Assembly: GCF_019331775.1 (NCBI RefSeq)
Contig: NZ_JAHBBD010000001.1
Location: forward strand, 1 to 64,000
Reading direction: 5' to 3'
Source: Bifidobacterium phasiani
GTDB lineage: Bacteria > Actinomycetota > Actinomycetes > Actinomycetales > Bifidobacteriaceae
DNA length: 64,000 nucleotides
Shown here: piece after piece, positions 1 to 64,000 of the stretch
Layout: each line of letters begins with the position of its first letter
How positions within the stretch are numbered: the stretch's first letter is position 1
Translations under genes and position numbers: made by a program
Notes under the pieces: model-generated
Databases searched by the model: none
The model's input: the letters and a program-made list of their open reading frames with translations, nothing else
What the model was told of the DNA's origin: nothing

Positions 1-96
1 CGCATCCCCGTCGAACCTGTTAAACTCGCGTACAGGCCGTGAGACATCTTCGGTTATCTTCTTCACAACCAACCATGATGCCCCACGGCTCTCCCA

Positions 97-606
97 TCAC
101 ACACACGAAAACCGGAAGAGCCCGTATCCCGGGTCCTCCGGGTCCTCGCCCTCGTCGGCGAACCCGAACCTGCGGAACAGCGCGGCGCTCGGCTTGTTGC
201 GCGGGTCTATCTGCGTGACGACGAACGGGGTGCGACCGGTTCTGAACGCGTCGTCGCAAAGCCTGTCGAGGACCGCCGCGCGCAGAAGGTCGCCCATGTG
301 CTTCCCTCTGGTCTCGAGTGCGGTGGCGATGTACGAAATCTGGTAGAAGCCCGGTTCGTCGTCGGTGGTCTCAGCCGCGACGCCGTATTCGCAGAAGCCG
401 AGCACCCTGTCCGTGTATTCGCTGGCGCCGGCGACGACGAGCAGCATGATCTCGCTGTCGTCCGCATGCCTACGGATGTTGATGTCGCGGATGTACCGCT
501 GCGCGTCCATGGCCCATTCGGGCCCGCCGTCGCAGCATACGAATCGTCTGAGCGCCGTCTGGTGCGCCTCAGAACAGAGACGTTCCCTTACGATGCTGAG
601 TCCCAT
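97..606 (-). CDS. GNAT-family N-acetyltransferase
   Basis: A 169-residue protein that reads as a GCN5-type acetyltransferase, which would move an acetyl group from acetyl-CoA to an unknown amine. The central part has an RGKHMGDLL stretch in the place of acetyl-CoA motif A. The C-terminal half has the N-x-PS-x-x-LF-x-x-FGF pattern (NKPSAALFRRFGF) typical of GNAT motif B, followed by an acidic tail. The chosen start has AAAGGAG ten bases upstream. It overlaps the end of the preceding 62-codon gene by 38 bases, so the two are very probably translated together. The substrate is unknown. A role as the toxin of a GNAT-type toxin-antitoxin pair is possible, but the small partner does not look like a ribbon-helix-helix antitoxin. 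Confidence 0.7.
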   Translation of the reverse strand: MGLSIVRERLCSEAHQTALRRFVCCDGGPEWAMDAQRYIRDINIRRHADDSEIMLLVVAGASEYTDRVLGFCEYGVAAETTDDEPGFYQISYIATALETRGKHMGDLLRAAVLDRLCDDAFRTGRTPFVVTQIDPRNKPSAALFRRFGFADEGEDPEDPGYGLFRFSCV

Positions 607-757
607 GCGCGAGAAGCTCCTTTGCGTGGCACGCCACGACGAAACGCGCGCCCCTGGTCATCCTCGCCCACTGTTCATCGTGGAGATCACGGGCGCCGTC
701 GGCCGGCGGCGTGTATACGGGCACGGGCTTCACGTCGATGCGAGTCGAAGTCGCCAT
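569..757 (-). CDS. Small hypothetical protein overlapping the acetyltransferase
   Basis: A 62-residue protein beginning MATSTRIDVK. I do not recognise a family. The start is supported by AAGGGG about seven bases upstream. A longer in-frame reading to 1072 exists but has Arg/Pro-rich, non-protein-like composition and no ribosome binding site. Its last 13 codons overlap the start of the acetyltransferase in another frame, so the two form a tightly coupled pair. The C-terminal half is basic and helical-looking; there is no signal peptide or membrane segment. It could be an antitoxin or accessory partner of the acetyltransferase, but only the gene arrangement suggests that. Confidence 0.5.
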   Translation of the reverse strand: MATSTRIDVKPVPVYTPPADGARDLHDEQWARMTRGARFVVACHAKELLAHGTQHRKGTSLF

Positions 758-1161
758 GTCTGCATCCCCTTTCTGCGTCGCCTCGTGTTCGCTCGATGCC
801 TTAATCGTACAACAGCCCGGGCGGGCCGAATCCAATCCCAGAGCGTAATCGAGGGAGTACGGATGCCGATATCCATCTGCCGGATCGGCGACGGCGAGTT
901 GCCCCGCCGTGTCGGCCACAGGCGGCCGGGCGGCGTGTTGCGGACGTATGGGATATTCGCGGGTACACGGAACACGGCCATGATCCCGGGCGCCCGCGCG
1001 GACCCGTCGACGACGACCTGAACGCGGTATCGAACGCACGGGCAGTGCGCTCTTTGGCGCGAATGTGGGCACGGGATGATACCCTGACCGCGTAGATTTC
1101 GGCTCCCAAGGGGTTTCTTTGTATCCGCCGCCGGACGGCGGCCGTGGCGAAAGGCGTATCC
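758..1161. other. Non-coding gap between divergent genes
   Basis: About 400 bases separate the divergent 62-codon gene and the RNA methyltransferase. The open frames here are Arg/Pro-rich products of GC-rich DNA with no credible starts. I see no RNA gene or strong hairpin. Promoters for both flanking genes must lie here but none is clear enough to mark. Confidence 0.4.
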
Positions 1162-2028
1162 ATGAGGTTCATCCATCTTGACTCCGTCGACGACGAGCGC
1201 GTGTCCGCCTACACGAACCTCACCGAGCTGCAGTTGCGCAACCGCCTCGAGCCCGAGCGCGGCATCTTCATCGCCGAATCGCCCAAGGTCATCGAGCGTG
1301 CGCTGGCCGCCGGCCGCGAGCCGCTGTCGCTGCTGGTCGAGGAGCCGTGGATCGAGGGCATGGCCGGCACCTTCGAGGCCATCGACCGGCGCTGGGGCGC
1401 CGAAGTGCCGGTGTACGTCGCCTCCCCCGAGCAGCTGAGGCGGCTGACCGGCTACCGGCTGCACCGCGGCGCGCTGGCGGCGATGCGACGCTGGCCGCTG
1501 CCCGGCGTCGAGGAGGTGTGCCGTGGCGCGCGCCGCGTCGCGGTGATGGAGAACATCGTCGACCACACCAACGTCGGCGCGCTGATGCGCTCGGCCGCCG
1601 CGCTCGGCGTGGACGCCGTGCTGGTCACGCCCTCGTGCGGCGACCCGCTGTACCGGCGCGCCGCGCGCGTGTCGATGGGCACGGTGTTCCAGGTGCCGTG
1701 GACCCGGATCGGCGGCGACGACACCCGCTACTGGCCGTTCGAGGGCATGGACGAGCTGCGTTCGCTCGGCTTCGTCACCGCGGCGATGGCGCTGGAGGAC
1801 GACTCGATCCCGCTGGACGAGCTGGTGCGCCGGCTCGAGGCCGATCCCGGCGACCCGCAGTACATCGACAGGCTCGCGCTGATCTTCGGCACCGAGGGCG
1901 ACGGCCTGTCGCCGCACACCATTGCGCGCGCCGACCTGACGGTGCGCATCCCGATGTGCAACGGCGTCGACAGCCTGAACGTCGCCGCGTCCAGCGCGGT
2001 GGCTTTCTATTCGACTCGAATTCACTGA
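1162..2028 (+). CDS. TrmH/SpoU-family RNA 2'-O-methyltransferase
   Basis: A 288-residue SPOUT-class methyltransferase predicted to methylate a ribose 2'-OH in rRNA or tRNA using S-adenosylmethionine. The N-terminal ~115 residues look like the RNA-binding substrate domain (E-x-GIFIAESPKVIERAL). Motif 1 (NVGALMRSAA) is near residue 137, motif 2 (IFGTEGDGLS) near 241, and motif 3 (RIPM...DSLNVAASSAV) near 262-278; together they form the trefoil-knot cofactor site. The ATG at 1162 has GAAAGG about nine bases upstream. A GTG 18 bases earlier is in frame but has no ribosome binding site. The exact RNA target cannot be read from the sequence. Confidence 0.88.
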   Translation: MRFIHLDSVDDERVSAYTNLTELQLRNRLEPERGIFIAESPKVIERALAAGREPLSLLVEEPWIEGMAGTFEAIDRRWGAEVPVYVASPEQLRRLTGYRLHRGALAAMRRWPLPGVEEVCRGARRVAVMENIVDHTNVGALMRSAAALGVDAVLVTPSCGDPLYRRAARVSMGTVFQVPWTRIGGDDTRYWPFEGMDELRSLGFVTAAMALEDDSIPLDELVRRLEADPGDPQYIDRLALIFGTEGDGLSPHTIARADLTVRIPMCNGVDSLNVAASSAVAFYSTRIH

Positions 2029-2167
2029 AAAGTCAATGACATGCGGGGCGTCTTGCCTTGCGGTTTGAGATTTTTATGCAATTATTGTCAATGTAAGTGA
2101 TTTGCAAGGAAGCGAATCAAAACAACGCAGTGCGGTGTCGAAAGACGCTCTAAGAGAGGAGTATCGG
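2029..2167 (+). promoter_or_regulatory. AT-rich leader, probable glgC promoter region
   Basis: The 138 bases before glgC contain a stretch near 2060-2110 that is much richer in A and T than the flanks, with TTGCGG near 2060 and an ATTATT-like -10 about 17 bases further on. It ends in a good ribosome binding site, AGAGAGGAG, six bases before the glgC ATG. The exact transcription start is not certain. Confidence 0.35.
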
Positions 2168-3415
2168 ATGTCCAAAAAGAATCCGAAGATTCTATCCATC
2201 GTGCTGGCGGGAGGCGAAGGAACTCGTCTGATGCCGCTGACCCGGGACCGCGCGAAGCCGGCCGTCCCCTTCGGCGGCGTGTTCCGCCTCGTGGACTTCC
2301 CGCTGAGCAACCTCGTGAACTCCGGCTACCAGCAGATCATCGTGCTGACCCAGTACAAGTCGCACTCCCTCGACCGCCACATCTCGATGACGTGGCGCTT
2401 CTCCCAGCTGCTGGGCAACTACGTCTCCCCGGTGCCGGCGCAGCAGCGCCTCGGCAAGCACTGGTACCTCGGCTCCGCGGACGCCATCTACCAGACCATC
2501 AACATCATCGAGGACGTGCGCCCGGACATCGTCGTCATCGTCGGCGCCGACCACGTCTACCGCATGGACTTCAGCCAGATGGTGCAGCAGCACATCGAGT
2601 CGGGCGCCGAGTTCACCGTCGCCGGCATCCGCCAGCCGCTGAGCCAGTCCAACCAGTTCGGCGTCATCGAGGTCGACCCCGAGCACCCGAACATGATCAA
2701 GAGCTTCCAGGAGAAGCCGGAGACCACCACCGGCCTGCCGGACGACCCGAATTCCTTCCTCGCCTCGATGGGCAACTACGTGGCCAACACGGACGCCCTG
2801 TTCGACGCGCTGGCCAAGGACGAGAAGGCCGAGAACACCAAGCACGACATGGGCGGCGACATCGCCCCGTACTTCGCGGGCCGTAACGAGGCCGGCGTGT
2901 ACGACTTCAACACCAACGACATCCCGGGCGCGACCCCGACCGACCACGCCTATTGGCGCGACGTGGGCACGCTCAAGCAGTTCTACGACGCGCACATGGA
3001 CCTGATCTCCTACGTGCCGGAGTTCAACCTGTACAACTCGGAGTGGCCGATCTACACGATGTCGGGCAACCTGCCGCCGGCGAAGTTCGTGCACGCCGGC
3101 CGCGACCGCCTCGGCCACGCGACCGACTCGCTGGTCTCCCCCGGCGTCATCGTCTCGGGCGGCGAGGTCCACCACTCGGTGCTCTCCCCGAACGTGCGCA
3201 TCCATTCGTGGTCGCAGGTCGTGGACTCGATCCTGTTCGACGGCGTCGTGATCAACCGCCGCGCCCGCGTGTACAAGGCGATCCTCGATAAGAACGTCGT
3301 GCTCACCGAGAACTCCACGGTCGGCATCGACACCGAGCACGATCTGGCCCGCGGCTTCACAGTGACCCCGGACGGCATCACCGTCGTGCCGAAGAACACC
3401 GTCGTCGACGACTGA
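2168..3415 (+). CDS. glgC: Glucose-1-phosphate adenylyltransferase (ADP-glucose pyrophosphorylase)
   Basis: A 415-residue enzyme making ADP-glucose from glucose-1-phosphate and ATP, the committed step of bacterial glycogen synthesis. The N-terminal nucleotidyltransferase domain carries the signature [20 protein letters not shown] near residues 15-34. The aspartate of GADHVYRMD and the FQEKP sugar-phosphate-binding loop follow. The last ~130 residues form the left-handed beta-helix with repeated V/I-x-x-S-x-x hexapeptides. I start at the ATG of MSKKNPKI because AGAGAGGAG precedes it; the longer frame to 2102 adds an unsupported N-terminus. The gene stands alone and ends at a strong shared terminator. 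No glycogen synthase is nearby. Confidence 0.95.
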
Positions 3416-3431
3416 CCGTCACCGCACAGCA

Positions 3432-3486
3432 ATGGCGAAGGGGCCGTGCATCCCGGAAGAATCGGGATGCACGGCCCCTTCGCCAT
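3432..3486. terminator. Bidirectional terminator between glgC and the suf operon
   Basis: A perfect 24-bp inverted repeat (arms 3432-3455 and 3463-3486) with a 7-base loop sits between the convergent glgC and SufT-like genes. It is GC-rich in the middle and symmetric, so it can serve both strands. Confidence 0.88.
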
Positions 3487-3621
3487 GCATATCGTTCATG
3501 CGTGCGTTGCATGCCGGCATGCCGTGGCCCGTCCGTCGGAACGCACGCAACCGCCCGCCCGGCGGCGACCCGCGGCGCGGCGTACCCGCCCGGCCCGGCC
3601 CGACCGCATGCGTCGGCACGC

Positions 3622-4242
3622 TCAGTACTGCGGCATCGAATCGAAGTTGAAGCCGAGCGCCGCCAGCTGCTCGCGCCCCTCGGGGGTGATCTTGTCCATC
3701 GTCCAGCGCGGCTGCCACGTCCAGTCGATGCGGAACTCCTCGACCAGGCCGGCGAGCATGCTCGCGCATTCGTCCTCGATCAGGTCGGTCAGCGGGCAGG
3801 CCGGGGTCGTCAGCGTCATCGTGATGATGGCGCGGCCCAGCGCGTCGATCTCGATGCCGTACACCAACCCCAGATCGATGACGTCGATGCCGAGTTCGGG
3901 GTCGATGACCTGGTGCAGCGCCTCGCGCACGTCGGCCGCGGTGGCCCGTCCGATCTCGTCGACGGCCTTGAGCGGGATGCCGCCCTCCTCCCCGCAGGCG
4001 CAGGAGCCGCCGCACGAGCAGTCGTGCGCGCCGTCATGCGCCGCGCTGCCCGCCGCCTCATCGCCGCCGGCGGATCCGGCCGTGCCGTCCGCCCCGGTCC
4101 CGCCCTGCGCGGCGCCGCCGGACAGCCCCCGGGCCAGCGAGGGGTTGAGCATCACGCGACGCGCCGTCTCCTTGTCGCCAAGAGCCTTTTCGACGGAATC
4201 GAGCACGGTGCTCTGCGGCTCGGGAACCAGGTTATCGTTCAT
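3622..4242 (-). CDS. SufT-like metal-sulfur cluster assembly factor (DUF59/MIP18) with Cys-rich insert
   Basis: A 206-residue protein with a C-terminal MIP18/DUF59 domain (about 94-206). It has the family motif DPELGIDVIDLGLVY at 114-128 and the conserved TPAC cysteine at 149, plus a second cysteine at 159. Relatives (SufT, PaaD) help mature or deliver Fe-S clusters. The domain is preceded by a Gly/Ala-rich linker and an unusual cysteine cluster C75-x-C77-x3-C81-x-C83 that could bind metal. The start has GGAGCG upstream; a long N-terminal reading to 4629 is out of keeping with the family. It is the last gene of the suf cluster, 95 bases after sufU. The cysteine insert is the odd feature. Confidence 0.85.
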   Translation of the reverse strand: MNDNLVPEPQSTVLDSVEKALGDKETARRVMLNPSLARGLSGGAAQGGTGADGTAGSAGGDEAAGSAAHDGAHDCSCGGSCACGEEGGIPLKAVDEIGRATAADVREALHQVIDPELGIDVIDLGLVYGIEIDALGRAIITMTLTTPACPLTDLIEDECASMLAGLVEEFRIDWTWQPRWTMDKITPEGREQLAALGFNFDSMPQY

Positions 4243-4337
4243 GATGCGCTCCAATACAACGTTCTTGCGGATAGTCCATTCTACGGTTCCGGCATCGTCC
4301 GCCGCAATGCCCGGAGACGATTCAGCCCTGGCCGAAA

Positions 4338-4904
4338 TCACCCGGCCCGGTCGACGCGGGCCAGCGCCTGCGCGACCGAGGCCTTCATGCCCTCCCAACC
4401 CAGCAGCGCGCATTTGATGCGCATCGGGTACTTGGACACGCCCTGGAACACCACGGCGTCGCCCAGCTCCTCCTCGGCGGCGTCGTCCTGCAGGCCGGCG
4501 CCGCGCGAGTCCATGAGCCGGTGGAACTCGTTCGCCAGGTGCATGGCCTCGTCCACGGTCCGGCCGTCGACCAGGTCGACCATGATCGACAGGCTGGCCT
4601 GGGAGATCGAGCAGCCGTGGCCATCCCACACGATGCGCTCGATGCGGTGCGGGCCGCCGTCAGAGCCGTCGGAGACCTCGACGTGCACGGTCGCCTCGTC
4701 GCCGCAGGTCGGGTTGAACTGGTGCGACTCCCCCGCCGCGCAGTATTCGTGGCTGGCGCGGACCACGGCGTCGCCGGCCCGCGCCGACGACTCGTCCGCC
4801 AGGTCGGGCGCGAAGCGTTCGCGGCCGTGCGGGTCGCGGGACGCCTCCAGGATCACCTCCTGGTACATCTGCTCCAGATCGTCGCCGCTCATGCCGAAAT
4901 CCAT
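4338..4904 (-). CDS. sufU: SufU Fe-S cluster assembly scaffold / sulfur acceptor
   Basis: A 188-residue SufU/IscU-type protein that accepts sulfur from SufS in Gram-positive suf systems. The three metal/sulfur ligands are visible: Cys67 in PTCGD with Asp69, Cys98 in GHGCSISQAS, and Cys165 in RIKCALLGW. The extra stretch before Cys165 (about 131-150) is the insertion typical of SufU compared with IscU. It is slightly longer than usual because of a short insert around 24-50. It lies 75 bases downstream of sufS in the same direction. SufU is the partner of the group II SufS encoded next door. Confidence 0.92.
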   Translation of the reverse strand: MDFGMSGDDLEQMYQEVILEASRDPHGRERFAPDLADESSARAGDAVVRASHEYCAAGESHQFNPTCGDEATVHVEVSDGSDGGPHRIERIVWDGHGCSISQASLSIMVDLVDGRTVDEAMHLANEFHRLMDSRGAGLQDDAAEEELGDAVVFQGVSKYPMRIKCALLGWEGMKASVAQALARVDRAG

Positions 4905-4979
4905 GCCTCTCGCTCCTCCGACGCCGTCATCGTGGCCGCGCTCGGCGCGGCCACGCCATTGCCGTTCAACAGGATAGCG

Positions 4980-6278
4980 TCACACCCTGAAGAACGGGCG
5001 CACCTTGGCGACCGCCTCGACCAGCGCCGCCGCGTCGTCCACGGTGTTGTAGACCCCGCTGGACGCGCGGTTGGACGCGTACAGCCCGAAGTGGCGGTGC
5101 ACCGGCTGCGCGCAGTGGTGCCCGACGCGGATGGCGATGCCCTGCGCGTCGAGGAACTGGCCGACGTCGTGCGGGTGCACGCCCTGTACGTCGAAGGCGA
5201 CCGTGCCGATCCGGCCGGCGTTGTCGCGCGGCCCGAGGACGCGCACGCCCTCGATGTCGCCCAGGCGCAGCAGCTCGGCCGCGATCAGGCGCTCATGCGC
5301 CTCGATGGCGGCCATGCCGATGTCCATCATCCATGCGGCGGCCCGGCCGGCGGCCACCACCTGGGCGACCGGCTGGGTGCCGGCCTCGAACCGCGCCGGC
5401 GGCGCCATGTAGCGCGCCTCGCGGTCCATCCAGGCCAGCTCGACCATCGACCCGCCGAACGAGGCCGGCGGCAGCGCCTCCAGCAGCTCGCGCCGGCCGT
5501 ACAGGAAGCCGACGCCGGTCGGTCCGTACATCTTGTGCGCGCTCCACACCGCGAAGTCCACGTCCATCGCGTGGAAGTCGACGGCGAGGTGCGGCACCGA
5601 CTGGCAGGCGTCGAGGACGACCAGCGCCCCCACCGCGTGGGCCCGGCGGATGATCGGCGCGATGTCGGTGATCGCGCCGGTGACGTTGGCCACGTGGGTG
5701 ACGGCCACGATGCGCGTACGCTCGGTGATCACCTCGTCGGCCATGTCGGCGCGGATGCGGCCCTCGTCGTCCAGGTCGAACCATTTCAGCGTCGCGCCGG
5801 TGCGGGCAGCGAGCTCCTGGAACGGCAGGAGCACCGAGTGGTGCTCGGCCTTCGAGACGACGATCTCGTCGCCCGGGCGCAGCGCGAAGCGCGCGGCCGC
5901 GGCCCCGCCGCGGCCCAGCGAGGCGTTGCCGAACGCGGTGGCCAGCAGGTTCAGTCCGGCGGTCGCGCCCGAGGTCACGACGATCTCCTCGCCGCCCTCG
6001 TCCGCGCACGCGCCGACCAGCCGGGCCACCGCGGCGCGGGCGTGCTCGAACGCGACGGTGCTGCGCGCCGCCAGCTCGTGCGCGCCGCGGTGCACGGCCG
6101 CGTTGTCGCGTTCGTAGAACTCGGCCTCCGCGTCGATCACGCATTGGGGTTTCTGCGCGGTCGCCGCGGAGTCGAGGTAGATCAGCGGATGCCCGTGGAC
6201 CCGCTGGTCCAGGATCGGGAACTGCCCGCGGATCGCGCCGAAGTCGATGCCGGCCACGCCGGCTCCCGGGCCCGTCAT
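4980..6278 (-). CDS. sufS: Cysteine desulfurase SufS
   Basis: A 432-residue pyridoxal-phosphate enzyme that removes sulfur from cysteine and passes it to SufU for Fe-S cluster building. The cofactor lysine is Lys249 in SAHKMYGPTG, the phosphate/ring contacts include TSGATAGLN (102-110) and DACQSVPH (223-230), and the persulfide cysteine is Cys389 in RVGHHCAQP, the short-loop arrangement of class II SufS. The start ATG overlaps the sufC stop by four bases (ATGA), so translation is coupled. The longer frame to 6692 only runs through sufC in another frame. Confidence 0.95.
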   Translation of the reverse strand: MTGPGAGVAGIDFGAIRGQFPILDQRVHGHPLIYLDSAATAQKPQCVIDAEAEFYERDNAAVHRGAHELAARSTVAFEHARAAVARLVGACADEGGEEIVVTSGATAGLNLLATAFGNASLGRGGAAAARFALRPGDEIVVSKAEHHSVLLPFQELAARTGATLKWFDLDDEGRIRADMADEVITERTRIVAVTHVANVTGAITDIAPIIRRAHAVGALVVLDACQSVPHLAVDFHAMDVDFAVWSAHKMYGPTGVGFLYGRRELLEALPPASFGGSMVELAWMDREARYMAPPARFEAGTQPVAQVVAAGRAAAWMMDIGMAAIEAHERLIAAELLRLGDIEGVRVLGPRDNAGRIGTVAFDVQGVHPHDVGQFLDAQGIAIRVGHHCAQPVHRHFGLYASNRASSGVYNTVDDAAALVEAVAKVRPFFRV

Positions 6279-7054
6279 GCCAGCGCCGATTCCGAGCCGG
6301 CGCCCTCGGGCAGGAACTGGTCGTAGCCCTGCTCCTCGAGCTCGTCGGCCAGCTCGGGGCCGCCGGTCTTGACGAAGTGGCCGTCGGCGAACACGTGGAC
6401 GATGTCCGGCTTGATGTACTTGAGGATGCGCGTGTAGTGCGTGACCATTAGGATGCCCAGGCCTGTGCTCTCCTTGGCGCGGTTCACGCCCTCGGAGACG
6501 ATGCGCAGCGCGTCGACGTCCAGGCCGGAGTCGGTCTCGTCGAGCACGGCGAACTTCGGTCTGAGCAGCTCGAGCTGCAGCACCTCGGCGCGCTTCTTCT
6601 CGCCGCCGGAGAAGCCCTCGTTGACCGAGCGCGTGGCGAACTTCGGGTCCATCTTCAGGCGCTTCATCGCATCGGTGAGCTCCCTGGTCCACGTGCGGAT
6701 CGCCGGGGCCTTGCCGTCGATCTCGGTCTTCGCGGTGCGCAGGAAGTTGGTCATCGACACGCCCGGCACCTCGACCGGGTACTGCATCGCCAGGAACAGG
6801 CCGGCCTTGGCGCGCTCGTCCGGGGTCATGGCCAGCAGGTCCTGGCCGTCGAGCAGCACCTGGCCCGACTCGACCTCGTACTTCGGGTGGCCGGCGAGCG
6901 TGTAGGCGAGCGTGGACTTGCCCGAGCCGTTGGGGCCCATGATCGCGTGCGTCTCGCCCGAGTTCACGGTCAGGTTGACGCCTTTGAGGATCCGCTTGCG
7001 GCCGTCCTTGGTCTCGACCGAGGCGACCAGGTCCTTGATTTGCAGTGTCGACAT
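6275..7054 (-). CDS. sufC: SufC ATPase of the SufBCD Fe-S scaffold
   Basis: A 259-residue ABC-type ATPase that drives the SufBCD complex in cluster assembly; it is cytosolic and not a transporter. Walker A GPNGSGKST is at 40-48, and the ABC signature region carries the SufC-specific FSGGEKKRAEVLQ, followed by Walker B VLDETDSGLD. The gene begins one base after the sufD stop and its own stop overlaps the sufS start, so it is fully embedded in the operon. Confidence 0.96.
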   Translation of the reverse strand: MSTLQIKDLVASVETKDGRKRILKGVNLTVNSGETHAIMGPNGSGKSTLAYTLAGHPKYEVESGQVLLDGQDLLAMTPDERAKAGLFLAMQYPVEVPGVSMTNFLRTAKTEIDGKAPAIRTWTRELTDAMKRLKMDPKFATRSVNEGFSGGEKKRAEVLQLELLRPKFAVLDETDSGLDVDALRIVSEGVNRAKESTGLGILMVTHYTRILKYIKPDIVHVFADGHFVKTGGPELADELEEQGYDQFLPEGAGSESALA

Positions 7055-7055
7055 C

Positions 7056-8282
7056 TTACTTCTCCTCCAGAACGTTCGTCATGGCTTCGGACTCGCCGCG
7101 CGTCAGCCGGCGGTCGATGATGGTCATCAGGTGGTCGGCGATCTGGCCGATGCCGATCTCGTCCACGAGCTCGCCGAAGAAGCCGCGGACCACGAGCTTG
7201 CGCGCCTCGGCCTCCGGGATGCCGCGCGACTGCAGGTAGAACAGCTCCTCGTCGTCGAAGCGGCCCACCGAGCTGGCGTGGCCGGCGCCGACGATGTTGC
7301 CGTTCTCGATCTCCAGGTTCGGCTCGGAGTCGGCGATCGCGCCCGGCGTGAGCACCAGGTTGCGGTTGAGCTCGTAGGAGTCGGTGCCCGGCGCGGTCGG
7401 TTCGATCAGCGCGTTGCCGACCCACGTCGAATGCGCGCCCTCGCCGTCCAGCGCGCCCTTGTACACGACGCGGGAGCGGCACTCGGGATGGTTGTGCACC
7501 ACCATCGTGCGGTGCTCGATGTGCTCGCCCGGGTCGGCGAAGTAGACGCCGAGCATGTTGAGGTCGCCCTGCGGGCCGCCGAAGTCCTGGTCCATGCGGA
7601 TGCGCACGACGTCGCCGCCGAGCGTGACCATCGAGTGGCGCAGCGTGGCGCCCTCGCCCACGTGGATGCGGTGGCCGCCGACGTGCTTGGAGCCGCGGTC
7701 CCACTCCTGCACGAAGGTGGTGGAGACCTGGGAGCCGCGCCCGGTGGCGATCTCCACGCCCTCGGCGATGCGTGCCGCGCCGTGGTGCTCCACGACCACG
7801 TCGGCGTGCACGCCGTCGTCCGCGACGATCACCAGGTGCAGGGCGTCGGGGTCCATGCCGCCGCCGCGCACGTCGACCAGCACCGGCTGGTCGGTGTCGG
7901 CGTGCAACGCCACGACCACCGCCTCGCGCGCGGAGTTCCACGCCACGGCGGCGATGCGATCGGTCGGCTTGGAGACGGTGCCGCTGGGCGCCTGGCCCAT
8001 CGGCACGCGCGCGACGCCGACCCGGCCGGCGTCCACGGGCGACCCGTCGATGTTGGCGACGGCCACCGTCGTCGTGCCGGCGGGCTCGAAGACCTCGAAG
8101 AACTCGGCGACCCGGTCGATCGGCGTATAGCGCCACTCCTCCTGGCGCGCGGTCGGCACGGCGAAGTCGTCGACGTCGAAGCTGCGCGGCGAGCGGTCGG
8201 CGCTCGACGGCATCGCGGCCGGCACCGCGTACGGGTCGTCCGGATCCGCGACGGGGATGTTGATTTCCGTATTCTGTGCCAT
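7056..8282 (-). CDS. sufD: SufD component of the SufBCD scaffold
   Basis: A 408-residue protein of the SufB/SufD family. It has the beta-helix core with many glycines and the conserved C-terminal region (YLQSRGIPEAEARKLVVRGFF) shared with SufB. In the complex SufD pairs with SufB and with SufC dimers. It lies between sufB (5-base gap) and sufC (1-base gap). It is shorter than SufB and lacks the SufB-type N-terminal region, which decides SufD rather than SufB. Confidence 0.94.
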   Translation of the reverse strand: MAQNTEINIPVADPDDPYAVPAAMPSSADRSPRSFDVDDFAVPTARQEEWRYTPIDRVAEFFEVFEPAGTTTVAVANIDGSPVDAGRVGVARVPMGQAPSGTVSKPTDRIAAVAWNSAREAVVVALHADTDQPVLVDVRGGGMDPDALHLVIVADDGVHADVVVEHHGAARIAEGVEIATGRGSQVSTTFVQEWDRGSKHVGGHRIHVGEGATLRHSMVTLGGDVVRIRMDQDFGGPQGDLNMLGVYFADPGEHIEHRTMVVHNHPECRSRVVYKGALDGEGAHSTWVGNALIEPTAPGTDSYELNRNLVLTPGAIADSEPNLEIENGNIVGAGHASSVGRFDDEELFYLQSRGIPEAEARKLVVRGFFGELVDEIGIGQIADHLMTIIDRRLTRGESEAMTNVLEEK

Positions 8283-8287
8283 CGGAC

Positions 8288-9805
8288 TCAGCCCACCGAT
8301 CCTTCCATCTGCAGTTCCACCAAGCGGTTCAGTTCCAGCGCGTACTCCATCGGCAGCTCGCGGCTGATCGGCTCGACGAAGCCGCGCACGATCATGCCCA
8401 TCGCCTCGTCCTCGCTCAGGCCGCGGCTCATCAGGTAGAACAGCTGGTCCTCGGAGACCTTGGAGACGGTCGCCTCGTGCGCCATCGAGACGTCGTCCTC
8501 ACGCACGTCCACATGCGGGTACGTGTCGGAGCGCGAGTAGTCGTCGACGAGCAGCGCGTCGCACACGGTCGAGTTCGACGAGCCCTCGGCGCCGTCGACG
8601 ATCTTGACCAGGCCGCGGTAGGCGGAGCGCCCGCCGCCGCGCGAGATAGACTTGGCGACGATCGTCGAGCTGGTGTGCGGGGCGAGGTGGATCATCTTCG
8701 CGCCGGTGTCCTGGTACTGGCCCTTGCCCGCGAAGCCGAGCGACATCGTCTCCGCCTTGGCGTACGGCTCGGCCAGGATGCAGGCCGGGTACTTCATCGT
8801 GGCCTTGGAGCCGATGTTGCCGTCGACCCACTCCATCGTGCCGCCCTCGCGCACGTAGGCGCGCTGGGTGACCAGGTTGTACACGTTGTTCGACCAGTTC
8901 TGCACGGTCGTGTAGCGCACGCGGGCGTGCTTCTCTACGATGATCTCGACGATCGCCGCATGCAGCGAGTCGGTCGAGTAGATCGGCGCGGTGCAGCCCT
9001 CGACGTAGTGCACGTACGAGCCCTCGTCCGCGATGATCAGCGTGCGCTCGAACTGGCCCATGTTCGGGGTGTTGATGCGGAAGTACGCCTGCAGCGGGAT
9101 GTCGACGTGGACGCCCTTGGGCACGTAGATGAACGAGCCGCCCGACCACGCGGCGGTGTTCAGCGCGCCGAACTTGTTGTCGTCCGGCGGCACGACCGTG
9201 CCGAAGTATTTGCGCACCAGGTCCGGGTACTCGCGCACCGCGGTGTCGGTGTCCACGAAGATCACACCCTGGTCCTTGAGCTCCTGCTGGATCGAGTTGT
9301 AGATGACCTCGGACTCGTACTGCGCGGCGACGCCGGAGACCAGGCGCTTCTTCTCGGCCTCGGGGATGCCGAGCCGGTCGTAGGTGGTGCGGATCTCGTC
9401 GGGCAGCTCCTCCCAGGTGGCCGCGGGCTTGTCGATCGGCTTGACGTAGTACTTGAAGTCGTCGGCGTTGAAGCCGCTCAGGTCCACGCCCCAGTCCGGC
9501 ATCGGCTTGTCCAGGAACGCCTGGTAGCCCTTGAGGCGGATGTCGAGCATCCACTCCGGCTCGCCCTTGTCGGCGGAGATGGCGCGCACGACGCTTTCGT
9601 CGATGCCCTTCTTCGCCGCCTCGCCGGCCGTGTCCGAGTCGTGCCAGCCGTACTCGTACTCGCCGAACTGGCTGATGATCTCGTCATCCTGCCTGATCTT
9701 GTCCTCGTTGACGCGCGAGCGGCCGGCCACATACTGGCTCATCTCCACGTCAGCCGCGGCGCCGCCCGTCTCGTCGGGCGACTGTGGCGTCATCTCTTCC
9801 GTCAC
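8288..9805 (-). CDS. sufB: SufB scaffold protein
   Basis: A 505-residue SufB, the protein on which the nascent Fe-S cluster forms. It shows the SufB-specific N-terminal region (YEYGWHDSD), [21 protein letters not shown], the [20 protein letters not shown] cysteine-containing strand, and the C-terminal [20 protein letters not shown] shared with SufD. The start is GTG with AAGGAGG nine bases upstream; an ATG four codons later is an alternative. It is the first gene of sufBCDSU-T. Many actinobacteria have the iron-sulfur repressor SufR just upstream, but here the upstream gene is a divergent two-component regulator. Confidence 0.95.
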
Positions 9806-10043
9806 CGTGCGCTGCCTCCTTATCCGAATTGCTTCCTTGGCAAGACTAACGGAATCGGCGGGGAAACACTAGTACCTGATCGAAAATCAGCCCGCAGCCG
9901 ATACCGCGCTCACGGGAGAAAACAGCTCAGTACGTTGGCGGGAACCGGCTCGTCCACCCGGTGCGCCGAAACCGCATTCGGGATAACATGGTGCCGATTC
10001 CATGTATCAAGGGTCGGGGGCAAGGGATAGGGAGGGGTCGCAT

Positions 10044-10712
10044 ATGGTTCGTTCTCATGGAACACGCATGCGCGTCGGCATCGTGGACAACGACCCGTTG
10101 ACATTGCTCGCCCTGCGCGCGATGGTAGGTCGATTATCCGATTGCGTTGTCGTGATATGGGCGGTGCGCGACGGCGACGAGGCCGTCGAGCGATGCGTCG
10201 GCATCGACGACAGACCGAACGTGCTCCTGGTGGACATGAGCATGGACGGCGTCGACGGCGGCACGGTCTGCCAGCGAATTCGTCATCTCACGCACGACAT
10301 CGTCATCTACGGCATGACCTCGCATTCGCCGCGGCAGTATACGGGCATTGCCCAAAGGTTCGGAGCGCAGGCGCTGTTGGACAAAGCCGATGTCGGGCAG
10401 CTGCGCCGTTGCCTGATCGCGTGTGCCGAGGGGACTGCGTATGTACAGAACGGCTTCGATTCGTCCGCCCAGGCACACCGACGGCTGTCCTCGGCGCGAC
10501 GCCCCTCGGAGGCGAACGTTCCGCTGTCTCCCCGTGAGACTGAAATCCTGGATTGGACCATCGAGGGGTTGACGGCCCGAGAGGTCGCCCGGAAGATGGC
10601 GATCAGCGAATCCACGGTCAAAACGCATATCCGCCACGCCATCGCCAAGCTCGGCGTGCACAGCAAACTGCAGCTGATTCGGACATGGACACAGTACAGG
10701 CAAATGCCATGA
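10044..10712 (+). CDS. NarL/FixJ-family response regulator
   Basis: A 222-residue DNA-binding response regulator. The receiver domain has the acidic pocket D15-x-D17, the phosphoacceptor Asp64 in LLVDMSMDG and the lysine of LLDKADVG. The C-terminal LuxR-type helix-turn-helix (about 155-212) contains LSPRETEILDWTIEGLTAREVARKM and STVKTHIRHAIAKL. I choose the ATG at 10044 because GGGAGGGG lies six bases before it, over an ATG at 10002. Its stop codon overlaps the start of the next gene, a membrane histidine kinase, so the two form one two-component pair. Targets are unknown; the downstream TraX genes are candidates by position. Confidence 0.88.
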   Translation: MVRSHGTRMRVGIVDNDPLTLLALRAMVGRLSDCVVVIWAVRDGDEAVERCVGIDDRPNVLLVDMSMDGVDGGTVCQRIRHLTHDIVIYGMTSHSPRQYTGIAQRFGAQALLDKADVGQLRRCLIACAEGTAYVQNGFDSSAQAHRRLSSARRPSEANVPLSPRETEILDWTIEGLTAREVARKMAISESTVKTHIRHAIAKLGVHSKLQLIRTWTQYRQMP

Positions 10713-11890
10713 CCATACCTCCGGAAACCCTCGTCCGGCATATACCGATAGTGCGTGACTGCGCACGGCCGTACCAGGCGATATGCATCGCGTCTGCGGT
10801 GGCCCTGACCATGGCCGAATGTCTGGCGGGCTCCGCCCATACCCCGTTCCGCATATGCGAGGCGGTCGTATTGGCGGCGCTGACCGTCGGGATGTACCGG
10901 TGGACCGGATTCTGCGGGGCGTGCATCGTGCTGGCGTCCGACGTCGCGACGCTGCTGCCGGGAATGGCGTTCTCCCCGCAGCTTTGGGCTCACTGGCTGG
11001 CGTACGGCATGCTTGCGTTCCAGAGACGGCGTTCATTGGTCGTTGTGCTGCTGCTGTGCGATTGCCTTGTTTTCCCGGTGGCATGGCTGATGAACGTTCC
11101 GACGTGGGAACCCGGCGGAATCGTCACATTGCTGGCGTCATTCGCCGTGGCCTGCGCCGTTGGGTACGCATTGGCGGAACATCGTCGCATACGCATGGCG
11201 AATGAGGAACTGCACAATGTGCGTCGGCATAAGCTGGAGCGGGACCGGCTGCGACGCGACGTGACGCTGGCCAGCAGAATCCATGATTCCACGGCACGCG
11301 GGCTTACGCTCATCGCCCTCACCGCGGAAGAGGGGCACGACGACATGACGGCCGGCGAAGGCCATGCCGCCCGTCTGCGTGACATACGGACCATTGCATC
11401 AATGACTCTCGCTCAGGTCCGCGACGTCATCGACGTGCTGGAAGGCGCGGAACCGTCGTATCGGCTCGACGCCTACGGATATGCGGGCACATTGACCGAG
11501 GCATTGCGGCAGCAACTGCGTGACAACGACCGGGTTCTGGCGTCATTGGGATTTCATGGCATCAGCACGCTGGATGATGCGACCGAGGCCGCGAGCGCGC
11601 GGATGGACAAAGAACGCGCCGAAGCGATGCATGACTGCATCGATCACATGTACACCAACATCGCCATCCACGCGACCGCCGGCGATGACGCCTATGTCGT
11701 GCATGTGCGTATCAGCGAATCGGGAATCGGCATCGTCCAGTTCAACGCATGCGGGGCACACGCCGAGGCGAGTCATGGTTCCGGTCGCGGTCTGGCCCTG
11801 CACCAGCGACGCATGCGGTCATTCGGAGGAACACTGGATTGCAGCGTTCGCGACGGCATATGGATACTGCGCATGCACATGCCGTGGTGA
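10709..11890 (+). CDS. Divergent membrane sensor histidine kinase (HisKA_3-like)
   Basis: A 393-residue protein with about five to six hydrophobic membrane segments in residues 25-155. A short coiled linker follows, then a phosphoacceptor site at His192 in LASRIHDSTARGL, which resembles the HisKA_3 pattern used with NarL-type regulators. The ATPase part is unusual: the region at MHDCIDHMYTNIAIHA can be read as a weak N-box and GRGLALHQRRMRSFGG as a G-box, but the standard motifs are eroded. The gene starts at an ATGA overlap with the response regulator; an in-frame ATG 24 bases earlier is possible. It is probably the cognate sensor. Kinase activity should not be assumed. Confidence 0.75.
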   Translation: MTIPPETLVRHIPIVRDCARPYQAICIASAVALTMAECLAGSAHTPFRICEAVVLAALTVGMYRWTGFCGACIVLASDVATLLPGMAFSPQLWAHWLAYGMLAFQRRRSLVVVLLLCDCLVFPVAWLMNVPTWEPGGIVTLLASFAVACAVGYALAEHRRIRMANEELHNVRRHKLERDRLRRDVTLASRIHDSTARGLTLIALTAEEGHDDMTAGEGHAARLRDIRTIASMTLAQVRDVIDVLEGAEPSYRLDAYGYAGTLTEALRQQLRDNDRVLASLGFHGISTLDDATEAASARMDKERAEAMHDCIDHMYTNIAIHATAGDDAYVVHVRISESGIGIVQFNACGAHAEASHGSGRGLALHQRRMRSFGGTLDCSVRDGIWILRMHMPW

Positions 11891-12136
11891 TCATCCGGCA
11901 TCTAGCTGCAGAACCACTCCAGCCGTGCAGCGCAGGTGCCCTCGACGCGTATGCACGGATGGTCGGATGCACGACGATCCATGTCGTATGCAGGCGTCCG
12001 TCATCGTCTTTTCGATGATGCCGGGCAATACGGCGATATCGTCGACGATGCAGTCACCCGTCCCACGCATCGGGCGGCCTCACCGATACCGGCGTATCGA
12101 AGCCGCGCCGCTCCGATGCCTCGCATAAGGAGCCCG

Positions 12137-13147
12137 ATGAACGCATTCACGCTCAAGATCATCGCCACCGCGCTGATGGTGGTCGACCACATCGCGGAGT
12201 TCGTTCCCGGCATGCCCATCTGGATGCATTGGATCGGACGCGCCTCGTCGCCGATATTCCTGTTTCTGTGCGGATGGAGCTGCGAGTTCACGCGCAGCCG
12301 CCCCCGCTACGCGCTCCGCCTCTACATCGGCGGCCTGCTGATGTCGCTGCTCCAGAGCGGGCTCGGCATCGGCAACAACATCTTCACGACGCTGCTGCAG
12401 GTCGTCGTCATCATCTCCCTGCTGCACGTCGGAACGCTGAAAGGCAAGCTGTGCGGCATCGCGCTGTACACGCTGTACCAGTGCCTGCTGATCGCCGCAT
12501 TCGTACTGTTCGGCGATGCCCTCGGCCGTCTCCCGCACCTGACGCCGATACTCACGGCGGCCACGGGCAGCGTGGTCGGGCTTGAGGGCGGACTGTTCTA
12601 CGTCGTCATCGGCGTGACGCTGTGGGCCACGCGCCAGGGGCGGATCCGGCTGACGGCCGGGTTCATCGGCCTCAACGCCCTGTTCTCGCTGGTGCTGTCG
12701 CCAATCGGGGCACGGCTGTTCTACGCCATCGACAACTGGATCCTGCTCACCACCGGCGAGGGTCCCTCGGGCCCCGTCATGGGAACGTTCCACAGCACGC
12801 TGGAGATGCTCGGAATCAGTTTCTTCAACATGGGCGCCTCGCCGTTGACGACGAACTACCAATGGATGATGGTGCTCGCCCTGCCGCTGATGCTGCTGTA
12901 CGACAGGCGGCGCGGGCCGAACGTCACCTGGTTCTTCTACGCGTTCTATCCGCTGCACATCCTGCTGTTGTACGGCATCGGCATGATGCTGCCGGCGGCG
13001 CCCGGCATGCAGACCATCGGCGTTGCCCCGCACGTCCAGGTGGCCGCGTCACCGGCGTCGGCATCCGTTCCCGGTTCCGACGCGTTCCTCCGGACATTGC
13101 CCGCGCTGCCCGCGCCGACCATGCAGGATTCCGGGACACGACGGTGA
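12137..13147 (+). CDS. TraX-family membrane protein (first copy)
   Basis: A 336-residue integral membrane protein of the TraX family, relatives of the F-plasmid pilin acetylase and of acyltransferase-3 membrane enzymes. It begins MNAFTLKIIATALMVVDHIAEF, with the early Asp-His pair typical of the family. About nine to ten membrane helices follow, ending in WFFYAFYPLHILLLYGIG. The start has ATAAGGAG four bases before it. The last ~45 residues are Pro/Ala-rich and not family-like. Its stop overlaps the start of a second TraX-like gene (GTGA). No conjugation genes are nearby, so a role in pilin acetylation is unlikely; the acyl acceptor is unknown. Confidence 0.85.
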   Translation: MNAFTLKIIATALMVVDHIAEFVPGMPIWMHWIGRASSPIFLFLCGWSCEFTRSRPRYALRLYIGGLLMSLLQSGLGIGNNIFTTLLQVVVIISLLHVGTLKGKLCGIALYTLYQCLLIAAFVLFGDALGRLPHLTPILTAATGSVVGLEGGLFYVVIGVTLWATRQGRIRLTAGFIGLNALFSLVLSPIGARLFYAIDNWILLTTGEGPSGPVMGTFHSTLEMLGISFFNMGASPLTTNYQWMMVLALPLMLLYDRRRGPNVTWFFYAFYPLHILLLYGIGMMLPAAPGMQTIGVAPHVQVAASPASASVPGSDAFLRTLPALPAPTMQDSGTRR

Positions 13148-13962
13148 ACACCTTCACGCTCAAGGTCGCCGCCTGCCTGTTTATGCTCGCCGACCATGCG
13201 GCGGTGCTGTCCCCGCCCGCTGTCCAGCTGCCGATGCACTGGGTCGGCCGGCTGGCGTTCCCGCTGTTCGCGTTCCTGTGCGCTCAGGCCTGCGAGCACA
13301 CCGGCGACCTCGTGCGCTACATCCTGCGACTGTACGCCGCCAGCGTGGCGATGTCCGGGGTCGAGATCCTGCTCAACCGTACCGGCAACGCCTTCACCAC
13401 GCTGTTCCACATCGCGCTGATCGTCGCCCTGCTCTCGCTACGCAAGCCGGTGCACCGCGCCATCGGCATCGTCGCCTACGTCGGTTGGCAGGTCGTCTCC
13501 TACGTCGCACTGGCGTTGGTCGCTTCCGGACTGTCCGCGCTGGGGTCGGTGCCGAGCGCGATCATCGGTCGGATCCTGATTACCGTGCTCGGCAGCGCCG
13601 CCTCGATCGAGGGCGGATATCTCTACGTTCTGCTCGGCGTGGCGCTGTGGCTGTGCCGTTCATCGAAGCGGCGGCTGGCGGTCGTGTATGTCGCCTGCTG
13701 CGCGGCGTTCTTCGTGCTGTACAACTGCGTGGGGGCGTACACGGGCAATCCGCTCATGTACTTCGCTGGGCTGTTGTACACAGGATGGGCGCCGCTGACC
13801 GTCAACTACCAGTGGATGATGATCGCCGCGCTCCCGCTCATGCTGGCATACGACGGGAGCCGCGGCAGGCCGGTCAAATGGCTGTTCTACTGGTTCTACC
13901 CGGTGCACCTCGCCGTCATCGCCGTGGCGATGCACCTGCTCGGGCTGCAGTACGGCGTGTGA
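13144..13962 (+). CDS. TraX-family membrane protein (second copy)
   Basis: A 272-residue TraX-like membrane protein with a GTG start overlapping the previous stop. It begins VNTFTLKVAACLFMLADHAAVL, paralogous to the first copy (xxFTLKxxAxxxMxxDH), and ends with WLFYWFYPVHLAVIAVAMHLLG, again matching the first copy. It has about eight to nine membrane helices. The two copies probably arose by tandem duplication and have since diverged. A 21-bp terminator hairpin lies about 200 bases downstream. Confidence 0.83.
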   Translation: MNTFTLKVAACLFMLADHAAVLSPPAVQLPMHWVGRLAFPLFAFLCAQACEHTGDLVRYILRLYAASVAMSGVEILLNRTGNAFTTLFHIALIVALLSLRKPVHRAIGIVAYVGWQVVSYVALALVASGLSALGSVPSAIIGRILITVLGSAASIEGGYLYVLLGVALWLCRSSKRRLAVVYVACCAAFFVLYNCVGAYTGNPLMYFAGLLYTGWAPLTVNYQWMMIAALPLMLAYDGSRGRPVKWLFYWFYPVHLAVIAVAMHLLGLQYGV

Positions 13963-14159
13963 CGGCGCCCCTCCCTACACCGCCGCCGCGGTCCGGTCCG
14001 CGTTCGAGGGCATAATCCGCGAATGCGACCACGGCCAGCCCCCGTCGGCAAGCTTGCGGCGAACCCGATCCTCCGGGCATGGCGGGCGCCATGCCGGACG
14101 CGCCGCGGACACGGCCATAGGGCGCATCGGCGCATACGGCATGTGGCGACGTCTATACG

Positions 14160-14206
14160 ATGCGGCGGGCGCCGCACGGAGCAGTTCCGTGCGGCGCCCG
14201 CCGCAT
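14160..14206. terminator. Bidirectional terminator between traX and pyrG
   Basis: A perfect 21-bp inverted repeat (14160-14180 and 14186-14206) with a 5-base loop lies 20 bases beyond the pyrG stop and about 200 bases after the TraX pair, between convergent units. Confidence 0.85.
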
Positions 14207-14226
14207 GCCTGGCGTCCCGGTCCGGG

Positions 14227-16002
<1,776 letters not shown>

Positions 16003-16146
16003 TCATCGGTTCTTTCACGATGGCCGAGGCAAAGCGCTCCACGGTTCCATGATTCCGCCATGAGTCCGGCCGTCGGCGCCGGGTGCGCACGCAAATGTTC
16101 GGACCGCGAATCGGACAGAACGTCCTCTTTGCATGGGTCACGGGGT

Positions 16147-16342
16147 CCATCGTGATTAGCTGCAGCAGATATGAGGGTCTGCAGACATCTATCCGTATTA
16201 CGTGAGGCGCCTTTCCCGGAAGACCCCGAGTATGGATGGCGGTATTCCGCCGTTCATACTCGGGGCATGACGCTTTGGATGCCTCACGTAGTGAATTTGG
16301 ATGTCCGCAAAACCTCAAATCCACTACACCTAAGCCATATGG
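16147..16342. repeat. Near-palindromic ~190-bp intergenic element, copy A
   Basis: A long imperfect palindrome centred on GGCGGTATTCCGCC (16238-16251). The arms carry, in order outward, CCGAGTATG/CATACTCGG, ACGTGAGGC/GCCTCACGT, a CTGCAGACATC/GATGTCCGC segment, and near the right end CCTAAGCCATAT. A second copy with the same centre and arm order is at 61501-61690. The copy lies between pyrG and the DUF2142 gene. If transcribed it would fold into one long hairpin. It has no protein-coding potential that I believe. It may be a miniature inverted-repeat mobile element or a structured RNA. Confidence 0.8.
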
Positions 16343-16379
16343 GTTCCCATTCGTCCCAATGCCGACGGTTCAAACGGAT

Positions 16380-17813
16380 TCAATGCGTCTCCACCGCCGC
16401 TGCGGGCACCGCCACGCTCTGGATCGTCGAGCGCAGTCCGGCGACGCATTCGGCGGCGCAAAGCGTCAGCAACGGCACCAAGGGGAAGAAATACCGGTGC
16501 TGCATGCCGTCGACCACGTCCGCGCCGATCGGGGTGTACTGCAACCACAATGCCAGATACGTCAGCAGTATGATGCCCACGGCCACACACCACGCGCACC
16601 ACCAGAACACCAGCATGCGCCCCGGCATGGCCCGACGAACCGTGGCAATCGCCAGCACGACCGCCACGGCGACCGTCATCATCCAGAATCCCATGATGGC
16701 GATGCTGTCCGGGACATTATCCAGATTGGCCTTGCCATGCGCGATCGCCGTGCCGATCGCGCCGAGGGCCTCGATCATGCCGTCTGCCCCGCCGAGCAGC
16801 GCCTGCTTCTTCGCGTTCATGTCGTCGTACGACACGATCATCGGGGTCGTGACGAACCACGAGGTCAGACGCATCCACACCGCCAGCCATATCAATGACG
16901 CCGCGACCCCAACCGCGCATATCCACAGCCGCGGCTCCTTCCACGGCGATCCCGACCGTGCGGCGGCAACGTCTCCCGCATCGGCCATTCTCCACTGCAT
17001 ATATGGCACGAACAGGATGAGCAACACCAATGGCGCGTAGATGAACTTGCACATGGCCATGCAGACGGACAAGGCCGACAGGGCGAGGCAATAGCGCACG
17101 GAGACACGGCGAAGCATCGCTCCGAACACCAGGCACGTCAGCAGGAACGCCGTCGCCTGGGTGAACGAATCCGCCGAGATCGCGAACGCATAGCGGCGAA
17201 TCAGCAGCGGACACAGCATGACCAGGCCGACGAGAATTCGCCATCGGGGCAACGCCGCCACCGCCAGCCCCATGAACGACGCATACACCGCCAACATGAG
17301 GCATTCCGCCAGATAGTAAGTGACCTGCGCCGGCAGGCCGAACGCCTTGCCCAAAGCGAACGCCGCCAGTTGCGGGAGGTAGGCGACCGGGGAGTTGGTG
17401 GCCGTGTTGTTGTACGGGACGTCGGCCCCGGTAGCGTCCTGCACCGTGATGGTGTCCTTCCGCACGACCGCGGGATCGTATCCGTCGTACTCCTGCACGG
17501 AGAAGTCGATCCAGGTCCAGTCGACGCGACCGCCGACGTTGCCGTCCGTACCGTGCAGCAGGCTTTTCGAATCCACGGGTCTGGCGAGCACATCGCCGTT
17601 CACGATGCCATCGACGCGATACACGTGGGCCCAGATATCCGGGATATGGCCGGGAGGCGTCGACACGATGCAGAGCATGCCGAACAGCACCGTGGCCGCG
17701 GCCACGATCGCCGGCATGAACCTGCGGACAACGCCGACGAACCGCCCTATCGACGCATCTGGACAGCCATTACCCCCCCCCCCACTCAATGTTTCAGCAT
17801 CACGCACACCCAT
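16380..17813 (-). CDS. DUF2142-type polytopic membrane protein with a poly-G tract
   Basis: A 477-residue membrane protein with about ten to eleven helices and a large extracytoplasmic loop after the first helix (roughly residues 55-130, containing HIPDIWAHVYRVDGI). That architecture, with a GT-C-like first loop, fits DUF2142, a family often found with cell-surface glycan genes. I place the start at MGVRDAETLS, preceded by AGGGGG, although alternative starts exist up to 17939. Directly after codon 10 comes a run of eleven G's, encoding four glycines. Gain of one G gives an immediate TAA; loss of one gives a TAG nine codons later. As sequenced the frame is open. The substrate and reaction are unknown. 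Confidence 0.7.
   Translation of the reverse strand: MGVRDAETLSGGGGNGCPDASIGRFVGVVRRFMPAIVAAATVLFGMLCIVSTPPGHIPDIWAHVYRVDGIVNGDVLARPVDSKSLLHGTDGNVGGRVDWTWIDFSVQEYDGYDPAVVRKDTITVQDATGADVPYNNTATNSPVAYLPQLAAFALGKAFGLPAQVTYYLAECLMLAVYASFMGLAVAALPRWRILVGLVMLCPLLIRRYAFAISADSFTQATAFLLTCLVFGAMLRRVSVRYCLALSALSVCMAMCKFIYAPLVLLILFVPYMQWRMADAGDVAAARSGSPWKEPRLWICAVGVAASLIWLAVWMRLTSWFVTTPMIVSYDDMNAKKQALLGGADGMIEALGAIGTAIAHGKANLDNVPDSIAIMGFWMMTVAVAVVLAIATVRRAMPGRMLVFWWCAWCVAVGIILLTYLALWLQYTPIGADVVDGMQHRYFFPLVPLLTLCAAECVAGLRSTIQSVAVPAAAVETH
17773..17783 (-). repeat. Homopolymeric G11 tract (C11 on the plus strand), phase-variation candidate
   Basis: Eleven consecutive C's on the plus strand lie about ten codons inside the DUF2142 gene. 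Such tracts slip during replication. Here 11 G's keep the frame open, 12 put TAA straight after the tract, and 10 put TAG nine codons downstream. Confidence 0.85.
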
Positions 17814-17979
17814 ACAACCCCCTGGCATCGTCGTGTCCATCGAAGACAGAAGACCGGACTCACCGGCCTCGTCAACAGCAACGATACCCCATATTGGGTG
17901 GAATGCATACCCCCATGCCGCAACGATGCCTCGCCGCATATGGGGGCATCACCGCTCCGCCGCATTCCCGCATACGAAA

Positions 17980-18001
17980 AGAGCCGGGTCACCCCGGCTC
18001 T
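17980..18001 (-). terminator. Terminator of the pullulanase gene
   Basis: A 9-bp GC-rich stem (AGAGCCGGG / CCCGGCTCT) with a short loop, followed on the minus strand by TTTTCG, lies 140 bases beyond the pullulanase stop. The rest of the 328-base gap (17814-18141) holds only short imperfect inverted repeats and the start region of the DUF2142 gene. Confidence 0.8.
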
Positions 18002-18141
18002 TCGGTTTCGGCGCGCCCGCCCCGACGGGCCGGCGGATGCCATGCGCGGACAACGGACCCGCGGCGTGGCATCATGCACCGCAAGGCCCGCCGTGCCCTG
18101 TCGGTCCGGCACACCGAAGCCGACGGGACACGGCGGTCATG

Positions 18142-21100
18142 TCACTGCCGGCGCCCGCCTCGGGAGCGACGGCGGACCGCCCAGGCCGCGCCGGCGACGG
18201 CGATCAGCAGCACGGCCGCGACCGCCGCGATGGCGATGGCGCTGCCCGTGGAGGCGATGGGCCTCGTAGGCTTGCCCTCGCCCGACGCCTCGGGCGTCGC
18301 GTCATCGGAACCGGAACCGGGGCCATGCTCGCCGTCCCCGTCGCCCGGCTGTCCGGGATCCGTGCCGGGCTGCTGCCCGTCGTCGGCGGGGCGGTACAGC
18401 ACCGTCGTCGACAGAGCCCCGGCCTCGTAGCCGTCGGCGGACACCGGCGTCGTCGCTGGAGCGTCGAGGTCGACCGTGCCGCCCTGGACGAGCGTCGCGT
18501 AGTCGCCGTCCTCGATGCCCTGCACGGTGGCCGGCTCCTCGTTGGCGTTGTGGATGACCACGTAGGTCCCGTCCTCGCCGGACGCCTGGTAGGCGACCAC
18601 GCCGTCGGCCGCCGCGATCGCCTTGGTGTTCGCGGCGATCTGCCCGTAGTCGGCCATGCGGAACGTCTCGCTGCCGGCGCGCAGGTCGATCAGCCCCTTG
18701 ACGTACGCGACGGAGTCCGCGTACTGCGTCGTGCGGTCCCAGTCGATGGCGTTCACCGCGTCGCCGGCGTTGTAGCTGTCGGCCACGCCGTTCTTGGTGC
18801 GCAGGAACTCCTGCCCGAGCTGGATGGCGGGGATGCCGTAGGACAGGTAGACGACGGAGTCGGCCAGTTCGGCGCGCGCCGCGGTGGTCGCGTCGTCATC
18901 GTCGGGCACGCTCGCCCTGAGCTTGTCGTACAGCGTCATGTTGTCGTGGATCTCGGCGTAGTGCACGATCTGGCCGGCGTCGCCGTAGCGCACGTCGGCG
19001 GTGCCGTTCGTGCACATCGCGTCCCCGGCCGTGCCCTCCGGGTTCTGGCAGGCGAGGATGTTGTTCAGGATCAGCCCCTCCTTGCCGGTCTTGCCGGAGA
19101 CGAAGCCGGTGTCGGCGGTGTCGAACACGCTGCCCTTCAGGGCGTCGCGGATCGAGTCGTTGAAGAACGCCACGCCGTTGTCGCCGTCCTTGGACGCCAG
19201 CTCGAAGGCGTTCGGCTGGGTGGTCATCTCGCTCTTGTCCATCGTCGTGTTCATGTCCCAGCCCTCGCCGAGCACGATGATCGACGGGTCGATCTCGTCC
19301 AGCGCGGCGCGGACCTCCTTCATGGTCTGCAGGTCGATCAGGCCCATGAGGTCGAAGCGAAAGCCGTCGACGTTGTAGTTCCTGGCCCAGTAGGTCACCG
19401 AGTCGACGATGTAGTTGCGCATCATCGCGCGCTCGGAGGCCGTGTCGTTGCCGCAGCCGGAGTTGTTGGTCAGGTTGCCGTTCCCGTCGTAGCGGAAGTA
19501 GTACCCCGGCACGACCAGGTTGAACGGGTGCGACGAGACGTCCTGCACGTGGTTGTACACCACGTCCATGATGACGCGGATGCCGTTGTCGTGCAGGCCC
19601 TCCACCATCTGCTTGAGCTCGGTCACGCGGGCCGACGGATTGTACGGGTCCGAGGAGTACGAGCCCTCCGGGACGTTGTAGTTCAGCGGGTCGTAGCCCC
19701 AGTTCTGCTGGCCGTGCTGCTCCTCGTCGTACGACAGGTCGCCGGTCTCGTCCACGCTGCCGTAGTCGTACATCGGCATGATCTGCACATGGGAGACGCC
19801 GAGGTCCTTGAGGTAGTCCAACCCGGACGTGGCACCGGCGTCGGTGGTGGTGCCCGGCTCGACCATGCCCAGGTACTTGCCCTTGTTCTCCTGCGAGATG
19901 CCGGAGTTCGGCGCGATCGAGAAGTCGCGGATGTTCGTCTCGGCGATCGTCGCGTCGGTGGCCTTGCCGAACGCCGGCATGCGCTCGCCCGTGCCCTCGG
20001 GGTTCATCTGCACGTCGGAGAGCACCACGGAGCGGCGGCCGTTGACCACCGCCGCCGTGGCGTACGGGTCGGCGGACCGGTTCGACGTGCCGTCCGCGAA
20101 CGTCACCGTGTAGTCGTAGGCCAGGTCGGCGCAGTCGCCATCCACGGTGACGCTGTACACGCCGCGCTCGCCGCGGGTCATCGGGTGGGTCGCGGCCAGC
20201 GGCGCGTCGGCGCTGCGGTCGGACTCGTAGGTGTTCAGCGTCACCGCGCTCGCCGTCGGCGCCCACAGCTTGAACGTCGTCGACTCCGCGCTCCAGGTGG
20301 CGCCCAGGTCGTCGCCGTCGTAGGCGTAGGCCTCGTCGAACTCGTCGGTGCGCACCACCGCGCCGGCGATGGCGACGGTCTCGCCCCAGTCGGGCGCGGA
20401 CACCGTGTATCCGGCGGCGGGGTCGAGGGCCTGCTCGGTGGTGATGACCAGCCTGCCGTCCTCGACGGCGACGCCGGCGACCGTGGCGCCGTCGACCGTC
20501 ACGTTGTCCGTGGTGAACGTCGTATCGTCGAACGAGCCCCTGAGCTTGACGGTGATCTCGTCGGTCGCGCTGATCTCGGCGCCGGTGAAGCTGTTGGTCA
20601 GCAGGATGACGGACTCGTTGGTATAGGTCGTCCATTCGCCGCTGCGCAGCCAGATCTCCGCCCTGCCCGAGCCGCTCGCCGCGTCGGTGATCTCGATGGC
20701 CGACTGCGGGATGACGCGGTCGCCCTCGCCCGGGTCCTTGGCCGCCCACTCGTTGCCGTCCACGCTCTGCCTGACGATGAACATCGGCCGTGTCATGCCT
20801 TCCACACTGTCCATCGTATACGTCGCCGTCATGCCGTAGTCGTCCGGGTCCGCGAACCCGGCGGTCCGCGCCTCGACGCCGTCCGCCCACGCGTACATGT
20901 TCCAGCCGGTGTAGTCGCCGTCGTCGCGCCGGTAGTGCACGGTCACGTCGAGATGGTTGACCTTCTTGAGGTACTCCTCCGGCACCGTCGTCTCGTCGTA
21001 GGTCTCGTCGGGCGCGGCCGCGTCGACCCAGACCTCCGCCGTGCCGTTCGAGGCGTCGACGAACCGGTCGCCGCCGACCTTGTTCCACTGCGGCGTGGTG

Positions 21101-21474
21101 ACGATCAGGCCGATCTTGTCGGCGTCGTAGGCTCCGGGGACCTCGATGTCGAGCACCTTGCCGAACGCGTCCTCGCCGGTGAACTCATGGAACGCCCCTT
21201 CGAGGGTGGCGCCGTCGCGGTCGGTGCCCCACACCCAGACGACGCGGCCGTCGTCGACGGCGGGGTCCTGGGGCCGGTAGTGCACGATGAGCCTGGTCGT
21301 CGGCTGCTGCTCGGCCGGCTCCGTCGCGTCAGAGACGACCGCCGACCGGGGCGTCGCCTGCGGGGTCTCGGCGTGGGCCGCCGGTTGCGCGGCGACCAGC
21401 GCGGTCACGCCCATCGCGATCGCGGCGGCCATCGCGACGAGCCTGCGCCGCCATGCATGCTGCTGCATGTCCAT
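18142..21474 (-). CDS. Secreted, cell-wall-anchored type I pullulanase (GH13_14)
   Basis: A 1110-residue enzyme that cleaves alpha-1,6 links in pullulan, starch and glycogen outside the cell. Order: signal peptide (1-33, RRR-x-hydrophobic-AHA); two tandem N-terminal starch-binding modules resembling CBM41 (about 45-150 and 155-265, both with HYR near the start and W-x-W or W-NMYAW); a linking domain; a CBM48-like domain (about 385-480); the GH13 barrel with QNWGYDP, MDVVYNHV, nucleophile Asp708 in GFRFDLMGL, acid/base Glu737 in LGEGWD and Asp844 in IHDN; a C-terminal beta domain; a Gly/Asp-rich linker; then an IASTG sorting-like motif (1073-1077), a membrane helix and an Arg-rich tail. The start has AGGAA eight bases upstream. 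Two LacI-type operators lie upstream, suggesting control by a maltose-type repressor. Confidence 0.93.
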   Translation of the reverse strand: MDMQQHAWRRRLVAMAAAIAMGVTALVAAQPAAHAETPQATPRSAVVSDATEPAEQQPTTRLIVHYRPQDPAVDDGRVVWVWGTDRDGATLEGAFHEFTGEDAFGKVLDIEVPGAYDADKIGLIVTTPQWNKVGGDRFVDASNGTAEVWVDAAAPDETYDETTVPEEYLKKVNHLDVTVHYRRDDGDYTGWNMYAWADGVEARTAGFADPDDYGMTATYTMDSVEGMTRPMFIVRQSVDGNEWAAKDPGEGDRVIPQSAIEITDAASGSGRAEIWLRSGEWTTYTNESVILLTNSFTGAEISATDEITVKLRGSFDDTTFTTDNVTVDGATVAGVAVEDGRLVITTEQALDPAAGYTVSAPDWGETVAIAGAVVRTDEFDEAYAYDGDDLGATWSAESTTFKLWAPTASAVTLNTYESDRSADAPLAATHPMTRGERGVYSVTVDGDCADLAYDYTVTFADGTSNRSADPYATAAVVNGRRSVVLSDVQMNPEGTGERMPAFGKATDATIAETNIRDFSIAPNSGISQENKGKYLGMVEPGTTTDAGATSGLDYLKDLGVSHVQIMPMYDYGSVDETGDLSYDEEQHGQQNWGYDPLNYNVPEGSYSSDPYNPSARVTELKQMVEGLHDNGIRVIMDVVYNHVQDVSSHPFNLVVPGYYFRYDGNGNLTNNSGCGNDTASERAMMRNYIVDSVTYWARNYNVDGFRFDLMGLIDLQTMKEVRAALDEIDPSIIVLGEGWDMNTTMDKSEMTTQPNAFELASKDGDNGVAFFNDSIRDALKGSVFDTADTGFVSGKTGKEGLILNNILACQNPEGTAGDAMCTNGTADVRYGDAGQIVHYAEIHDNMTLYDKLRASVPDDDDATTAARAELADSVVYLSYGIPAIQLGQEFLRTKNGVADSYNAGDAVNAIDWDRTTQYADSVAYVKGLIDLRAGSETFRMADYGQIAANTKAIAAADGVVAYQASGEDGTYVVIHNANEEPATVQGIEDGDYATLVQGGTVDLDAPATTPVSADGYEAGALSTTVLYRPADDGQQPGTDPGQPGDGDGEHGPGSGSDDATPEASGEGKPTRPIASTGSAIAIAAVAAVLLIAVAGAAWAVRRRSRGGRRQ

Positions 21475-21625
21475 AACTGTTGTTCCTGTTCTCTCCCAGA
21501 TGGGACGCGCGGCGCCGCTCCATCCCTTCCTGCCCGCCATCGGGCCGCGACGCCGTTGCCGTCCCGAACGCATGCGCGCCCGCCCGCTTCGGCGGAGCGA
21601 TCTGGAACCATCTGGACACTGCTTT

Positions 21626-21639
21626 TGCATACGTTCGCA
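21626..21639. promoter_or_regulatory. LacI-family operator-like site 1, pullulanase promoter
   Basis: TGCATACGTTCGCA is an imperfect inverted repeat with the TGC...CG...GCA layout of LacI/MalR operators, about 150 bases before the pullulanase start. Confidence 0.55.
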
Positions 21640-21706
21640 TTCCAAGATGGAACGAGCCTATCATTGCGTCAGTGCAAATACAATGAAACAAACGGGTTCG
21701 ATATAG

Positions 21707-21720
21707 TGCAAATGTTTGCA
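21707..21720. promoter_or_regulatory. LacI-family operator-like site 2, pullulanase promoter
   Basis: TGCAAATGTTTGCA is a near-perfect inverted repeat and a close match to the TGCAAACGTTTGCA class of LacI-family operators. It lies 81 bases from site 1, eight helical turns, a spacing that could allow looping. Both sites are in an AT-rich stretch of the otherwise empty 370-base gap 21475-21844. Confidence 0.65.
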
Positions 21721-21844
21721 TTCTAGCGGCATCAACGTCACGCTCGTGGCATATGTTGCGCAAGCCGTCGACGAATCCGCGGACCGAATCAGGGGACGGC
21801 TGAACATGGCTTCGGCCGTACCTAATTCCTTACGGCTGGCGCCA

Positions 21845-22534
21845 CTATGGCCCATGCCGCCGTTCCAGCGACAGCCGGCGGACCTTCTTCAAATAGTTGC
21901 GCCGGAACGATCCCTTGGTTCCGAAGAACCGCTCATCCGTCGCCGTCTGCTCGCCGTTCTCGTATTTGCAGGCCGTCAATTCGATGGCGCAGATGAAATC
22001 GGCAGCTTGCGCCAGCCGGTATTCGGCGGGACCGCCGTGTCGGTACACGATGGCGTTCTTCGACAGCGCATATCCGATGGCCTCTCGCAATGCGTTGGCC
22101 ACCATCGGCTGCCCGCCATCGTAATAGACCTTCACCTTGTCGAATGATTGGAAATACTTCAGGTGTTCGAACAGCAGGTTCACGATATCGCGTCTGATGC
22201 GCGATTCCAACTGTGCCATTGCCGGGAATGCTTTCTTGCGGTAGACAAACGTCCGGTATCGGATCGGCAGGTGTTGACATAGCGTCATGAACATATACAG
22301 ATATCGTTTCCTCGTTTCCACCGTCATCAACCGGTAGTTATCATGCCGGTTCAACAACGGTGACGCGTGGAACGGGACATCGACGAGACCTGCGTCGAAC
22401 AACGATTGCCGATACGGCGCGAGACTCGGCTCCAACTCATGGTCCTGTTCATGGAACACCAACGTAAGCAGGTAGTAGTCCGACAGGAACCCCTGCTCGC
22501 CGGATTCGTCGACGAAGACACCTATGTCCCCCAT
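21845..22534 (-). CDS. DUF3800 domain protein
   Basis: A 229-residue protein of the DUF3800 family, thought to have an RNase H-like fold. The family hallmarks are visible: an early acidic strand GVFVDESGEQG, a mid-protein KVYYDGGQ, and a C-terminal LAQAADFICAIE with a conserved Asp. These acids could form a metal-binding catalytic site. DUF3800 genes are common in defence and mobile regions but their activity is not established. The start at MGDIGVF is preceded by a G-rich stretch (GTGGGGG) acting as a ribosome binding site. The gene is divergent from the AbiEi/nuclease-like gene across a 321-base gap. Confidence 0.85.
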   Translation of the reverse strand: MGDIGVFVDESGEQGFLSDYYLLTLVFHEQDHELEPSLAPYRQSLFDAGLVDVPFHASPLLNRHDNYRLMTVETRKRYLYMFMTLCQHLPIRYRTFVYRKKAFPAMAQLESRIRRDIVNLLFEHLKYFQSFDKVKVYYDGGQPMVANALREAIGYALSKNAIVYRHGGPAEYRLAQAADFICAIELTACKYENGEQTATDERFFGTKGSFRRNYLKKVRRLSLERRHGP

Positions 22535-22559
22535 CACGCGCCCCCACACGTAACAAATT

Positions 22560-22579
22560 GCCGGGGGACACCCCCCGGC
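22560..22579. other. GC-rich hairpin in the DUF3800/AbiEi intergenic gap
   Basis: GCCGGGGG and CCCCCCGGC form an almost perfect stem just upstream of the DUF3800 start. The right arm and following bases (CCCCGGCTCTTCGG) are the same as in the pullulanase terminator at 17980. It has no obvious gene to terminate. The rest of 22535-22855 shows a single TTATCCACA (DnaA-box-like) at 22765 and nothing else I can name. Confidence 0.4.
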
Positions 22580-22855
22580 TCTTCGGAAGCCTTGCCCCTG
22601 CGGACCGGCCGCTCTCAGCGTACCATGAATCGGTCAGCGACATCCCGGCGTCATTCCGGCCGCCAACGCAACCAGGGTCGCAGCATGTATAACCCGTCAC
22701 CATTCGCTTTTGCCGTTCGATGGCGCAGCCCAACATCGGGTCATGACCTTGCGACATGGACCGGTTATCCACAGACACGCCGAGACCGGGAATCCTTCGA
22801 CCACAATCGCCTCCCGCCGTTGCGCCTCGGAGGACCCGCCTCCTATGCTCGCCGC

Positions 22856-23842
22856 ATGAGACGGCACGACATCATCGACCCGATGCTCGACGAGGCGCAG
22901 GAGAACGCACGGTGCGCCTACGGCACGACCCCGGCCCAGCGCAGGGCGTTCCGCAGAAGACTGTCGGAGGGGACGCTGGTCAGCCCCTATCTCAACGTCT
23001 ACGCAAGGACCGACTACTGGGCGACGCTGAATCCCATCGAACGCGTCCGGCACACCGTCGGGGCGCTGGGCAGGGAGCACCCCGGTTGGGTGTTCGCCGG
23101 CCCGTCGGCGGCGTGCATCCACGATCTCGATCATCCATACGCCGTCCACGACTCCGGCATCGTGCATATCGCCTCCACGCACGCCTCCCACGCCAAGGAC
23201 CACGGACGGCTCAAACGTATCCGCATGCGGGTCGTCCCCGCCGTCACCGTCTCCGGCATCCGCGTCACGCCGGTCGAACACACGATACTGGACTGCGGAA
23301 TGCTACTGCCGTTCAACGACGCCCTGCCGTTGTTCGATTCGGCCGCGCGTGCCGGCGTTGCCATGTCCGACGTGGCGGCGTTATGCGGCGAACGACGGCT
23401 GGACGGCGCACGGATCCTTCCGCTGTGCGCCTACGCCGACCCGCTCAGCGACAACGGCGGGGAGTCGCGGGCCCGCGCTGCCATCATCGCCAAGGGGTTC
23501 GTCGTGCCGGAACTGCAGCACCGGTTCGAGAATCCGGCGAATCCCGCGTCCTTCTATCGCACCGATTTCACATGGACCTTTCCCGACGGCCGGATCGTCG
23601 TCGCGGAGTACGACGGTATGGGGAAATACGTGATGGAGTCGAACATGAACCGGAGCTCCATCCAGCAGAAGGTCCATGACGAACGCGCGCGGGAGGAGCA
23701 TCTGCGGATGCAGGGCGTGCAGTCCATCATCCGTTTCGAATACGAGGATGTGATGCATCCCGGACGGTTGGAGCGCAAACTGCTCGATGCCGGCATCCCG
23801 AAACGTCGCCAAGGAGCCGGGGCGATCCCGTTGCTGCCGTGA
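22856..23842 (+). CDS. AbiEi-like protein with a C-terminal PD-(D/E)XK (DUF559-type) nuclease-like domain
   Basis: A 328-residue protein. The N-terminal ~180 residues look like the AbiEi (type IV antitoxin) winged-helix and C-domain: RRAFRRRLSEGTLVSPYLNVYAR, then GREHPGWVFAGPSAACIHDL, and VTPVEHTILDCG. The C-terminal part has the layout of a Vsr/DUF559-like nuclease: Glu203 in GGESRARA, Asp237 in YRTDFTW, then Glu251-x-Asp253 in VAEYDGMGKY, and a basic helix KVHDERAREEHL ending in IIRFEYEDV. No AbiEii nucleotidyltransferase toxin is next to it, so it is not a classical AbiE pair. The good ribosome binding site (GGAGGA) is ten bases before an ATG at 22845 that opens a four-codon leader, MLAA, whose TGA overlaps this start. 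Confidence 0.72.
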   Translation: MRRHDIIDPMLDEAQENARCAYGTTPAQRRAFRRRLSEGTLVSPYLNVYARTDYWATLNPIERVRHTVGALGREHPGWVFAGPSAACIHDLDHPYAVHDSGIVHIASTHASHAKDHGRLKRIRMRVVPAVTVSGIRVTPVEHTILDCGMLLPFNDALPLFDSAARAGVAMSDVAALCGERRLDGARILPLCAYADPLSDNGGESRARAAIIAKGFVVPELQHRFENPANPASFYRTDFTWTFPDGRIVVAEYDGMGKYVMESNMNRSSIQQKVHDERAREEHLRMQGVQSIIRFEYEDVMHPGRLERKLLDAGIPKRRQGAGAIPLLP

Positions 23843-23938
23843 TTGATGGGCGGAGTATCATCGCGAAGGTCAGGTAAGGCGGGACGGCGTCGGGCTGCGC
23901 GGACGGGAGTGCCTGCACAAAGACTAGGGGTAAAGGAC

Positions 23939-24066
23939 GCCATCATCACAGACTGGACGAAGGCGCCATCGTCACACGCCGGGCGGGGCGTCATCGTCAC
24001 GGACCGAGTGGGATGCCATCGTCAACAAAACCGGATGGGTGTCGTCGTTACAGGCCGGGCAGGCGC
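23939..24066. repeat. Degenerate tandem array, 25-26-bp period, about 5 copies
   Basis: Five successive units begin GCCATCATCAC, GCCATCGTCAC, GTCATCGTCAC, GCCATCGTCA and GTCGTCGTTA at 23939, 23965, 23990, 24015 and 24041, each ending in a G-rich tail. The units are related but not identical. Confidence 0.75.
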
Positions 24067-24090
24067 GTTGTCGCCCGAAATGGTGGGGCG

Positions 24091-24285
24091 CCATCCCAAA
24101 GACACATTGTGCCCGTCGTCTCAACACGAGACCGCACATGGTCGGGTGTCATCCCCAAAAGCACAATGTGCCTATCGTCCCGGCACGAGACCGCACGCGG
24201 CTGAGCATCATCCCCAAAGACACATTGTGCTCGTCGTACCAACGCAAGACCACACGCGGTTGGGTGTTATTCCAAAGACACATTG
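24091..24285. repeat. Degenerate tandem array, 59-bp period, about 3.5 copies
   Basis: Units share CATCCCCAAAGACACATTGTGC, with AAAG cores near 24098, 24156, 24216 and 24274 (one copy reads CACAATGTGC instead), followed by ACGAGACCGCAC-like sequence. It follows directly on the 25-bp array. The core recurs in another array at 34806. Confidence 0.8.
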
Positions 24286-24314
24286 TGCAGCAGCGAAAAC
24301 GAATCGACCAATCA

Positions 24315-24910
24315 GCGTCCGGTATCACACACAGGCATGAAACGACCGACGCGGATGAGATGCACCGCGTTCGCTATTGCACACGGACATGAAATAACCG
24401 ACGCAAACCGTATGTTTGGCGTCCGCTACTGGACACGGGTGTGTAATACCAGACGCAGACCGGGTATTCAGCGTCCGGCATTACACATGGACACGAAACA
24501 ACCGACGCAAACTGGATATTCGGTGCCCGGTATTACATGCGTAAATCGAAACCGGTCACGGTTGCCATATGTTGCGTCGGTCTTTACACGCACGTATGGG
24601 AGAACGGACACAGACCAGATATTCGGCGTCCTGTATTACACGGGAAGGTCGGAAACCAGTCACGGTCGGTATACGCTACGGCAGGTTTTACGCACGGGAG
24701 TAGAACAACGGTCACGGACCAGGTATCCGGCATCAGATATTACACACGCGCACGAAACAACGGTCACAGATCGGGGTCCGGCGTCCGGTATCACACAGGG
24801 AGACCGAGAACCGGCCGCGGATGGTACACGCCGCGGCCGGTTTTACGCACATGCGTGTAATAAGGGCCATGGAAACCGTCATCCGCGGCAGGTTTTACAC
24901 AATCCCGTGA
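24315..24910. repeat. Degenerate tandem array, 52-bp period, about 12 copies
   Basis: Units begin GCGTCCGGTATTACAC-like at 24315, 24367, 24419, 24471, 24523, 24574, 24626, then more diverged near 24675, 24730, 24781, 24829 and 24884, followed by GAAACAACCGACGCAGACCG-like sequence. The array stops about 15 bases before the aroQ stop. The units are too diverged and lack spacers, so it is not a CRISPR array. No protein reading frame is maintained. The region 23843-24925 has no gene I can support. Confidence 0.8.
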
Positions 24911-24925
24911 AACACCCGCCCCGGT

Positions 24926-25372
24926 TCACCCCTCCAGCAGATGGGCGACGGCCTCCAGCGCGAGCCGGTAGCCGTAGAACCCCATGCCGGTGATCGTGCC
25001 GGTCGCCACCGGCGAGATCACGCTGTGCTTGCGGAACTCGTCGCGCGCCGACGGGTTGGAGATGTGCACCTCCATCAGCGGCAGGCCGGCGTCGGTCACC
25101 ATGTGCGCCGCGTCGGACAGCCCGTACGAGTAGTGGGTGAACGCGGCCGGGTTCATCACCACCGGCGTGGACTCGTCGACGGCGCGGTGCATCCAGCCGA
25201 TCATCTCGGCCTCGTCGTCGGTCTGCCGCACCTCGACGTCCAGGCCCAGCTGCCGGCCCCACTCGGCGCAGTCGCGGCGCAGCGTCTCCAGGTCCTGGTG
25301 GCCGTACACGTCGGGTTCGCGCACACCCAGCCGTCCGAGGTTCGGTCCGTTGACGACGATGACTTTCTGCAT
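24926..25372 (-). CDS. aroQ: Type II 3-dehydroquinate dehydratase
   Basis: A 148-residue enzyme for the third step of the shikimate pathway (3-dehydroquinate to 3-dehydroshikimate). It has the type II N-terminus VIVVNGPNLGRLGVREPDVYG, whose tyrosine is the catalytic base, then NPAAFTHYSYGL and EVHISNPSARDEFRKHS, the latter two holding the substrate-binding loops. AAAGGAAC lies before the ATG. It follows aroKB in the aro run by 90 bases. The length is usual for the dodecameric family. Confidence 0.95.
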   Translation of the reverse strand: MQKVIVVNGPNLGRLGVREPDVYGHQDLETLRRDCAEWGRQLGLDVEVRQTDDEAEMIGWMHRAVDESTPVVMNPAAFTHYSYGLSDAAHMVTDAGLPLMEVHISNPSARDEFRKHSVISPVATGTITGMGFYGYRLALEAVAHLLEG

Positions 25373-25461
25373 TGCTGTTCCTTTCCGGTTGTTGTCGGGT
25401 GGCGAAACCCGTATGCCCGTCGGCGATCGGCGGAGCTCGGCGGCCCCGCCGCAGACCCGAA

Positions 25462-27087
25462 TCACCCGCGGATGCGTTCGAACGCCTCGCGCACCGCGTC
25501 CTGCGGCGGGTTCTCGACGTGGATGACGTGCCCGACGCGGTCGAGCAGCACGAAGCGCAGCGTGTTGCCGCGCGCCTTCTTGTCGCGGTGCATCAGCGCC
25601 AGCACCTGGTCGAACGTGCCGCCGCGCCACGAGGTCGGCAGTCCCAGCGACGACAGCAGCGTGCGGTGGTAGTCCACCAGGTCGTCGTCGATGTGCCCGA
25701 GCAGTCGCGACAGTTCGGCCGCGTACACCATGCCGACGGCCACCGCGTTGCCGTGGCGCCAGCGGAAGTGCTCGATCTGCTCGATGGCGTGGCCGAGCGT
25801 GTGCCCGTAGTTGAGGAACTCGCGCATGCCCTTCTCGCGCAGGTCGGCGGACACGTGGCGCACCTTGACGCGCACGGTGCGTTCGATCAGCTCGGCGACC
25901 ACCGGCTTGAGCGGCGAGTCGAGGAAGGCCGCGCCGTCGAAGCCGCGCAGCCCGTCGGCGTGCTCCTCCAGGATGCGCAGGATCGCGTCGTCCATGATGA
26001 AGCCGGACTTGGCGACCTCGCCGAGCCCCTCGACGAAGATGTCGTTCGGCAGCGACGACAGCGTGCGCACGTCGGCGAGCACGCCGGCCGGCGTGTAGAA
26101 CGAGCCGACCAGGTTCTTGCCCTGCGGCGTGTTGATGCCGGTCTTGCCGCCGGTCGAGGCGTCGACCATCGCCAGAAGCGAGGTCGGGCAGTTCACGTAG
26201 CGCACGCCGCGCATCCACGTCGCCGCGATGAACCCGGCCAGGTCGGTGGCCGCTCCCCCGCCGACGCCGACGATCGCGTCGGAGCGCGTGAAGCCGTCCT
26301 CGCCCAGGCGCTGCCAGATCCGGTTCGCCACGTCGACGGTCTTGCCGGCCTCGGCGTCCGGGATCATGATGTCGGTGACCTCGTACCCACCCTGGCGCAG
26401 CAGCGCGCGGGCGTGGTCCGAATGCCGCTGCACCGGCTGCGTGTGGATCAGCGCCACGCGCACCGGCCCGTCTCCGAGCACCTCGGGCAGATGGCCCATC
26501 GCCCCCTCGCCGATGCGCACCTCGTACGGCTCGATGGCCGCACCGGTCACCGGCACGACACGTTCCTCGATCATGTCCCTCATCTTCCTCGCCGCCTGCA
26601 GCGGCGTCAGTCCGTAGGTGCGCACGTGCACGTTGGCGACGCGCCGGAACACCGGGTCGCGCTGGGCGTACAGCGCCTTCCACCGCGCGTTGGCGTCGCC
26701 GTCGAGCATCGGGCGTCCGCCGCCGCGGCTGGCGCGCTCCATCGCCTCGCGCGGATCGGCCATCAGGTAGACGACCCGCCCGCCGTCCGCCACGTACCCG
26801 GCCAGCGTCTCCTGCACGGCCGGGGTCATCGGCGCGCCGCCGCCGAGCGAGAAGATGCCGTCGAACGAACCGACGACGCGGGCGATCAGCTCGCTTTCCA
26901 CCCGTCGGAACGCCGGCTCGCCGTACCGCGAGAAGTACTCGGGGATCGGCATGCCGACCTCGCGCTCGATGTCGAGGTCGGCGTCGGCGAACGGCAGCCC
27001 CATGAGCTGCGCGGTCTCCCGGCCGACGCGCGTCTTGCCCGCGCCCATCATGCCGATGATGACGGCGCGGGGCCGTGTTGCACCCAT
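25462..27087 (-). CDS. aroKB: Fused shikimate kinase / 3-dehydroquinate synthase
   Basis: A 541-residue bifunctional enzyme. Residues 1-175 are shikimate kinase: Walker [12 protein letters not shown] (about 12-22), the shikimate-binding Asp in DADLDIE, and FSLGGGAPM. Residues 190-541 are 3-dehydroquinate synthase (sugar-phosphate cyclase): [35 protein letters not shown] and the metal-binding histidines in [12 protein letters not shown]. So one protein covers steps 2 and 5 of the shikimate pathway. The fusion is known in bifidobacteria. It lies 45 bases after aroC and before aroQ. Shikimate dehydrogenase (aroE) and EPSP synthase (aroA) are not in this window. Confidence 0.95.
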
Positions 27088-27132
27088 TGATTCAGTCTCC
27101 TTATGTCGCGTGGGATCCGCCGCGCGCCGTCG

Positions 27133-28326
27133 TCAGCGCATGTGCTCGGGCCAGGACGCCAGGTACGCCTCGGCGTTGCGGCGGGTCTCCCCGACGCTGT
27201 CGCCGCCGAACTTCTCCAGCACGAAGCGGGCCAGCGTCAGCCGCACCATCGCCTCGGCCACGACGGCGGCGGCCGGCACGGCGGTCGAGTCGGAGCGCTG
27301 GTTGATGGCCTGCGCGGCCTCGCCGGTCAGCACGTCGACGGTGCGCAGCGCCTTGGGGATCGAGGGGATCGGCTTCATGGCGGCGCGCACGCGGATCGGC
27401 TGGCCGTTGGACATGCCGCCCTCGATGCCGCCGGCGCGGTTGCTCAGCCGGTCGATCCGGCCGTCCTCGCCGACCACGATCTCGTCGTGCGCCTGCGAGC
27501 CGGGGCGCATCGCCTCGAGGAAGCCGTCGCCGATCTCCACGCCCTTGATGGCCTGGATGCCCATCAGCGCGCCGGCCAGCGCCGCATCCAGGCGGCGGTC
27601 GGACTCGGTGTACGTGCCCAGCCCGGCGGGCACGCCGTAGGCGACGACCTCGACCACGCCGCCCAGCGTGTCGGCGTTGGCCTTCGCCTCGTCGATGCGC
27701 GCGACCATGCGGGACTCGGCGGCCTTGTCGAGGGTGCGCACCGGCGAGGCGTCCAGCGCCGCCACGTCGTCCGGGGTCGGCAGCGCGGCCGAGGCCGGGT
27801 CCTCGACGCCGGCGCCGCCGATCGACAGCACATGGGCGACGGTGCGGATGCCCAGCGTCTGCTCCAGGAACAGGGCCGCGACCGCGCCGAGGGCGACGCG
27901 CGACGCGGTCTCGCGCGCGCTCGAACGCTCCAGCACGGGGCGGGCGTCGTCGAAGCCGTACTTGCGCATGCCCGTCAGGTCGGCGTGCCCGGGGCGCGGG
28001 CGGCTCAGCGGGGCGTTGCGGCCCTCGCGCGGCAGCTCGTGGTCCAGCGGGTCGGCGCTCATCACCTCGGTCCACTTCGGCCATTCGGTGTTGCCGATCT
28101 CGATGGCCACCGGGGATCCGAGCGTCTCGCCGTGCCGCACGCCGGTGAGCAGACGCACCTGGTCCTGCTCGAACTTCATGCGCGCGCCGCGGCCGTAGCC
28201 CAGCCGGCGGCGCGCCAGCGCGGTGCGGATGTCGTCGGTCGTCACCCTCACGCCCGAGGGCAGCCCCTCGATCATAGCGACCAGCGCCTCGCCGTGGGAC
28301 TCTCCTGCCGTCTGCCAGCGCAACAT
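27133..28326 (-). CDS. aroC: Chorismate synthase
   Basis: A 397-residue enzyme that turns EPSP into chorismate using reduced flavin. It begins [23 protein letters not shown], the first family signature, with the second near [12 protein letters not shown] and the third at [14 protein letters not shown]. The FMN/substrate loops [17 protein letters not shown] are present near the end. It heads the aroC-aroKB-aroQ run and is divergent from the prepilin peptidase gene, 52 bases apart. Confidence 0.96.
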
Positions 28327-28378
28327 ACGTTCTGCTCCTTTAATGGTTTTCCAAGCGACTGCGGTCTATCCTACCGGG

Positions 28379-28834
28379 ATGACCTACCTGATCGCACTGC
28401 CGAGTCTCCTATGTGGACTCGCCGTAAGCGCCGAGGACCTGCGGCGCCGCCGCGTGCCGCGCCTGTGGATCGCCGTCGGGTGCATCGCGCAATGTGCGTT
28501 CGCCGCCGTGTACGGCGTGGCGACCGGACGGCCCGCGCTGTTCGCGGCGCCACTGGCGATGGCGGTCGCGGCCGGTGCGCTGCAGCTCGCGCTGGCGCTG
28601 GTCCGGCCCGGCGCGCTCGGGTTCGGCGACGTGACCGCGACGCTGATGGTCGGCCAGGCGGTCGGACTGTTCGGCCCGGTGCGGTTCGCGCTCTGGTGGC
28701 TGGCGATGGGCGTGCTCGGCCTGCTGTGGATGTGGGCCTGGCGGCGGTTCGACCCGCAGCGCGGCACGCGGTACGCCGGCCGGGTCCCGTTCGTCCCGGC
28801 GATCGTCGCCGCCGGCGTGCTGGCCGTGCTGTGA
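28379..28834 (+). CDS. Minimal A24-family prepilin peptidase
   Basis: A 151-residue integral membrane protein with about five to six helices and the two aspartates of type IV prepilin peptidases: Asp20 in SAEDLRRRRVP and Asp84 in GFGDVT (the GxGD motif). It lacks the N-terminal cysteine-rich and methyltransferase part of full-length PilD. It would process the leaders of type IV pilin-like (for example Tad/Flp or competence) proteins at the membrane. No pilin genes are in the window. There is no Shine-Dalgarno sequence; TATCCT lies just seven bases before the ATG, so the transcript may be leaderless. Confidence 0.82.
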   Translation: MTYLIALPSLLCGLAVSAEDLRRRRVPRLWIAVGCIAQCAFAAVYGVATGRPALFAAPLAMAVAAGALQLALALVRPGALGFGDVTATLMVGQAVGLFGPVRFALWWLAMGVLGLLWMWAWRRFDPQRGTRYAGRVPFVPAIVAAGVLAVL

Positions 28835-28877
28835 CGGTCCGGCCCGTGCACGCGCCGCACCCGCCGGGACGCGGCCG

Positions 28878-30050
28878 TCAGCCGCCGTTGTTGGCCATGT
28901 ACCGCTCGTAGATCTCCCAGAACTGGTCCTCGGTCGTGGCGAACTCGGTGTACCCGGTCTCCAGGTCCGTGGTGATGAAGTACCGCCAGTCGCCCGCGGG
29001 CGGGTTGACGGCCGCCTGGATGGCGTCGTCGCCGGGGTTGCTGATCGGCGTGGGCGGCAGTCCGGTGTGGATGCGCGTGTTGTAGGGGTTCGACGCGTCC
29101 GCGAGCTGGTCGTTGGTCAGGTCGCTGGCCGAGATGCCCAGCCCGTAGGCGACCGTCGTGTCCATGCCCAGCGGCATGCCGTCCGCCAGGCGGTTGAGGA
29201 TCACGCGCACGACCATGCCGTAGTATTCGTCGGAGTTGACCTCGGCCTCGGCGATCGAGGCCATGATCAGGATGTTCTGGCGCTCCTGGCCCGTGGGCAC
29301 GCCCAGGTCGTCGAGCTTGGCGATGCGCGCGTCGACCATGGCCTTCAGGATCTCGCCGGCCGACCCCATGCCCTTGGCGTCGTAGGAGCCGGGCTCCAGC
29401 CAGCCCTCGAAGCTGCCGCCGGCCTCGGCGGGCAGGATGCCGTCGCCGCCGCCGTCGACGATGGACTGGAACTCGCCGGCGTCGATGCCGCTGGCCTGCG
29501 CGGCCGCCGCGATCACGTCGGTCAGCCGCTCCCCGGGGCGCACCTCGAGGAAGCCGCCGGCCTTGCTCTGGTCGGACAGGATGGCCAGCACGTCGGAGGC
29601 CTTCATCTGGTACTGCAGCGAGAACGTGCCCGGGTACAGCGTGGCCCGGCTGGCGATGCTGGTCAGCGCCGCGGCGGACTTGATGATGTCCTGGTCGGCG
29701 AGGTTCCGGGCCACGGTGGCCCAGTCCGAGCCGCTGTCCACGGTGAACTGCACGCTGCCGGTCCCCGGGCCGGCGTAGTCCTGGATGGCCGACTGCGACT
29801 GCTCGGCCTCGCGCTGGATCCTCCACTGGCGCAGCGCGCGGTACCCGAAGAACACGCCGACGCCGATCAGGGCGACGACGATGACGACCACGACCGCGGT
29901 GACGGCGCGCCTGCGCTTCTTCGCCGCGCGCCTGCGCCGCATGTCCTTGCGGGAACGCGGCGGGCGCGGCGGTTCCGCGGCGGGCTCGCCGACGCCGGTG
30001 TCGGTCCACTCGCTGTGCTCGTCGAAAAAGTCGTTCAAGGTATCGGCCAC
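28878..30050 (-). CDS. mltG: Endolytic murein transglycosylase MltG
   Basis: A 390-residue membrane-bound lytic transglycosylase (YceG family) that cuts nascent peptidoglycan strands and ends their growth. A basic cytoplasmic N-terminus (about 1-46, RRRRAAKKRRR) is followed by one membrane helix (about 47-70). Then come a LysM-like subdomain (GSDWATVARNLADQDII) and the catalytic domain with ILIMASIAEAEV, whose glutamates include the catalytic acid, and ILNRLADGMPLGMDTTVAYGLG. It lies 13 bases downstream of ruvX. Confidence 0.93.
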   Translation of the reverse strand: MADTLNDFFDEHSEWTDTGVGEPAAEPPRPPRSRKDMRRRRAAKKRRRAVTAVVVVIVVALIGVGVFFGYRALRQWRIQREAEQSQSAIQDYAGPGTGSVQFTVDSGSDWATVARNLADQDIIKSAAALTSIASRATLYPGTFSLQYQMKASDVLAILSDQSKAGGFLEVRPGERLTDVIAAAAQASGIDAGEFQSIVDGGGDGILPAEAGGSFEGWLEPGSYDAKGMGSAGEILKAMVDARIAKLDDLGVPTGQERQNILIMASIAEAEVNSDEYYGMVVRVILNRLADGMPLGMDTTVAYGLGISASDLTNDQLADASNPYNTRIHTGLPPTPISNPGDDAIQAAVNPPAGDWRYFITTDLETGYTEFATTEDQFWEIYERYMANNGG

Positions 30051-30063
30051 AGGTCGCTCCTCT

Positions 30064-30528
30064 TCAGTTCTCTCTGCTCTCTCTGCGATCCAGCGCCGTC
30101 TGCAGTATGACCACCGCGGACTGCTGGTCGACCATCGGTCGATGATCTCTGGTGCCCACCCGCGCCTCGCGCAGGAGCCGGTGCGCGCTGACGGTCGTCA
30201 GCCGTTCATCCAACAATGTTACCGTCGCGATGGCCTGCGGGTCGAATTGGCCGTCCTCGGCGTACGCGCGCATGCGCCGCTCCAGGTTGGCCGCCCACCG
30301 CCGGGCCTTCTTGGCGCTTCTGCCCTCGGTGCCGTCCATCTGCACCGGCAGTCCGACGACGACGACGTCGACCGCCTCGTCCTCGATGACGTCGATCACC
30401 CCGTCCAGAGCAAGGAACGAGTCGCCGTTGACCGCGATGTTGCCTGCCGGGTGCGCGAGGGTCAGCTCCGGGTCGGACAGCGCGAGTCCGACCCGGGCGT
30501 TCCCCAGATCAATGCCGAGCCACACCAT
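30064..30528 (-). CDS. ruvX: Putative Holliday junction resolvase RuvX/YqgF
   Basis: A 154-residue RNase H-fold protein. Asp7 in LGIDLGNARVGLA is the first catalytic acid; VDVVVVGLPVQMDGTEG and LLDERLTT supply the others. YqgF proteins act in late 16S rRNA 5'-end processing and have been proposed to resolve Holliday junctions. It sits 9 bases after alaS and 13 bases before mltG. Confidence 0.92.
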   Translation of the reverse strand: MVWLGIDLGNARVGLALSDPELTLAHPAGNIAVNGDSFLALDGVIDVIEDEAVDVVVVGLPVQMDGTEGRSAKKARRWAANLERRMRAYAEDGQFDPQAIATVTLLDERLTTVSAHRLLREARVGTRDHRPMVDQQSAVVILQTALDRRESREN

Positions 30529-30537
30529 AGGGCGGGT

Positions 30538-33216
30538 TCAGCCCTTCATCGCCTCGTGGACGAGGGCCTCGACCGCCTGGTCGATCCTGGAGGCGTCGGA
30601 GCCGCCGCCCTGGGCGAAGTCCGGCTTGCCGCCGCCACCGCCGCCGAGGATCTTCGAGGCGCCGCGCACCAGGTCGCCGGCCTTGATGCCGGCCTTGCGC
30701 GCGGCCTCGTTCGTGGCCACGGCCACCATCGGCTTGTCGTCGGCGTTCACGCCGGCCAGCGCCACGACGACCGGCGCGTCCTCGCCGAGCTGGCCGCGCA
30801 CGTCGAGCACGGTCTTGCGCAGCGCGTCGAAGGAGCCGAAGTGGCCGACGTTCCTCGCCGCCACGCGGACCGGGGCCTGCGAGTCCTTCGCGTCGGCGAC
30901 CAGGCCGGGCACCATGGCGGCCAGCTGGCCCTCGTACATCGCGGACAGGCGGCGGTCGGACTCCTTGAGCTTGGCGAGCAGCGCGTTCACGCGCTCGGCC
31001 AGCTCGTCGGGGCGGGCGTTGAGCGTGTCGGACAACTGCGAGACCAGCGCGTGCTCGCGGGCGTGGTACTCGTAGGCGCCCTGGCCGACCAGCGCGTCGA
31101 CGCGGCGCACGCCGGAACCGATCGAGGCCTCCGACATGATGGTGACCGCGCCGATCTTGCCGACGTGGTCGACGTGCGTGCCGCCGCACAGCTCGCGGCT
31201 CCAGCCGTCCTCGCCGATCGACACGACGCGCACGACGTCGCCGTACTTCTCGCCGAACAGGTGCATCGCGCCCAGGGCGATCGCGTCGTCGAACTTCATC
31301 TCCTGCGTGGTCACGGCCAGGTTGTCGCGCAGCTTGTCGTTGACGCGCGCCTCGACCGCGCTCATGATGCCCTTGGTCGGTGCCTTGGGCCACTGGAAGT
31401 CGAAGCGCAGGCGGTTCGGGGCGTCCTCGGAACCGCGCTGGGTGGCCTGCGGGCCGAGCTCCTCGCGCAGCGCCTTGTGCACCATGTGGGTGGCGGTGTG
31501 CGAGCGGGCGATCGCGCCGCGGCGGTCCGGGTCGATGGTCGCGTTGACCTCGGCGCCGACGACCAGCGTGCCCTCGGTCAGGCGGCACTGGTGCACGATG
31601 AGGTCCTTGATCGGCTTCTGCACGTCGTCGACCTCGAGCACCGCGCCGTCGTCGGAGAGGATCTCGCCCTGGTCGGCGAGCTGGCCGCCGGCCTCCGCGT
31701 AGAACGGGGTGCGGTCCAGGATGACCTCGACGTTCGCCGGTCCGGTCACCGCCGGGACCGAGCCCTTGCCCTCCTGCATGATGCCGAGCACCTTGGAGCG
31801 GCTGGAGTACTCGGTGTAGCCCAGGAAGTCGATCGGACGCAGCAGCGTCTTCTTGAAGTCGTCGTACACCGACAGGTCCACGTTGTGGCGCTTCTTGAGC
31901 GCGTCGGCGCGGGCGCGCGACTTCTGCTCGCTCATCAGCTCGCGGAACTTCGCCTCGTCGACCTTCACGCCCTGCTCGGCGGCCATCTCCAGCGTCAGCT
32001 CGATCGGGAAGCCGTAGGTGTCGTGCAGCGTGAACGCGTCCTCGCCGGAGACGGTCGGCTCCGCGGTCGTCTTCGCCTTCCTCACGGCCACGTCGAGGAT
32101 CGTCGTGCCGTTCTCCAGCGTGCGGCGGAACGCGTCCTCCTCGCCGTACGCGGCCTCGGAGACGTCGTGGAACGTGGTCTCGAGCTCCGGGTAGCTCGCC
32201 TTCATGGCGTCCTTCGAGACCGGCAGGAGCTCCGGCAGCACCGGATCGGTCACGCCGAGCATGCGCATCGAGCGCACGGTGCGGCGGATCAGGCGGCGCA
32301 GCACGTAGCCACGGCCGACGTTGCTGGCGCGCACGCCGTCGCTCATGATCATCAGCGCGGAGCGCACGTGGTCGGCCACGACGCGGAAGCGCACGTCGGC
32401 GTCCGGGTCCTCGCCGTACCGGCGGCCGGTCAGGCGCTCGGCGGCCTCGATGACCGGGTAGACCTCGTCGGTCTCGTAGATGTTGTTCTTGCCCTGCAGC
32501 AGGTAGGCCATGCGCTCCAGGCCGGCGCCGGTGTCGATGTTCTTGTGCTCCAGCTCGCCGACGATGTGCAGGTCGGTCTTCGACTTGACGTTGTCGACCT
32601 CGTAGTTCTCGAACACCAGGTCCCAGATCTCGATGAAGCGGGTCTCGTCGGCCGCGGGGCCGCCGTCGCGACCGTACTCGGGGCCGCGGTCCACGTAGAT
32701 CTCCGAGCACGGGCCGCCGGGGCCGGGGCCGCCGGTCGTCCAGAAGTTGTCCTCCATGCCGAAGACCTGCATGTGCTCGGGGTCGAAGCCCTCGTTGCGC
32801 CAGATCGAGCGGGCCTCCTCGTCGTCGGTGAAGGTGGTCACCCACAGCTTCTCGGGGTCGAAGCCGTAGCCGCCCTGGTCCTGCGGCGTGGTGAGCAGCT
32901 CCCAGGCGTAGTGGATGGCCTCCTCCTTGAAGTAGTCGCCGAAGGAGAAGTTGCCGATCATCTGGAAGAACGTGCCGTGGCGGGTCGTCATGCCGACCTC
33001 GTCGATGTCGAGCGTGCGCACGCACTTCTGGTTGCTGGCCATGCGCGGGTGCGGGGCGGTCTGCTCGCCCAGCAGGTACGGGATGAACGGCACCATGCCG
33101 GCGATGGTGAACAGCGTGGTGGGGTTCGGGGAAATCAGTGAGGCGGACGGGACGACCATGTGGTCGTGGCGTTCGAAGTAGTCGAGGAATCGCTTCGCGA
33201 TCTCAGAGGTGCGCAT
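30538..33216 (-). CDS. alaS: Alanyl-tRNA synthetase
   Basis: An 892-residue class II synthetase. The N-terminal catalytic domain has [14 protein letters not shown] (motif 1 region), [19 protein letters not shown] (motif 2 region) and [13 protein letters not shown] (motif 3). The editing domain has [16 protein letters not shown] and the zinc-site [13 protein letters not shown]. The C-Ala oligomerisation domain ends with [17 protein letters not shown]. The length is usual. It is upstream of ruvX and mltG in one operon-like run. Confidence 0.97.
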
Positions 33217-33321
33217 TGCGGGATAACTCCTTGCTGGTTCAGGGCGCGCTGGGCCCTGTGACGTCGATGGTGACAGATATGGCGGATTGGGATGCGTCGG
33301 AATGGCGGCGCCGCGCTGCCG

Positions 33322-33561
33322 TCAGTTGCCGCGGCCCTTGAGGTAGCGTTCGTTGAGCTCGGCCTCGCGGGCTCGGCGGGTGGCGTTGAACTCGGTGACC
33401 AGCCCCTCCAGCGTGCGCATCGGCACGTGGTCCTGATCCGGTCCGAGCAGGAACTGCCGCGCCGCGTCCGGCGTGTTGGCCTTCACATAGGCCTGCGCCT
33501 TGCTGACGGCGACGATGCCGATGGCGATGCCGACGCCGATCCAGAACACACGCTTGAGCAT
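33322..33561 (-). CDS. Small single-pass membrane protein, function unknown
   Basis: A 79-residue protein starting MLKRVFWIGVGIAIGIVAVSK, with one N-terminal membrane helix and a charged cytoplasmic or external tail (ATRRAREAELNERYLKGRGN). I do not know a function. Its ATG overlaps the stop of the preceding DUF948 gene (TGATG), so they are co-translated. The pair precedes alaS by 105 bases and is commonly seen with it in this lineage. Confidence 0.75.
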   Translation of the reverse strand: MLKRVFWIGVGIAIGIVAVSKAQAYVKANTPDAARQFLLGPDQDHVPMRTLEGLVTEFNATRRAREAELNERYLKGRGN

Positions 33562-33953
33562 CAGACCCCCTTGTTTTCATCGGCCGGACCTGCGCCGCGC
33601 TTCGCCAGGAACGACGTCGCGGTCGCCTTCAGCGCGTACGCCGCGGAGGCCACCTTGATGACGGGCTTGCCCAGGAACGAGCCGTACAGGTCCGTCAGCG
33701 CGCCGACGTTGTTGGCCGTCGTGGACGCCGCGGCGGAGATCCTGTTCACGTCCTCGAGGGACTTGTTGACCTGCTTGACCGTGGTCACGCCCTCGTCGAG
33801 GGCAGGGATGGCGTGGTCGCCGGTCTGCCTGACGGTCTCGGCGATCTGGTCGAACAGCCGGCCGAGCCGGATCAGCGGGTAGATCAGGAACCCGGCGAGA
33901 ATGGCGAACGCTATCGCCGCGATCAGACCGGCGATCTCTCCAACACCCATCAT
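33561..33953 (-). CDS. DUF948-family membrane protein
   Basis: A 130-residue protein with one N-terminal membrane helix (VGEIAGLIAAIAFAILAGFLIYPLI) and a helical region (LGRLFDQIAETVRQTGDHAIPALDEGVTTVKQVNKSLEDV) that probably forms a coiled coil, as in DUF948. The start at MMGVGE has AGGAAAGAGG upstream; a longer reading to 33992 has no such site. The role is unknown; such proteins are sometimes linked to stress or envelope integrity. It is coupled to the downstream 79-residue protein. Confidence 0.8.
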   Translation of the reverse strand: MMGVGEIAGLIAAIAFAILAGFLIYPLIRLGRLFDQIAETVRQTGDHAIPALDEGVTTVKQVNKSLEDVNRISAAASTTANNVGALTDLYGSFLGKPVIKVASAAYALKATATSFLAKRGAGPADENKGV

Positions 33954-34070
33954 GAACCTCTTTCCTGTACCGCGGCCCGGAACCGCGTACACAATATCGG
34001 CACAAGACTAGCTAACGGCCGCGACTCAGGCAAACCCGGACATCGCCGTGGGCCCAACGGCGCGGACGGG

Positions 34071-34745
34071 TCAGCCGTTGTACGACACCACGCGGATCGA
34101 CTCGGCGAAGGGCGCGTCGGCGTCGAAGTCCAGCACGGTGACGCTGCCGTTGGCGGGACGCTCGCTCAGGTCGAACCCCTCGGGCGCGAAGCGATGCATC
34201 AGGCTCAGCAGCGTGTTGCCGTGCGCGATCACCAGCACGTCGTCGCCGTCCTTCAGGGCCGGATCGTCGGCGATCAGCGCGTACGCGCCCTCGACGCGGC
34301 GCCAGTACTCGGCGTCGGATTCGGCGTCGTGGAACGGGTCGGCCTGCTTGAGGAAATCGCGCGTGGCGGCGGCGCCGAACCGCTCGACGATCGCGTTGTA
34401 CGTGGGCGCGCCGTGCGGCGCCCCGGCCATGTACCACGCCATGGCCATGTCCATGCCCTCGAAGTATCCGTAGAACTGCTCGCGGAAGTGCATGTCGCTG
34501 ACCAGCGGCGGGCGGGTGTGCCCGGCGCGCTCGTTGATCTCGAGGATCGTCCGCGCGGTCTGCTGCGCGCGCGTGGTGTCGGAGCAGTACGCCGCGGCGA
34601 ACTCGACGTTGCTGAGCTTGTCCCCCGCCCTGGCCGCGTCGGCGACGCCGTCCTCGGTCAGCGGCGCGTTCGTCCAGCCCTGGAGCCTGTTGTACCGGTT
34701 GAAATAGGTCTGTCCGTGTCGGACCAGATGCAGATGCAGAATCAT
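34071..34745 (-). CDS. Histidine phosphatase (phosphoglycerate mutase-like)
   Basis: A 224-residue protein of the histidine phosphatase superfamily. The phosphohistidine motif LVRHGQT is at 8-14, the acid-base Glu lies in FREQFYGYFEGMD, and the second His in VIAHGNT. The RHG start is cofactor-dependent mutase-like, but this branch is often a broad phosphatase rather than a glycolytic enzyme. No Shine-Dalgarno sequence precedes the ATG; GATAAT lies seven to twelve bases upstream, so a leaderless mRNA is likely. A 68-bp tandem array begins only 61 bases upstream. Confidence 0.85.
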   Translation of the reverse strand: MILHLHLVRHGQTYFNRYNRLQGWTNAPLTEDGVADAARAGDKLSNVEFAAAYCSDTTRAQQTARTILEINERAGHTRPPLVSDMHFREQFYGYFEGMDMAMAWYMAGAPHGAPTYNAIVERFGAAATRDFLKQADPFHDAESDAEYWRRVEGAYALIADDPALKDGDDVLVIAHGNTLLSLMHRFAPEGFDLSERPANGSVTVLDFDADAPFAESIRVVSYNG

Positions 34746-34805
34746 GGTTTCGATTATCGCACCCGACGGCCGGGCCATTGCACGGCCCGTCGAAGACCGG
34801 ATCAG

Positions 34806-35110
34806 TGCCCAACTCGCCAAAGGCACAATGTGCATGAAGATTCCCGCCGCATCCCTCCGGGCAGACAGGGTGTTGCTCGACCCGACAAAGACACAATATG
34901 CATGAAGGTTCCGGCCGCATCCTTTCATCCGAACAAGGCATTTCTTGGTCCGGTAAAGACACAATGTGCATGAAGATTCCCGCCACATCCCTCCGCACAA
35001 GCAGGATGTCGCCTGGTCCGCCAAAGGCACAATGTGCACGGAGATTCCGAGCGCATCATTCCGGGTAGACAGGATGTTGCCCAGTCCGGTAAAGGCACAA
35101 TGTGCGCGGG
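34806..35110. repeat. Degenerate tandem array, 68-bp period, about 4.5 copies
   Basis: Units contain AAAG[AG]CACAATGTGC at about 34818, 34886, 34955, 35022 and 35090, then ATGAAGATTCCCGCCGCATCC-like and a G-rich part. The palindromic core GCACAATGTGC also recurs in the 59-bp array at 24091. The array lies in the 760-base gap upstream of the phosphatase gene. No reading frame is maintained. Confidence 0.85.
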
Positions 35111-35263
35111 GCCGACCACTTCCCTGTTCGGATGGGCGGAATGGTGCCCGGGCCGGCGGAGAATGACGATCCAGGCCGTTGAGAATGACAACCCGCCGAT
35201 GATGGAGATGATGACCTGGGCGACGCAGGACGACAACAGTGGGGTCAGTTTCTTCCGGTGGGG

Positions 35264-35380
35264 CACGACACGCCGAAAGGGGCCCGCAAGGTTCAATGGA
35301 TGGTCTGCGGGGAATGGCGGGATGCCGGGATTCTCCGCGGACCATCCACCAACCCCTGCGACCGCCTCGGCGTGTCGTAC
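35264..35380. repeat. Long imperfect palindrome
   Basis: A 117-base palindrome centred near 35322. The outer arms are CACGACACGCCGA (35264) and TCGGCGTGTCGT (35367); the inner arms are GGATGGTCTGCGGGGAAT (35298-35315) and its near-complement (35330-35347), with only two mismatches. The intervening arm sequence also matches. It differs from the ~190-bp element in sequence but not in style. Nothing else is identified between 35110 and 35508. Confidence 0.7.
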
Positions 35381-35508
35381 CGCGTACTCGGGCACGACGG
35401 CGGGGTCGCAGGCCAACAACCCCGCCACCCCGGTCCGGAATGCCGAGACATTGTGCGCATCGGGACAATCCGCGCCCGGATGTCGGGTTTCGTGCTTAAC
35501 TGGTCCCC

Positions 35509-35874
35509 ATGGGACGATTCATTTCACGTTGGCTCGTGCTCACCATCGCCGCCGCGGTGATGGTCGCACTGCTGCCCGGACTCACCGCGATCGGCGATCC
35601 GCCCGTGCTGGGCATCGCCGCATTCGCCCTGTTCATGGCGTTGATCAACGCCTCCATCAAGCCGATCGTGCAGCTGCTGGCGCTGCCGTTGTCGGTGCTC
35701 ACGCTCGGCCTGTTCGCGCTGGTCGTCAACTGGCTGTTCATGGAGCTGGCCTCGTGGCTGGCATTCTCCCTGTTCGGCGTCGGCGTGGTGATCGACGGCT
35801 TCTGGTGGTCGGTGCTCGGCTCGCTGATCATGTCGATCGTCTCGGCGCTGGTCGGCGCCGTCGTCGGCGACTGA
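35509..35874 (+). CDS. Phage-holin-family IV-like four-helix membrane protein
   Basis: A 121-residue protein with four membrane helices, beginning MGRFISRWLVLTIAAAVMVAL, with ALINASIKPIVQLLALPLSVLTLGLFALVVNWLFME in the middle. This matches the 'mycobacterial 4 TM phage holin, superfamily IV' family, which is chromosomal and not phage-linked in most actinobacteria. Its role is unknown. It is alone between the palindromic region and two terminators. Confidence 0.85.
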   Translation: MGRFISRWLVLTIAAAVMVALLPGLTAIGDPPVLGIAAFALFMALINASIKPIVQLLALPLSVLTLGLFALVVNWLFMELASWLAFSLFGVGVVIDGFWWSVLGSLIMSIVSALVGAVVGD

Positions 35875-35920
35875 ACGCCGGCGGTCCACACGATCGATAC
35901 GCCACCTACCACGAACGCAA

Positions 35921-35961
35921 CGACGGCCGTGCATGCGGGCCTCCCCCATGCGCGGCCGTCG
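35921..35961 (+). terminator. Terminator of the holin-like gene
   Basis: CGACGGCCGTGCATG and its near-perfect complement, 47 bases past the holin-like stop, form a GC-rich stem. Confidence 0.6.
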
Positions 35962-35979
35962 CCGTATCGGCGCCCGGAA

Positions 35980-36021
35980 CGCATCGACCCCGCAGGGCCG
36001 AAGCCTTGCGGGGTCGATGCG
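35980..36021 (-). terminator. Terminator of rpsD
   Basis: CGCATCGACCCCGCA and its complement form a stem of about 15 bp with a short loop, 34 bases past the rpsD stop. Confidence 0.8.
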
Positions 36022-36054
36022 GTATGTCCTTGAATAATGAAAAGAGAATCCAGA

Positions 36055-36681
36055 TCAGCGCGAATAGAATTCGACGACGTACTGGATGTTGACCTGCACC
36101 GGGATCTCGGAGACCTCCGGCTTGCGGGTCAGGGTCGCCTTGAGCGACGGCAGGTTCACATCGAGGTAGCCCGGGACCGGCGGCAGCACGTCACGGTGCA
36201 CGCCCTCGGCCGCGATCTGGAACGGGACCATGGTCTGGCTCTTGGCCTTGACCTGGATGGTCTGGCCCGGCTTGACGCGGTAGGACGGGCGGTCGACGAC
36301 GTTGCCGTCGACGAGGATGTGACGGTGCACCACGAACTGACGGGCCTGGGCGGTCGTGCGGGCGAAGCCGGCGCGCAGCACCAGGGCGTCGAGACGGGTC
36401 TCCAGATCCGAGAGCATGGCGTCGCCGGTCTGGCCGGCGGTGCGGGTGCCCTTCTCGTAGGCGGCACGCAGCTGCTTCTCGGAGATGCCGTACTGGGCGC
36501 GCAGACGCTGCTTCTCGCGCAGACGCACCGCGTAGTCGGACTCGGTGCGGCGGCGGGTGCGGCCATGCTCACCCGGGGCGTACGGACGCTTTTCGAAGAT
36601 GCGCTGAGCCTTCGGGGTCAGTGCGATGCCGAGGGCGCGGGAAAGACGCACCTGACGGCGGGAACGCTGAACGTTCGTCAT
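36055..36681 (-). CDS. rpsD: 30S ribosomal protein S4
   Basis: A 208-residue S4, the primary 16S rRNA-binding protein of the small-subunit body. It begins with TNVQRSRRQVRLSRALGIALTPKAQRIFEKRPY, lacks the zinc-binding cysteines found in some S4 paralogues, and has the S4 RNA-binding domain from about 92 (RLDALVLRAGFARTTAQARQFVVHRHILVDG). It is a single-gene unit with a long structured leader, which suits autoregulation by S4, although this has to be shown here. Confidence 0.97.
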   Translation of the reverse strand: MTNVQRSRRQVRLSRALGIALTPKAQRIFEKRPYAPGEHGRTRRRTESDYAVRLREKQRLRAQYGISEKQLRAAYEKGTRTAGQTGDAMLSDLETRLDALVLRAGFARTTAQARQFVVHRHILVDGNVVDRPSYRVKPGQTIQVKAKSQTMVPFQIAAEGVHRDVLPPVPGYLDVNLPSLKATLTRKPEVSEIPVQVNIQYVVEFYSR

Positions 36682-36879
36682 GATATTCCTTGTTCTTTCT
36701 GTCGTTGTTTGAACGGAACACCGGGAGGCCTTGCGGCCACCCCGTGCTGAGCCGGCCTCTCCAACGCTTCATCGTGCCAAGCACGAGCGGTCAGGAACGA
36801 GTTCCTCGCCGCCGACCCGTTGATGGGCTAAGGCTCCAGACGGCGCCCGCCTGGCGGCAGACACCAAACGACCACTATA
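36682..36879 (-). promoter_or_regulatory. rpsD promoter and long structured 5' leader
   Basis: On the minus strand an extended -10 (TGTGTATAGT; TATAGT at 36874-36879) lies about 190 bases before rpsD. The leader has several stable hairpins: AGGAAC-TC-GTTCCT, CGTGC-TTG-GCACG, and a GAGGCC...GGCCTC stem enclosing GGCC-GCAA-GGCC. The length and structure fit an S4 autoregulatory leader. Confidence 0.5.
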
Positions 36880-36932
36880 CACACAGGGGCCGGACGTATG
36901 TCGGATCCGCGTGCGGTCCGCGCGCCGCAAGG

Positions 36933-39587
36933 CTACAGCTTCTCGATCGGCGCGACCGCGAGCATGAGCCGCTTGACGCCGTCGGAGCCGAAGTCGACGG
37001 TGATCACCGACTTGGGGCCCTTGTCCTGCAGGTCGACCACGGTGCCCAGGCCGAACTTGTCGTGCGTGATCCGGTCGCCGACGCTGAAGTCGGCGATGGA
37101 CAGCCCGTTGCCCTTGAGCAGCGGGGAGGCCGAGGCCCCGGCCAGCTTCTTCGTGCCGGACGAGGGGGCGATGCGCCGCGTCGTCACCTTGCCGCTGCGC
37201 GAGGAGCCGCCGGAGGACGTGCCGTAGGCGCGCCCGCCGGCCGAACCGGAGCGCGAGCCGTACCGCGAGGTGCGCGACGAGGACGACGAGCCGTGGGACG
37301 AGCCCGAGCGCGAGCCGAACGTCGAGGTCCCGGAGCCGTACGTGGAACGCGAGCCGTACGACGAGCCGTAGGACGGGCGCGAACCGTACGACGACCCGGA
37401 GCCGCGGGAGGACGACCCGCCGTAGGTCACGCCGTCGAAATCGTCGTCCCAGCCGCCGAAATCGTCGTCCAGCCCGCCGTCCGACCAGCCCGCGCGCATG
37501 CGTTCGACGCCGGCCTCGCGGCGCTTCCAGTCGATCAGCCCGTCGGGGATCTCGTCCAGGAACTGGCTGGGCAGCATCTCCGCGGCCTGGCCCCACTGGG
37601 CCCGCACGGCTGCGCGCGTGACGTACAGGCGGCGCTTCGCGCGCGTGATGCCCACGTAGGCCAGCCGCCGCTCCTCGGCCAGCTCGTTGGTGTCCTCCAG
37701 CGAGCGCGAGTGCGGAAACGTGCCCTGCTCCAGGCCGGTCAGGAACACGACCGGGTATTCCAGGCCCTTGGCGGTGTGCAGGGTCATCAGCGTCACCGCG
37801 CCGCTGTCCTCGCCCTGCATCGGCAGCTGGTCGGAGTCGGCCACCAGCGCCGTGGTCTCCAGGAAGCCGGCGAGCGTGGCGTCCGGCGTCTTCTGCTCGT
37901 ATTCGGCGGCGACCGACTGCAGCTGGGAGAGGTTCTCGACGCGCGAGGCGTCCTGCGGGTCGTCGGAGCGCTGCAGCTCCTCCAGCAGGCCGGACCTGGC
38001 CAGCACCTCGGCCACGATTTGCGAGGGCTTGGCGTCGTGCTCGGCGGCGAACGCCGCCAGCGAGGTCATCAGGTCGCGGAACGCCCGCAGCTGCGTGGCC
38101 GTGCGGGTCGGCGCGCCGAGGTCGTCGACGTGCAGCACGCCGTCGTAGAACGTGGCGGCGTGGGCGTCGGCGTACCCGGTGACCAGCGCCTCGGCGCGCG
38201 CGCCCAGACCGCGCTTGGGCACGTTGAGGATCCGCCGCATGTTCACGTCGTCGGCGGGGTTGACGATGGCCTGCAGGTAGGCGATGGCGTCCTTGACCTC
38301 GCGGCGCTCGTAGAAGCGGGTGCCGCCGATGAGCTGGTAGGGCAGGCCGGCGTTGATCAGCGCCTCCTCCAGGGAGCGCGACTGCGCGTTGGCGCGGTAC
38401 ATCACCGCCATGTCCGCGTAGGAGATGCCCTCCTCGGCGTGCAGCCGGGCGATCTCGCGGGCGATCCACGCGGCCTCCTGCTGCGCGTTGTCGGCCGCGT
38501 AGCCCACGATCGGCTCGCCCTTGCCCAGCGCGGTCCACAGCTTCTTGGGCTTGCGCCCCTCGTTGTGGGCGATCACGGCGTTGGCGGCGTCGAGGATGGT
38601 CTGGGTCGAGCGGTAGTTCTGCTCGAGCATGATCGTCCTCGCGTTCGGGAAGTCCTGCTCGAAGTCCTGGATGTTGCGGATGTCCGCGCCGCGGAACGCG
38701 TAGATGGACTGGTCGGAGTCGCCCACGACCGTGATCCACGCCGGCCCCTGCCGCCCGGCCGCCACGGCGCCCGGCTGCGGGGCCTCCCCCGCGTCGACGC
38801 CCGCCAGCTCGCGCACCAGCACGTACTGCGCGTGGTTGGTGTCCTGGTACTCGTCGACGAGGATGTAGCGGAACTTGCGGCGGTAGTATTCGGCGACGTC
38901 CGGGCAGGTGCGCAGCAGCTCGACGGTGCGCACGATCAGGTCGTCGAAGTCCACGGCGTTCGCCATCGCCAGGCGGTGCTGGTATTCGGCGTACACCACC
39001 GCGTACAGCTCCTCGACGTTGCCGAAGCGGCCGAGCTGGTAGCCCTTCTGCCCCGGCTTGTAGTCGGCGGCGTACGTCCTGAGCTGCTGGCGCCAGTCCT
39101 GCAGGTTGTTCTTGTAGTCGGAGATGCGGGCCAGGATCGCGCGCGGCGTGTAGCGCTTGAGGTCGATGTTCAGGTCGGCGCCGATGAGCTTGACCAGGCG
39201 CTCGCAGTCGGCCGTGTCGTAGATCGAGAAGCCCGAACCCAAGCCGATCCGCGCGCCGTCGCGCCGCAGGATGCGCACGCACGCCGAATGGAAGGTGGAC
39301 ACCCACATGCGCTCGGCCACCGGGCCGATCAGCCCGGCCAGGCGCTCGCGCATCTCGGCCGCCGCCTTGTTGGTGAACGTGATGGCCAGGATCTGGCTCG
39401 GCCATGCGCCGAAGCGCGTGAGGATCCAGGCGATGCGCCGGGTGAGCACGCGGGTCTTGCCGGAGCCCGCGCCCGCGCCGATGAGCAGCGCCTGCCCGCG
39501 GTACTGCACGGCTTCGGCCTGCTGGGGGTTGAGGTCGCCGATCAGCTCGTCGGCTCCCCTGGCGATGAAATCCGGGTCCTGTTCCAC
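36933..39587 (-). CDS. UvrD/PcrA-type ATP-dependent DNA helicase
   Basis: An 884-residue superfamily 1A 3'-5' helicase for repair and replication restart. Q-motif LNPQQAEAV and Walker A GAGAGSGKTRVLTRRIAW are at the start; LVDEYQDTNHAQY (Walker B), VGDSDQSIYAFRGAD (motif III) and LEQNYRSTQTIL follow; VTLMTLHTAKGLEYPVVFL (motif V) is later. The last ~55 residues are the Tudor-like domain that touches RNA polymerase in PcrA (VGDRITHDKFGLGTVV). An unusual ~75-residue Ser/Gly/Tyr/Arg-rich low-complexity linker (about 722-797) separates the two. The start is GTG with GGAAGGGA upstream. It could be named pcrA or uvrD1. Confidence 0.93.
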   Translation of the reverse strand: MEQDPDFIARGADELIGDLNPQQAEAVQYRGQALLIGAGAGSGKTRVLTRRIAWILTRFGAWPSQILAITFTNKAAAEMRERLAGLIGPVAERMWVSTFHSACVRILRRDGARIGLGSGFSIYDTADCERLVKLIGADLNIDLKRYTPRAILARISDYKNNLQDWRQQLRTYAADYKPGQKGYQLGRFGNVEELYAVVYAEYQHRLAMANAVDFDDLIVRTVELLRTCPDVAEYYRRKFRYILVDEYQDTNHAQYVLVRELAGVDAGEAPQPGAVAAGRQGPAWITVVGDSDQSIYAFRGADIRNIQDFEQDFPNARTIMLEQNYRSTQTILDAANAVIAHNEGRKPKKLWTALGKGEPIVGYAADNAQQEAAWIAREIARLHAEEGISYADMAVMYRANAQSRSLEEALINAGLPYQLIGGTRFYERREVKDAIAYLQAIVNPADDVNMRRILNVPKRGLGARAEALVTGYADAHAATFYDGVLHVDDLGAPTRTATQLRAFRDLMTSLAAFAAEHDAKPSQIVAEVLARSGLLEELQRSDDPQDASRVENLSQLQSVAAEYEQKTPDATLAGFLETTALVADSDQLPMQGEDSGAVTLMTLHTAKGLEYPVVFLTGLEQGTFPHSRSLEDTNELAEERRLAYVGITRAKRRLYVTRAAVRAQWGQAAEMLPSQFLDEIPDGLIDWKRREAGVERMRAGWSDGGLDDDFGGWDDDFDGVTYGGSSSRGSGSSYGSRPSYGSSYGSRSTYGSGTSTFGSRSGSSHGSSSSSRTSRYGSRSGSAGGRAYGTSSGGSSRSGKVTTRRIAPSSGTKKLAGASASPLLKGNGLSIADFSVGDRITHDKFGLGTVVDLQDKGPKSVITVDFGSDGVKRLMLAVAPIEKL

Positions 39588-39762
39588 GTTGCGTCCCTTC
39601 CGTCGGCGTCTGGCCGTCGTCGTTGCCTGGATGCGGCCCGGCTGGATCGCCAGCCGCGGGCCGTGCGTCCGCCGCCGCTGGCGACGGTCGCGCATTCATG
39701 TCTACCACATGGGCGCGCCCGGCGTGGAGGGCGCGGCCGCGCGGGCCGGCGTGTCCCGGCCG

Positions 39763-41643
39763 TCACCGCGCGGCGGCCTGGTAGGAGATCCACGTGGCGA
39801 TGGCCTCCTTCACGGTCTGCGCGTACAGCTCGGCCCCCTGTTCAGTGGGGTGGATGCCGTCGCTGGCCAGCCATTCGGTGTGCGCCGCGATGGCCGCGCC
39901 CCAGTCGGCGAGCGCCGCCGTGGCCGGGTGTCCCCGCACGTAGTCCGCGGCCGCCTGGTTGGCCACGGGGATCCACGAGCGGTCGCCGTAGCCGTTGACG
40001 ATGACCAGCACATGGCCGTCGCCGGCCGCGGCGGCGATGCGTTCGAAGGACGCCTGGTCGGCGGCCGAGTTCGTGTTCAGCGAGACCACCACGTAGCGCC
40101 GCAGCTGCCCCTGCCCGGCCAGCGCGGCGACGATGTCGGGCGCCTCGCGCATGAACCGCGAGGTCTGCGCGTCGACGACCACGCCGGGCAGCGCCTGCTG
40201 CAGCGCGGGGGTCGCGCCGACCGTCACCGAGTCGCCGATGACGGTGACGTCCTCGCCGGTCAGCGTCCTGAGCGCCTCCTGCTTGGCCTCGGCGCGGGCG
40301 GCGGCCTCCTGCTCGGCGCGCTCCCTGGCCTCGGCCTGGGCCCGGGCGTCCTGCTCGCGGCGGTCGGCCTCGGCCTCCAGGGCCGCCTGGTTGTTCTCCA
40401 GCATGATCTGCGTGCGCGAGCGCCCGGGGGCGGCGCGCACGGCGCCGACGAAGCCGACGGCCAGCGCGATCGCCGCCAGCGCCGCGGCGAACGCGCGCAG
40501 TCGCGAGACGGCGCGGCCGCGGGCCGTCATGGGGCGCGCCGCGTCCCGGGAGGCGCCGCCCCGGCCCGTCCGCCGGTCCGACCACCGTGCGACCGGCCGC
40601 TCGACGATGCGCCACGACAGCGCCGCGGCGAGCGCGCTGAACGCCAGCGTCAGCGTCCAGATCAGCCACATGCCGCGGCCGCGCCAGCCGGGCAGGGCCA
40701 GCTGCACCAGCAAAAAGACCGGCCAGTGCCACAGGTACAGGCCGTAGGAGTGCCGTCCGAGCAGCGCCAGCGGCCGCCATTCCAACAGGCCGCACATCCA
40801 GGAGTCCTTCGTGATCGTGCCGGCGATCAGCACCAGCGTCAGGACGGCGGTCAGCGCCAGCCCGCCGCGGAACGCCGATTCGTCCTGGCCGACGCGCACG
40901 GCCATCGCCATCAGCATGACCAGCGCCGCCGTCGCCGCCCACGGCAGCGTGCGGCGGGCCAGCGCCACGGGCAGCGGCGACGGGCCGCCGGCGGCGCGCA
41001 GCGTCCATGCCAGCGCCAGTCCGAGCAGCATGCCGAAGCAGTGGGTGTCGGTGCCGAAGTACACGCGCGTCGGATCGTCCTGCGGGTCGTACAGCACGGC
41101 CATGAGCACCACCGACAGCACGGCCAGCGCGGCGGGGACCACGGGCCGCAGCCGCGGGGCGGCCAGGCGCCGGGTCAGCGCCACGACGGCCGGCAGCAGC
41201 ACGACGACCTGCGCCATCAGCGAGACGAACCACAGGTGGCGCAGCAGCTGCGGCGAGGTCGTCGCGAAGTAGCTGCCGCCCGTGGCGATCTCGTACCAGT
41301 TGGTCGAGAAGGTCAGCGCGGCCGCGCTCTGCCCGCCGATGCCGACCAGCGCGTCAGTGTCGACCAGCGCGGCGGCGGGGACCACGCACAGCGTCATGGC
41401 CGCGAGCGCCGGCCACAGCCGCGCCAGGCGGCGCACGTAGAACCTCGGCAGCCAGGCCCGGCCGCCATGCGCGCTCGATTCCAGCAGGCCGGTGCCCAGC
41501 AGGAAGCCCGACACGGTGTAGAACACCTCGACGCCGATGAAGCCGCCGGGCAGCGTGCGCTGCGACAGGTGGTACCAGATCACGCCGATCAGCGCCAGCC
41601 CCTTGATGCCGTCCATGCCGGCGTAGCGAATCGTCCCGTTCAT
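39763..41643 (-). CDS. OafA/YrhL-type acyltransferase with SGNH domain
   Basis: A 626-residue protein. Residues 1-345 form the ten-to-eleven-helix acyltransferase-3 domain (GMDGIKGLALIGVIWYHL, catalytic His; TVSGFLLGTG; RFYVRRLARLWPAL). It then has one more helix, an Ala/Glu/Arg-rich coiled coil (about 405-460), and an extracytoplasmic SGNH hydrolase-like domain with GDSVTVGA (about 469) and DGIHPTEQGAELYA (about 594). This architecture transfers acetyl groups across the membrane to cell-wall or surface glycans, such as peptidoglycan or polysaccharide. The acceptor is unknown. Confidence 0.92.
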   Translation of the reverse strand: MNGTIRYAGMDGIKGLALIGVIWYHLSQRTLPGGFIGVEVFYTVSGFLLGTGLLESSAHGGRAWLPRFYVRRLARLWPALAAMTLCVVPAAALVDTDALVGIGGQSAAALTFSTNWYEIATGGSYFATTSPQLLRHLWFVSLMAQVVVLLPAVVALTRRLAAPRLRPVVPAALAVLSVVLMAVLYDPQDDPTRVYFGTDTHCFGMLLGLALAWTLRAAGGPSPLPVALARRTLPWAATAALVMLMAMAVRVGQDESAFRGGLALTAVLTLVLIAGTITKDSWMCGLLEWRPLALLGRHSYGLYLWHWPVFLLVQLALPGWRGRGMWLIWTLTLAFSALAAALSWRIVERPVARWSDRRTGRGGASRDAARPMTARGRAVSRLRAFAAALAAIALAVGFVGAVRAAPGRSRTQIMLENNQAALEAEADRREQDARAQAEARERAEQEAAARAEAKQEALRTLTGEDVTVIGDSVTVGATPALQQALPGVVVDAQTSRFMREAPDIVAALAGQGQLRRYVVVSLNTNSAADQASFERIAAAAGDGHVLVIVNGYGDRSWIPVANQAAADYVRGHPATAALADWGAAIAAHTEWLASDGIHPTEQGAELYAQTVKEAIATWISYQAAAR

Positions 41644-41889
41644 CTTGCCCCGTCACGTCCCTGGGCGCGCCGAGGTCGGCGCGTCTCGTCAGGCCACCAT
41701 AGCATGCGCGCCGGCGGCCGTCGGCGCGCGGCGCTCCGTGGGTGTCGGACATGGCCGCAGCCCGGCCGGCCCGGCGGTCCGGGCGCGGGCCCCGCGCGCG
41801 CCGTCAAGCGAGACTCGTAAGCTGGGCACTTATACGCGCGCGGGCCCGCCGCGCACGCCACCGGCAGTCACCATGAAGGGAAGAGACAG

Positions 41890-42471
41890 ATGAAGGAACT
41901 CGAGGAACGCATCCGCAGGGAGGGCACCGTCAAGCAGGGCAACGTGCTGAAGGTCGACGCATTCCTGAACCACCAGTGCGACGTGGCGCTCTACGACCGC
42001 ATGGGCGCCGAGTGGGCCGGGCACTTCGCCGGCCGCACGATCACCAAGATCCTCACCATCGAGGCCTCCGGCATCGGCATCGCCTGCGTCGCGGCGCGCC
42101 ACTTCGGCGACGTGCCGGTCGTGTTCGCCAAGAAGGCGCAGTCGATCAACCTGGACGGCGACCAGTACGTGTCCACCGTGTACTCGTTCACCAAGCAGCG
42201 CGAGTTCCCGGTCATCGTCTCGCGCAAGTACCTGGGCCCCGAGGACCATGTGCTGCTGATCGACGACTTCCTGGCCAACGGCAAGGCGCTGCGCGGCCTG
42301 ATCGACATCTGCGAGCACGCCGGCGCCACGGTCGAGGGCATCGGCATCGCGGTCGAGAAGGGCTTCCAGGGCGGCGGCGACAAGCTGCGCGCCGAGGGGT
42401 ACGACGTGGATTCGCTGGCCATCGTCGAGTCGATGGATCCCGAGACCGGCGAGATCGTGTTCCGCGGCTGA
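41890..42471 (+). CDS. xpt: Xanthine phosphoribosyltransferase
   Basis: A 193-residue purine salvage enzyme converting xanthine to XMP with PRPP. The PRPP-binding motif [17 protein letters not shown] is near 120-136; the C-terminus FRG and the N-terminal [29 protein letters not shown] match Xpt. GAAGGGAAGAG precedes the start. It is 27 bases upstream of the purine permease, and the two act together in uptake and salvage. I see no purine riboswitch in the 246-base leader (41644-41889). Confidence 0.95.
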
Positions 42472-42498
42472 GCGCCCGCGCCGCGAAGGAGAAGGGTC

Positions 42499-43860
42499 AT
42501 GGCACAGCAAGAGAAGAGGAATCATCCGTCCGGGATCTCGTTCGAGGCGCTGAGCAGCCTCGACGCCCCGGTGTCGTTCTGGAAGGGCATCCCGTTCGGC
42601 CTGCAGCACGTGATGGCGATGTTCGTGGCGAACCTCGCCCCGATCTTCATCGTCGCCTCGGCGGCGGGGCTGACCCAGCAGGAGTCGGCCACCGTGATCC
42701 AGGCGGGCCTGCTGACGGCCGGCCTGGGCACGTGCCTGCAGCTGTACGGCGTGTGGCTGATCGGCTCGCGCCTGCCGATGGTCACCGGCATCTCGTTCAC
42801 CTATGTGGCCGCGGCGGTGGCGATCTGCGCGGACAAGGGCTACGGCGCCGTCGTGGGCGCCGTGCTCGTCGGCGGCGTGCTCGAGCTGGCGCTGGGCCTG
42901 ACCGCCCGGTACTGGCGCCGTTTCGTGCCGCCGATCGTCTCGGCCGTCGTCGTCACCGCGATCGGCTTCTCGCTGCTGACCGTGGGCGCGGAGAGCTTCG
43001 GCGGCGGCTCGGGCGCCGAGGACTTCGGCAGCTGGCAGAACCTCACGCTCGGCCTGGTCTCGCTGGTCGCCTGCCTGGCGTTCCAGCTGCTGATGAAGGG
43101 CACGGCCAAGCAGCTGTCGGTGCTGTTCGGCCTGGTGGTCGGCTATCTGGTCGCCATCGTCATGGGCAAGGTCGACTTCTCCGGGTTCGCGCACCTGCAG
43201 GTCGTCTCGGTGCCGCGGATCATGCCGTTCGCCCCCGAGTTCGACCCCGGCGCGATCATCTCGCTGGGCCTGCTGTACGTGGTCTCCTCGGTGGAGGTGC
43301 TGGGCGACACCGCCGCGCTGACCAAGGTGGGGCTCAACCGACTGCCCACCGAGCGCGAGACCGCGGGCGCGATCGCCGGCGACGGCCTGATCTCCTCGGT
43401 CTCCGGCCTGTTCGGCTGCCTGCCGCTGACCAGCTTCGCGCAGAACATCGGACTGGTGGCGATGACCAAGGTCGTCAACCGCAAGGTGATCCTCTCGGGC
43501 GGTCTGATTCTGATCCTGGCGAGCTTCGTGCCGGCCATCGCCGAGGTGTTCAACTCGATGCCGCAGTCGGTGCTCGGCGGGTGCACAATCATGATGTTCG
43601 GCAACATCATCCTCTCCGGGTTCCAGATGATCGCCGAGGCCGGCTTCACACAGCGCAACATCACGATCGCCGCGCTGAGCCTGACCATCGGCATCGGCTT
43701 CACCCAGGTCGGCGACATCTTCGTGCACTTCCCCGCGCTGTTCCGGCAGATCTTCGCGTCGAACTGCATCGCCGTCGCCTTCGTGGTCGCGCTGGTGCTC
43801 AGCCTGGTGCTGCCGAGCGAGGAGCACTTCCTCAGCACCCCGGCCGCCGAGGCGGAATAG
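42499..43860 (+). CDS. NCS2-family xanthine/uracil permease
   Basis: A 453-residue transporter with about fourteen membrane segments of the nucleobase/ascorbate family. The family signature region LPLTSFAQNIGLVAMTKVVNRKV is near 313-335, with the preceding GDGLISSVSGLFGCLP. The upstream xpt gene suggests xanthine as the substrate. The start has GAAGGAGAAGG upstream. The transcript ends at a strong terminator shared with the ABC genes. Confidence 0.92.
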   Translation: MAQQEKRNHPSGISFEALSSLDAPVSFWKGIPFGLQHVMAMFVANLAPIFIVASAAGLTQQESATVIQAGLLTAGLGTCLQLYGVWLIGSRLPMVTGISFTYVAAAVAICADKGYGAVVGAVLVGGVLELALGLTARYWRRFVPPIVSAVVVTAIGFSLLTVGAESFGGGSGAEDFGSWQNLTLGLVSLVACLAFQLLMKGTAKQLSVLFGLVVGYLVAIVMGKVDFSGFAHLQVVSVPRIMPFAPEFDPGAIISLGLLYVVSSVEVLGDTAALTKVGLNRLPTERETAGAIAGDGLISSVSGLFGCLPLTSFAQNIGLVAMTKVVNRKVILSGGLILILASFVPAIAEVFNSMPQSVLGGCTIMMFGNIILSGFQMIAEAGFTQRNITIAALSLTIGIGFTQVGDIFVHFPALFRQIFASNCIAVAFVVALVLSLVLPSEEHFLSTPAAEAE

Positions 43861-43884
43861 GCGCCGGGCGTCCGCATGACGCAT

Positions 43885-43923
43885 GACGGGAGCCGCACGT
43901 CCCCGGGGCGTGCGGCTCCCGTC
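43885..43923. terminator. Bidirectional terminator between the permease and ABC permease genes
   Basis: GACGGGAGCCGCACG and its complement make a 15-bp stem with a GC-rich loop, between convergent genes. Confidence 0.85.
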
Positions 43924-43962
43924 GTATCCGGGCATGGCGCCCGGCACGCCGCATCCGGCCGG

Positions 43963-45210
43963 TCACACGGCGGCGCGGCGGGCGCGGACGGCGCCGACGG
44001 CCAGGCCGATGCACACGAACGCCGCGGCGTAGAACGCGACCAGCCCGGTGGACGACGCCCAGGCGCCCAGGTCCGCGCCCGTCTCGGTGTACCCGGAGAC
44101 GCCCAGCGCGGCGGCCAGCGCGTCGTTGTACCACCATGCCGGCAGCATGCGGCCCAGCGCGATCACCGCCTCCGGCATCATCGACGGCGAGAACCACACG
44201 CCGCCGGTGAACGTCGTCAGCAGCGAGAACACGTTGGCGAACCCGTTCGCCGCCTCCTCGGACAGGCCGCACTGCGCCAGCACGAACCCCAGCGCCGCGG
44301 CCATCGCCGCATAGCACAGCACCGTCGCCAGGCACCGCGCCATCTGCCCCGCCGTGGGCATCGCCCCGTCGCAGCCGGTCAGCACCGGCATCGCGACGCT
44401 CAGCGCCAGGTAGTACGCGGCCGCCGCGCACGCCGGCACCGCGCAGGCGGCCAGCAGCGCCGCGCCGCGCGCGAAGGGGCGCTGCGGGGAGGCCAGCGTG
44501 CGCCGGCGCGTCGTGGGCAGGCCGAACACGCCCATGATCATCGCGATGGTCACGGTCAGCGACGCCAGGATCGGGTACCCGCCGAACTGCAGCGACACCC
44601 CGAACACGTTCATGGCCAGGGCCGTGTCGCCGGACGAGGTGCGCACCAGCGCGACGCCGCCCTCGGTGTCCTCCCGCACGGCGAGCACCTGCGCGACCGC
44701 GCCGGCCAGGCCCGGGTCGTGCCCGTCGAGCGCCGCGGCCCGGTAGGCGCTGCGCAGCAAGGACAGGTAGCCGTCGACCTGCAGCGCCGCCATCGCGCCG
44801 ACGCCCGAGGTGTAGCTGGTGACGGTCCGCACGGCGGGCGTCCGCCCGTCGCCGCGCACCGCGTCGGCGAAGCGCCGAGCGAACCCGTCGTCGATGATGA
44901 CGATCAGGTCGGTGTAGTTCGTCGCCACGGCGTCCTGCAGGTCGCGTTCCGTGTCGTCCAGCGCGACTAGGTCGCAGGTCGGGACCAGGTAGTCGCGCAT
45001 GCCTGAGGCCACGGAGCCGTCGTCGCCGTCCCGGTCGACGATCGCCACGGTGGCGCGCGAGGAGGCGTACGTCGTCTCGTCGCCGGCCTCCCGGCCGATG
45101 ATCGCGGAGCCGACCATCGCCACCATGGCCATGCTCAGGCCGATCAGATAGATGAGCAGATAGGTCTTGTGGCGCCACATGACGCGCAGCGCGGTCTTAC
45201 AGGTGCTCAT
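43963..45210 (-). CDS. ABC-2 type permease, YhgE/ABC-2 fold (second subunit)
   Basis: A 415-residue ABC-2 membrane protein. A first helix (YLLIYLIGLSMAMVAMVGS) is followed by a large extracytoplasmic domain (about 45-210, VAIVDRDGDDGSV) and five or six C-terminal helices including MIMGVFGLP and FSLLTTFTGGVWFS. It would form the second half of an exporter with the neighbouring permease and ATPase. It starts 14 bases before the previous gene ends, so it is translationally coupled. Confidence 0.88.
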   Translation of the reverse strand: MSTCKTALRVMWRHKTYLLIYLIGLSMAMVAMVGSAIIGREAGDETTYASSRATVAIVDRDGDDGSVASGMRDYLVPTCDLVALDDTERDLQDAVATNYTDLIVIIDDGFARRFADAVRGDGRTPAVRTVTSYTSGVGAMAALQVDGYLSLLRSAYRAAALDGHDPGLAGAVAQVLAVREDTEGGVALVRTSSGDTALAMNVFGVSLQFGGYPILASLTVTIAMIMGVFGLPTTRRRTLASPQRPFARGAALLAACAVPACAAAAYYLALSVAMPVLTGCDGAMPTAGQMARCLATVLCYAAMAAALGFVLAQCGLSEEAANGFANVFSLLTTFTGGVWFSPSMMPEAVIALGRMLPAWWYNDALAAALGVSGYTETGADLGAWASSTGLVAFYAAAFVCIGLAVGAVRARRAAV

Positions 45211-46381
45211 AGCGTTGCCTCCTCAACAGCAGCGTCGCGCCGGCCAGGCATGCCGCGCCCATCGCGCACAGCACGCCGAGCGTCCGGATGAACGGCTGCG
45301 GGTCGTCGTAGTACAGCATGTCGTAGAACAGCTGCGTGATCTGGCGCGCCGGGTTGGCCAGCGCGGCCGCCGGCAGCTCGCGCTGCACCCAGTCGCCCAG
45401 CGCCATCGCCGGTTCGCCGTACAGTCCGGCGAACAGCGAGAGCAGGCAGGTGATGCCGGTGGCGACGCCGTATTTCGTGCCGGCCGGGATCCGCGGGATC
45501 GCGCCGATCAGCATACCGAACGCCGAGGCCATGAAGGTCGCCGCGGCCACCGCGGCGATCGCCATCGGCTCGCGGCCGCCCACGCCGACGCCGAACACGT
45601 ACCGGACCGCCAGGAACGCGACCGCCATGCACGCGAACGACATCAGCCACGAGGCCAGGAACACGGCCATCAGCATCCGGTGCCGCGGCAGCGGCGCGAC
45701 GTTGCGGCGGGCGCCCAGCGCGGAGAGGTTGGGCTGCGCGTCGGTGATCGCGCCGATGGCGATCGTCATGCACATCAGACAGGCCATCGCCAGCAGCGCG
45801 TAGTAGTACCGGGCGGTCCCGTCGGGCGCGAACCGGGTCAGCCGGGTCTCCTCGGTCAGCCCGTCGGCGGCGCCCAGGTCGCGCACGAACGCCTCGTCGA
45901 GCAGGGCCTGCGGGTGCTCGAGCGCGACCAGGTCGCCCAGCGCGGCCGTCTCGTTGTACCGCTCGACCGTGTGGCCGATCACGCTGACGGTCAACGCCAC
46001 GGCGTTGTCCGAGCTGCCGTACACGGCGTCCGAGACGGCGAAGCGCAGCAGATGGTCGTCGTCCGCGTACAGGTATCCGATCGCCGTGCCGTCGGTCAGG
46101 GCGGCCAGGGCGGCGTCCAGGTCGTCGGCCCGGACCTCCTCGATCAGCGGACGGTCGCCCGCGCCGAGCGCCCCGGCCAGCGCCTCGGCGCCCGGGGTGT
46201 CCTCCCAGCCGGCGTCGCGCACGACGCCGACCGGCTGGGCCTGCAGCGTGTACGCCTCGGATATCGAGCCGAACATGACGGAGAACATCGTGGCGAGGAT
46301 GAGCGGGAACGCCAGCGCCCAGAACAGCGGCGCGGGCTGGCGCAGCGTGGCGCGTATCTGCGTGGCGAATGTGGTGAGCAT
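45197..46381 (-). CDS. ABC-2 type permease (first subunit)
   Basis: A 394-residue ABC-2 permease of the same design: an N-terminal helix (LFWALAFPLILATMFSVMFG), an extracytoplasmic domain of about 150 residues, then five C-terminal helices with YYYALLAMACLMCMTIAIGAI. It pairs with the other permease to make a heterodimeric exporter. It follows the ATPase by 28 bases. Confidence 0.88.
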   Translation of the reverse strand: MLTTFATQIRATLRQPAPLFWALAFPLILATMFSVMFGSISEAYTLQAQPVGVVRDAGWEDTPGAEALAGALGAGDRPLIEEVRADDLDAALAALTDGTAIGYLYADDDHLLRFAVSDAVYGSSDNAVALTVSVIGHTVERYNETAALGDLVALEHPQALLDEAFVRDLGAADGLTEETRLTRFAPDGTARYYYALLAMACLMCMTIAIGAITDAQPNLSALGARRNVAPLPRHRMLMAVFLASWLMSFACMAVAFLAVRYVFGVGVGGREPMAIAAVAAATFMASAFGMLIGAIPRIPAGTKYGVATGITCLLSLFAGLYGEPAMALGDWVQRELPAAALANPARQITQLFYDMLYYDDPQPFIRTLGVLCAMGAACLAGATLLLRRQRYEHL

Positions 46382-46409
46382 GGCTCCTCCCTTGCTGTCG
46401 TGGCGGCGC

Positions 46410-47384
46410 TCAGTCGCGCAGCGCGGTGCCCGTCATCTCGAGGAACACGTCGTTGAGGGTGGGCGGCCGGGACGTGACGTGGCCGATGTTCGCGCCGGAG
46501 GCCTCGAGGATGGCGAACACGTCCGCGATGTTGCGTTCGCCGCGCCGGCAGCGCACCTGCAGCTCGCGGCCGTCGTACCGGGCCTCGTCGACGGCCGGCA
46601 GCCCGCGGACGGCCTCGACGGCCGACTCGGGCAGGTCGAGGCTTTCGACGCTGATGCGCTCGCCGACGTCGATCATGGCCTTGAGCTCGTCGGCGGTGCC
46701 GAGCGCCAGATGCCGGCCGTGGTCCATGATCAGGATGCGGTCGCAGACCTGCTCGACCTCCTCCATGTAATGGCTGGTGTACACGACGGTGCCGCCCTCG
46801 TCGCGCAGGCTGCGGATGCCCTCGAGGATCGCGTTGCGGCTCTGCGGGTCGACGGCCACGGTGGGCTCGTCGAAGAAGACCAGTTCGGGCCGGTGGGCGA
46901 TGCCGCAGGCGATGTTGAGCCGGCGCCGCAGGCCGCCGGAGAGCTTGCCCGGCCTGACGCGCCGGTACTCCCCCAGCCCGACGAACGCGACCGCGTCGTC
47001 GACCAGTTTCCGGCGCCGCCGCCGGTCGGCGACGTACAGCGAGCAGAAGTAGTCGATGTTCTGTTCGACCGTCAGCTCGTCGAACACCGCCACCTCCTGG
47101 GGCACGACGCCCAGGCGCCGTTTCAGGGCGTAGCTGGTCGGCCCGATCGGCTCGCCGAACACGTCGATCCGTCCCTCGTCGTAGGTCAGCAGCGCCAGGA
47201 TGCAGTTGATCGCCGTGGTCTTGCCCGAGCCGTTCGGTCCCAGCAGGCCGAAGATCTCGCCGCGCCGCACGTCCAGGTCGAAGTAGTCGAGCGCCAGGGT
47301 CTCGCCGTAGCGTTTGACCAGACCGCGCACGCGGATCGCCGGATCCTGCCCGCGCGCGGCCTGGGACTGAAGTGTCGTGTCCAT
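46410..47384 (-). CDS. ABC transporter ATP-binding protein (ABC-2 exporter)
   Basis: A 324-residue ATPase. Walker A LLGPNGSGKTTAINC is near 48-62; the signature LSGGLRRRLNIACGIAHRP and Walker B LVFFDEPTVAVDPQSR follow, with an H-loop VYTSHYMEEVEQ. A C-terminal ~100-residue extension is seen in drug/lipid exporter ATPases. I start at MDTTLQSQ because GGAAGGAC lies before it; the earlier start at 47483 lacks one. It heads the three-gene exporter operon and is divergent from a histidine kinase, 172 bases apart, a common layout for a signal-controlled exporter. Confidence 0.92.
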   Translation of the reverse strand: MDTTLQSQAARGQDPAIRVRGLVKRYGETLALDYFDLDVRRGEIFGLLGPNGSGKTTAINCILALLTYDEGRIDVFGEPIGPTSYALKRRLGVVPQEVAVFDELTVEQNIDYFCSLYVADRRRRRKLVDDAVAFVGLGEYRRVRPGKLSGGLRRRLNIACGIAHRPELVFFDEPTVAVDPQSRNAILEGIRSLRDEGGTVVYTSHYMEEVEQVCDRILIMDHGRHLALGTADELKAMIDVGERISVESLDLPESAVEAVRGLPAVDEARYDGRELQVRCRRGERNIADVFAILEASGANIGHVTSRPPTLNDVFLEMTGTALRD

Positions 47385-47556
47385 CGTCGTGTCCTTCCTT
47401 CGGGCGACCGGTGCCCCGATCGCATCGGATGGTGTCTCCATCCTGCCCGAATCCGCGGCGCCCCGGATGCTGAGCGCGGTCACGACTCGCCGGTCGGGGG
47501 GTGACTTTTGTCATCGCCGTCCACTCCGTCCGGCCCATGCGGTTATCGTGGTCGGT

Positions 47557-48771
47557 ATGCGACGACTCGTGGACAAGACCGTGCTGGCCGGGCTGTGCCT
47601 GACGCTGGCCGTCATGGACCTGCATGCCGTCGCCGTGCCGTTCGTCGCCGCGATGCTCGCCGCCGTGTGCGGGACGACGCTGTTCGAGTGGCTGCGCGAT
47701 CCGCATCGGCGCGCCGCGCTTGCGGCCGGCGGCCTGCTCGCCGCGTGCGTGGTGCCGCATCTGTGCTGGTTCCTGCCGTTGGGCGCCTATGACTCGATGC
47801 GTCTGGACCGGGACGGGGCGGCGCGCGACGGGTCCGGCGACCCGGCGCCCGCGCGGACGGGGCGGTCCGCATGGGCGGCCGCGCGGTGGCTCTGGCTGGC
47901 GCCCACGGCCGTGACGGCGGCGTGCGCGGCCGCGCGCCGCTCGCCGCTCGCGCCGTCGTTCCTCGTCGCGCTGGTGCTGCTCACCGTCGTCGCCGCGCTG
48001 TTCGGCATGTCCGTGCGCCGCGAGGACCGGCTCGCGCACGCGCTGCCGAGGATCGAGGACGTCGCGCGCGACGTGATGCGCCGGCAGCGCTCGCGCATCG
48101 CCGACGGCGAGGAGGAGCGCGCCGCCGCGGTGCGGATGGCCACGATGGCCGAGCGCACCCGCATCGCCCGCGAGATCCACGACAACGTCGGCCATCTGCT
48201 GACGCGCGCGATCATGCAGACCGAGGCGGCGCGCGTGGTCGCCGACGCGTCCGGGGACGAGGCCGGCGCCGCGCGTCTCGCCGGGATCGGCGCCACCGTG
48301 GACGAGGCGATGACGATGGTGCGCCGCTCGGTGCACGACCTGGAGGACGCCGGCACCGACGTCCACGCGCAGATCCGCGCGGCCGCCTCGTCGTTCGACG
48401 CGGCGACGGCGGGGTTCTCCGTGCGGCTGGACGATGCGATCGGCCAGGCGCCGGCGCCGGTGGCGCGATGCCTGGCCACGGTGATCCGCGAGGCGCTGTC
48501 CAACGTGGCCCACCACAGCACGGCCGACGAGGTGTCCGTCGTGCTGCACGACTTCCCGGCGTTCTGGCAGCTGGTCGTCCAGGACAACGGCGGCCCCGCC
48601 GCCGGCGCGCGGACCGGGGCGCCGCGGGGCATGGGGCTGGCCGACATCGACGCCCGCGTCCGCCCGCTGGGCGGCACGGCCACCTACGGGCCGTACGGCG
48701 CGGGCTGGAGGGTGTTCGCCTCGATACCGAAGGCGCCGTGGGCCGACACGGCACGGAAGGAGCAGGGATGA
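47557..48771 (+). CDS. Sensor histidine kinase (NarL-type)
   Basis: A 404-residue membrane sensor with about four N-terminal helices (residues 8-150), a short coiled linker, and a HisKA_3 dimerisation domain with phosphoacceptor His208 in RIAREIHDNVGHLLTRAI. The ATPase domain has IREALSNVAHHSTA (N-box), VVQDNGGPAAG (G1) and RGMGLADIDARV (G2). Its stop overlaps the response regulator start by four bases. It divides from the ABC exporter operon and probably controls it. Confidence 0.9.
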   Translation: MRRLVDKTVLAGLCLTLAVMDLHAVAVPFVAAMLAAVCGTTLFEWLRDPHRRAALAAGGLLAACVVPHLCWFLPLGAYDSMRLDRDGAARDGSGDPAPARTGRSAWAAARWLWLAPTAVTAACAAARRSPLAPSFLVALVLLTVVAALFGMSVRREDRLAHALPRIEDVARDVMRRQRSRIADGEEERAAAVRMATMAERTRIAREIHDNVGHLLTRAIMQTEAARVVADASGDEAGAARLAGIGATVDEAMTMVRRSVHDLEDAGTDVHAQIRAAASSFDAATAGFSVRLDDAIGQAPAPVARCLATVIREALSNVAHHSTADEVSVVLHDFPAFWQLVVQDNGGPAAGARTGAPRGMGLADIDARVRPLGGTATYGPYGAGWRVFASIPKAPWADTARKEQG

Positions 48772-49424
48772 AGACCGCCATCGTCGACGACGACCCGATC
48801 GTGTGCGAGTCGCTGCGCACGATACTGACCGCCACCGGCGCGGCCGAGGTGCTATGGACCGCACCCGACGGCGAGCGGGCCGTCGAACGCTACCGTTCGG
48901 GCCCGCACGACCGGCCGGACGTGCTGCTGATCGACATCCAGATGCCCGGCATCGGCGGTCTGGAGGCCGCGCGGCGGATCCTGGCGTTCGACCGGTCGGC
49001 GCGCGTGCTGTTCCTGACCACCTTCTCGGACCGCGCCTACATCGACGAGGCGATCGCGCTGGGCGCGCGAGGCTATCTGATCAAGCAGGACGTCGCCTCG
49101 GTGGGCCCGGCGCTGCAGGCGGTGATGGCCGGGCAGGTGGTGCTGGGCGCCGAGGTGCTCGGCAAGCTCGCCGCCCCGGCGGAGGACGCCGAGAGCCGGG
49201 ATACGGACCCGTCCGAGGCCGCCGACGCGTTCCCGGAGCTCAGCGACCGCGAGCTCGAGATCGCGGCCCTGGTGGCCGAAGGGTTCGACAACCGCGACAT
49301 CGCGGCGCGGCTGTACCTGTCGCCGGGCACGGTGCGCAACCGCATCAGCGGCATCCTGGACAAGCTGGGCATGGCCAACCGCACCCAGCTCGCGATCGCC
49401 TGGATCCGACGGGACCGGCGCTGA
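48768..49424 (+). CDS. NarL/FixJ-family response regulator
   Basis: A 218-residue regulator, phosphoacceptor Asp56 in LLIDIQMPGIGG, with Asp7/8/9 (DDD) and K in YLIKQDV. The C-terminal LuxR-type helix-turn-helix has LSDRELEIAALVAEGFDNRDIAARLYLSPGTVRNRISGIL. It is the partner of the preceding kinase and most likely regulates the divergent ABC-2 exporter. Confidence 0.92.
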   Translation: MKTAIVDDDPIVCESLRTILTATGAAEVLWTAPDGERAVERYRSGPHDRPDVLLIDIQMPGIGGLEAARRILAFDRSARVLFLTTFSDRAYIDEAIALGARGYLIKQDVASVGPALQAVMAGQVVLGAEVLGKLAAPAEDAESRDTDPSEAADAFPELSDRELEIAALVAEGFDNRDIAARLYLSPGTVRNRISGILDKLGMANRTQLAIAWIRRDRR

Positions 49425-49436
49425 GCGCGCATACGG

Positions 49437-49475
49437 GGACGCCGCGCGTCCCGGCGGACCGGGCGCGCGGCGTCC
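49437..49475. terminator. Bidirectional terminator between the response regulator and DUF47 gene
   Basis: GGACGCCGCGCG and its exact complement form a 12-bp stem with a GC-rich loop, 12 bases past the response-regulator stop. Confidence 0.8.
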
Positions 49476-49490
49476 GACGCGGCCGAAAGG

Positions 49491-50114
49491 TCAGCTGTTC
49501 TTCATGACGACGTTGTCGATGACGTCGGCGACCTTCTCGCAGGCGTCGGCGCATTCCTCCAGCTGCGTGTACACCTCGTGCCAGGCGAACACCGCCATCG
49601 GGTCCGAGCAGGTGGTGTGCAGGTCGCGCAGCGCGTTGACGAACAGCGAATCGGCCTCCTGCTCCACGTGGTTGATCGTGAACACCCGCTCGCGCAGCGT
49701 CTTCGAACGCTTGAACCGGCGCATCTCCGCCACCAGCCCGCGCATCTGCTCGACCTCGTCGACGACCTTGTCGAGCATGTCGAGCGCGTCCGGGCGGATC
49801 TCCTGCACGTTGTCGTAGTACAGGCGGTGCAGCACCCCTTCGATCTCGTCGACGACGCTGTCGAGGTAGTCGCTCAGCAGCGCCACGTCCTCGCGGTCGA
49901 TGGGCGTGATGAACGCGGTGACCAGCTCGTCCACCAGCGCGTGCCGCACCTCGTCGGCGGCCTGCTCGATGGCGTGCATCTGCGCCATGCGCTCCTGCAG
50001 CCGGGACGGGTCGTAGTCGTGCATGACCTCCGACAGCAGCGCCACCGCCTGCCCCGCATACTCGGCGCTCCGGTCGAAGGAGTCGAAGTAGAATGCGTCG
50101 TTCTTTCTTGCCAT
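49491..50114 (-). CDS. DUF47 (PhoU-like) protein
   Basis: A 207-residue all-helical protein of the DUF47/PhoU-like family, which accompanies Pit phosphate transporters. ALLSEVMHDYDPSRLQERMAQMHAIEQAADEVRHAL and LREEVFTINHVEQEADSLF-like segments have the family E-x-x-x-D metal-binding repeats. GGAAGGAAC precedes the ATG. It lies 17 bases after pit and probably regulates that transporter. Confidence 0.92.
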   Translation of the reverse strand: MARKNDAFYFDSFDRSAEYAGQAVALLSEVMHDYDPSRLQERMAQMHAIEQAADEVRHALVDELVTAFITPIDREDVALLSDYLDSVVDEIEGVLHRLYYDNVQEIRPDALDMLDKVVDEVEQMRGLVAEMRRFKRSKTLRERVFTINHVEQEADSLFVNALRDLHTTCSDPMAVFAWHEVYTQLEECADACEKVADVIDNVVMKNS

Positions 50115-50131
50115 CGATGCGGTTCCTTCCG

Positions 50132-51169
50132 TTAGAACACGAACATGAACAGTTTGGCCATGACGAAGCTGATGAGACCGCACCCCGGGAACGTGAACAC
50201 CCAGGTGAGCATCATGTCCTTCACCACGCCGAAGTTGATGGCCGACAGCCGCTTGACCGCGCCGACGCCCATGATCGCGCTGGTCTTGGTGTGCGTCGTC
50301 GACACGGGGATGCCCAGCACGGTCATCAGCAGCAGGCACAGCGCGCTCGACAGGTCGGCGGAGAAGCCCTGGAACTTCTCGAGCCGGACCATGTCCTGGC
50401 CGACCGACTTGATGATGCGCTCGCCGCCGACCGAGGTGCCCAGGCCCATGATCGTGCTGCACAGCAGCATCAGCCACACCGGGATGATCACGCCGGCCAC
50501 GCTGGACTGGCCGCTGCAGAACGCCATGCCGAGGAACAGCACGCCGATGAACTTCTGGCCGTCCTGCGCGCCGTGCATGAAGCTCATCGCCGCGGCGCCC
50601 ACGATCTGCGCGTACTTGAAGAAGCCGTTGGTCCGGCGGCGGTCGAGCCCCGCGCACACGACGGTGACCAGCTTGCACACGACCCAGCCCATCGCGAAGC
50701 CGATGGCCAGGCTGGCCACCAGGCCGTAGAGCACCTTGACCCATTCGTCCATGTTGACGCCGCCGATGCCGTTCTGGATCGCGATCGCGGCGCCGGTCAG
50801 GCCGGCGATCAGGCTGTGGCTCTCCGAGGTGGGGATGCCGAACATCGAGGCGGCGACGCTGTAGACGACGATGGAGAACAGCGCCGCGCACAGCGCGATC
50901 AGCGCCTCGTGGGTGTTGCCGCCGAAGTCGACCATGTTGCTGATCGTGGAGGCGACCGAGGCGTTGAGCTGCGTCATGATGAACACGCCGAGGAAGTTGA
51001 ATACGGCCGCCATGATGATCGCCGAGCGCACCCGCATGCAGCGCGTCGTCACGCAGGTGGCGATGGCGTTCGGCGCGTCGGTCCAGCCGTTGACGAAGAT
51101 GACGCCCAGCGTCAGCAACGTAGTCACGAGCAATGCGGGGTTGGTGAGCATCTGTTGGATGAAGTACAT
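50132..51169 (-). CDS. pit: Inorganic phosphate transporter (PiT family)
   Basis: A 345-residue PiT-type transporter with ten to twelve helices. The signature near the start is FVNGWTDAPNAIATCVTTR, and its inverted-repeat partner is AAMSFMHGAQDGQKFIGVLFL. It takes up phosphate (as metal-phosphate) with protons. I use the ATG of MYFIQQML; in-frame GTG and TTG starts up to 51226 exist. The DUF47 gene follows. Confidence 0.92.
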   Translation of the reverse strand: MYFIQQMLTNPALLVTTLLTLGVIFVNGWTDAPNAIATCVTTRCMRVRSAIIMAAVFNFLGVFIMTQLNASVASTISNMVDFGGNTHEALIALCAALFSIVVYSVAASMFGIPTSESHSLIAGLTGAAIAIQNGIGGVNMDEWVKVLYGLVASLAIGFAMGWVVCKLVTVVCAGLDRRRTNGFFKYAQIVGAAAMSFMHGAQDGQKFIGVLFLGMAFCSGQSSVAGVIIPVWLMLLCSTIMGLGTSVGGERIIKSVGQDMVRLEKFQGFSADLSSALCLLLMTVLGIPVSTTHTKTSAIMGVGAVKRLSAINFGVVKDMMLTWVFTFPGCGLISFVMAKLFMFVF

Positions 51170-51298
51170 GAATGAAACGTCCAACGTACTCGCCGCCTTT
51201 TTCTCAATCTTCAACAGTGAACACACTGAGTTTACCTGATGTTCACCCGGGAGTCATGCAGGGCTACGTAGTGTTTCGCGCCGCGGCGGCATGCCGGG

Positions 51299-51332
51299 CG
51301 GCGCCCGCCCCGGTTCGTCGGGACGGGCGCCG
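51299..51332 (-). terminator. Probable terminator of the M60-like protease gene
   Basis: CGGCGCCCG and CGGGCGCCG bracket a GC-rich loop, 82 bases beyond the protease stop, as part of a longer imperfect dyad. Confidence 0.6.
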
Positions 51333-51413
51333 TCGTGCCGGCCCGTGTGTCGCCACGCCGTCACGGCCCGTTTCGGACGCGCCGCGACGCCGAATGCGCC
51401 GCCCGATGCGCGG

Positions 51414-54400
51414 TCATCGCCGCGTCCCGCGCATGGCGGCCGCCGCGACGCCGAGGGCGGCGGCGAGGACCGCGAGCGCCAGCGCCGAGGCCAGCACCGC
51501 GCCGGTCCGCGCCAGGCGCGTCGGGGTGGCCGCACCGGAGCCGTCCGCGGCCCCGAGCGGGAACCCGCCAGCGGGCGGCCGGCCGGTTCCGGCGCCGAGA
51601 GGTCCGCCGCCGTCCGCGCCGTCCGCGCCGTCGGCCGCGGAGCCGTCGGACGGCTCGCCCGACTCGTCGCCGGGCACGCCGCCGGGCGAATCGTCCGGCG
51701 CCGTACCGTCCTGGTCGCCGACCGCGCCGGCGCCCGCATCGCCGGACGCGCCGTCGGCGGGCGGGGCGGTCTCGCCGTCGCCCGGATCGGTGTCGTCGCC
51801 GTCCGCCTCGCCGGCGTGGCCGGGGTCGCCATCCTCCGTCCCGTCACCGGAACCGCCGTCATGGTCCGTTCCGGCGTTCCCGGCGTCGCCGTCGGCGTCC
51901 GTTCCACCGTCGACGTCGCCGCCAGCATCGCCGCCATCGCCGGCGACGTCACCGGCGTTCCCCGCTCCGCCTCCCTCGTCGGGATGGCCGTCGCCGGACC
52001 CGTCGCCGACGCCCGCATCGCCGGATCCGTCGTCATGCCCGCCGTCGCCGGGCTGCCCGTTCTCCGGACCGCCGTCGTCTCCGGCGTCGCCGTCGCCCGG
52101 GTCGCCGGCATCGCCGCCGCCATCCGGTTCGTTCGAGCCGGGGTCGCCCCCGGTCCCGGGCTCGGCGCCGTCCGAATCGCCGGCGCCGGCATCGCCGGGA
52201 TCCTCATCCGCGGCGGCGACGTTCGGGTTGAGCCTCACGTCGTAGGCGACCACGCGGAATTCCTCGGGCTTCTCGTCGCCGGTCTTCGCATAGACGAATC
52301 GCGGCGTGCGGCTGAACCCGACCAGTTCGTCGTTGCGGTACAGCTCCCAGGCGGCCACGTAGGTCCCGGCGGCGTCGCCGGCCAGCGCGGCGTCGACCGT
52401 GATCGCGCCGTCGGCCTCGGACACCGTCGTCCCGACGTCCACCGGGCCGTCGAACGGTTTGGCGCCGTTGATCTCGGCGGCGTCCACGTCGACCGAATAG
52501 TACATGACCTTGCGCGGCATCTTCGGGTACCGGGCGCAATACTCGCGCACGGCCGGCGACAGGTCGTTCTGCCCCATCGCGGCGAGGTAGTCGGCGAAGT
52601 CGTATCCGATCGCCATCGTGGCGGCCACCGCGAGGCGGTTGTACTGCGCATGCGGCTGGCCGTCGTTCGAAATCCCCGCGGTCAGGCGGTCGATCTCGGC
52701 CACGGTCCCGGGCTCGCCGCGCAGCATGCGCGTCATCGCGCCGTATGCGCCCCAGGTGCGCACCTCGGCGGCGCGCTCGGCCGTGTACGGCCCGGACCCG
52801 TAGTCGTAGTCCGCGTAGTCCCAGCCGTCGAAGTAGTGCAGGCCGTTCCACCAGGCCACGAGATGGGCCCAGATGTACTCGCCCCACACGCCGTTCTCGT
52901 TCCAGTCGTACATGAACCCCGGGTCGGACGCGATGCGCGCGAGCCGCTCGTCCCACCGCCGCGTGGCCCGCAGCACGTTGCCGTGGTAGATGCCCGTGGA
53001 GAACGCGCCCTCGCCCATGGCCATGATGGCGCCGTGGCGCGCGCCAGCCAGCGAGAACAGGTTGTTGGTCTCCTCCGGGACCGAGAACACGGTGTTGTCG
53101 AGCATGTGCCCGTACTCGTGGGACATGCCCCACCCGTACATGCTGCTGCCGTTGAGGAAGCTGCGCATCACGCCCTCCGGCATGTGGAAGTAGCGATTGA
53201 ACGCGTACATCGTCGACGGGCTGGACACGGTCGAGGTGAACGAGATGTGCACGCGCATCGGCGACGGAGCGTTCGGTCCGCCCGTCTCGGCCGGGTCGAA
53301 CCCCTCGAACGACCAGTAGAAGTCCAGCCACTCCTGGACCGCCGCGTTCGCGCGTCCGACGTAGCCGGCTGCCGACTGCGACGAGGTCACCGACTCCTGG
53401 TCGAGCACGCCGGCGAGCAGCGAGGCCCGCATCGAGAACTGCGCGTTGCCGCCGTCGCCCAGCTGGATCATCGTCATGTCCTGCGCGGCGCCGTCCCGCA
53501 CCTGCCGCACGTGGTCGCGCAGCTCCCGCACGTAGTCCCAGAACCGCTCGGGATGTTCGGCGTCATACACGTAGAACGGGTGGCGGCCCAGCTGCGTGCC
53601 GGTGACCGCCGGCGCGTCCGGCGCGTTGGCGTCCGCGCCCTCCAGGCGCGCCCGCACGGCGTTGTCGGCCGAGTCGTTGATCAGGAACAGCATGGAGCCG
53701 TACTTCCTGCCGCTCAGGTCGATGGAGATCCGGTTCTCGCCGTTGCGCAGGCCGCCCCGCTCCCCCATGTTCAGCGACTCGTACGAGTTGTTCTCGCTTC
53801 TGCCGACCTGCCGCCAGGCCAGGCGCACGGCCGACGGGTCGTCCGCGTCGAGGTAGAGGTTGAGCCGCCGCGCCCCGGGGCCGAGGTAGTACCCGGTGAT
53901 GTCCAGGTTGTCGAAGCGGAACATGTGCTGGGTGCGCGTGCGGTCCGAGGCCGCGCTGCCGAGCTGCGACAGCGTCATCGTCGAGGCCTCGACGGCGTCG
54001 CGCTCCTGCTCGAGGTAGCGCTTCTGCCGTTCCAGGTACGCCAGCCGCTCGTACCGGTCCGCGGCGTCGGGCGCGGCGGCGCCGCCGTAGAACGCGTCCA
54101 GACGGGCGCGCAGGTCGTCGAACGCCCCGTCCACCAGCAGCTCGGGCCTGAGCGTGTAGCCGAGATTGTCGGCGTACGGCGAGTCGAGCAGGTCCATCAG
54201 TTCGGCGGCGTCGCCGGTGGGCAGCACCAGCCGGTTCGGCGCGGTCGGGTCCGCCATCAGCGGCAGCATGTCGGACGAGCCGTCGGCGCTCACGCGCAGC
54301 AGGGTGCGCAGCGTCGCCGCGTACCCGGCGTCCGGGGCGGTCGCCACGAGCCGGCCCGCGTCCGGGGCGCCCTGCAGCACCACCGGCACGGGCGAGTCGG

Positions 54401-55544
54401 CGTCATGGCCGGTCAGCGGCGAGTCGGCGACGAGCACGGTGCCCTGGTTCAGCCGGATGTGGTCGCGTTCGCCGACGATCCGCGCGCCGGAGCCCATGCG
54501 CAGCGTCGCGGCGCCCTCAAGGATGACGGCGCAGCGGTTGGACACGGTGCTCTCGCCGATCGTGCCGCCGGTGAAGACGAGGACGCCGTCGCCGAGCACC
54601 TGCACCATGCCGCCCGACGGGACGGTGTAGTTCGCGCCGTTCGCGGTGATCGACCCGCCGGACATCTCGAAGACGCCGCCGATCCAGACGGAGGCCTCGG
54701 AGTAGGTGGCGTGGTTGCCGGTGATCGCGCCGTCGGTCATGACCACCCGGCCGGAGCGCTCGACGGCGATGGCGGCGTTGCGTTGCGCGCGGCAGTTCCT
54801 GATGACGCCGCCGTCGAGCCGGAACTCGCCGTTGCGCACGTAGACGCCGGCCCACGGCTTGTACGAGGCACGGCCCTGCTGGACGGTCGCGCCGGTGCGC
54901 TGCGTGAACGCCGCGCCCGCGCCGTCGATGCGGACCAGCGCCTCGTTCGACTCGGCGTTCCCGCCGTCGAGGACCAGGGAGTCCGCCTCGCCGGAGGCGC
55001 TGTCCAGGGTGAGCGCGCCGCCGGCGCCCAGCCGCACCATCGCGTCGGGCAGGCCGCCGGACCGCGGGTATGCCGCGGCACGGGTGATGACGGTGGGCGC
55101 GACGGCGCGCAGGGTCACGGATTTGCCGGTCACGCCAAGCGGGCGGGTCAGCTCGATGGCGCCGGAGACCTCGATGACCGCGCCGTCGGCCGCCGCGTCC
55201 ACGGCGTCCTCCAGCGGCGTCGCCGGCATGACGGCTTCGGCGGGTTCGATGGGTTCCGTCGTCTCGGCTGATTCCGCGGGCGCGGCGGCCGCGGAATCGG
55301 GGCCACCCGCCGCGGCCGGATCCCCGGCGGGGTCCGGCGCGATGTCGCCGGTCGCGTCGCCGGCGGCTTCCGCTCCGCCGTCGGGAGCGGTGTCGGACGG
55401 CGTCGTCGCCCCGGTGCCGGCGGACTCCCCCGTCAGCGGGGTCGTATCGGCGATCGCCGTGAACGCGGGGGCCGCGGCGGCGGACAGCCCCGCGGCGAGC
55501 AGCGCCGCGAGCGCCGCATGGACCAGTCTCTTGCTACTCGGCAC
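51414..55544 (-). CDS. Secreted, cell-wall-anchored M60-like metalloprotease
   Basis: A 1376-residue surface protein. Order: signal peptide (1-30); a Gly/Ala/Asp-rich stretch; a right-handed beta-helix-like region of repeats (about 105-330, e.g. FRLDGGVIRNC, FEMSGGSITANG, VFTGGTIGES); a helical/jelly-roll part; and a metallopeptidase domain with HEYGH at 809-813 and the downstream Glu of PEETNN (824-825), the HExxH...E motif of M60-like peptidases. A small beta domain follows. Then comes ~225 residues made almost only of Gly, Asp, Ala, Ser, Glu and Pro (about 1111-1335), a flexible acidic stalk. It ends with LARTG (1344-1348), a membrane helix and MRGTRR, a sortase E-type tail. M60-like enzymes cleave mucin glycoproteins. 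The start is GTG with AAAGGAAAC upstream. Confidence 0.9.
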   Translation of the reverse strand: MPSSKRLVHAALAALLAAGLSAAAAPAFTAIADTTPLTGESAGTGATTPSDTAPDGGAEAAGDATGDIAPDPAGDPAAAGGPDSAAAAPAESAETTEPIEPAEAVMPATPLEDAVDAAADGAVIEVSGAIELTRPLGVTGKSVTLRAVAPTVITRAAAYPRSGGLPDAMVRLGAGGALTLDSASGEADSLVLDGGNAESNEALVRIDGAGAAFTQRTGATVQQGRASYKPWAGVYVRNGEFRLDGGVIRNCRAQRNAAIAVERSGRVVMTDGAITGNHATYSEASVWIGGVFEMSGGSITANGANYTVPSGGMVQVLGDGVLVFTGGTIGESTVSNRCAVILEGAATLRMGSGARIVGERDHIRLNQGTVLVADSPLTGHDADSPVPVVLQGAPDAGRLVATAPDAGYAATLRTLLRVSADGSSDMLPLMADPTAPNRLVLPTGDAAELMDLLDSPYADNLGYTLRPELLVDGAFDDLRARLDAFYGGAAAPDAADRYERLAYLERQKRYLEQERDAVEASTMTLSQLGSAASDRTRTQHMFRFDNLDITGYYLGPGARRLNLYLDADDPSAVRLAWRQVGRSENNSYESLNMGERGGLRNGENRISIDLSGRKYGSMLFLINDSADNAVRARLEGADANAPDAPAVTGTQLGRHPFYVYDAEHPERFWDYVRELRDHVRQVRDGAAQDMTMIQLGDGGNAQFSMRASLLAGVLDQESVTSSQSAAGYVGRANAAVQEWLDFYWSFEGFDPAETGGPNAPSPMRVHISFTSTVSSPSTMYAFNRYFHMPEGVMRSFLNGSSMYGWGMSHEYGHMLDNTVFSVPEETNNLFSLAGARHGAIMAMGEGAFSTGIYHGNVLRATRRWDERLARIASDPGFMYDWNENGVWGEYIWAHLVAWWNGLHYFDGWDYADYDYGSGPYTAERAAEVRTWGAYGAMTRMLRGEPGTVAEIDRLTAGISNDGQPHAQYNRLAVAATMAIGYDFADYLAAMGQNDLSPAVREYCARYPKMPRKVMYYSVDVDAAEINGAKPFDGPVDVGTTVSEADGAITVDAALAGDAAGTYVAAWELYRNDELVGFSRTPRFVYAKTGDEKPEEFRVVAYDVRLNPNVAAADEDPGDAGAGDSDGAEPGTGGDPGSNEPDGGGDAGDPGDGDAGDDGGPENGQPGDGGHDDGSGDAGVGDGSGDGHPDEGGGAGNAGDVAGDGGDAGGDVDGGTDADGDAGNAGTDHDGGSGDGTEDGDPGHAGEADGDDTDPGDGETAPPADGASGDAGAGAVGDQDGTAPDDSPGGVPGDESGEPSDGSAADGADGADGGGPLGAGTGRPPAGGFPLGAADGSGAATPTRLARTGAVLASALALAVLAAALGVAAAAMRGTRR

Positions 55545-55624
55545 GATGTTTCCTTTCGTCGTTCCCAAGTCGTGTCGGGTAGGTCGAGTGTAGCAAGGAG
55601 CAAAATGGCGGGCGGAGGAACGAC

Positions 55625-55660
55625 CGTGCCCGGGCCGCGGAACGACGCGGCCCGGGCACG
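55625..55660 (-). terminator. Terminator of the DUF362 gene
   Basis: CGTGCCCGGGCCGCG and its exact complement make a 15-bp stem with a six-base loop, 25 bases beyond the DUF362 stop and before the protease start. Confidence 0.85.
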
Positions 55661-55684
55661 GGTGCGGGGGTGAGGGGGTCCGGC

Positions 55685-56686
55685 CTACTCGGCGGCGAAC
55701 GGGCGCAGGTCGCGCACCGCGTCGGCCGCCTCGATCTCGGCGTCGTCGTGGTCGATGTCGACCAGCCGGTAGCGGTCGTTGCCCATGCCGAGCTCCTTCA
55801 TGTAGGTCAGCTGGCGCAGGCCGTGGCGGCTTTCGATGCGCTCGACCAGGTCGTGGTGCTCGTCCTCGCGCATTGCGTACACCAGGTCGATGCACGCCTG
55901 GTCGACGGCCAGGATGTCCAGCGAGGCCAGGATGCCGACGTCCGGGGTGACGACCGGGCTGGCGGCCACGCCCTCGCAGTCGCAGGACACCGACATGTTG
56001 CGCATCACGTTGACGAAGCAGATGTGCTCGCCGAAATGGTCGACCGTCGCCTTGGTCGACTCGGTCATGCGCTCCATGAACTCCTCGGCCGAGATGCTCC
56101 ACTGGTCCTTGCCGGGCACCGTGTGGATCATCGCCTTGCCGATGCGGCCGTCGGCGCAGCCGATGCCGATGTTCTTGTCGGAGCCGCCGAAGCCGCCCAT
56201 CGCATGCCCCTTGAAGTGCGTGAGCACGAACAGCGAGTCGTAGTCGAGCAGGTCCTTGCCCACCGACATCTCGGTGAACCACTTGCCGCCCTTGACCGGC
56301 AGCATCGCGGTGCCCTCGGCGTCCATGATGTCGACCGGGCAGAACGTCCAGCCGTTGGTCTTCAGCGTCTCGCGGTGCTGTTCGGTGGTGTAGCGGTCGC
56401 CGGCGTAGTAAGCGTTCGTCTCCACGATCGTGGCGTCCGGGAGGTCGTGCTCGATCAGCGAGCGCACCCACGGGCGCGGCAGGATGTTCGGGCCGTGCGG
56501 CTCGCCGGTGTGCAGCTTGATCGCCACCTTGCCCTCCAGCACGCCGCTGACGCGCGCCGCGATCCGGCGCAGGCCCTCGGCGGACAGGTCGCGGGTGAAG
56601 AACACGGTCGATTCCCCGCCCGTGCGCTCCGCGTACGGAATGTAGTGGTCGCCGCCGGTGCCCGGCGTCGGCGTCGTTTCGCTCAT
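55685..56686 (-). CDS. DUF362 domain protein
   Basis: A 333-residue cytosolic protein of the DUF362 family. Family landmarks include VAIKLHTGEPHGPNILPRPWVRSLI, YYAGDRYTTEQHRETLK, THFKGHAMGGFGGSDKNIGIGC and a C-terminal ILASLDILAVDQACIDLV. DUF362 proteins are often annotated as Fe-S-binding, but the 4Fe-4S ferredoxin motif of the longer relatives is not present here. The role is unknown. The start has AAGGGAGCG before it. A hairpin separates it from the downstream protease gene. Confidence 0.85.
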   Translation of the reverse strand: MSETTPTPGTGGDHYIPYAERTGGESTVFFTRDLSAEGLRRIAARVSGVLEGKVAIKLHTGEPHGPNILPRPWVRSLIEHDLPDATIVETNAYYAGDRYTTEQHRETLKTNGWTFCPVDIMDAEGTAMLPVKGGKWFTEMSVGKDLLDYDSLFVLTHFKGHAMGGFGGSDKNIGIGCADGRIGKAMIHTVPGKDQWSISAEEFMERMTESTKATVDHFGEHICFVNVMRNMSVSCDCEGVAASPVVTPDVGILASLDILAVDQACIDLVYAMREDEHHDLVERIESRHGLRQLTYMKELGMGNDRYRLVDIDHDDAEIEAADAVRDLRPFAAE

Positions 56687-56861
56687 ATCGCGCTCCCTTC
56701 GTCTGACTCCCCGTACGACGCCCCTCTCCGGGGAGTCGCACGGCACGGTTGTCCGCGGGAAGGCGGCGTCCCGCCGCCCCCGTTCGTTGTCCATCCTATC
56801 GCCAGCCGCGCCGGCCGTCGCATGCCCGGCGGGCAGGGCCGCCATGCCCGCCGCGTGCGCC

Positions 56862-57500
56862 TCAGACCCGCGCGAGCGCCTCCCCGATCGGCTCGTCGCC
56901 GCCGCGCAGCCGAATCACCTTGCCGTAGGTGTTCCGCCGACCGATGACCTCCATCAGCACGCGGGCGACGTCCGGGATCGGGTTGGCGCCGTCGTGTTCG
57001 GGATCCAGCTCGATGCGCCCGATGCCCGGCTCCTCCTTGAGCACGCTGGGCTGCACGATGGTCAGGTCGAGCCCGGAGTGGTCGAGCAGCCACCGGTCGG
57101 CGAAGAACTTGGCGATGTTGTAGTCGGTGATCGACCTCAGCGACGGCTCCCCCGCCCAGCGTTCGGGCTCGAGCGCGTAGATGGAGCTCAGCTGCACGTA
57201 GCGGCGCACCCCGGCCTTCGCGGCGGCCGTGGCGAGCTTGACCGGGCCGAAGGCGTCGGTCTGCAGCAGGTCCCTGCTGCGCGAGCCGGCCGTGAACACG
57301 ATGGCGTCGGCGCCATCCAGCTTGCCGGCGATCGTGTCGACGTCGTCATGGAAGTCGAACGGCATCGGCGTGACGTGCCCGGAGGCTTCCAGCGTCTCGG
57401 CGTGACGGCTCGCGGCCACCACGTCGTGCCCGGCCTCGACCAGCTGGCGGGTCAGCTCCCTGCCGACGCGCCCGGTGCCTCCCGCAACGAATACCTTCAT
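56862..57500 (-). CDS. NAD(P)-binding SDR-type oxidoreductase/epimerase-like protein
   Basis: A 212-residue protein with an N-terminal Rossmann motif VAGGTGRVGRELTRQL (GxxGxxG) and an NAD(P)H-binding (atypical SDR) fold; YVQLSSIYALEPE occupies the active-site region and the protein lacks a typical YxxxK. Close relatives act on NAD(P)H-linked redox or bind NADPH without catalysis. The physiological substrate is unknown. It is a single-gene unit with no close neighbour; 57501-57689 shows nothing of note. Confidence 0.82.
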   Translation of the reverse strand: MKVFVAGGTGRVGRELTRQLVEAGHDVVAASRHAETLEASGHVTPMPFDFHDDVDTIAGKLDGADAIVFTAGSRSRDLLQTDAFGPVKLATAAAKAGVRRYVQLSSIYALEPERWAGEPSLRSITDYNIAKFFADRWLLDHSGLDLTIVQPSVLKEEPGIGRIELDPEHDGANPIPDVARVLMEVIGRRNTYGKVIRLRGGDEPIGEALARV

Positions 57501-57689
57501 GCTGGCCTCACTTCCTTGTGTGTGTCCGATTGCGTGACCGTTATCGTCGTATCCAGTGTACGGACCCCGCCTCCCACGATCTCGTTCGCCGTCAGCTGAC
57601 GCCGCTGTCGACGGTGGCGGAGTCAGCGGTGCAGCTTAGGGCATTTGGCAGTCGACGTGGCGCGCATCGCCATCGTGCATGTCGGGAGG

Positions 57690-57989
57690 CTATCGGAACA
57701 ACTCGTCATGGCTGCCAGTTCGTTCAAAGAAAGCGACCTTGTCATTCGATGACCAGATGACGAGCCGATCACCGGCGTTCGCCACATGGCATTCCTTGCG
57801 TCCCGACCAATTTCCGGTCAGCGTGTGCATATTGTGCCGTTGTCTCAAAATCGCGAGTGATTCCGGCGTGTTCTCGATAACAAGGTCGATGACCCGTTCC
57901 AGCTCCGCGAGGTCCCACCCTCGCCGCTTGGCCTTCTTCTTAAGATCGCACCTGAATGCGGACGCGAAGTCGGCGGTGAGGCGCGCCAT
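57690..57989 (-). CDS. yafQ: YafQ-family mRNA interferase toxin
   Basis: A 99-residue RelE/ParE-superfamily toxin of the YafQ type. It has KKKAKRRGWDLAELERVIDLV, GNWSGRKECHVANAGDRLVIW and the C-terminal VAFFERTGSHDELF, whose His and Phe match the YafQ catalytic site (H-x-x-L-F). It would cleave mRNA on the ribosome. Its ATG overlaps the antitoxin stop (TGATG), the usual order for dinJ-yafQ. Confidence 0.92.
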   Translation of the reverse strand: MARLTADFASAFRCDLKKKAKRRGWDLAELERVIDLVIENTPESLAILRQRHNMHTLTGNWSGRKECHVANAGDRLVIWSSNDKVAFFERTGSHDELFR

Positions 57990-58261
57990 CAGGACACGGC
58001 CGCCCGGATGAGCGAGCGGGCGTCGGTGAACCGCCCGGCCTTGCCCGAGGCAAGGAACTTGTCTCCTTCGGCGATTGCGGCGCGACTGTCGTCGTTGGGA
58101 TCCTCGGGGGCGAACGTCAATGGGATGCGGTGTGTGTTGACCATCTGCTTGTAAAACGCGCGCGTGACCGATGAAAGGTCCAGACCATAGTAATCGGCGA
58201 CTTCAGCCGCCTCGCGCTTGAGCTGCTCGTCTACCCGTATCGTCAACGTCGACATCGTCAT
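57989..58261 (-). CDS. dinJ: DinJ/RelB-family antitoxin
   Basis: A 90-residue ribbon-helix-helix antitoxin. The N-terminal strand TLTIRVDEQLKREAAEVADYYGLDLSSVTRAFYKQMV is the DNA-binding part; the C-terminal half (RIPLTFAPEDPN onward) wraps the toxin. GGAGAAGC precedes the ATG of MTMSTL; a start at MSTL or at 58318 is also possible. It represses its own promoter through the inverted repeat just upstream. Confidence 0.92.
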   Translation of the reverse strand: MTMSTLTIRVDEQLKREAAEVADYYGLDLSSVTRAFYKQMVNTHRIPLTFAPEDPNDDSRAAIAEGDKFLASGKAGRFTDARSLIRAAVS

Positions 58262-58283
58262 CGCTGCTTCTCCATCAATCAAT

Positions 58284-58319
58284 ATTGTATGTACGTATTT
58301 ATTGTATCGTACATACAAT
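58284..58319 (-). promoter_or_regulatory. Operator/promoter of the dinJ-yafQ unit
   Basis: A perfect 12-bp inverted repeat, ATTGTATGTACG (58284-58295) and CGTACATACAAT (58308-58319), separated by 12 bases, sits in an AT-rich stretch just before dinJ. This is the expected layout for autoregulation by the antitoxin. The rest of 58320-58669 holds nothing I can name. Confidence 0.8.
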
Positions 58320-58669
58320 CCATTACATCACTGGGGCTACCTTCGACGGACGGCACCACCAACGGCGATTACTCCGCCAGCGGCGCCGATGCCGACGGAT
58401 GGGCCTCGGAACGGCTTTCACATCGATGACAGGACGGCGAAAATCCACACAAGACGGGTGTCGGGTTGCGCGACATGTCAGAATTGAGGAAACCCGGTCC
58501 GCCGGCGCGGGATGCGGGACCCCGCCCGGCGACGCCGCCGGCGGCTCACCCGCCTGTTATGCGGGATGACGGACGGTCTGCGCACGGCGAAACGGCAGAC
58601 GGTCTACGGCGATTGTGCGGGCTTTGGATAGGCACGGACCCGGAAACCCGGATAAGAAGGAGGGGAATG

Positions 58670-59020
58670 ATGAACTTCCCGACGATAGACGAGCATCTGC
58701 GTTCGCTCCCCCATGTCTCCAAGGCGTTCCATGAACAATGGGGATGGATGGTCTACTGGGTGGACGGCAAGCAATTCGCCTGCGAGTTCACGGCGAAGCC
58801 CACCGCCAAGGCCCCGTATGCCGGACGGCACCTGCTGTCGCTCAAGTGCGACCCGGAACGGATCCGCCGGCTGCGGACGACGTATCCGGACGTGATTCTG
58901 CCGGGATACTATTCCGACGGCCGCACCTGGATATCGATCGACCTCGACGCGGATCTGCCACAGGACCTCGTGCTCGATCTGTGCGACAACAGCCACGAAC
59001 TCGTGTCCGCCAAGCGCTGA
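58670..59020 (+). CDS. MmcQ/YjbR-family protein
   Basis: A 116-residue protein of the MmcQ/YjbR family, described as DNA-binding with a fold like the CyaY/YjbR domain. FHEQWGWMVYWVDGKQFACEF, LLSLKCDPERIRRL and YYSDGRTWISIDLDADLPQDLVLDLCDNSHELV are the typical blocks. The ribosome binding site (GGAGG) is best placed for the second ATG of an ATGATG pair. The cellular role is unknown. Confidence 0.87.
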   Translation: MNFPTIDEHLRSLPHVSKAFHEQWGWMVYWVDGKQFACEFTAKPTAKAPYAGRHLLSLKCDPERIRRLRTTYPDVILPGYYSDGRTWISIDLDADLPQDLVLDLCDNSHELVSAKR

Positions 59021-59423
59021 ACGCAGAGCATGGCACGACGGATTCGGCACGAAGCGCAGCCACGCGTCCGCCCCCCACAATGGCGGCCGGCCATCCGGCA
59101 GAGATCGACGCTGCGACGCCGACGCACGGACATGGGTCCAATCACAACACCCGCCGTGGGTCATCGACCGCACAATGCCGGCGTATGGGCGTAGATTCCA
59201 TGGGAGTCGTCCCGCGAAACGCATCGTGCCACTACCTTCCGCACGCTGAAGACCACGCGGCCGGAGCCGATCGTATCAACGAATCCCGCCGTCCCGCCCA
59301 AAACGCCGATCGGATGCGAACGTCCGCAACAATCCGTTGCGTCCGCAGCGTCGCGCCGCACCCGGCCTGCACAATGTGTATGTAGGGGCACCGACCCGAC
59401 GGACGATAGGAAAGGGGACAACG
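59021..59423. other. Non-coding gap before the XRE-zinc-ribbon gene
   Basis: About 400 bases with no gene I can support. TGCACAATGTGTATG near 59370 resembles the CACAATGTGC core of the tandem arrays and overlaps the likely promoter, some 50 bases before the next start. Confidence 0.35.
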
Positions 59424-59867
59424 ATGGCCATCAAGGACAAGCTGGCGAGCCTGCGCCGCGAACGCGGTCTGACGCAGGAGGACCTCGCGCGGAAGGTCTA
59501 CGTCACCCGGCAGGCGGTGAGCCGCTGGGAGCACGGCGAGACGACGCCCGGCATCGACATGACCAAGCTGCTCGCGAACGCGCTCGGCGTACCCATCACC
59601 GAACTGCTGGAGATGCCCGACCACTACTGCGAAAGCTGCGGCATGATGTTCACCGGTCCCGACCAGCGCGGCCACGAGGCCGACGGCTCCGAAACCGCGG
59701 AGTACTGCCGCTGGTGCTACGAGGACGGCAGGTACACGTACGAGACGACGATGGACGACATGATCGAGGACTGCGCGCCGCGCATGGCGCACTACATGGG
59801 CTGGAGCGTGGACGAATGCGCCTCCCTGCTCGGCGCGGTGCTGCCCACGCTCAAACGCTGGCGGTGA
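59424..59867 (+). CDS. XRE-family regulator with a C-terminal zinc-ribbon-like domain
   Basis: A 147-residue protein. The first ~65 residues are an XRE helix-turn-helix (LASLRRERGLTQEDLARKVYVTRQAVSRWEHGETTPG). A zinc ribbon-like part follows, with CESC (about 72-75) and CRWC (about 97-100) as the likely metal ligands, then a C-terminal helix bundle (MIEDCAPRMAHYMGWSVDECASLLGAVLPTL) typical of the 'putative zinc ribbon domain' family. A transcription factor whose signal is unknown. The ribosome binding site AAAGGGG supports this start. Confidence 0.88.
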   Translation: MAIKDKLASLRRERGLTQEDLARKVYVTRQAVSRWEHGETTPGIDMTKLLANALGVPITELLEMPDHYCESCGMMFTGPDQRGHEADGSETAEYCRWCYEDGRYTYETTMDDMIEDCAPRMAHYMGWSVDECASLLGAVLPTLKRWR

Positions 59868-60034
59868 GTGGTCCGCCGGGAGTCTCCGCACGCCCTGCCG
59901 CTCCGGCGCCCCGCCGTTCGCCTGCCATGCCGATACCGCATATCCCGCCATATCGCCGAGGAATTGGCCGCCGCGACCGCCGGGCGGCTAGGATGGCGGC
60001 GAGCGCCCGCACGGCGCAACGAATCGAGGGAATC

Positions 60035-61018
60035 ATGGCGGAACGCAACGACACGCAGCGGATGGACAACTGGGATGGGCAAGGCATGCGGAAAGCCCGG
60101 GATGCATCGCCGGCCGAGGCAACGAAGCAGGCCGATACGGCCATTGCGGCCGAACCGTCCGGCGCGGCGGCGAGCGTCGCCCTGAACAACGGCGTCGCCA
60201 TGCCGCAGACCGGTCTGGGCGTCTTCCAGGTGACCGACGAAGCGCAGTGCCGCGACAGCGTGCTGGCGGCGCTGCGCATCGGATACCGGCTCATCGACAC
60301 GGCCGCCTGCTACGGCAACGAGCGCGCGGTGGGTGCCGCCCTGCGCGACGGCGGCGTGCCCCGCGGCGAGGTGTTCCTCACGTCGAAGGTCTGGATCCAG
60401 GACGCAGGCCACGACAGGACGCTGCGTTCGTTCGAGCGGACGCTGGAGAACCTCGGCACCGATTATCTGGACCTGTATCTGATCCACATGCCGTACGGCG
60501 ACTACCACGGCAGCTGGGAGGCGATGCAGGAACTGCTCGCCGCCGGCCGGGTGCGCGCCATCGGCGTGTGCAACTTCCTGCCCGACCGGCTGGCCGACCT
60601 GATCCTGTCCCACGACGTGACGCCCGCGGTCAACCAGATCGAGCTGCATCCCTTCTGCCAGCAGCGCCGGCTGCGCGCGCTGATGGAGCGCTACGGCATC
60701 GCGCCGATGGCCTGGGCGCCGTTCTGCGAGGGGCGGCGCGGCCTGTTCGCCGACGAGACGCTCGCCGCCATCGGCGCGCAATACGGCAAAACGCCCGCGC
60801 AGGTGGTGCTGCGCTGGCTGCGGCAGGAGGGCGTCGTGGCGATACCGAAATCCGTGCACGAGGACCGCATCGCGCAGAACTTCGACATCGACGACTTCAC
60901 GCTGTCGCCGGCCGACCTGGCGCGCATCGACGCGATGGACGAGGGGCATCCGGTCATCCTCGACGTGCCCGACGTGCTCGAGGTCTACCGACTGCACGGC
61001 ATCACCTTCGAACAGTGA
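60035..61018 (+). CDS. Aldo/keto reductase
   Basis: A 327-residue NADPH-dependent reductase of the AKR superfamily. The N-terminal ~45 residues are a low-similarity extension. Catalytic residues are visible: Asp and Tyr in LIDTAACYGNE, Lys in LTSKVW and His in YLIHMPYGD. VAIPKSVHEDRIAQNF is the NADPH-binding loop. This pattern suits AKR5-like (2,5-diketo-gluconate or methylglyoxal-type) enzymes, but the substrate cannot be told. The start is uncertain, since GAGGG precedes the first ATG while family homology begins near residue 45. Confidence 0.85.
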   Translation: MAERNDTQRMDNWDGQGMRKARDASPAEATKQADTAIAAEPSGAAASVALNNGVAMPQTGLGVFQVTDEAQCRDSVLAALRIGYRLIDTAACYGNERAVGAALRDGGVPRGEVFLTSKVWIQDAGHDRTLRSFERTLENLGTDYLDLYLIHMPYGDYHGSWEAMQELLAAGRVRAIGVCNFLPDRLADLILSHDVTPAVNQIELHPFCQQRRLRALMERYGIAPMAWAPFCEGRRGLFADETLAAIGAQYGKTPAQVVLRWLRQEGVVAIPKSVHEDRIAQNFDIDDFTLSPADLARIDAMDEGHPVILDVPDVLEVYRLHGITFEQ

Positions 61019-61057
61019 CGGGGACGCGGCGCGCGGCTGGCATACATCCGCATCGGC

Positions 61058-61265
61058 ATGGCCGGCGTACCGTTCGAGGGATACGACTTCTACCGGGACA
61101 GCGGCGGCGTGGCGGGCGTGCTCGGCAAACCGGTCAAGCTGTTTCGACCAGCACGGCGACGGCACCGGCATCCGCCATCCGACGAGGTTCCGCGCGGTGT
61201 GGCATCTGTCGGACGGCGATTTCACCTATTTCGATGGGGAGATTTCGGAGATCGCCTATCAGTGA
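61058..61265 (+). pseudogene. Frameshifted 3' remnant of an unidentified gene
   Basis: In one frame the DNA reads MAGVPFEGYDFYRDSGGVAG...GKPVKLF, and one base later in another frame it reads on as DQHGDGTGIRHPTRF...SEIAYQ and a TGA at 61263-61265. Removing one T of the TTT near 61140 joins the halves into a good-looking protein end. I do not recognise the family. It starts about 40 bases after the aldo/keto reductase and is much too short to be whole. Confidence 0.55.
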
Positions 61266-61500
61266 CTTTGGGTTGTGTTTGCAGATTGAACACCCGGGCA
61301 CTTCGGCTGGTGCGCGAAGGACTCCACGATACGGGCGGCGCGGCGCATTAACTTCCGGGATATTGCGACGTGCCGGACGGCTTGGGAAACCATCACACTT
61401 CGCAGGAGAGCTTCCGGGGGCTTTTCCATCAATCATGTGACATATTCCGACCGGATGAAGGCGCGGACGCCTGCGCGGACCGCTTGCGTACGGGGGTTTC

Positions 61501-61690
61501 TTGTCTACGTGTAGCGGATTCGGGTCCTTGCGGACATCGATATGCCTTACGTGAGGCTTCTTTTCCGGAAGACCCGGGGTATGATCGGCGGTATTCCGCC
61601 ATCGATACTCGGAATGCTCCGCCACGGATGCCTCACCTAGCGCATATAGGTGTCCGCAGACCTCCAAAATGACTACAGCTAAGCCATATA
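61501..61690. repeat. Near-palindromic ~190-bp intergenic element, copy B
   Basis: A second copy of the element at 16147. It is centred on the same GGCGGTATTCCGCC (61587-61600), with GACCCGGGGTATG / CGATACTCGG around it, then GTGAGGC / GCCTCAC, TTGCGGACATC / GTGTCCGCAGACC, and an end at CTAAGCCATAT shared with copy A. The two copies differ at many scattered positions, but mostly in ways that keep the stem. The rest of 61266-61801 holds no gene I can support. Confidence 0.8.
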
Positions 61691-61801
61691 CGCCCATACG
61701 TACACGGCAATCGGACGGTCACACGACGAATATAAGCAGCTTCACCCATATGTTGCCTTACATCCGAAGGCCTCAGTGCAACCGGCCCGGTTCCGGCTTC
61801 G

Positions 61802-62053
61802 TTACTTCCGTCGATGCGCCGTGATGATCGTATAACTGCTCGCATTCACCGTGATCACGCAGTCGTCCACGCTGAGATACCAGTTCTTCCCGATGCGTTC
61901 CCCATGCGCCCGCGGAGATGTGATCGCGCTCCTGCACCATCCGACGACATCGTCGACATCCAACGCCAGATTCCTGCGGATACGCCCCTCACCCAGTTCG
62001 GTCGTGTGGATATCGTCACGGTGCCGCATCAGCTCATCGATAGTTCGCGCCAT
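61802..62053 (-). CDS. DUF3781 family protein
   Basis: An 83-residue protein with the DUF3781 pattern: HTTELGEGRIRRNLALDVDDVVGWCRSAI, GKNWYLSVDD and the C-terminal ITVNASSYTIITAHR. These are small proteins of unknown function, common in gut Firmicutes and actinobacteria. Start choice between MARTIDELM and MMRVMARTI is uncertain because neither has a good ribosome binding site. Confidence 0.78.
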   Translation of the reverse strand: MARTIDELMRHRDDIHTTELGEGRIRRNLALDVDDVVGWCRSAITSPRAHGERIGKNWYLSVDDCVITVNASSYTIITAHRRK

Positions 62054-62124
62054 CACTCGCATCATACGGCATCAGCAGGGCGGCGTACATACGTTCACAA
62101 TGCATCCCGACCATGGCGCGCAAC

Positions 62125-62183
62125 GATGATGCGGTCGGCAATGCGACGGTCCCGTGCATGCACGGGTCGGCAACCGCATCATC
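62125..62183. terminator. Structured hairpin downstream of the MerR/TipAS gene
   Basis: Outer arms GATGATGCGGT and ACCGCATCATC are perfectly complementary and enclose a further palindrome CCCGTGCATGCACGGG (62151-62166). It lies 46 bases past the regulator stop. It lacks a U-run, so it may act as a weak terminator or as another structure. Confidence 0.5.
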
Positions 62184-62229
62184 GCCCTGCGACCCGAATG
62201 AGATACGCGCATCTCCCCGGTTTCAGGCG

Positions 62230-62994
62230 TCAGCTCGCATGCGCGACGATGGCGTCGCGCAGCCACGTCGCACAGCCCGGAACATCGCGGTCGTAGTACG
62301 CCGTAAACCGCTCGTCCGACACATACATCCGCGCAAGGCCGCGATGCGCCTCGGCTGAGTAGCTCGGCCAGGTGCGGCCAAGCCATTGCCGGTGCAGATC
62401 GCATACGCGGGCGCCCTCCGGCCCCGCCGGATCGGCGCCGGCGCGGACGGAGGACTCCAGCAGGGAGCGGATCCGCGCGTCGCATGCACGCCACGTCTCA
62501 TGGTCATGTTCGCTCATGTCCAGCACCTTCCGGTTGATTCCGTCGATCGCCGCATCGCCGTAGCGCTCCCGCAGCTCGGCGCCGTAGCGGCGCTCGTTGT
62601 CCTCGATCAGTCCGCGTCTGAGTTCGCGGAACTTGTCGCGGTCGGTCATGGTGGTCGCTCCTTTCATATTGGTCAGGGTGCGTTCGGCGACCGCGATCAG
62701 GTCGTCGAGCCGGCGCCGTTGCTCCCTGAGTGCGTCGAGGTGACGGTCGAGCGCGGCCTGCCGTTCCATCGCCGACATGCCCAGCAGCGGTCCGATGTCA
62801 CGCACCGCGAAGCCGAGGCCGCGCAGCAGCAGGATCTCCTGCAGGCGGTCGACGTCGCCGGCGTCGTAGAGCCGGTAGCCGTTCACCGGATCGCGCCGCG
62901 GATCGAGCAGTCCCGCCTCCTCGTAGAACCTGAGCGTGCGCACCGACGCCCCGGACAGTTCCGCAAGCTCGCCGATGGTGTAGATCCGTTCCAT
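62230..62994 (-). CDS. MerR-family regulator with TipAS antibiotic-recognition domain
   Basis: A 254-residue regulator. The N-terminal 110 residues form a MerR DNA-binding domain (IYTIGELAELSGASVRTLRFYEEAGLLDPRRDPVNGYRLYDAGDVDRLQEI) and coiled coil (RQAALDRHLDALREQRRRLDDLIAVAERTL). The C-terminal ~130 residues resemble TipAS (EDNERRYGAELRERYGD, DHETWRACDARIRSLLE, HRQWLGRTWPSYSAEAHRGLARMYVSDERFTAYYDRDVPG), which binds thiopeptide antibiotics and folds around them in Streptomyces TipAL. AAAGGAGG lies before the ATG. The gene is preceded by a 19-bp-spacer MerR promoter and probably regulates itself. Confidence 0.93.
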   Translation of the reverse strand: MERIYTIGELAELSGASVRTLRFYEEAGLLDPRRDPVNGYRLYDAGDVDRLQEILLLRGLGFAVRDIGPLLGMSAMERQAALDRHLDALREQRRRLDDLIAVAERTLTNMKGATTMTDRDKFRELRRGLIEDNERRYGAELRERYGDAAIDGINRKVLDMSEHDHETWRACDARIRSLLESSVRAGADPAGPEGARVCDLHRQWLGRTWPSYSAEAHRGLARMYVSDERFTAYYDRDVPGCATWLRDAIVAHAS

Positions 62995-63017
62995 GGCCGT
63001 CACCTCCTTTGCATCAC

Positions 63018-63048
63018 AGGCTAGGCCCTTCCGTAACGGACGGGTCAA
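63018..63048 (-). promoter_or_regulatory. MerR-type promoter with 19-bp spacer and central operator
   Basis: On the minus strand TTGACC (63043-63048) and TAGCCT (63018-63023) are separated by exactly 19 bases that hold the near-perfect dyad CCCGTCCGTTACGGAAGGG. This long spacer with a central palindrome is the hallmark of promoters that MerR proteins distort. Confidence 0.85.
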
Positions 63049-63397
63049 GCGGCACGACACGCCGATGCGCTCGAGGGCGTGGCGGTACAACGGACCGGCG
63101 CGCTCCAGGGCGGCATGTTCCAAGCCATCGGTCATCCCGTTCACCGTCCGCAAGTCGGCGCCGGCACAGCGGAAGCCTCACTCCAGCGTCGGTTTCGGGT
63201 GATAAACAAGGTCAGGTATGCGTTTTACCCGATGCTGAGCCGTCCCTAGCGTCGGTTTCGAAGCACAGCTGCCGCCGCTCCTGCTACGGAACCGACGCCA
63301 ACGGGCCCGACCACACGGAATTCCCCGCGCTCGTCACGACACCACGGTCTTCATAGCGCCACGCGATCCCGCCACAACCCGAACGAGCATACAAAAA

Positions 63398-63417
63398 GGG
63401 AGGCCAAGCGGCCTCCC
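63398..63417 (-). terminator. Minus-strand terminator
   Basis: GGGAGGCC and GGCCTCCC with a four-base loop are followed on the minus strand by TTTTTGT, a classic intrinsic terminator. The only thing it could serve is the short reading frame at 63469. The region 63049-63397 holds two copies of AGCGTCGGTTTCG and no gene. Confidence 0.85.
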
Positions 63418-63468
63418 TCTCACGCCGACATCACAGGAAACGCACCATGCACGTCTCTTTGCGACGAC

Positions 63469-63516
63469 TCACTCCCACTCGATGATGGAATCCGTGTCAT
63501 CAGTGCTGCACGACAT
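63469..63516 (-). pseudogene. Orphan 15-codon reading-frame end before a terminator
   Basis: The frame ends ...DDTDSIIEWE-stop and is followed 52 bases on by a strong terminator. An ATG 15 codons before the stop gives MSCSTDDTDSIIEWE, with no ribosome binding site. It looks more like the 3' end of a lost gene (GMP synthase proteins end in a similar IEWE) than like a complete gene. Within 63517-63839 I see only a short 9-bp GTGACGGCA-type repeat near 63650. Confidence 0.35.
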
Positions 63517-63839
63517 AGCAAGATGGTATGTCGTCTCCGTCGTGCGTTCTCGTCAGCGTTGCGGTGGTACCCATCCGATACCCATGCGATCCAACACCCG
63601 TCTCCGCTACGCATCAGTTTCCCGAAATGAACGGTTCCGTGACAGCAGTGACGGCAGTGACGGCAATTCCGACACCGGTGCATGCTGTCATATCAAACTT
63701 CAAATCGTCACCTATGTTGCTCTGCCTGTTCTTGTCGTATACGACTGATTGCACTTAACCAGCGACCATCCAGTCCCGAGTGCTGCGATCATGCCAGTCT
63801 TGACGTGTTTCGTCACGTAGGAAAGACAGGGCTGCGGGT

Positions 63840-64000
63840 TCAACGCTGCCATTCGTCCGGTTTGCAGAAGGACAGGATCCCGTGTTCGCCCAACGCCCAG
63901 GCCGTGGATACGGCCAGTCCCACCGCGCACAGGTACAGGGCGATATCCTCTCCGATCATGTCCGCGAACAGTCCGCCCGCCAGCGCGCCGATGGGCTCGG
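63840..64000 (-). CDS. Probable MFS transporter, 3' end only
   Basis: The last 53 codons of a gene that runs off the window end. EPIGALAGGLFADMIGEDIALYLCAVGLAVSTAWALGE has two membrane segments joined like the final helices of a major-facilitator permease, where a P-x-G-x-x-x-G-G motif precedes the last helices. The tail ends in CKPDEWQR. The substrate cannot be told. Confidence 0.6.
   Translation of the reverse strand, partial: EPIGALAGGLFADMIGEDIALYLCAVGLAVSTAWALGEHGILSFCKPDEWQR

Follow-up and report, generated by a model that had tools for sequence, protein, structure and literature searches.

A G11 tract near the start of a DUF2142 membrane protein gene of Bifidobacterium phasiani as a probable phase switch on a putative cell-surface glycosyltransferase

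Slippage switching at G tracts is already known in the genus Bifidobacterium. The sortase-dependent pilus genes bbr_0113 and bbr_1889 of B. breve UCC2003 contain intragenic G tracts at which ON/OFF slippage was measured (Penno et al. 2022, PMC9187656). The lengths of these tracts vary, the ON length is enriched in mice, and the authors mention further G tracts beyond the scope of their study, some of which are intragenic (PMC9187656). For Gardnerella, the published report describes ~20 G/C tracts in each genome, 8 bases or longer, most of which coincide with a gene start or lie ahead of one; for one tract, sibling colonies had 9- and 10-base forms (PMC11287997). Poly-G/C tracts whose slips terminate the reading frame are also found in phase-variable, glycan-building glycosyltransferase genes of the Gram-negative genera Neisseria and Campylobacter. 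The products of the switched genes in these bacteria are typically cytoplasmic enzymes of lipooligosaccharide or capsule synthesis. DUF2142 proteins of lactococci and streptococci are proposed to be polysaccharide polymerases or GT-C transferases (PMC12599335, PMC9746298), and a model of PSP assembly is given in PMC10821137. No report of DUF2142 as a phase-variation target was found in the literature searched, and what is new at the locus described below is the type of target.

We analysed a stretch of 64,000 nucleotides of B. phasiani DNA (the window), in which a first-pass annotation had noted eleven G residues ten codons into a DUF2142 membrane protein gene; both the tract and its position were reconfirmed. 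The gene (16380..17813, minus strand) has 477 codons and, on the basis of its Pfam PF09913 match and fold comparison, is proposed to encode a GT-C-fold glycosyltransferase that is ON at 11 G. The tract, C11 on the plus strand and G11 on the coding minus strand, is the proposed slippage site (17773..17783). It directly follows the ten codons MGVRDAETLS, counted from the ATG at 17811..17813 (minus strand), and forms codons 11–14 (GGG GGG GGG GGT), so that a long homopolymer lies at the coding start, as in contingency loci. Recomputing the frames, we found the 477-aa frame open at 11 G, a length that may be off by one as assembled, and off at 9, 10, 12 and 13 G. At 12 (or 9) G, the tract runs straight into a TAA (17770..17772, minus strand); at 10 (or 13) G, eight further codons lead to a TAG (17747..17749, minus strand), the 10-G frame reading VMAVQMRR past the tract. 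The earlier description of these frames, with TAA next at 12 G and TAG soon after at 10 G, is thereby reproduced, as is the proposal that both single-base slips turn the gene off, because 10 and 12 G each truncate the DUF2142 protein. Stops in both alternative frames within nine codons were encountered at only 0.6% of codon positions in pyrG, the DUF2142 gene and the pullulanase gene, and in one alternative frame of the same three genes the median distance to a stop was 327 codons. Since so few positions are comparable, the double stop at the tract is no trivial property of GC-rich DNA.

The locus resembles the B. breve pilus genes in genus, in tract type and length (10–11 G), in placement a few codons after the start and in the ON/OFF consequence for the frame. 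It differs in that the B. breve target is a pilin and slippage there was measured, whereas here slippage is inferred and the product is not the pilin or LPXTG protein of a sortase-dependent pilus switch but a DUF2142 polytopic membrane protein with a GT-C-like fold. Gardnerella belongs to the same family and has a similar set of G/C tracts at or before gene starts; unlike the tract studied here, most of those tracts are upstream rather than intragenic, and the sections of PMC11287997 drawn on name no DUF2142 target. In common with the Neisseria and Campylobacter genes, the tract lies in a putative glycan-building gene and its slips terminate the frame, but the predicted product is a GT-C-like membrane protein of a commensal actinobacterium. 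The protein shares its Pfam family and ~10–14 transmembrane helices with the WpsI/WpsJ-like DUF2142 proteins of lactococci and streptococci (PMC12599335, PMC9746298, PMC10821137). Those genes lie in polysaccharide clusters and have no switch described in the parts consulted, whereas the B. phasiani gene stands alone beside pyrG.

The length of the tract exceeds the genomic background. The window contains three G/C runs of length 6, none of lengths 7–10 and one of 11. Pattern searches across the whole 2.71-Mb genome returned 195, 25 and 4 runs of exactly 6, 7 and 8 bases, followed by 5, 7, 7, 1, 0 and 1 runs of 9 to 14 bases, which constitutes a secondary peak at 9–11 bases. When the decay of lengths 6–8 is extrapolated, ~0.5 runs of at least 9 bases and ~0.01 of at least 11 bases are expected, as against 21 and 9 observed. 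The remark in the first-pass annotation that the tract is unusually long for GC-rich coding DNA thus holds, both within the window, where it is the sole run of 11, and against the genome-wide hump. A first-order Markov chain, which expects ~30 runs of at least 9 and ~2 of at least 11 bases, was set aside as misleading; it over-predicts lengths 6–8 by 6- to 20-fold (for example, 1242 runs of six versus 195 observed) and is therefore a poor null. Across 112 Bifidobacterium-group genomes, runs of at least 9 G/C number from 1 to 74 per genome, with G008 (74) and G089 (57) at the extreme.

By manual count, 12 of the 21 tracts of at least 9 bases in the B. phasiani genome lie within or shortly before a gene start. 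In five surface/pilin-like genes (C10:49513, C12:166939, C16:8261, C16:14540 and C1:100923, given as contig and position), a G10 or G11 tract occurs a few codons after an ATG with a Shine-Dalgarno sequence; the designation surface/pilin-like refers to weak MucBP or VWA matches in three of the five genes and, the other two having none, otherwise to signal-peptide-like starts. Four of these genes are in frame as assembled. The fifth, a surface-protein gene on the minus strand with its tract at C1:100923-100933 (L061:1024-1034), was read by eye to be out of frame at 11 G and open at 10, and consequently ON and OFF states are both present among the loci of this assembly. Further tracts precede a histidine phosphatase gene and lie between genes for a family-2 glycosyltransferase and an ABC ATPase; among the remainder, three occur in tandem ORFs, a CRISPR spacer contains one, and several lack a clear context.

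Other tracts lie outside coding frames. G10–G11 tracts occur 45–160 bp before solute-binding protein genes (L063:1489-1499, L080:1502-1511 and L076:1478-1487), a placement from which they might switch nutrient uptake, through transcription or through the leader. A gene whose product has a bacterial sugar transferase domain of the exopolysaccharide priming type is preceded, at a distance of ~30 bp, by a G/C11 tract (G000:C52:6408-6418; L079:1509-1519), an arrangement that suggests promoter-type switching of a polysaccharide cluster.

The closest named orthologues of the DUF2142 protein are those of B. boum (64%), B. simiarum (55%) and B. merycicum (52%). The B. merycicum orthologue has a G8 run six codons after its ATG, which is preceded by a strong Shine-Dalgarno sequence (GGAGAAGGAG); there, 7 or 10 G would truncate the product at ~15 residues and 9 G at 71. 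The G156 sequence is identical to that of B. merycicum, and both were counted once. No run of at least 8 was present in the other orthologue loci retrieved by protein search, including that of B. boum (64% identity), where a pairwise DNA alignment places a G-rich stretch opposite the tract. In B. simiarum, a G10 run lies ~160 bp upstream of the region of homology and is separated from the gene by an in-frame TAA; it was rejected as an intragenic switch. As the run is found in B. merycicum and not in others such as B. boum, a tract at this position is not conserved across the genus. Among the sequences compared it has thus come and gone during evolution, a common pattern in contingency loci.

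We consider it probable (about 0.8) that the tract is a translational phase switch on a cell-surface glycosyltransferase. The first-pass annotation had proposed a phase-variation contingency locus, and the tract at the coding start, the truncating slips, the genome-wide tract set, the precedent in the genus and the B. merycicum orthologue all support that proposal. We infer slippage at the tract by analogy with the B. breve pili and Gardnerella, and likewise infer the enzyme activity and the surface phenotype. An unlikely alternative is that the tract is passive, a G-rich part of a variable N-terminal tail that drift has expanded and that is slightly unstable, with any switching having no selected role. 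The N-terminal tail of the DUF2142 protein is indeed poorly conserved, the homologous stretch in B. boum is G-rich without being a tract, and most orthologues have no tract. However, a passive stretch accounts poorly for a genome-wide set concentrated at the starts of surface, transport and glycan genes, for stops so near in both other frames (0.6% of positions) and for the reappearance of a tract at the corresponding position of the B. merycicum orthologue.

The phase-switch reading places the translation start upstream of the tract, as had been supposed, and the ATG at 17811..17813 has the best-placed ribosome site among the candidate starts there: the Shine-Dalgarno-like AGGGGG (17818..17823, minus strand) matches AGGAGG at 5/6 positions with a spacing of 4 nt. 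The other upstream candidates score at most 3/6, except a GTG at 17807, for which the same AGGGGG has a spacing of 10. We regard it as very unlikely that translation really begins at Met33 (in-frame ATG downstream of the tract, 17715..17717, minus strand), where the first membrane segment begins; the tract would then lie in a 5′ leader and at most tune expression. Met33-Pro34 is invariant in four aligned orthologues and an AGG lies close upstream; but a strong Shine-Dalgarno-ATG pair precedes the tract both here and in B. merycicum, orthologues that start elsewhere retain 12–30 residues ahead of this Met (e.g. MEMKGLTVIIRRLMP and MASHKSLLKVIRRFMP), and a start at Met33 would leave the first helix without its charged flank. 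Some product might still arise from the 12-G form by leaky initiation, either at Met33 or at a GTG overlapping the tract edge (17783..17785, minus strand); this GTG, a possible weak start without a Shine-Dalgarno sequence, comes into frame when the tract has 12 or 9 G.

On the same strand, the DUF2142 gene is flanked upstream by a pullulanase-type amylase gene (18142..21645, minus strand), with a terminator-like hairpin in the gap between the two (17986-18000, scored on the plus strand), and downstream by pyrG, encoding CTP synthase (14227..15906, minus strand). A promoter scan of 15800-18200 found no sigma-70-type site. That the tract chiefly modulates pyrG by polarity is hardly credible: the DUF2142-pyrG order is kept in B. 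boum and B. simiarum, but the two genes are 474 bp apart here, the sequence right before pyrG (TCATAT.CG.ATGATA..GTG.AATTCCATGGTTAGAAGA) is similar in another species, suggesting that pyrG has its own promoter, and pyrG is a central metabolic gene for which a constant need is expected.

The target of the proposed phase switch was assigned from profile and fold comparisons. Residues 43–449 match Pfam DUF2142 (PF09913) with an E value of 9.8e-23 and 81 bits, against a gathering threshold of 30.1, over positions 2–395 of the 395-position profile. No NCBIfam model matched the protein, and a sequence search of solved structures returned none. An AlphaFold2 model built on four sequences was poor (mean pLDDT 51). 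With this model, STT3 oligosaccharyltransferase ranked first to third in Foldseek, although the best E value was 0.12 and none fell below 0.001. GT-C glycosyltransferases, or complexes containing one, filled all of the first 35 rows in VIA-align. The top row, AftB, aligned over 288 residues with an rmsd of 4.5 and Z 13.3, a score that helical models such as this one (pLDDT 51) may reach through a common arrangement; STT3/OST, PMT, ALG12, ArnT, PglB, DPY19, Emb, AftD, AftA and PimE followed, and unrelated folds appeared from Z 6.4 down. In four orthologues, an invariant HIPDIWAH motif lies directly after the first helix. It contains Asp59, a candidate for the catalytic acid that GT-C enzymes have in that place, in the first outer loop. 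The DUF2142 protein is most likely a GT-C-fold membrane glycosyltransferase, as far as a model of this confidence can indicate, and its likely role is to add lipid-linked sugar units to a glycan of the cell surface. The earlier suggestion of a surface glycan target gains support from the same fold match, subject to the low confidence of the predicted structure.

In the mechanism that we propose, slipped-strand mispairing would infrequently lead DNA polymerase to add a G to the 11-G run or to leave one out. The 11-G form (and also 8 or 14 G) would yield the full-length DUF2142 protein, while at other lengths translation would end within about nine codons of the tract. Working on the outer face of the membrane, the enzyme would draw on a lipid-linked sugar or oligosaccharide for assembling or decorating a glycan of the cell wall or capsule, and a clone would be a mixture of cells with and without the modification. 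G-tract switching in bifidobacteria would then reach beyond pili to include a probable surface-glycan enzyme, and DUF2142, a poorly known family, would gain a genetically trackable phenotype. If this is true, clonal cultures of such commensals would consist of cells with differing sugar coats, with consequences for adhesion, immune recognition and phage sensitivity, and comparisons of single colonies would be confounded. In a wider scenario, to which we assign a low probability, poly-G contingency would operate as a programme across the genome: the GT-C glycan enzyme that it switches would act as, or shape, a phage receptor, and phage-related genes would be switched likewise, as the tracts of the tail-like ORFs and the CRISPR spacer described below could suggest, placing slippage on both sides of the phage-host contest.

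Two minor observations concern tracts elsewhere in the genome. Tandem paralogous ORFs of ~165–195 aa, with starts like MxRVNxFPNP, occupy G000:C1:211408-214709 (L062:909-4210, minus strand) and carry G9, G11 and G9 tracts near their 3′ ends, where slippage would alter the C-terminus or the junction with the next ORF. They are possibly prophage tail genes; neither PHROGs nor Pfam gave a match. A CRISPR array with a 36-bp repeat (GTTGCAAGGCTTAGCGCCTTGCACCTTCGTTGAGGA) and at least ~29 units includes a spacer at G000:C6:74138-74211 (L064:1439-1512) that reads ATGCCCCGCGAGCTC-G12-CTTA. A viral-contig scan with this spacer produced no match. Within the genome itself, the spacer matches the end of one of the resident ORFs, ATGCCCCGCGGGCTC-G9-CTTA (L062:3655-3626, minus strand), with one mismatch and a different G length; on this sequence similarity, it probably targets a relative of the resident tail-like ORF with a variable G tract.

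Follow-up and report, generated by a model that had tools for sequence, protein, structure and literature searches.

What do two tandem arrays of different period have in common when they repeat the same short palindrome, and is it the binding site of one protein or the relic of one mobile repeat? The window that raises this question is a 64,000-nucleotide stretch of Bifidobacterium phasiani (contig NZ_JAHBBD010000001.1), and its relevant features are collected in Table 1. Both arrays with a palindromic core are present as the first-pass annotation had described, and the similar sequence that it had placed before an XRE gene near 59370 is a core just upstream of that gene. With up to one mismatch allowed, the window has 12 occurrences of the word GCACAWTGTGC where 1.34 would be expected, and none of 100 shuffles reaches 12. 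The AAAG beside the core, which had been proposed as part of the shared feature, is not general; the exact form AAAGRCACAWTGTGC is found 13 times in the genome, seven of them in the window.

Table 1. Positions of cores, arrays and neighbouring genes in the window
Feature	Position	Strand	Remarks
68-bp tandem array	34818..35105	.	Period 68, 4.2 copies, five cores
Cores of the 68-bp array	34823, 34891 (variant ACACAATATGC), 34959, 35027, 35095		
59-bp tandem array	24095..24288	.	Period 59, 3.3 copies, four cores
Cores of the 59-bp array	24102, 24161, 24220, 24278		Central A/T is the sole core difference
Single exact core GCACAATGTGC	11212..11222	.	
Single core GCACAATGTGT	59369..59379	.	50 bp upstream of the XRE/zinc-ribbon gene
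Divergent intergenic gap with the 68-bp array	34746..35535	.	
His_Phos_1 histidine phosphatase gene beside the 68-bp array	34071..34745	-	Pfam E 1.3e-31
Small membrane protein gene, Phage_holin_4_2 family	35536..35874	+	Opposite side of the array gap; E 1.1e-18
XRE helix-turn-helix and Zn_ribbon_2 protein, 147 aa	59424..59867	+	Candidate binder solely by the site 50 bp upstream

Between units of the 68-bp array the core is 96% identical and the flanks are 63% identical; the corresponding values for the 59-bp array are 94% and 54%. For this comparison the window's two arrays alone count, the core having been fixed by the search pattern elsewhere. The 68-bp array does lie upstream of a phosphatase gene, which reads away from it on the minus strand. 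This gene had been described as having no ribosome binding site. By eye, GATAAT stands a few bases before its ATG, and a leaderless start of the transcript may therefore explain the absence.

A sharp word enriched in few genomes

The first-pass observation is real, and larger than first noted. Over the whole genome (2,712,769 bases, or 2.71 Mb, in 54 contigs; G+C 67–69% in the four contigs analysed in full), GCACAWTGTGC occurs exactly at 110 places and its reversed-pattern control at none. The Bifidobacterium genus primer Bif164f matches this genome once. We counted the form RCACAWTGTGY in a 1.06 Mb sample, which is 39% of the genome, is partly chosen around sites and has approximate gene calls; between genes it is found 127 times where 1.62 would be expected, and within genes 27 times where 0.05 would be. 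All 29 remaining one-base variants of GCACAWTGTGC together reach four copies between genes (9.0 expected) and seven within them (5.5 expected). The word is sharp, with these other variants at chance level. Genome-wide, intergenic sites prefer C at −11, G at +11 and C or T at −6, and the C−11/G+11 symmetry counts for a binding site. At coding sites the flanks show a weak preference, part of which follows from codon position.

Among 112 genomes of the genus, the window's own included, the word is enriched only in the latter (G000; 110 places) and in G020 (23 places). It has no place in the close relatives G003 and G056, and all but one of the remaining 111 genomes hold at most seven sites each, which we count against a binding site. 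A search for AAAGRCACAWTGTGC at two mismatches on both strands gives 129 matches in the own genome (control 3), 62 in G020 (control 3) and 23 in G014 (control 7), with most other relatives near control counts. Scanning 397 kb of G056 together with 126 kb of G003 for equivalent sharp words recovered local arrays, parS and DnaA boxes, and nothing comparably widespread; our coverage of these relatives is partial, about 797 kb of G056 and about 126 kb of G003. In a literature text search covering the word as well as repeats or nucleoid proteins of Bifidobacterium, none of the matches listed describes the word in Bifidobacterium.

In other genomes the paired pattern matched 33 stretches, 20 of them with clostridial titles and none titled Bifidobacterium, in a set that may omit the own genome or near ones; viral contigs gave no matches. 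About half of the 33 appear by eye to be GTAG...core...CTAC palindromes, and others are local tandem repeats. In our reading, these stretches place the same letters in another context.

Arrays, hairpins and gaps between genes

The 1.06 Mb sample contains 155 RCACAWTGTGY sites, with 47 groups of at least two within 150 bp. Each group is either one of 13 inverted pairs 59 bp apart or a tandem array, where most steps measure 57–92 bp; the remaining sites are single. The inverted pairs form 70-bp hairpins with a 33-bp stem and common inner arms TTCACGCTGAG. Of the 33 stem pairs, 21 are invariant and eight have changed on both sides with pairing kept, a number reached in 5 of 500 shuffles; 95.8% of hairpin cells are paired, against a shuffled mean of 92.0%. 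Further hairpin pair types are no better than shuffled ones (186 of 500). As terminators the hairpins were rejected, genes in all orientations being found beside them. Arrays at different places have, by eye, little in common beyond the core.

Array steps bunch near 57–60, 67–70, 78–82 and 89–92 bp, and a periodicity of about 10–11 bp has a p value of 0.0006 (n=46). With one spacing per cluster the median p is 0.005 (n=34), and when six possibly related or coding clusters are left out it is 0.11 (n=28). Helical phasing of the sites is thus suggestive only, since the result depends on which clusters are kept.

Position was examined on four whole contigs (698 kb, with genes called by our own script). 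There, 63 of 74 RCACAWTGTGY sites are intergenic, compared with 21% of bases (p 1e-31), so that the link to gaps proposed from the two arrays extends well outside the window. By gap orientation, the sites number 16 in 27.8 kb of convergent, 13 in 31.2 kb of divergent and 34 in 89.4 kb of same-direction gaps; since divergent gaps show no excess, there is no promoter preference on these contigs. Also, the 208 gaps shorter than 200 bp contain no site. A role of the sites as promoter switches is not supported.

The gap with the 68-bp array is longer than its counterpart in G056 by about 640 bp (790 versus 151 bp between gene ends, 750 versus 113 bp between aligned blocks). Of eight site-bearing gaps that could be anchored by their flanking genes, seven exceed their G056 counterparts by 250 bp or more, compared with 7 of 99 site-free gaps. 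Some site-bearing gaps are no longer than in a relative, or hardly so: 578 bp against 603 bp in G003 (C23:113915-114494), 2158 against 2079 bp (C12:144288-146447) and 330 against 397 bp (C5:20945-21276). Mobility may lie behind the 13 hairpins and the newly lengthened gaps. In G020 the core lies at both ends of a roughly 113-bp dispersed element that also has an inner palindrome; the open reading frames between paired copies, inspected for a transposase, do not by eye look like one.

Several other repeats share these gaps. The gap of the 68-bp array includes another dispersed intergenic repeat (window 35266..35427) with a stem GGATGGTC...GACCATCC seen by eye; it matches C51:76353-76907, C18:30719-31033 and C12:144288-144938, and by eye the family also lies beside the array at C23:140712-141329. 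The gap of the 59-bp array holds a 52-bp array (window 24367-24521) and, by eye, a shorter CCATCGTCAC repeat (window 23940-24090), and it has a 507-bp match of about 59% to C14:20297-21760. Gaps in relatives that correspond to site-bearing ones contain, by eye, other local repeats, CAACNGTTG with TTACGCGC in one (G003:C8:26880-27550) and GTGGTAC words in another (G056:C5:47395-47830). Intergenic DNA of the own genome carries the further enriched dispersed words TGCTACCGAACCGAC, TGTAGCGGATT, GGTTCACAGGAT and TCCGTATTCGGT, which suggest multiple repeat families. That such families also lie in site-bearing gaps counts against a binding site, and part of the site pattern may for this reason be repeat accumulation.

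Five parS-like sites GTTTCACGTGAAAC at C23:88941-94488 likely mark the origin region, and no RCACAWTGTGY site lies between 53.9 and 114.0 kb on this contig. On a rough map made with the complete chromosome of G051, which placed 22 of 28 pieces, contigs placed near the origin appear richer in clusters, with 26 per 562 kb, than those far from it, with 8 per 549 kb (p 0.003), in a post hoc hand count from the 100 places listed out of 110. Against this grouping, C23:124991, on the parS contig, was placed at 1.02 Mb in G051, and we do not build on the difference.

Sites inside genes

Among coding 11-mers seen at least eight times on the four contigs, GCACATTGTGC is the one most in excess (10 versus 0.18 expected). 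Eighteen of 22 exact coding sites lie in the frame G-CAC-AAT/ATT-GTG-C, although some of the gene calls are doubtful. CAC AAT GTG occurs 16 times and CAC AAC GTG twice, whereas only 385 of 7588 asparagine codons are AAT (p 3e-19). AAC is 19 times commoner than AAT; coding sites thus carry a rare codon.

We aligned six coding sites, two of them in paralogues, with relatives. All differ by one to six bases inside the 11-mer and none by an insertion or deletion; at one site ACC CTG in relatives is ACA TTG here. With one paralogue dropped, 16 of 55 positions are changed inside the 11-mer and 24 of 200 in the flanks, a comparison biased by the choice of sites for having the word in their own genome. 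At the inositol-phosphate synthase site two amino acids also differ from G003 and G056. Nevertheless, G051 has the same 11-mer there, and this site may therefore be older or due to chance. According to Pfam, coding hosts include inositol-phosphate synthase, a GlnD-type protein, a pyridine-nucleotide oxidoreductase, carbonic anhydrase, glycoside hydrolase 3, aconitase, dihydroorotate dehydrogenase, an MFS protein and a protein kinase, among others, and these assignments show no common functional theme.

Two mutational sources of the coding sites were considered, CpG deamination of GCACAACGTGC or GCACGATGTGC and template conversion of near-cognates. Neither is favoured, because near-cognate words occur at about expected counts and because, at four of the five independent sites aligned, two to six bases separate the word from its counterpart in relatives.

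A proposed binding protein, its rivals and known systems

Between the two explanations first offered for the arrays, a shared DNA-binding protein fits better: in the window's arrays the core has been kept far better than the flanks, and the genic sites carry rare codons with no change of length in the six that were aligned. A single ancestral mobile repeat is insufficient, because arrays at different places share little (by eye) except the core. We infer that RCACAWTGTGY is the recognition site of the species' own sequence-specific, dimeric and probably helix-turn-helix DNA-binding protein, with a genome-wide role like that of a chromosome-structuring or silencing protein and not that of a promoter switch; we regard this as about an even call. 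The odd-centred palindrome would fit such a dimer. Arrays and 70-bp hairpins would then seat several dimers side by side in long intergenic DNA, and the substitutions behind single genic sites would have become fixed although they sacrificed good codons and some amino acids. Fixing them would need selection or drive on the DNA word itself.

An HTH_3 profile search of the genome gave 33 matches at E 0.01, of which 19 are over the family cut-off, and singled out no binding protein. Six of 30 loci examined contain a site; with 10 sites over 90 kb, the density does not exceed that of the sample. At two loci the site is just upstream, namely the XRE–zinc-ribbon gene at 59424 and a helix-turn-helix-bearing gene at C17:21271 (open frame of 359 aa).

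In the main rival explanation, the arrays and hairpins would be the remains of mobile palindromic repeats, miniature elements of REPIN or MITE type that a transposase has moved. The common inner arms of the hairpins and their two-sided changes with pairing kept, the dispersed element of G020, the lengthened gaps and, on our own reading of them by eye as REP sequences, the GTAG...CTAC palindromes of other genomes all agree with this. We nevertheless consider it fairly unlikely. PF01797 (Y1_Tnp, RAYT) has no match in the genome at E 0.001, while the control matched in 5 of 14 named genomes; the flank matrix has no GTAG tag, arrays are alike in little beyond the core (by eye), some site-bearing gaps are hardly longer than in relatives or no longer at all, and the sites in genes are bare 11-bp words, without inserted DNA in the six aligned. 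Neutral spread, in which tandem duplication and repeat accumulation fill intergenic DNA without function, agrees with the several other intergenic repeat families and with the fact that 150 of 322 site-free gaps of at least 150 bp match another gap. Against it, the core is much more conserved than its flanks in the window's arrays, sites in genes use a rare codon, and the other families are absent from the listed enriched coding words; we think it quite unlikely.

That the sites are ordinary operators of one regulator with a large regulon is improbable in our view. An odd-symmetric palindrome like that of Aca1 and the site before the XRE gene would suit an operator, but convergent gaps are as well supplied as divergent ones, short gaps are empty, coding hosts lack a common theme, and weaker one-base variants show no excess. 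DNA uptake sequences for natural transformation would likewise be sharp short words within and between genes, also in inverted pairs, and the word belongs to one species of the genus and weakly to a second. We rate this explanation as highly improbable, since 110 exact places in 2.71 Mb fall short of a yardstick of about one per kilobase or two. Known uptake words are some ten times more numerous than that, and tandem arrays and long hairpins are not typical of them.

A further possibility, which we put forward tentatively and with more doubt than belief, is a newly evolved genome-wide system. A protein in one Bifidobacterium lineage would have changed its specificity to a new one, after which sites, well over a hundred of them, would have been written into intergenic arrays, hairpins and housekeeping genes, costing good codons, for chromosome structure; G020, with the same word in another architecture, would perhaps have acquired it separately. 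Families of sites for global DNA-binding proteins are usually kept throughout a genus, and their origin is hard to study for that reason. The present word is common in one species, and close relatives with which that species has much gene order in common lack it. This allows the appearance of sites to be followed one gene at a time, and recoded housekeeping genes give a measurable cost. If the protein is identified, this practically important genus would have a chromosome organiser or silencer peculiar to one species.

Among known systems, the sopC-type centromere repeats of the F plasmid are tandem direct repeats, each with one inverted repeat. The arrays described here are built in the same way, but they are chromosomal and dispersed at dozens of places. 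REP elements are mostly extragenic with some inside genes (PMC3733652). As with REP and REPIN sequences, we see palindromes, inverted pairs forming hairpins and a mostly extragenic location; unlike them, the present family has no GTAG tag, no RAYT match and bare 11-bp genic sites. The Aca1 binding DNA quoted in the Aca10 paper contains GCACAATGTGC and GCACACTGTGC (PMC9410881). Operators of Aca1, a phage anti-CRISPR repressor that acts as a helix-turn-helix dimer, have the same odd-centred palindrome as the word here, although Aca1 has two sites at one promoter and here there are a hundred over the chromosome. By analogy with this operator, recognition of such an 11-mer by a protein is possible, with no implication of an Aca1 relative. 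The site families of Noc, SlmA, MatP and ParB are sharp palindromes with tens of sites within and between genes; they are conserved across related species and are not known to form tandem arrays. In contrast to all four, the present family is confined to one species and has arrays and hairpins, yet it resembles those of Noc, SlmA and MatP in being a sharp palindrome with many sites, genic ones among them.
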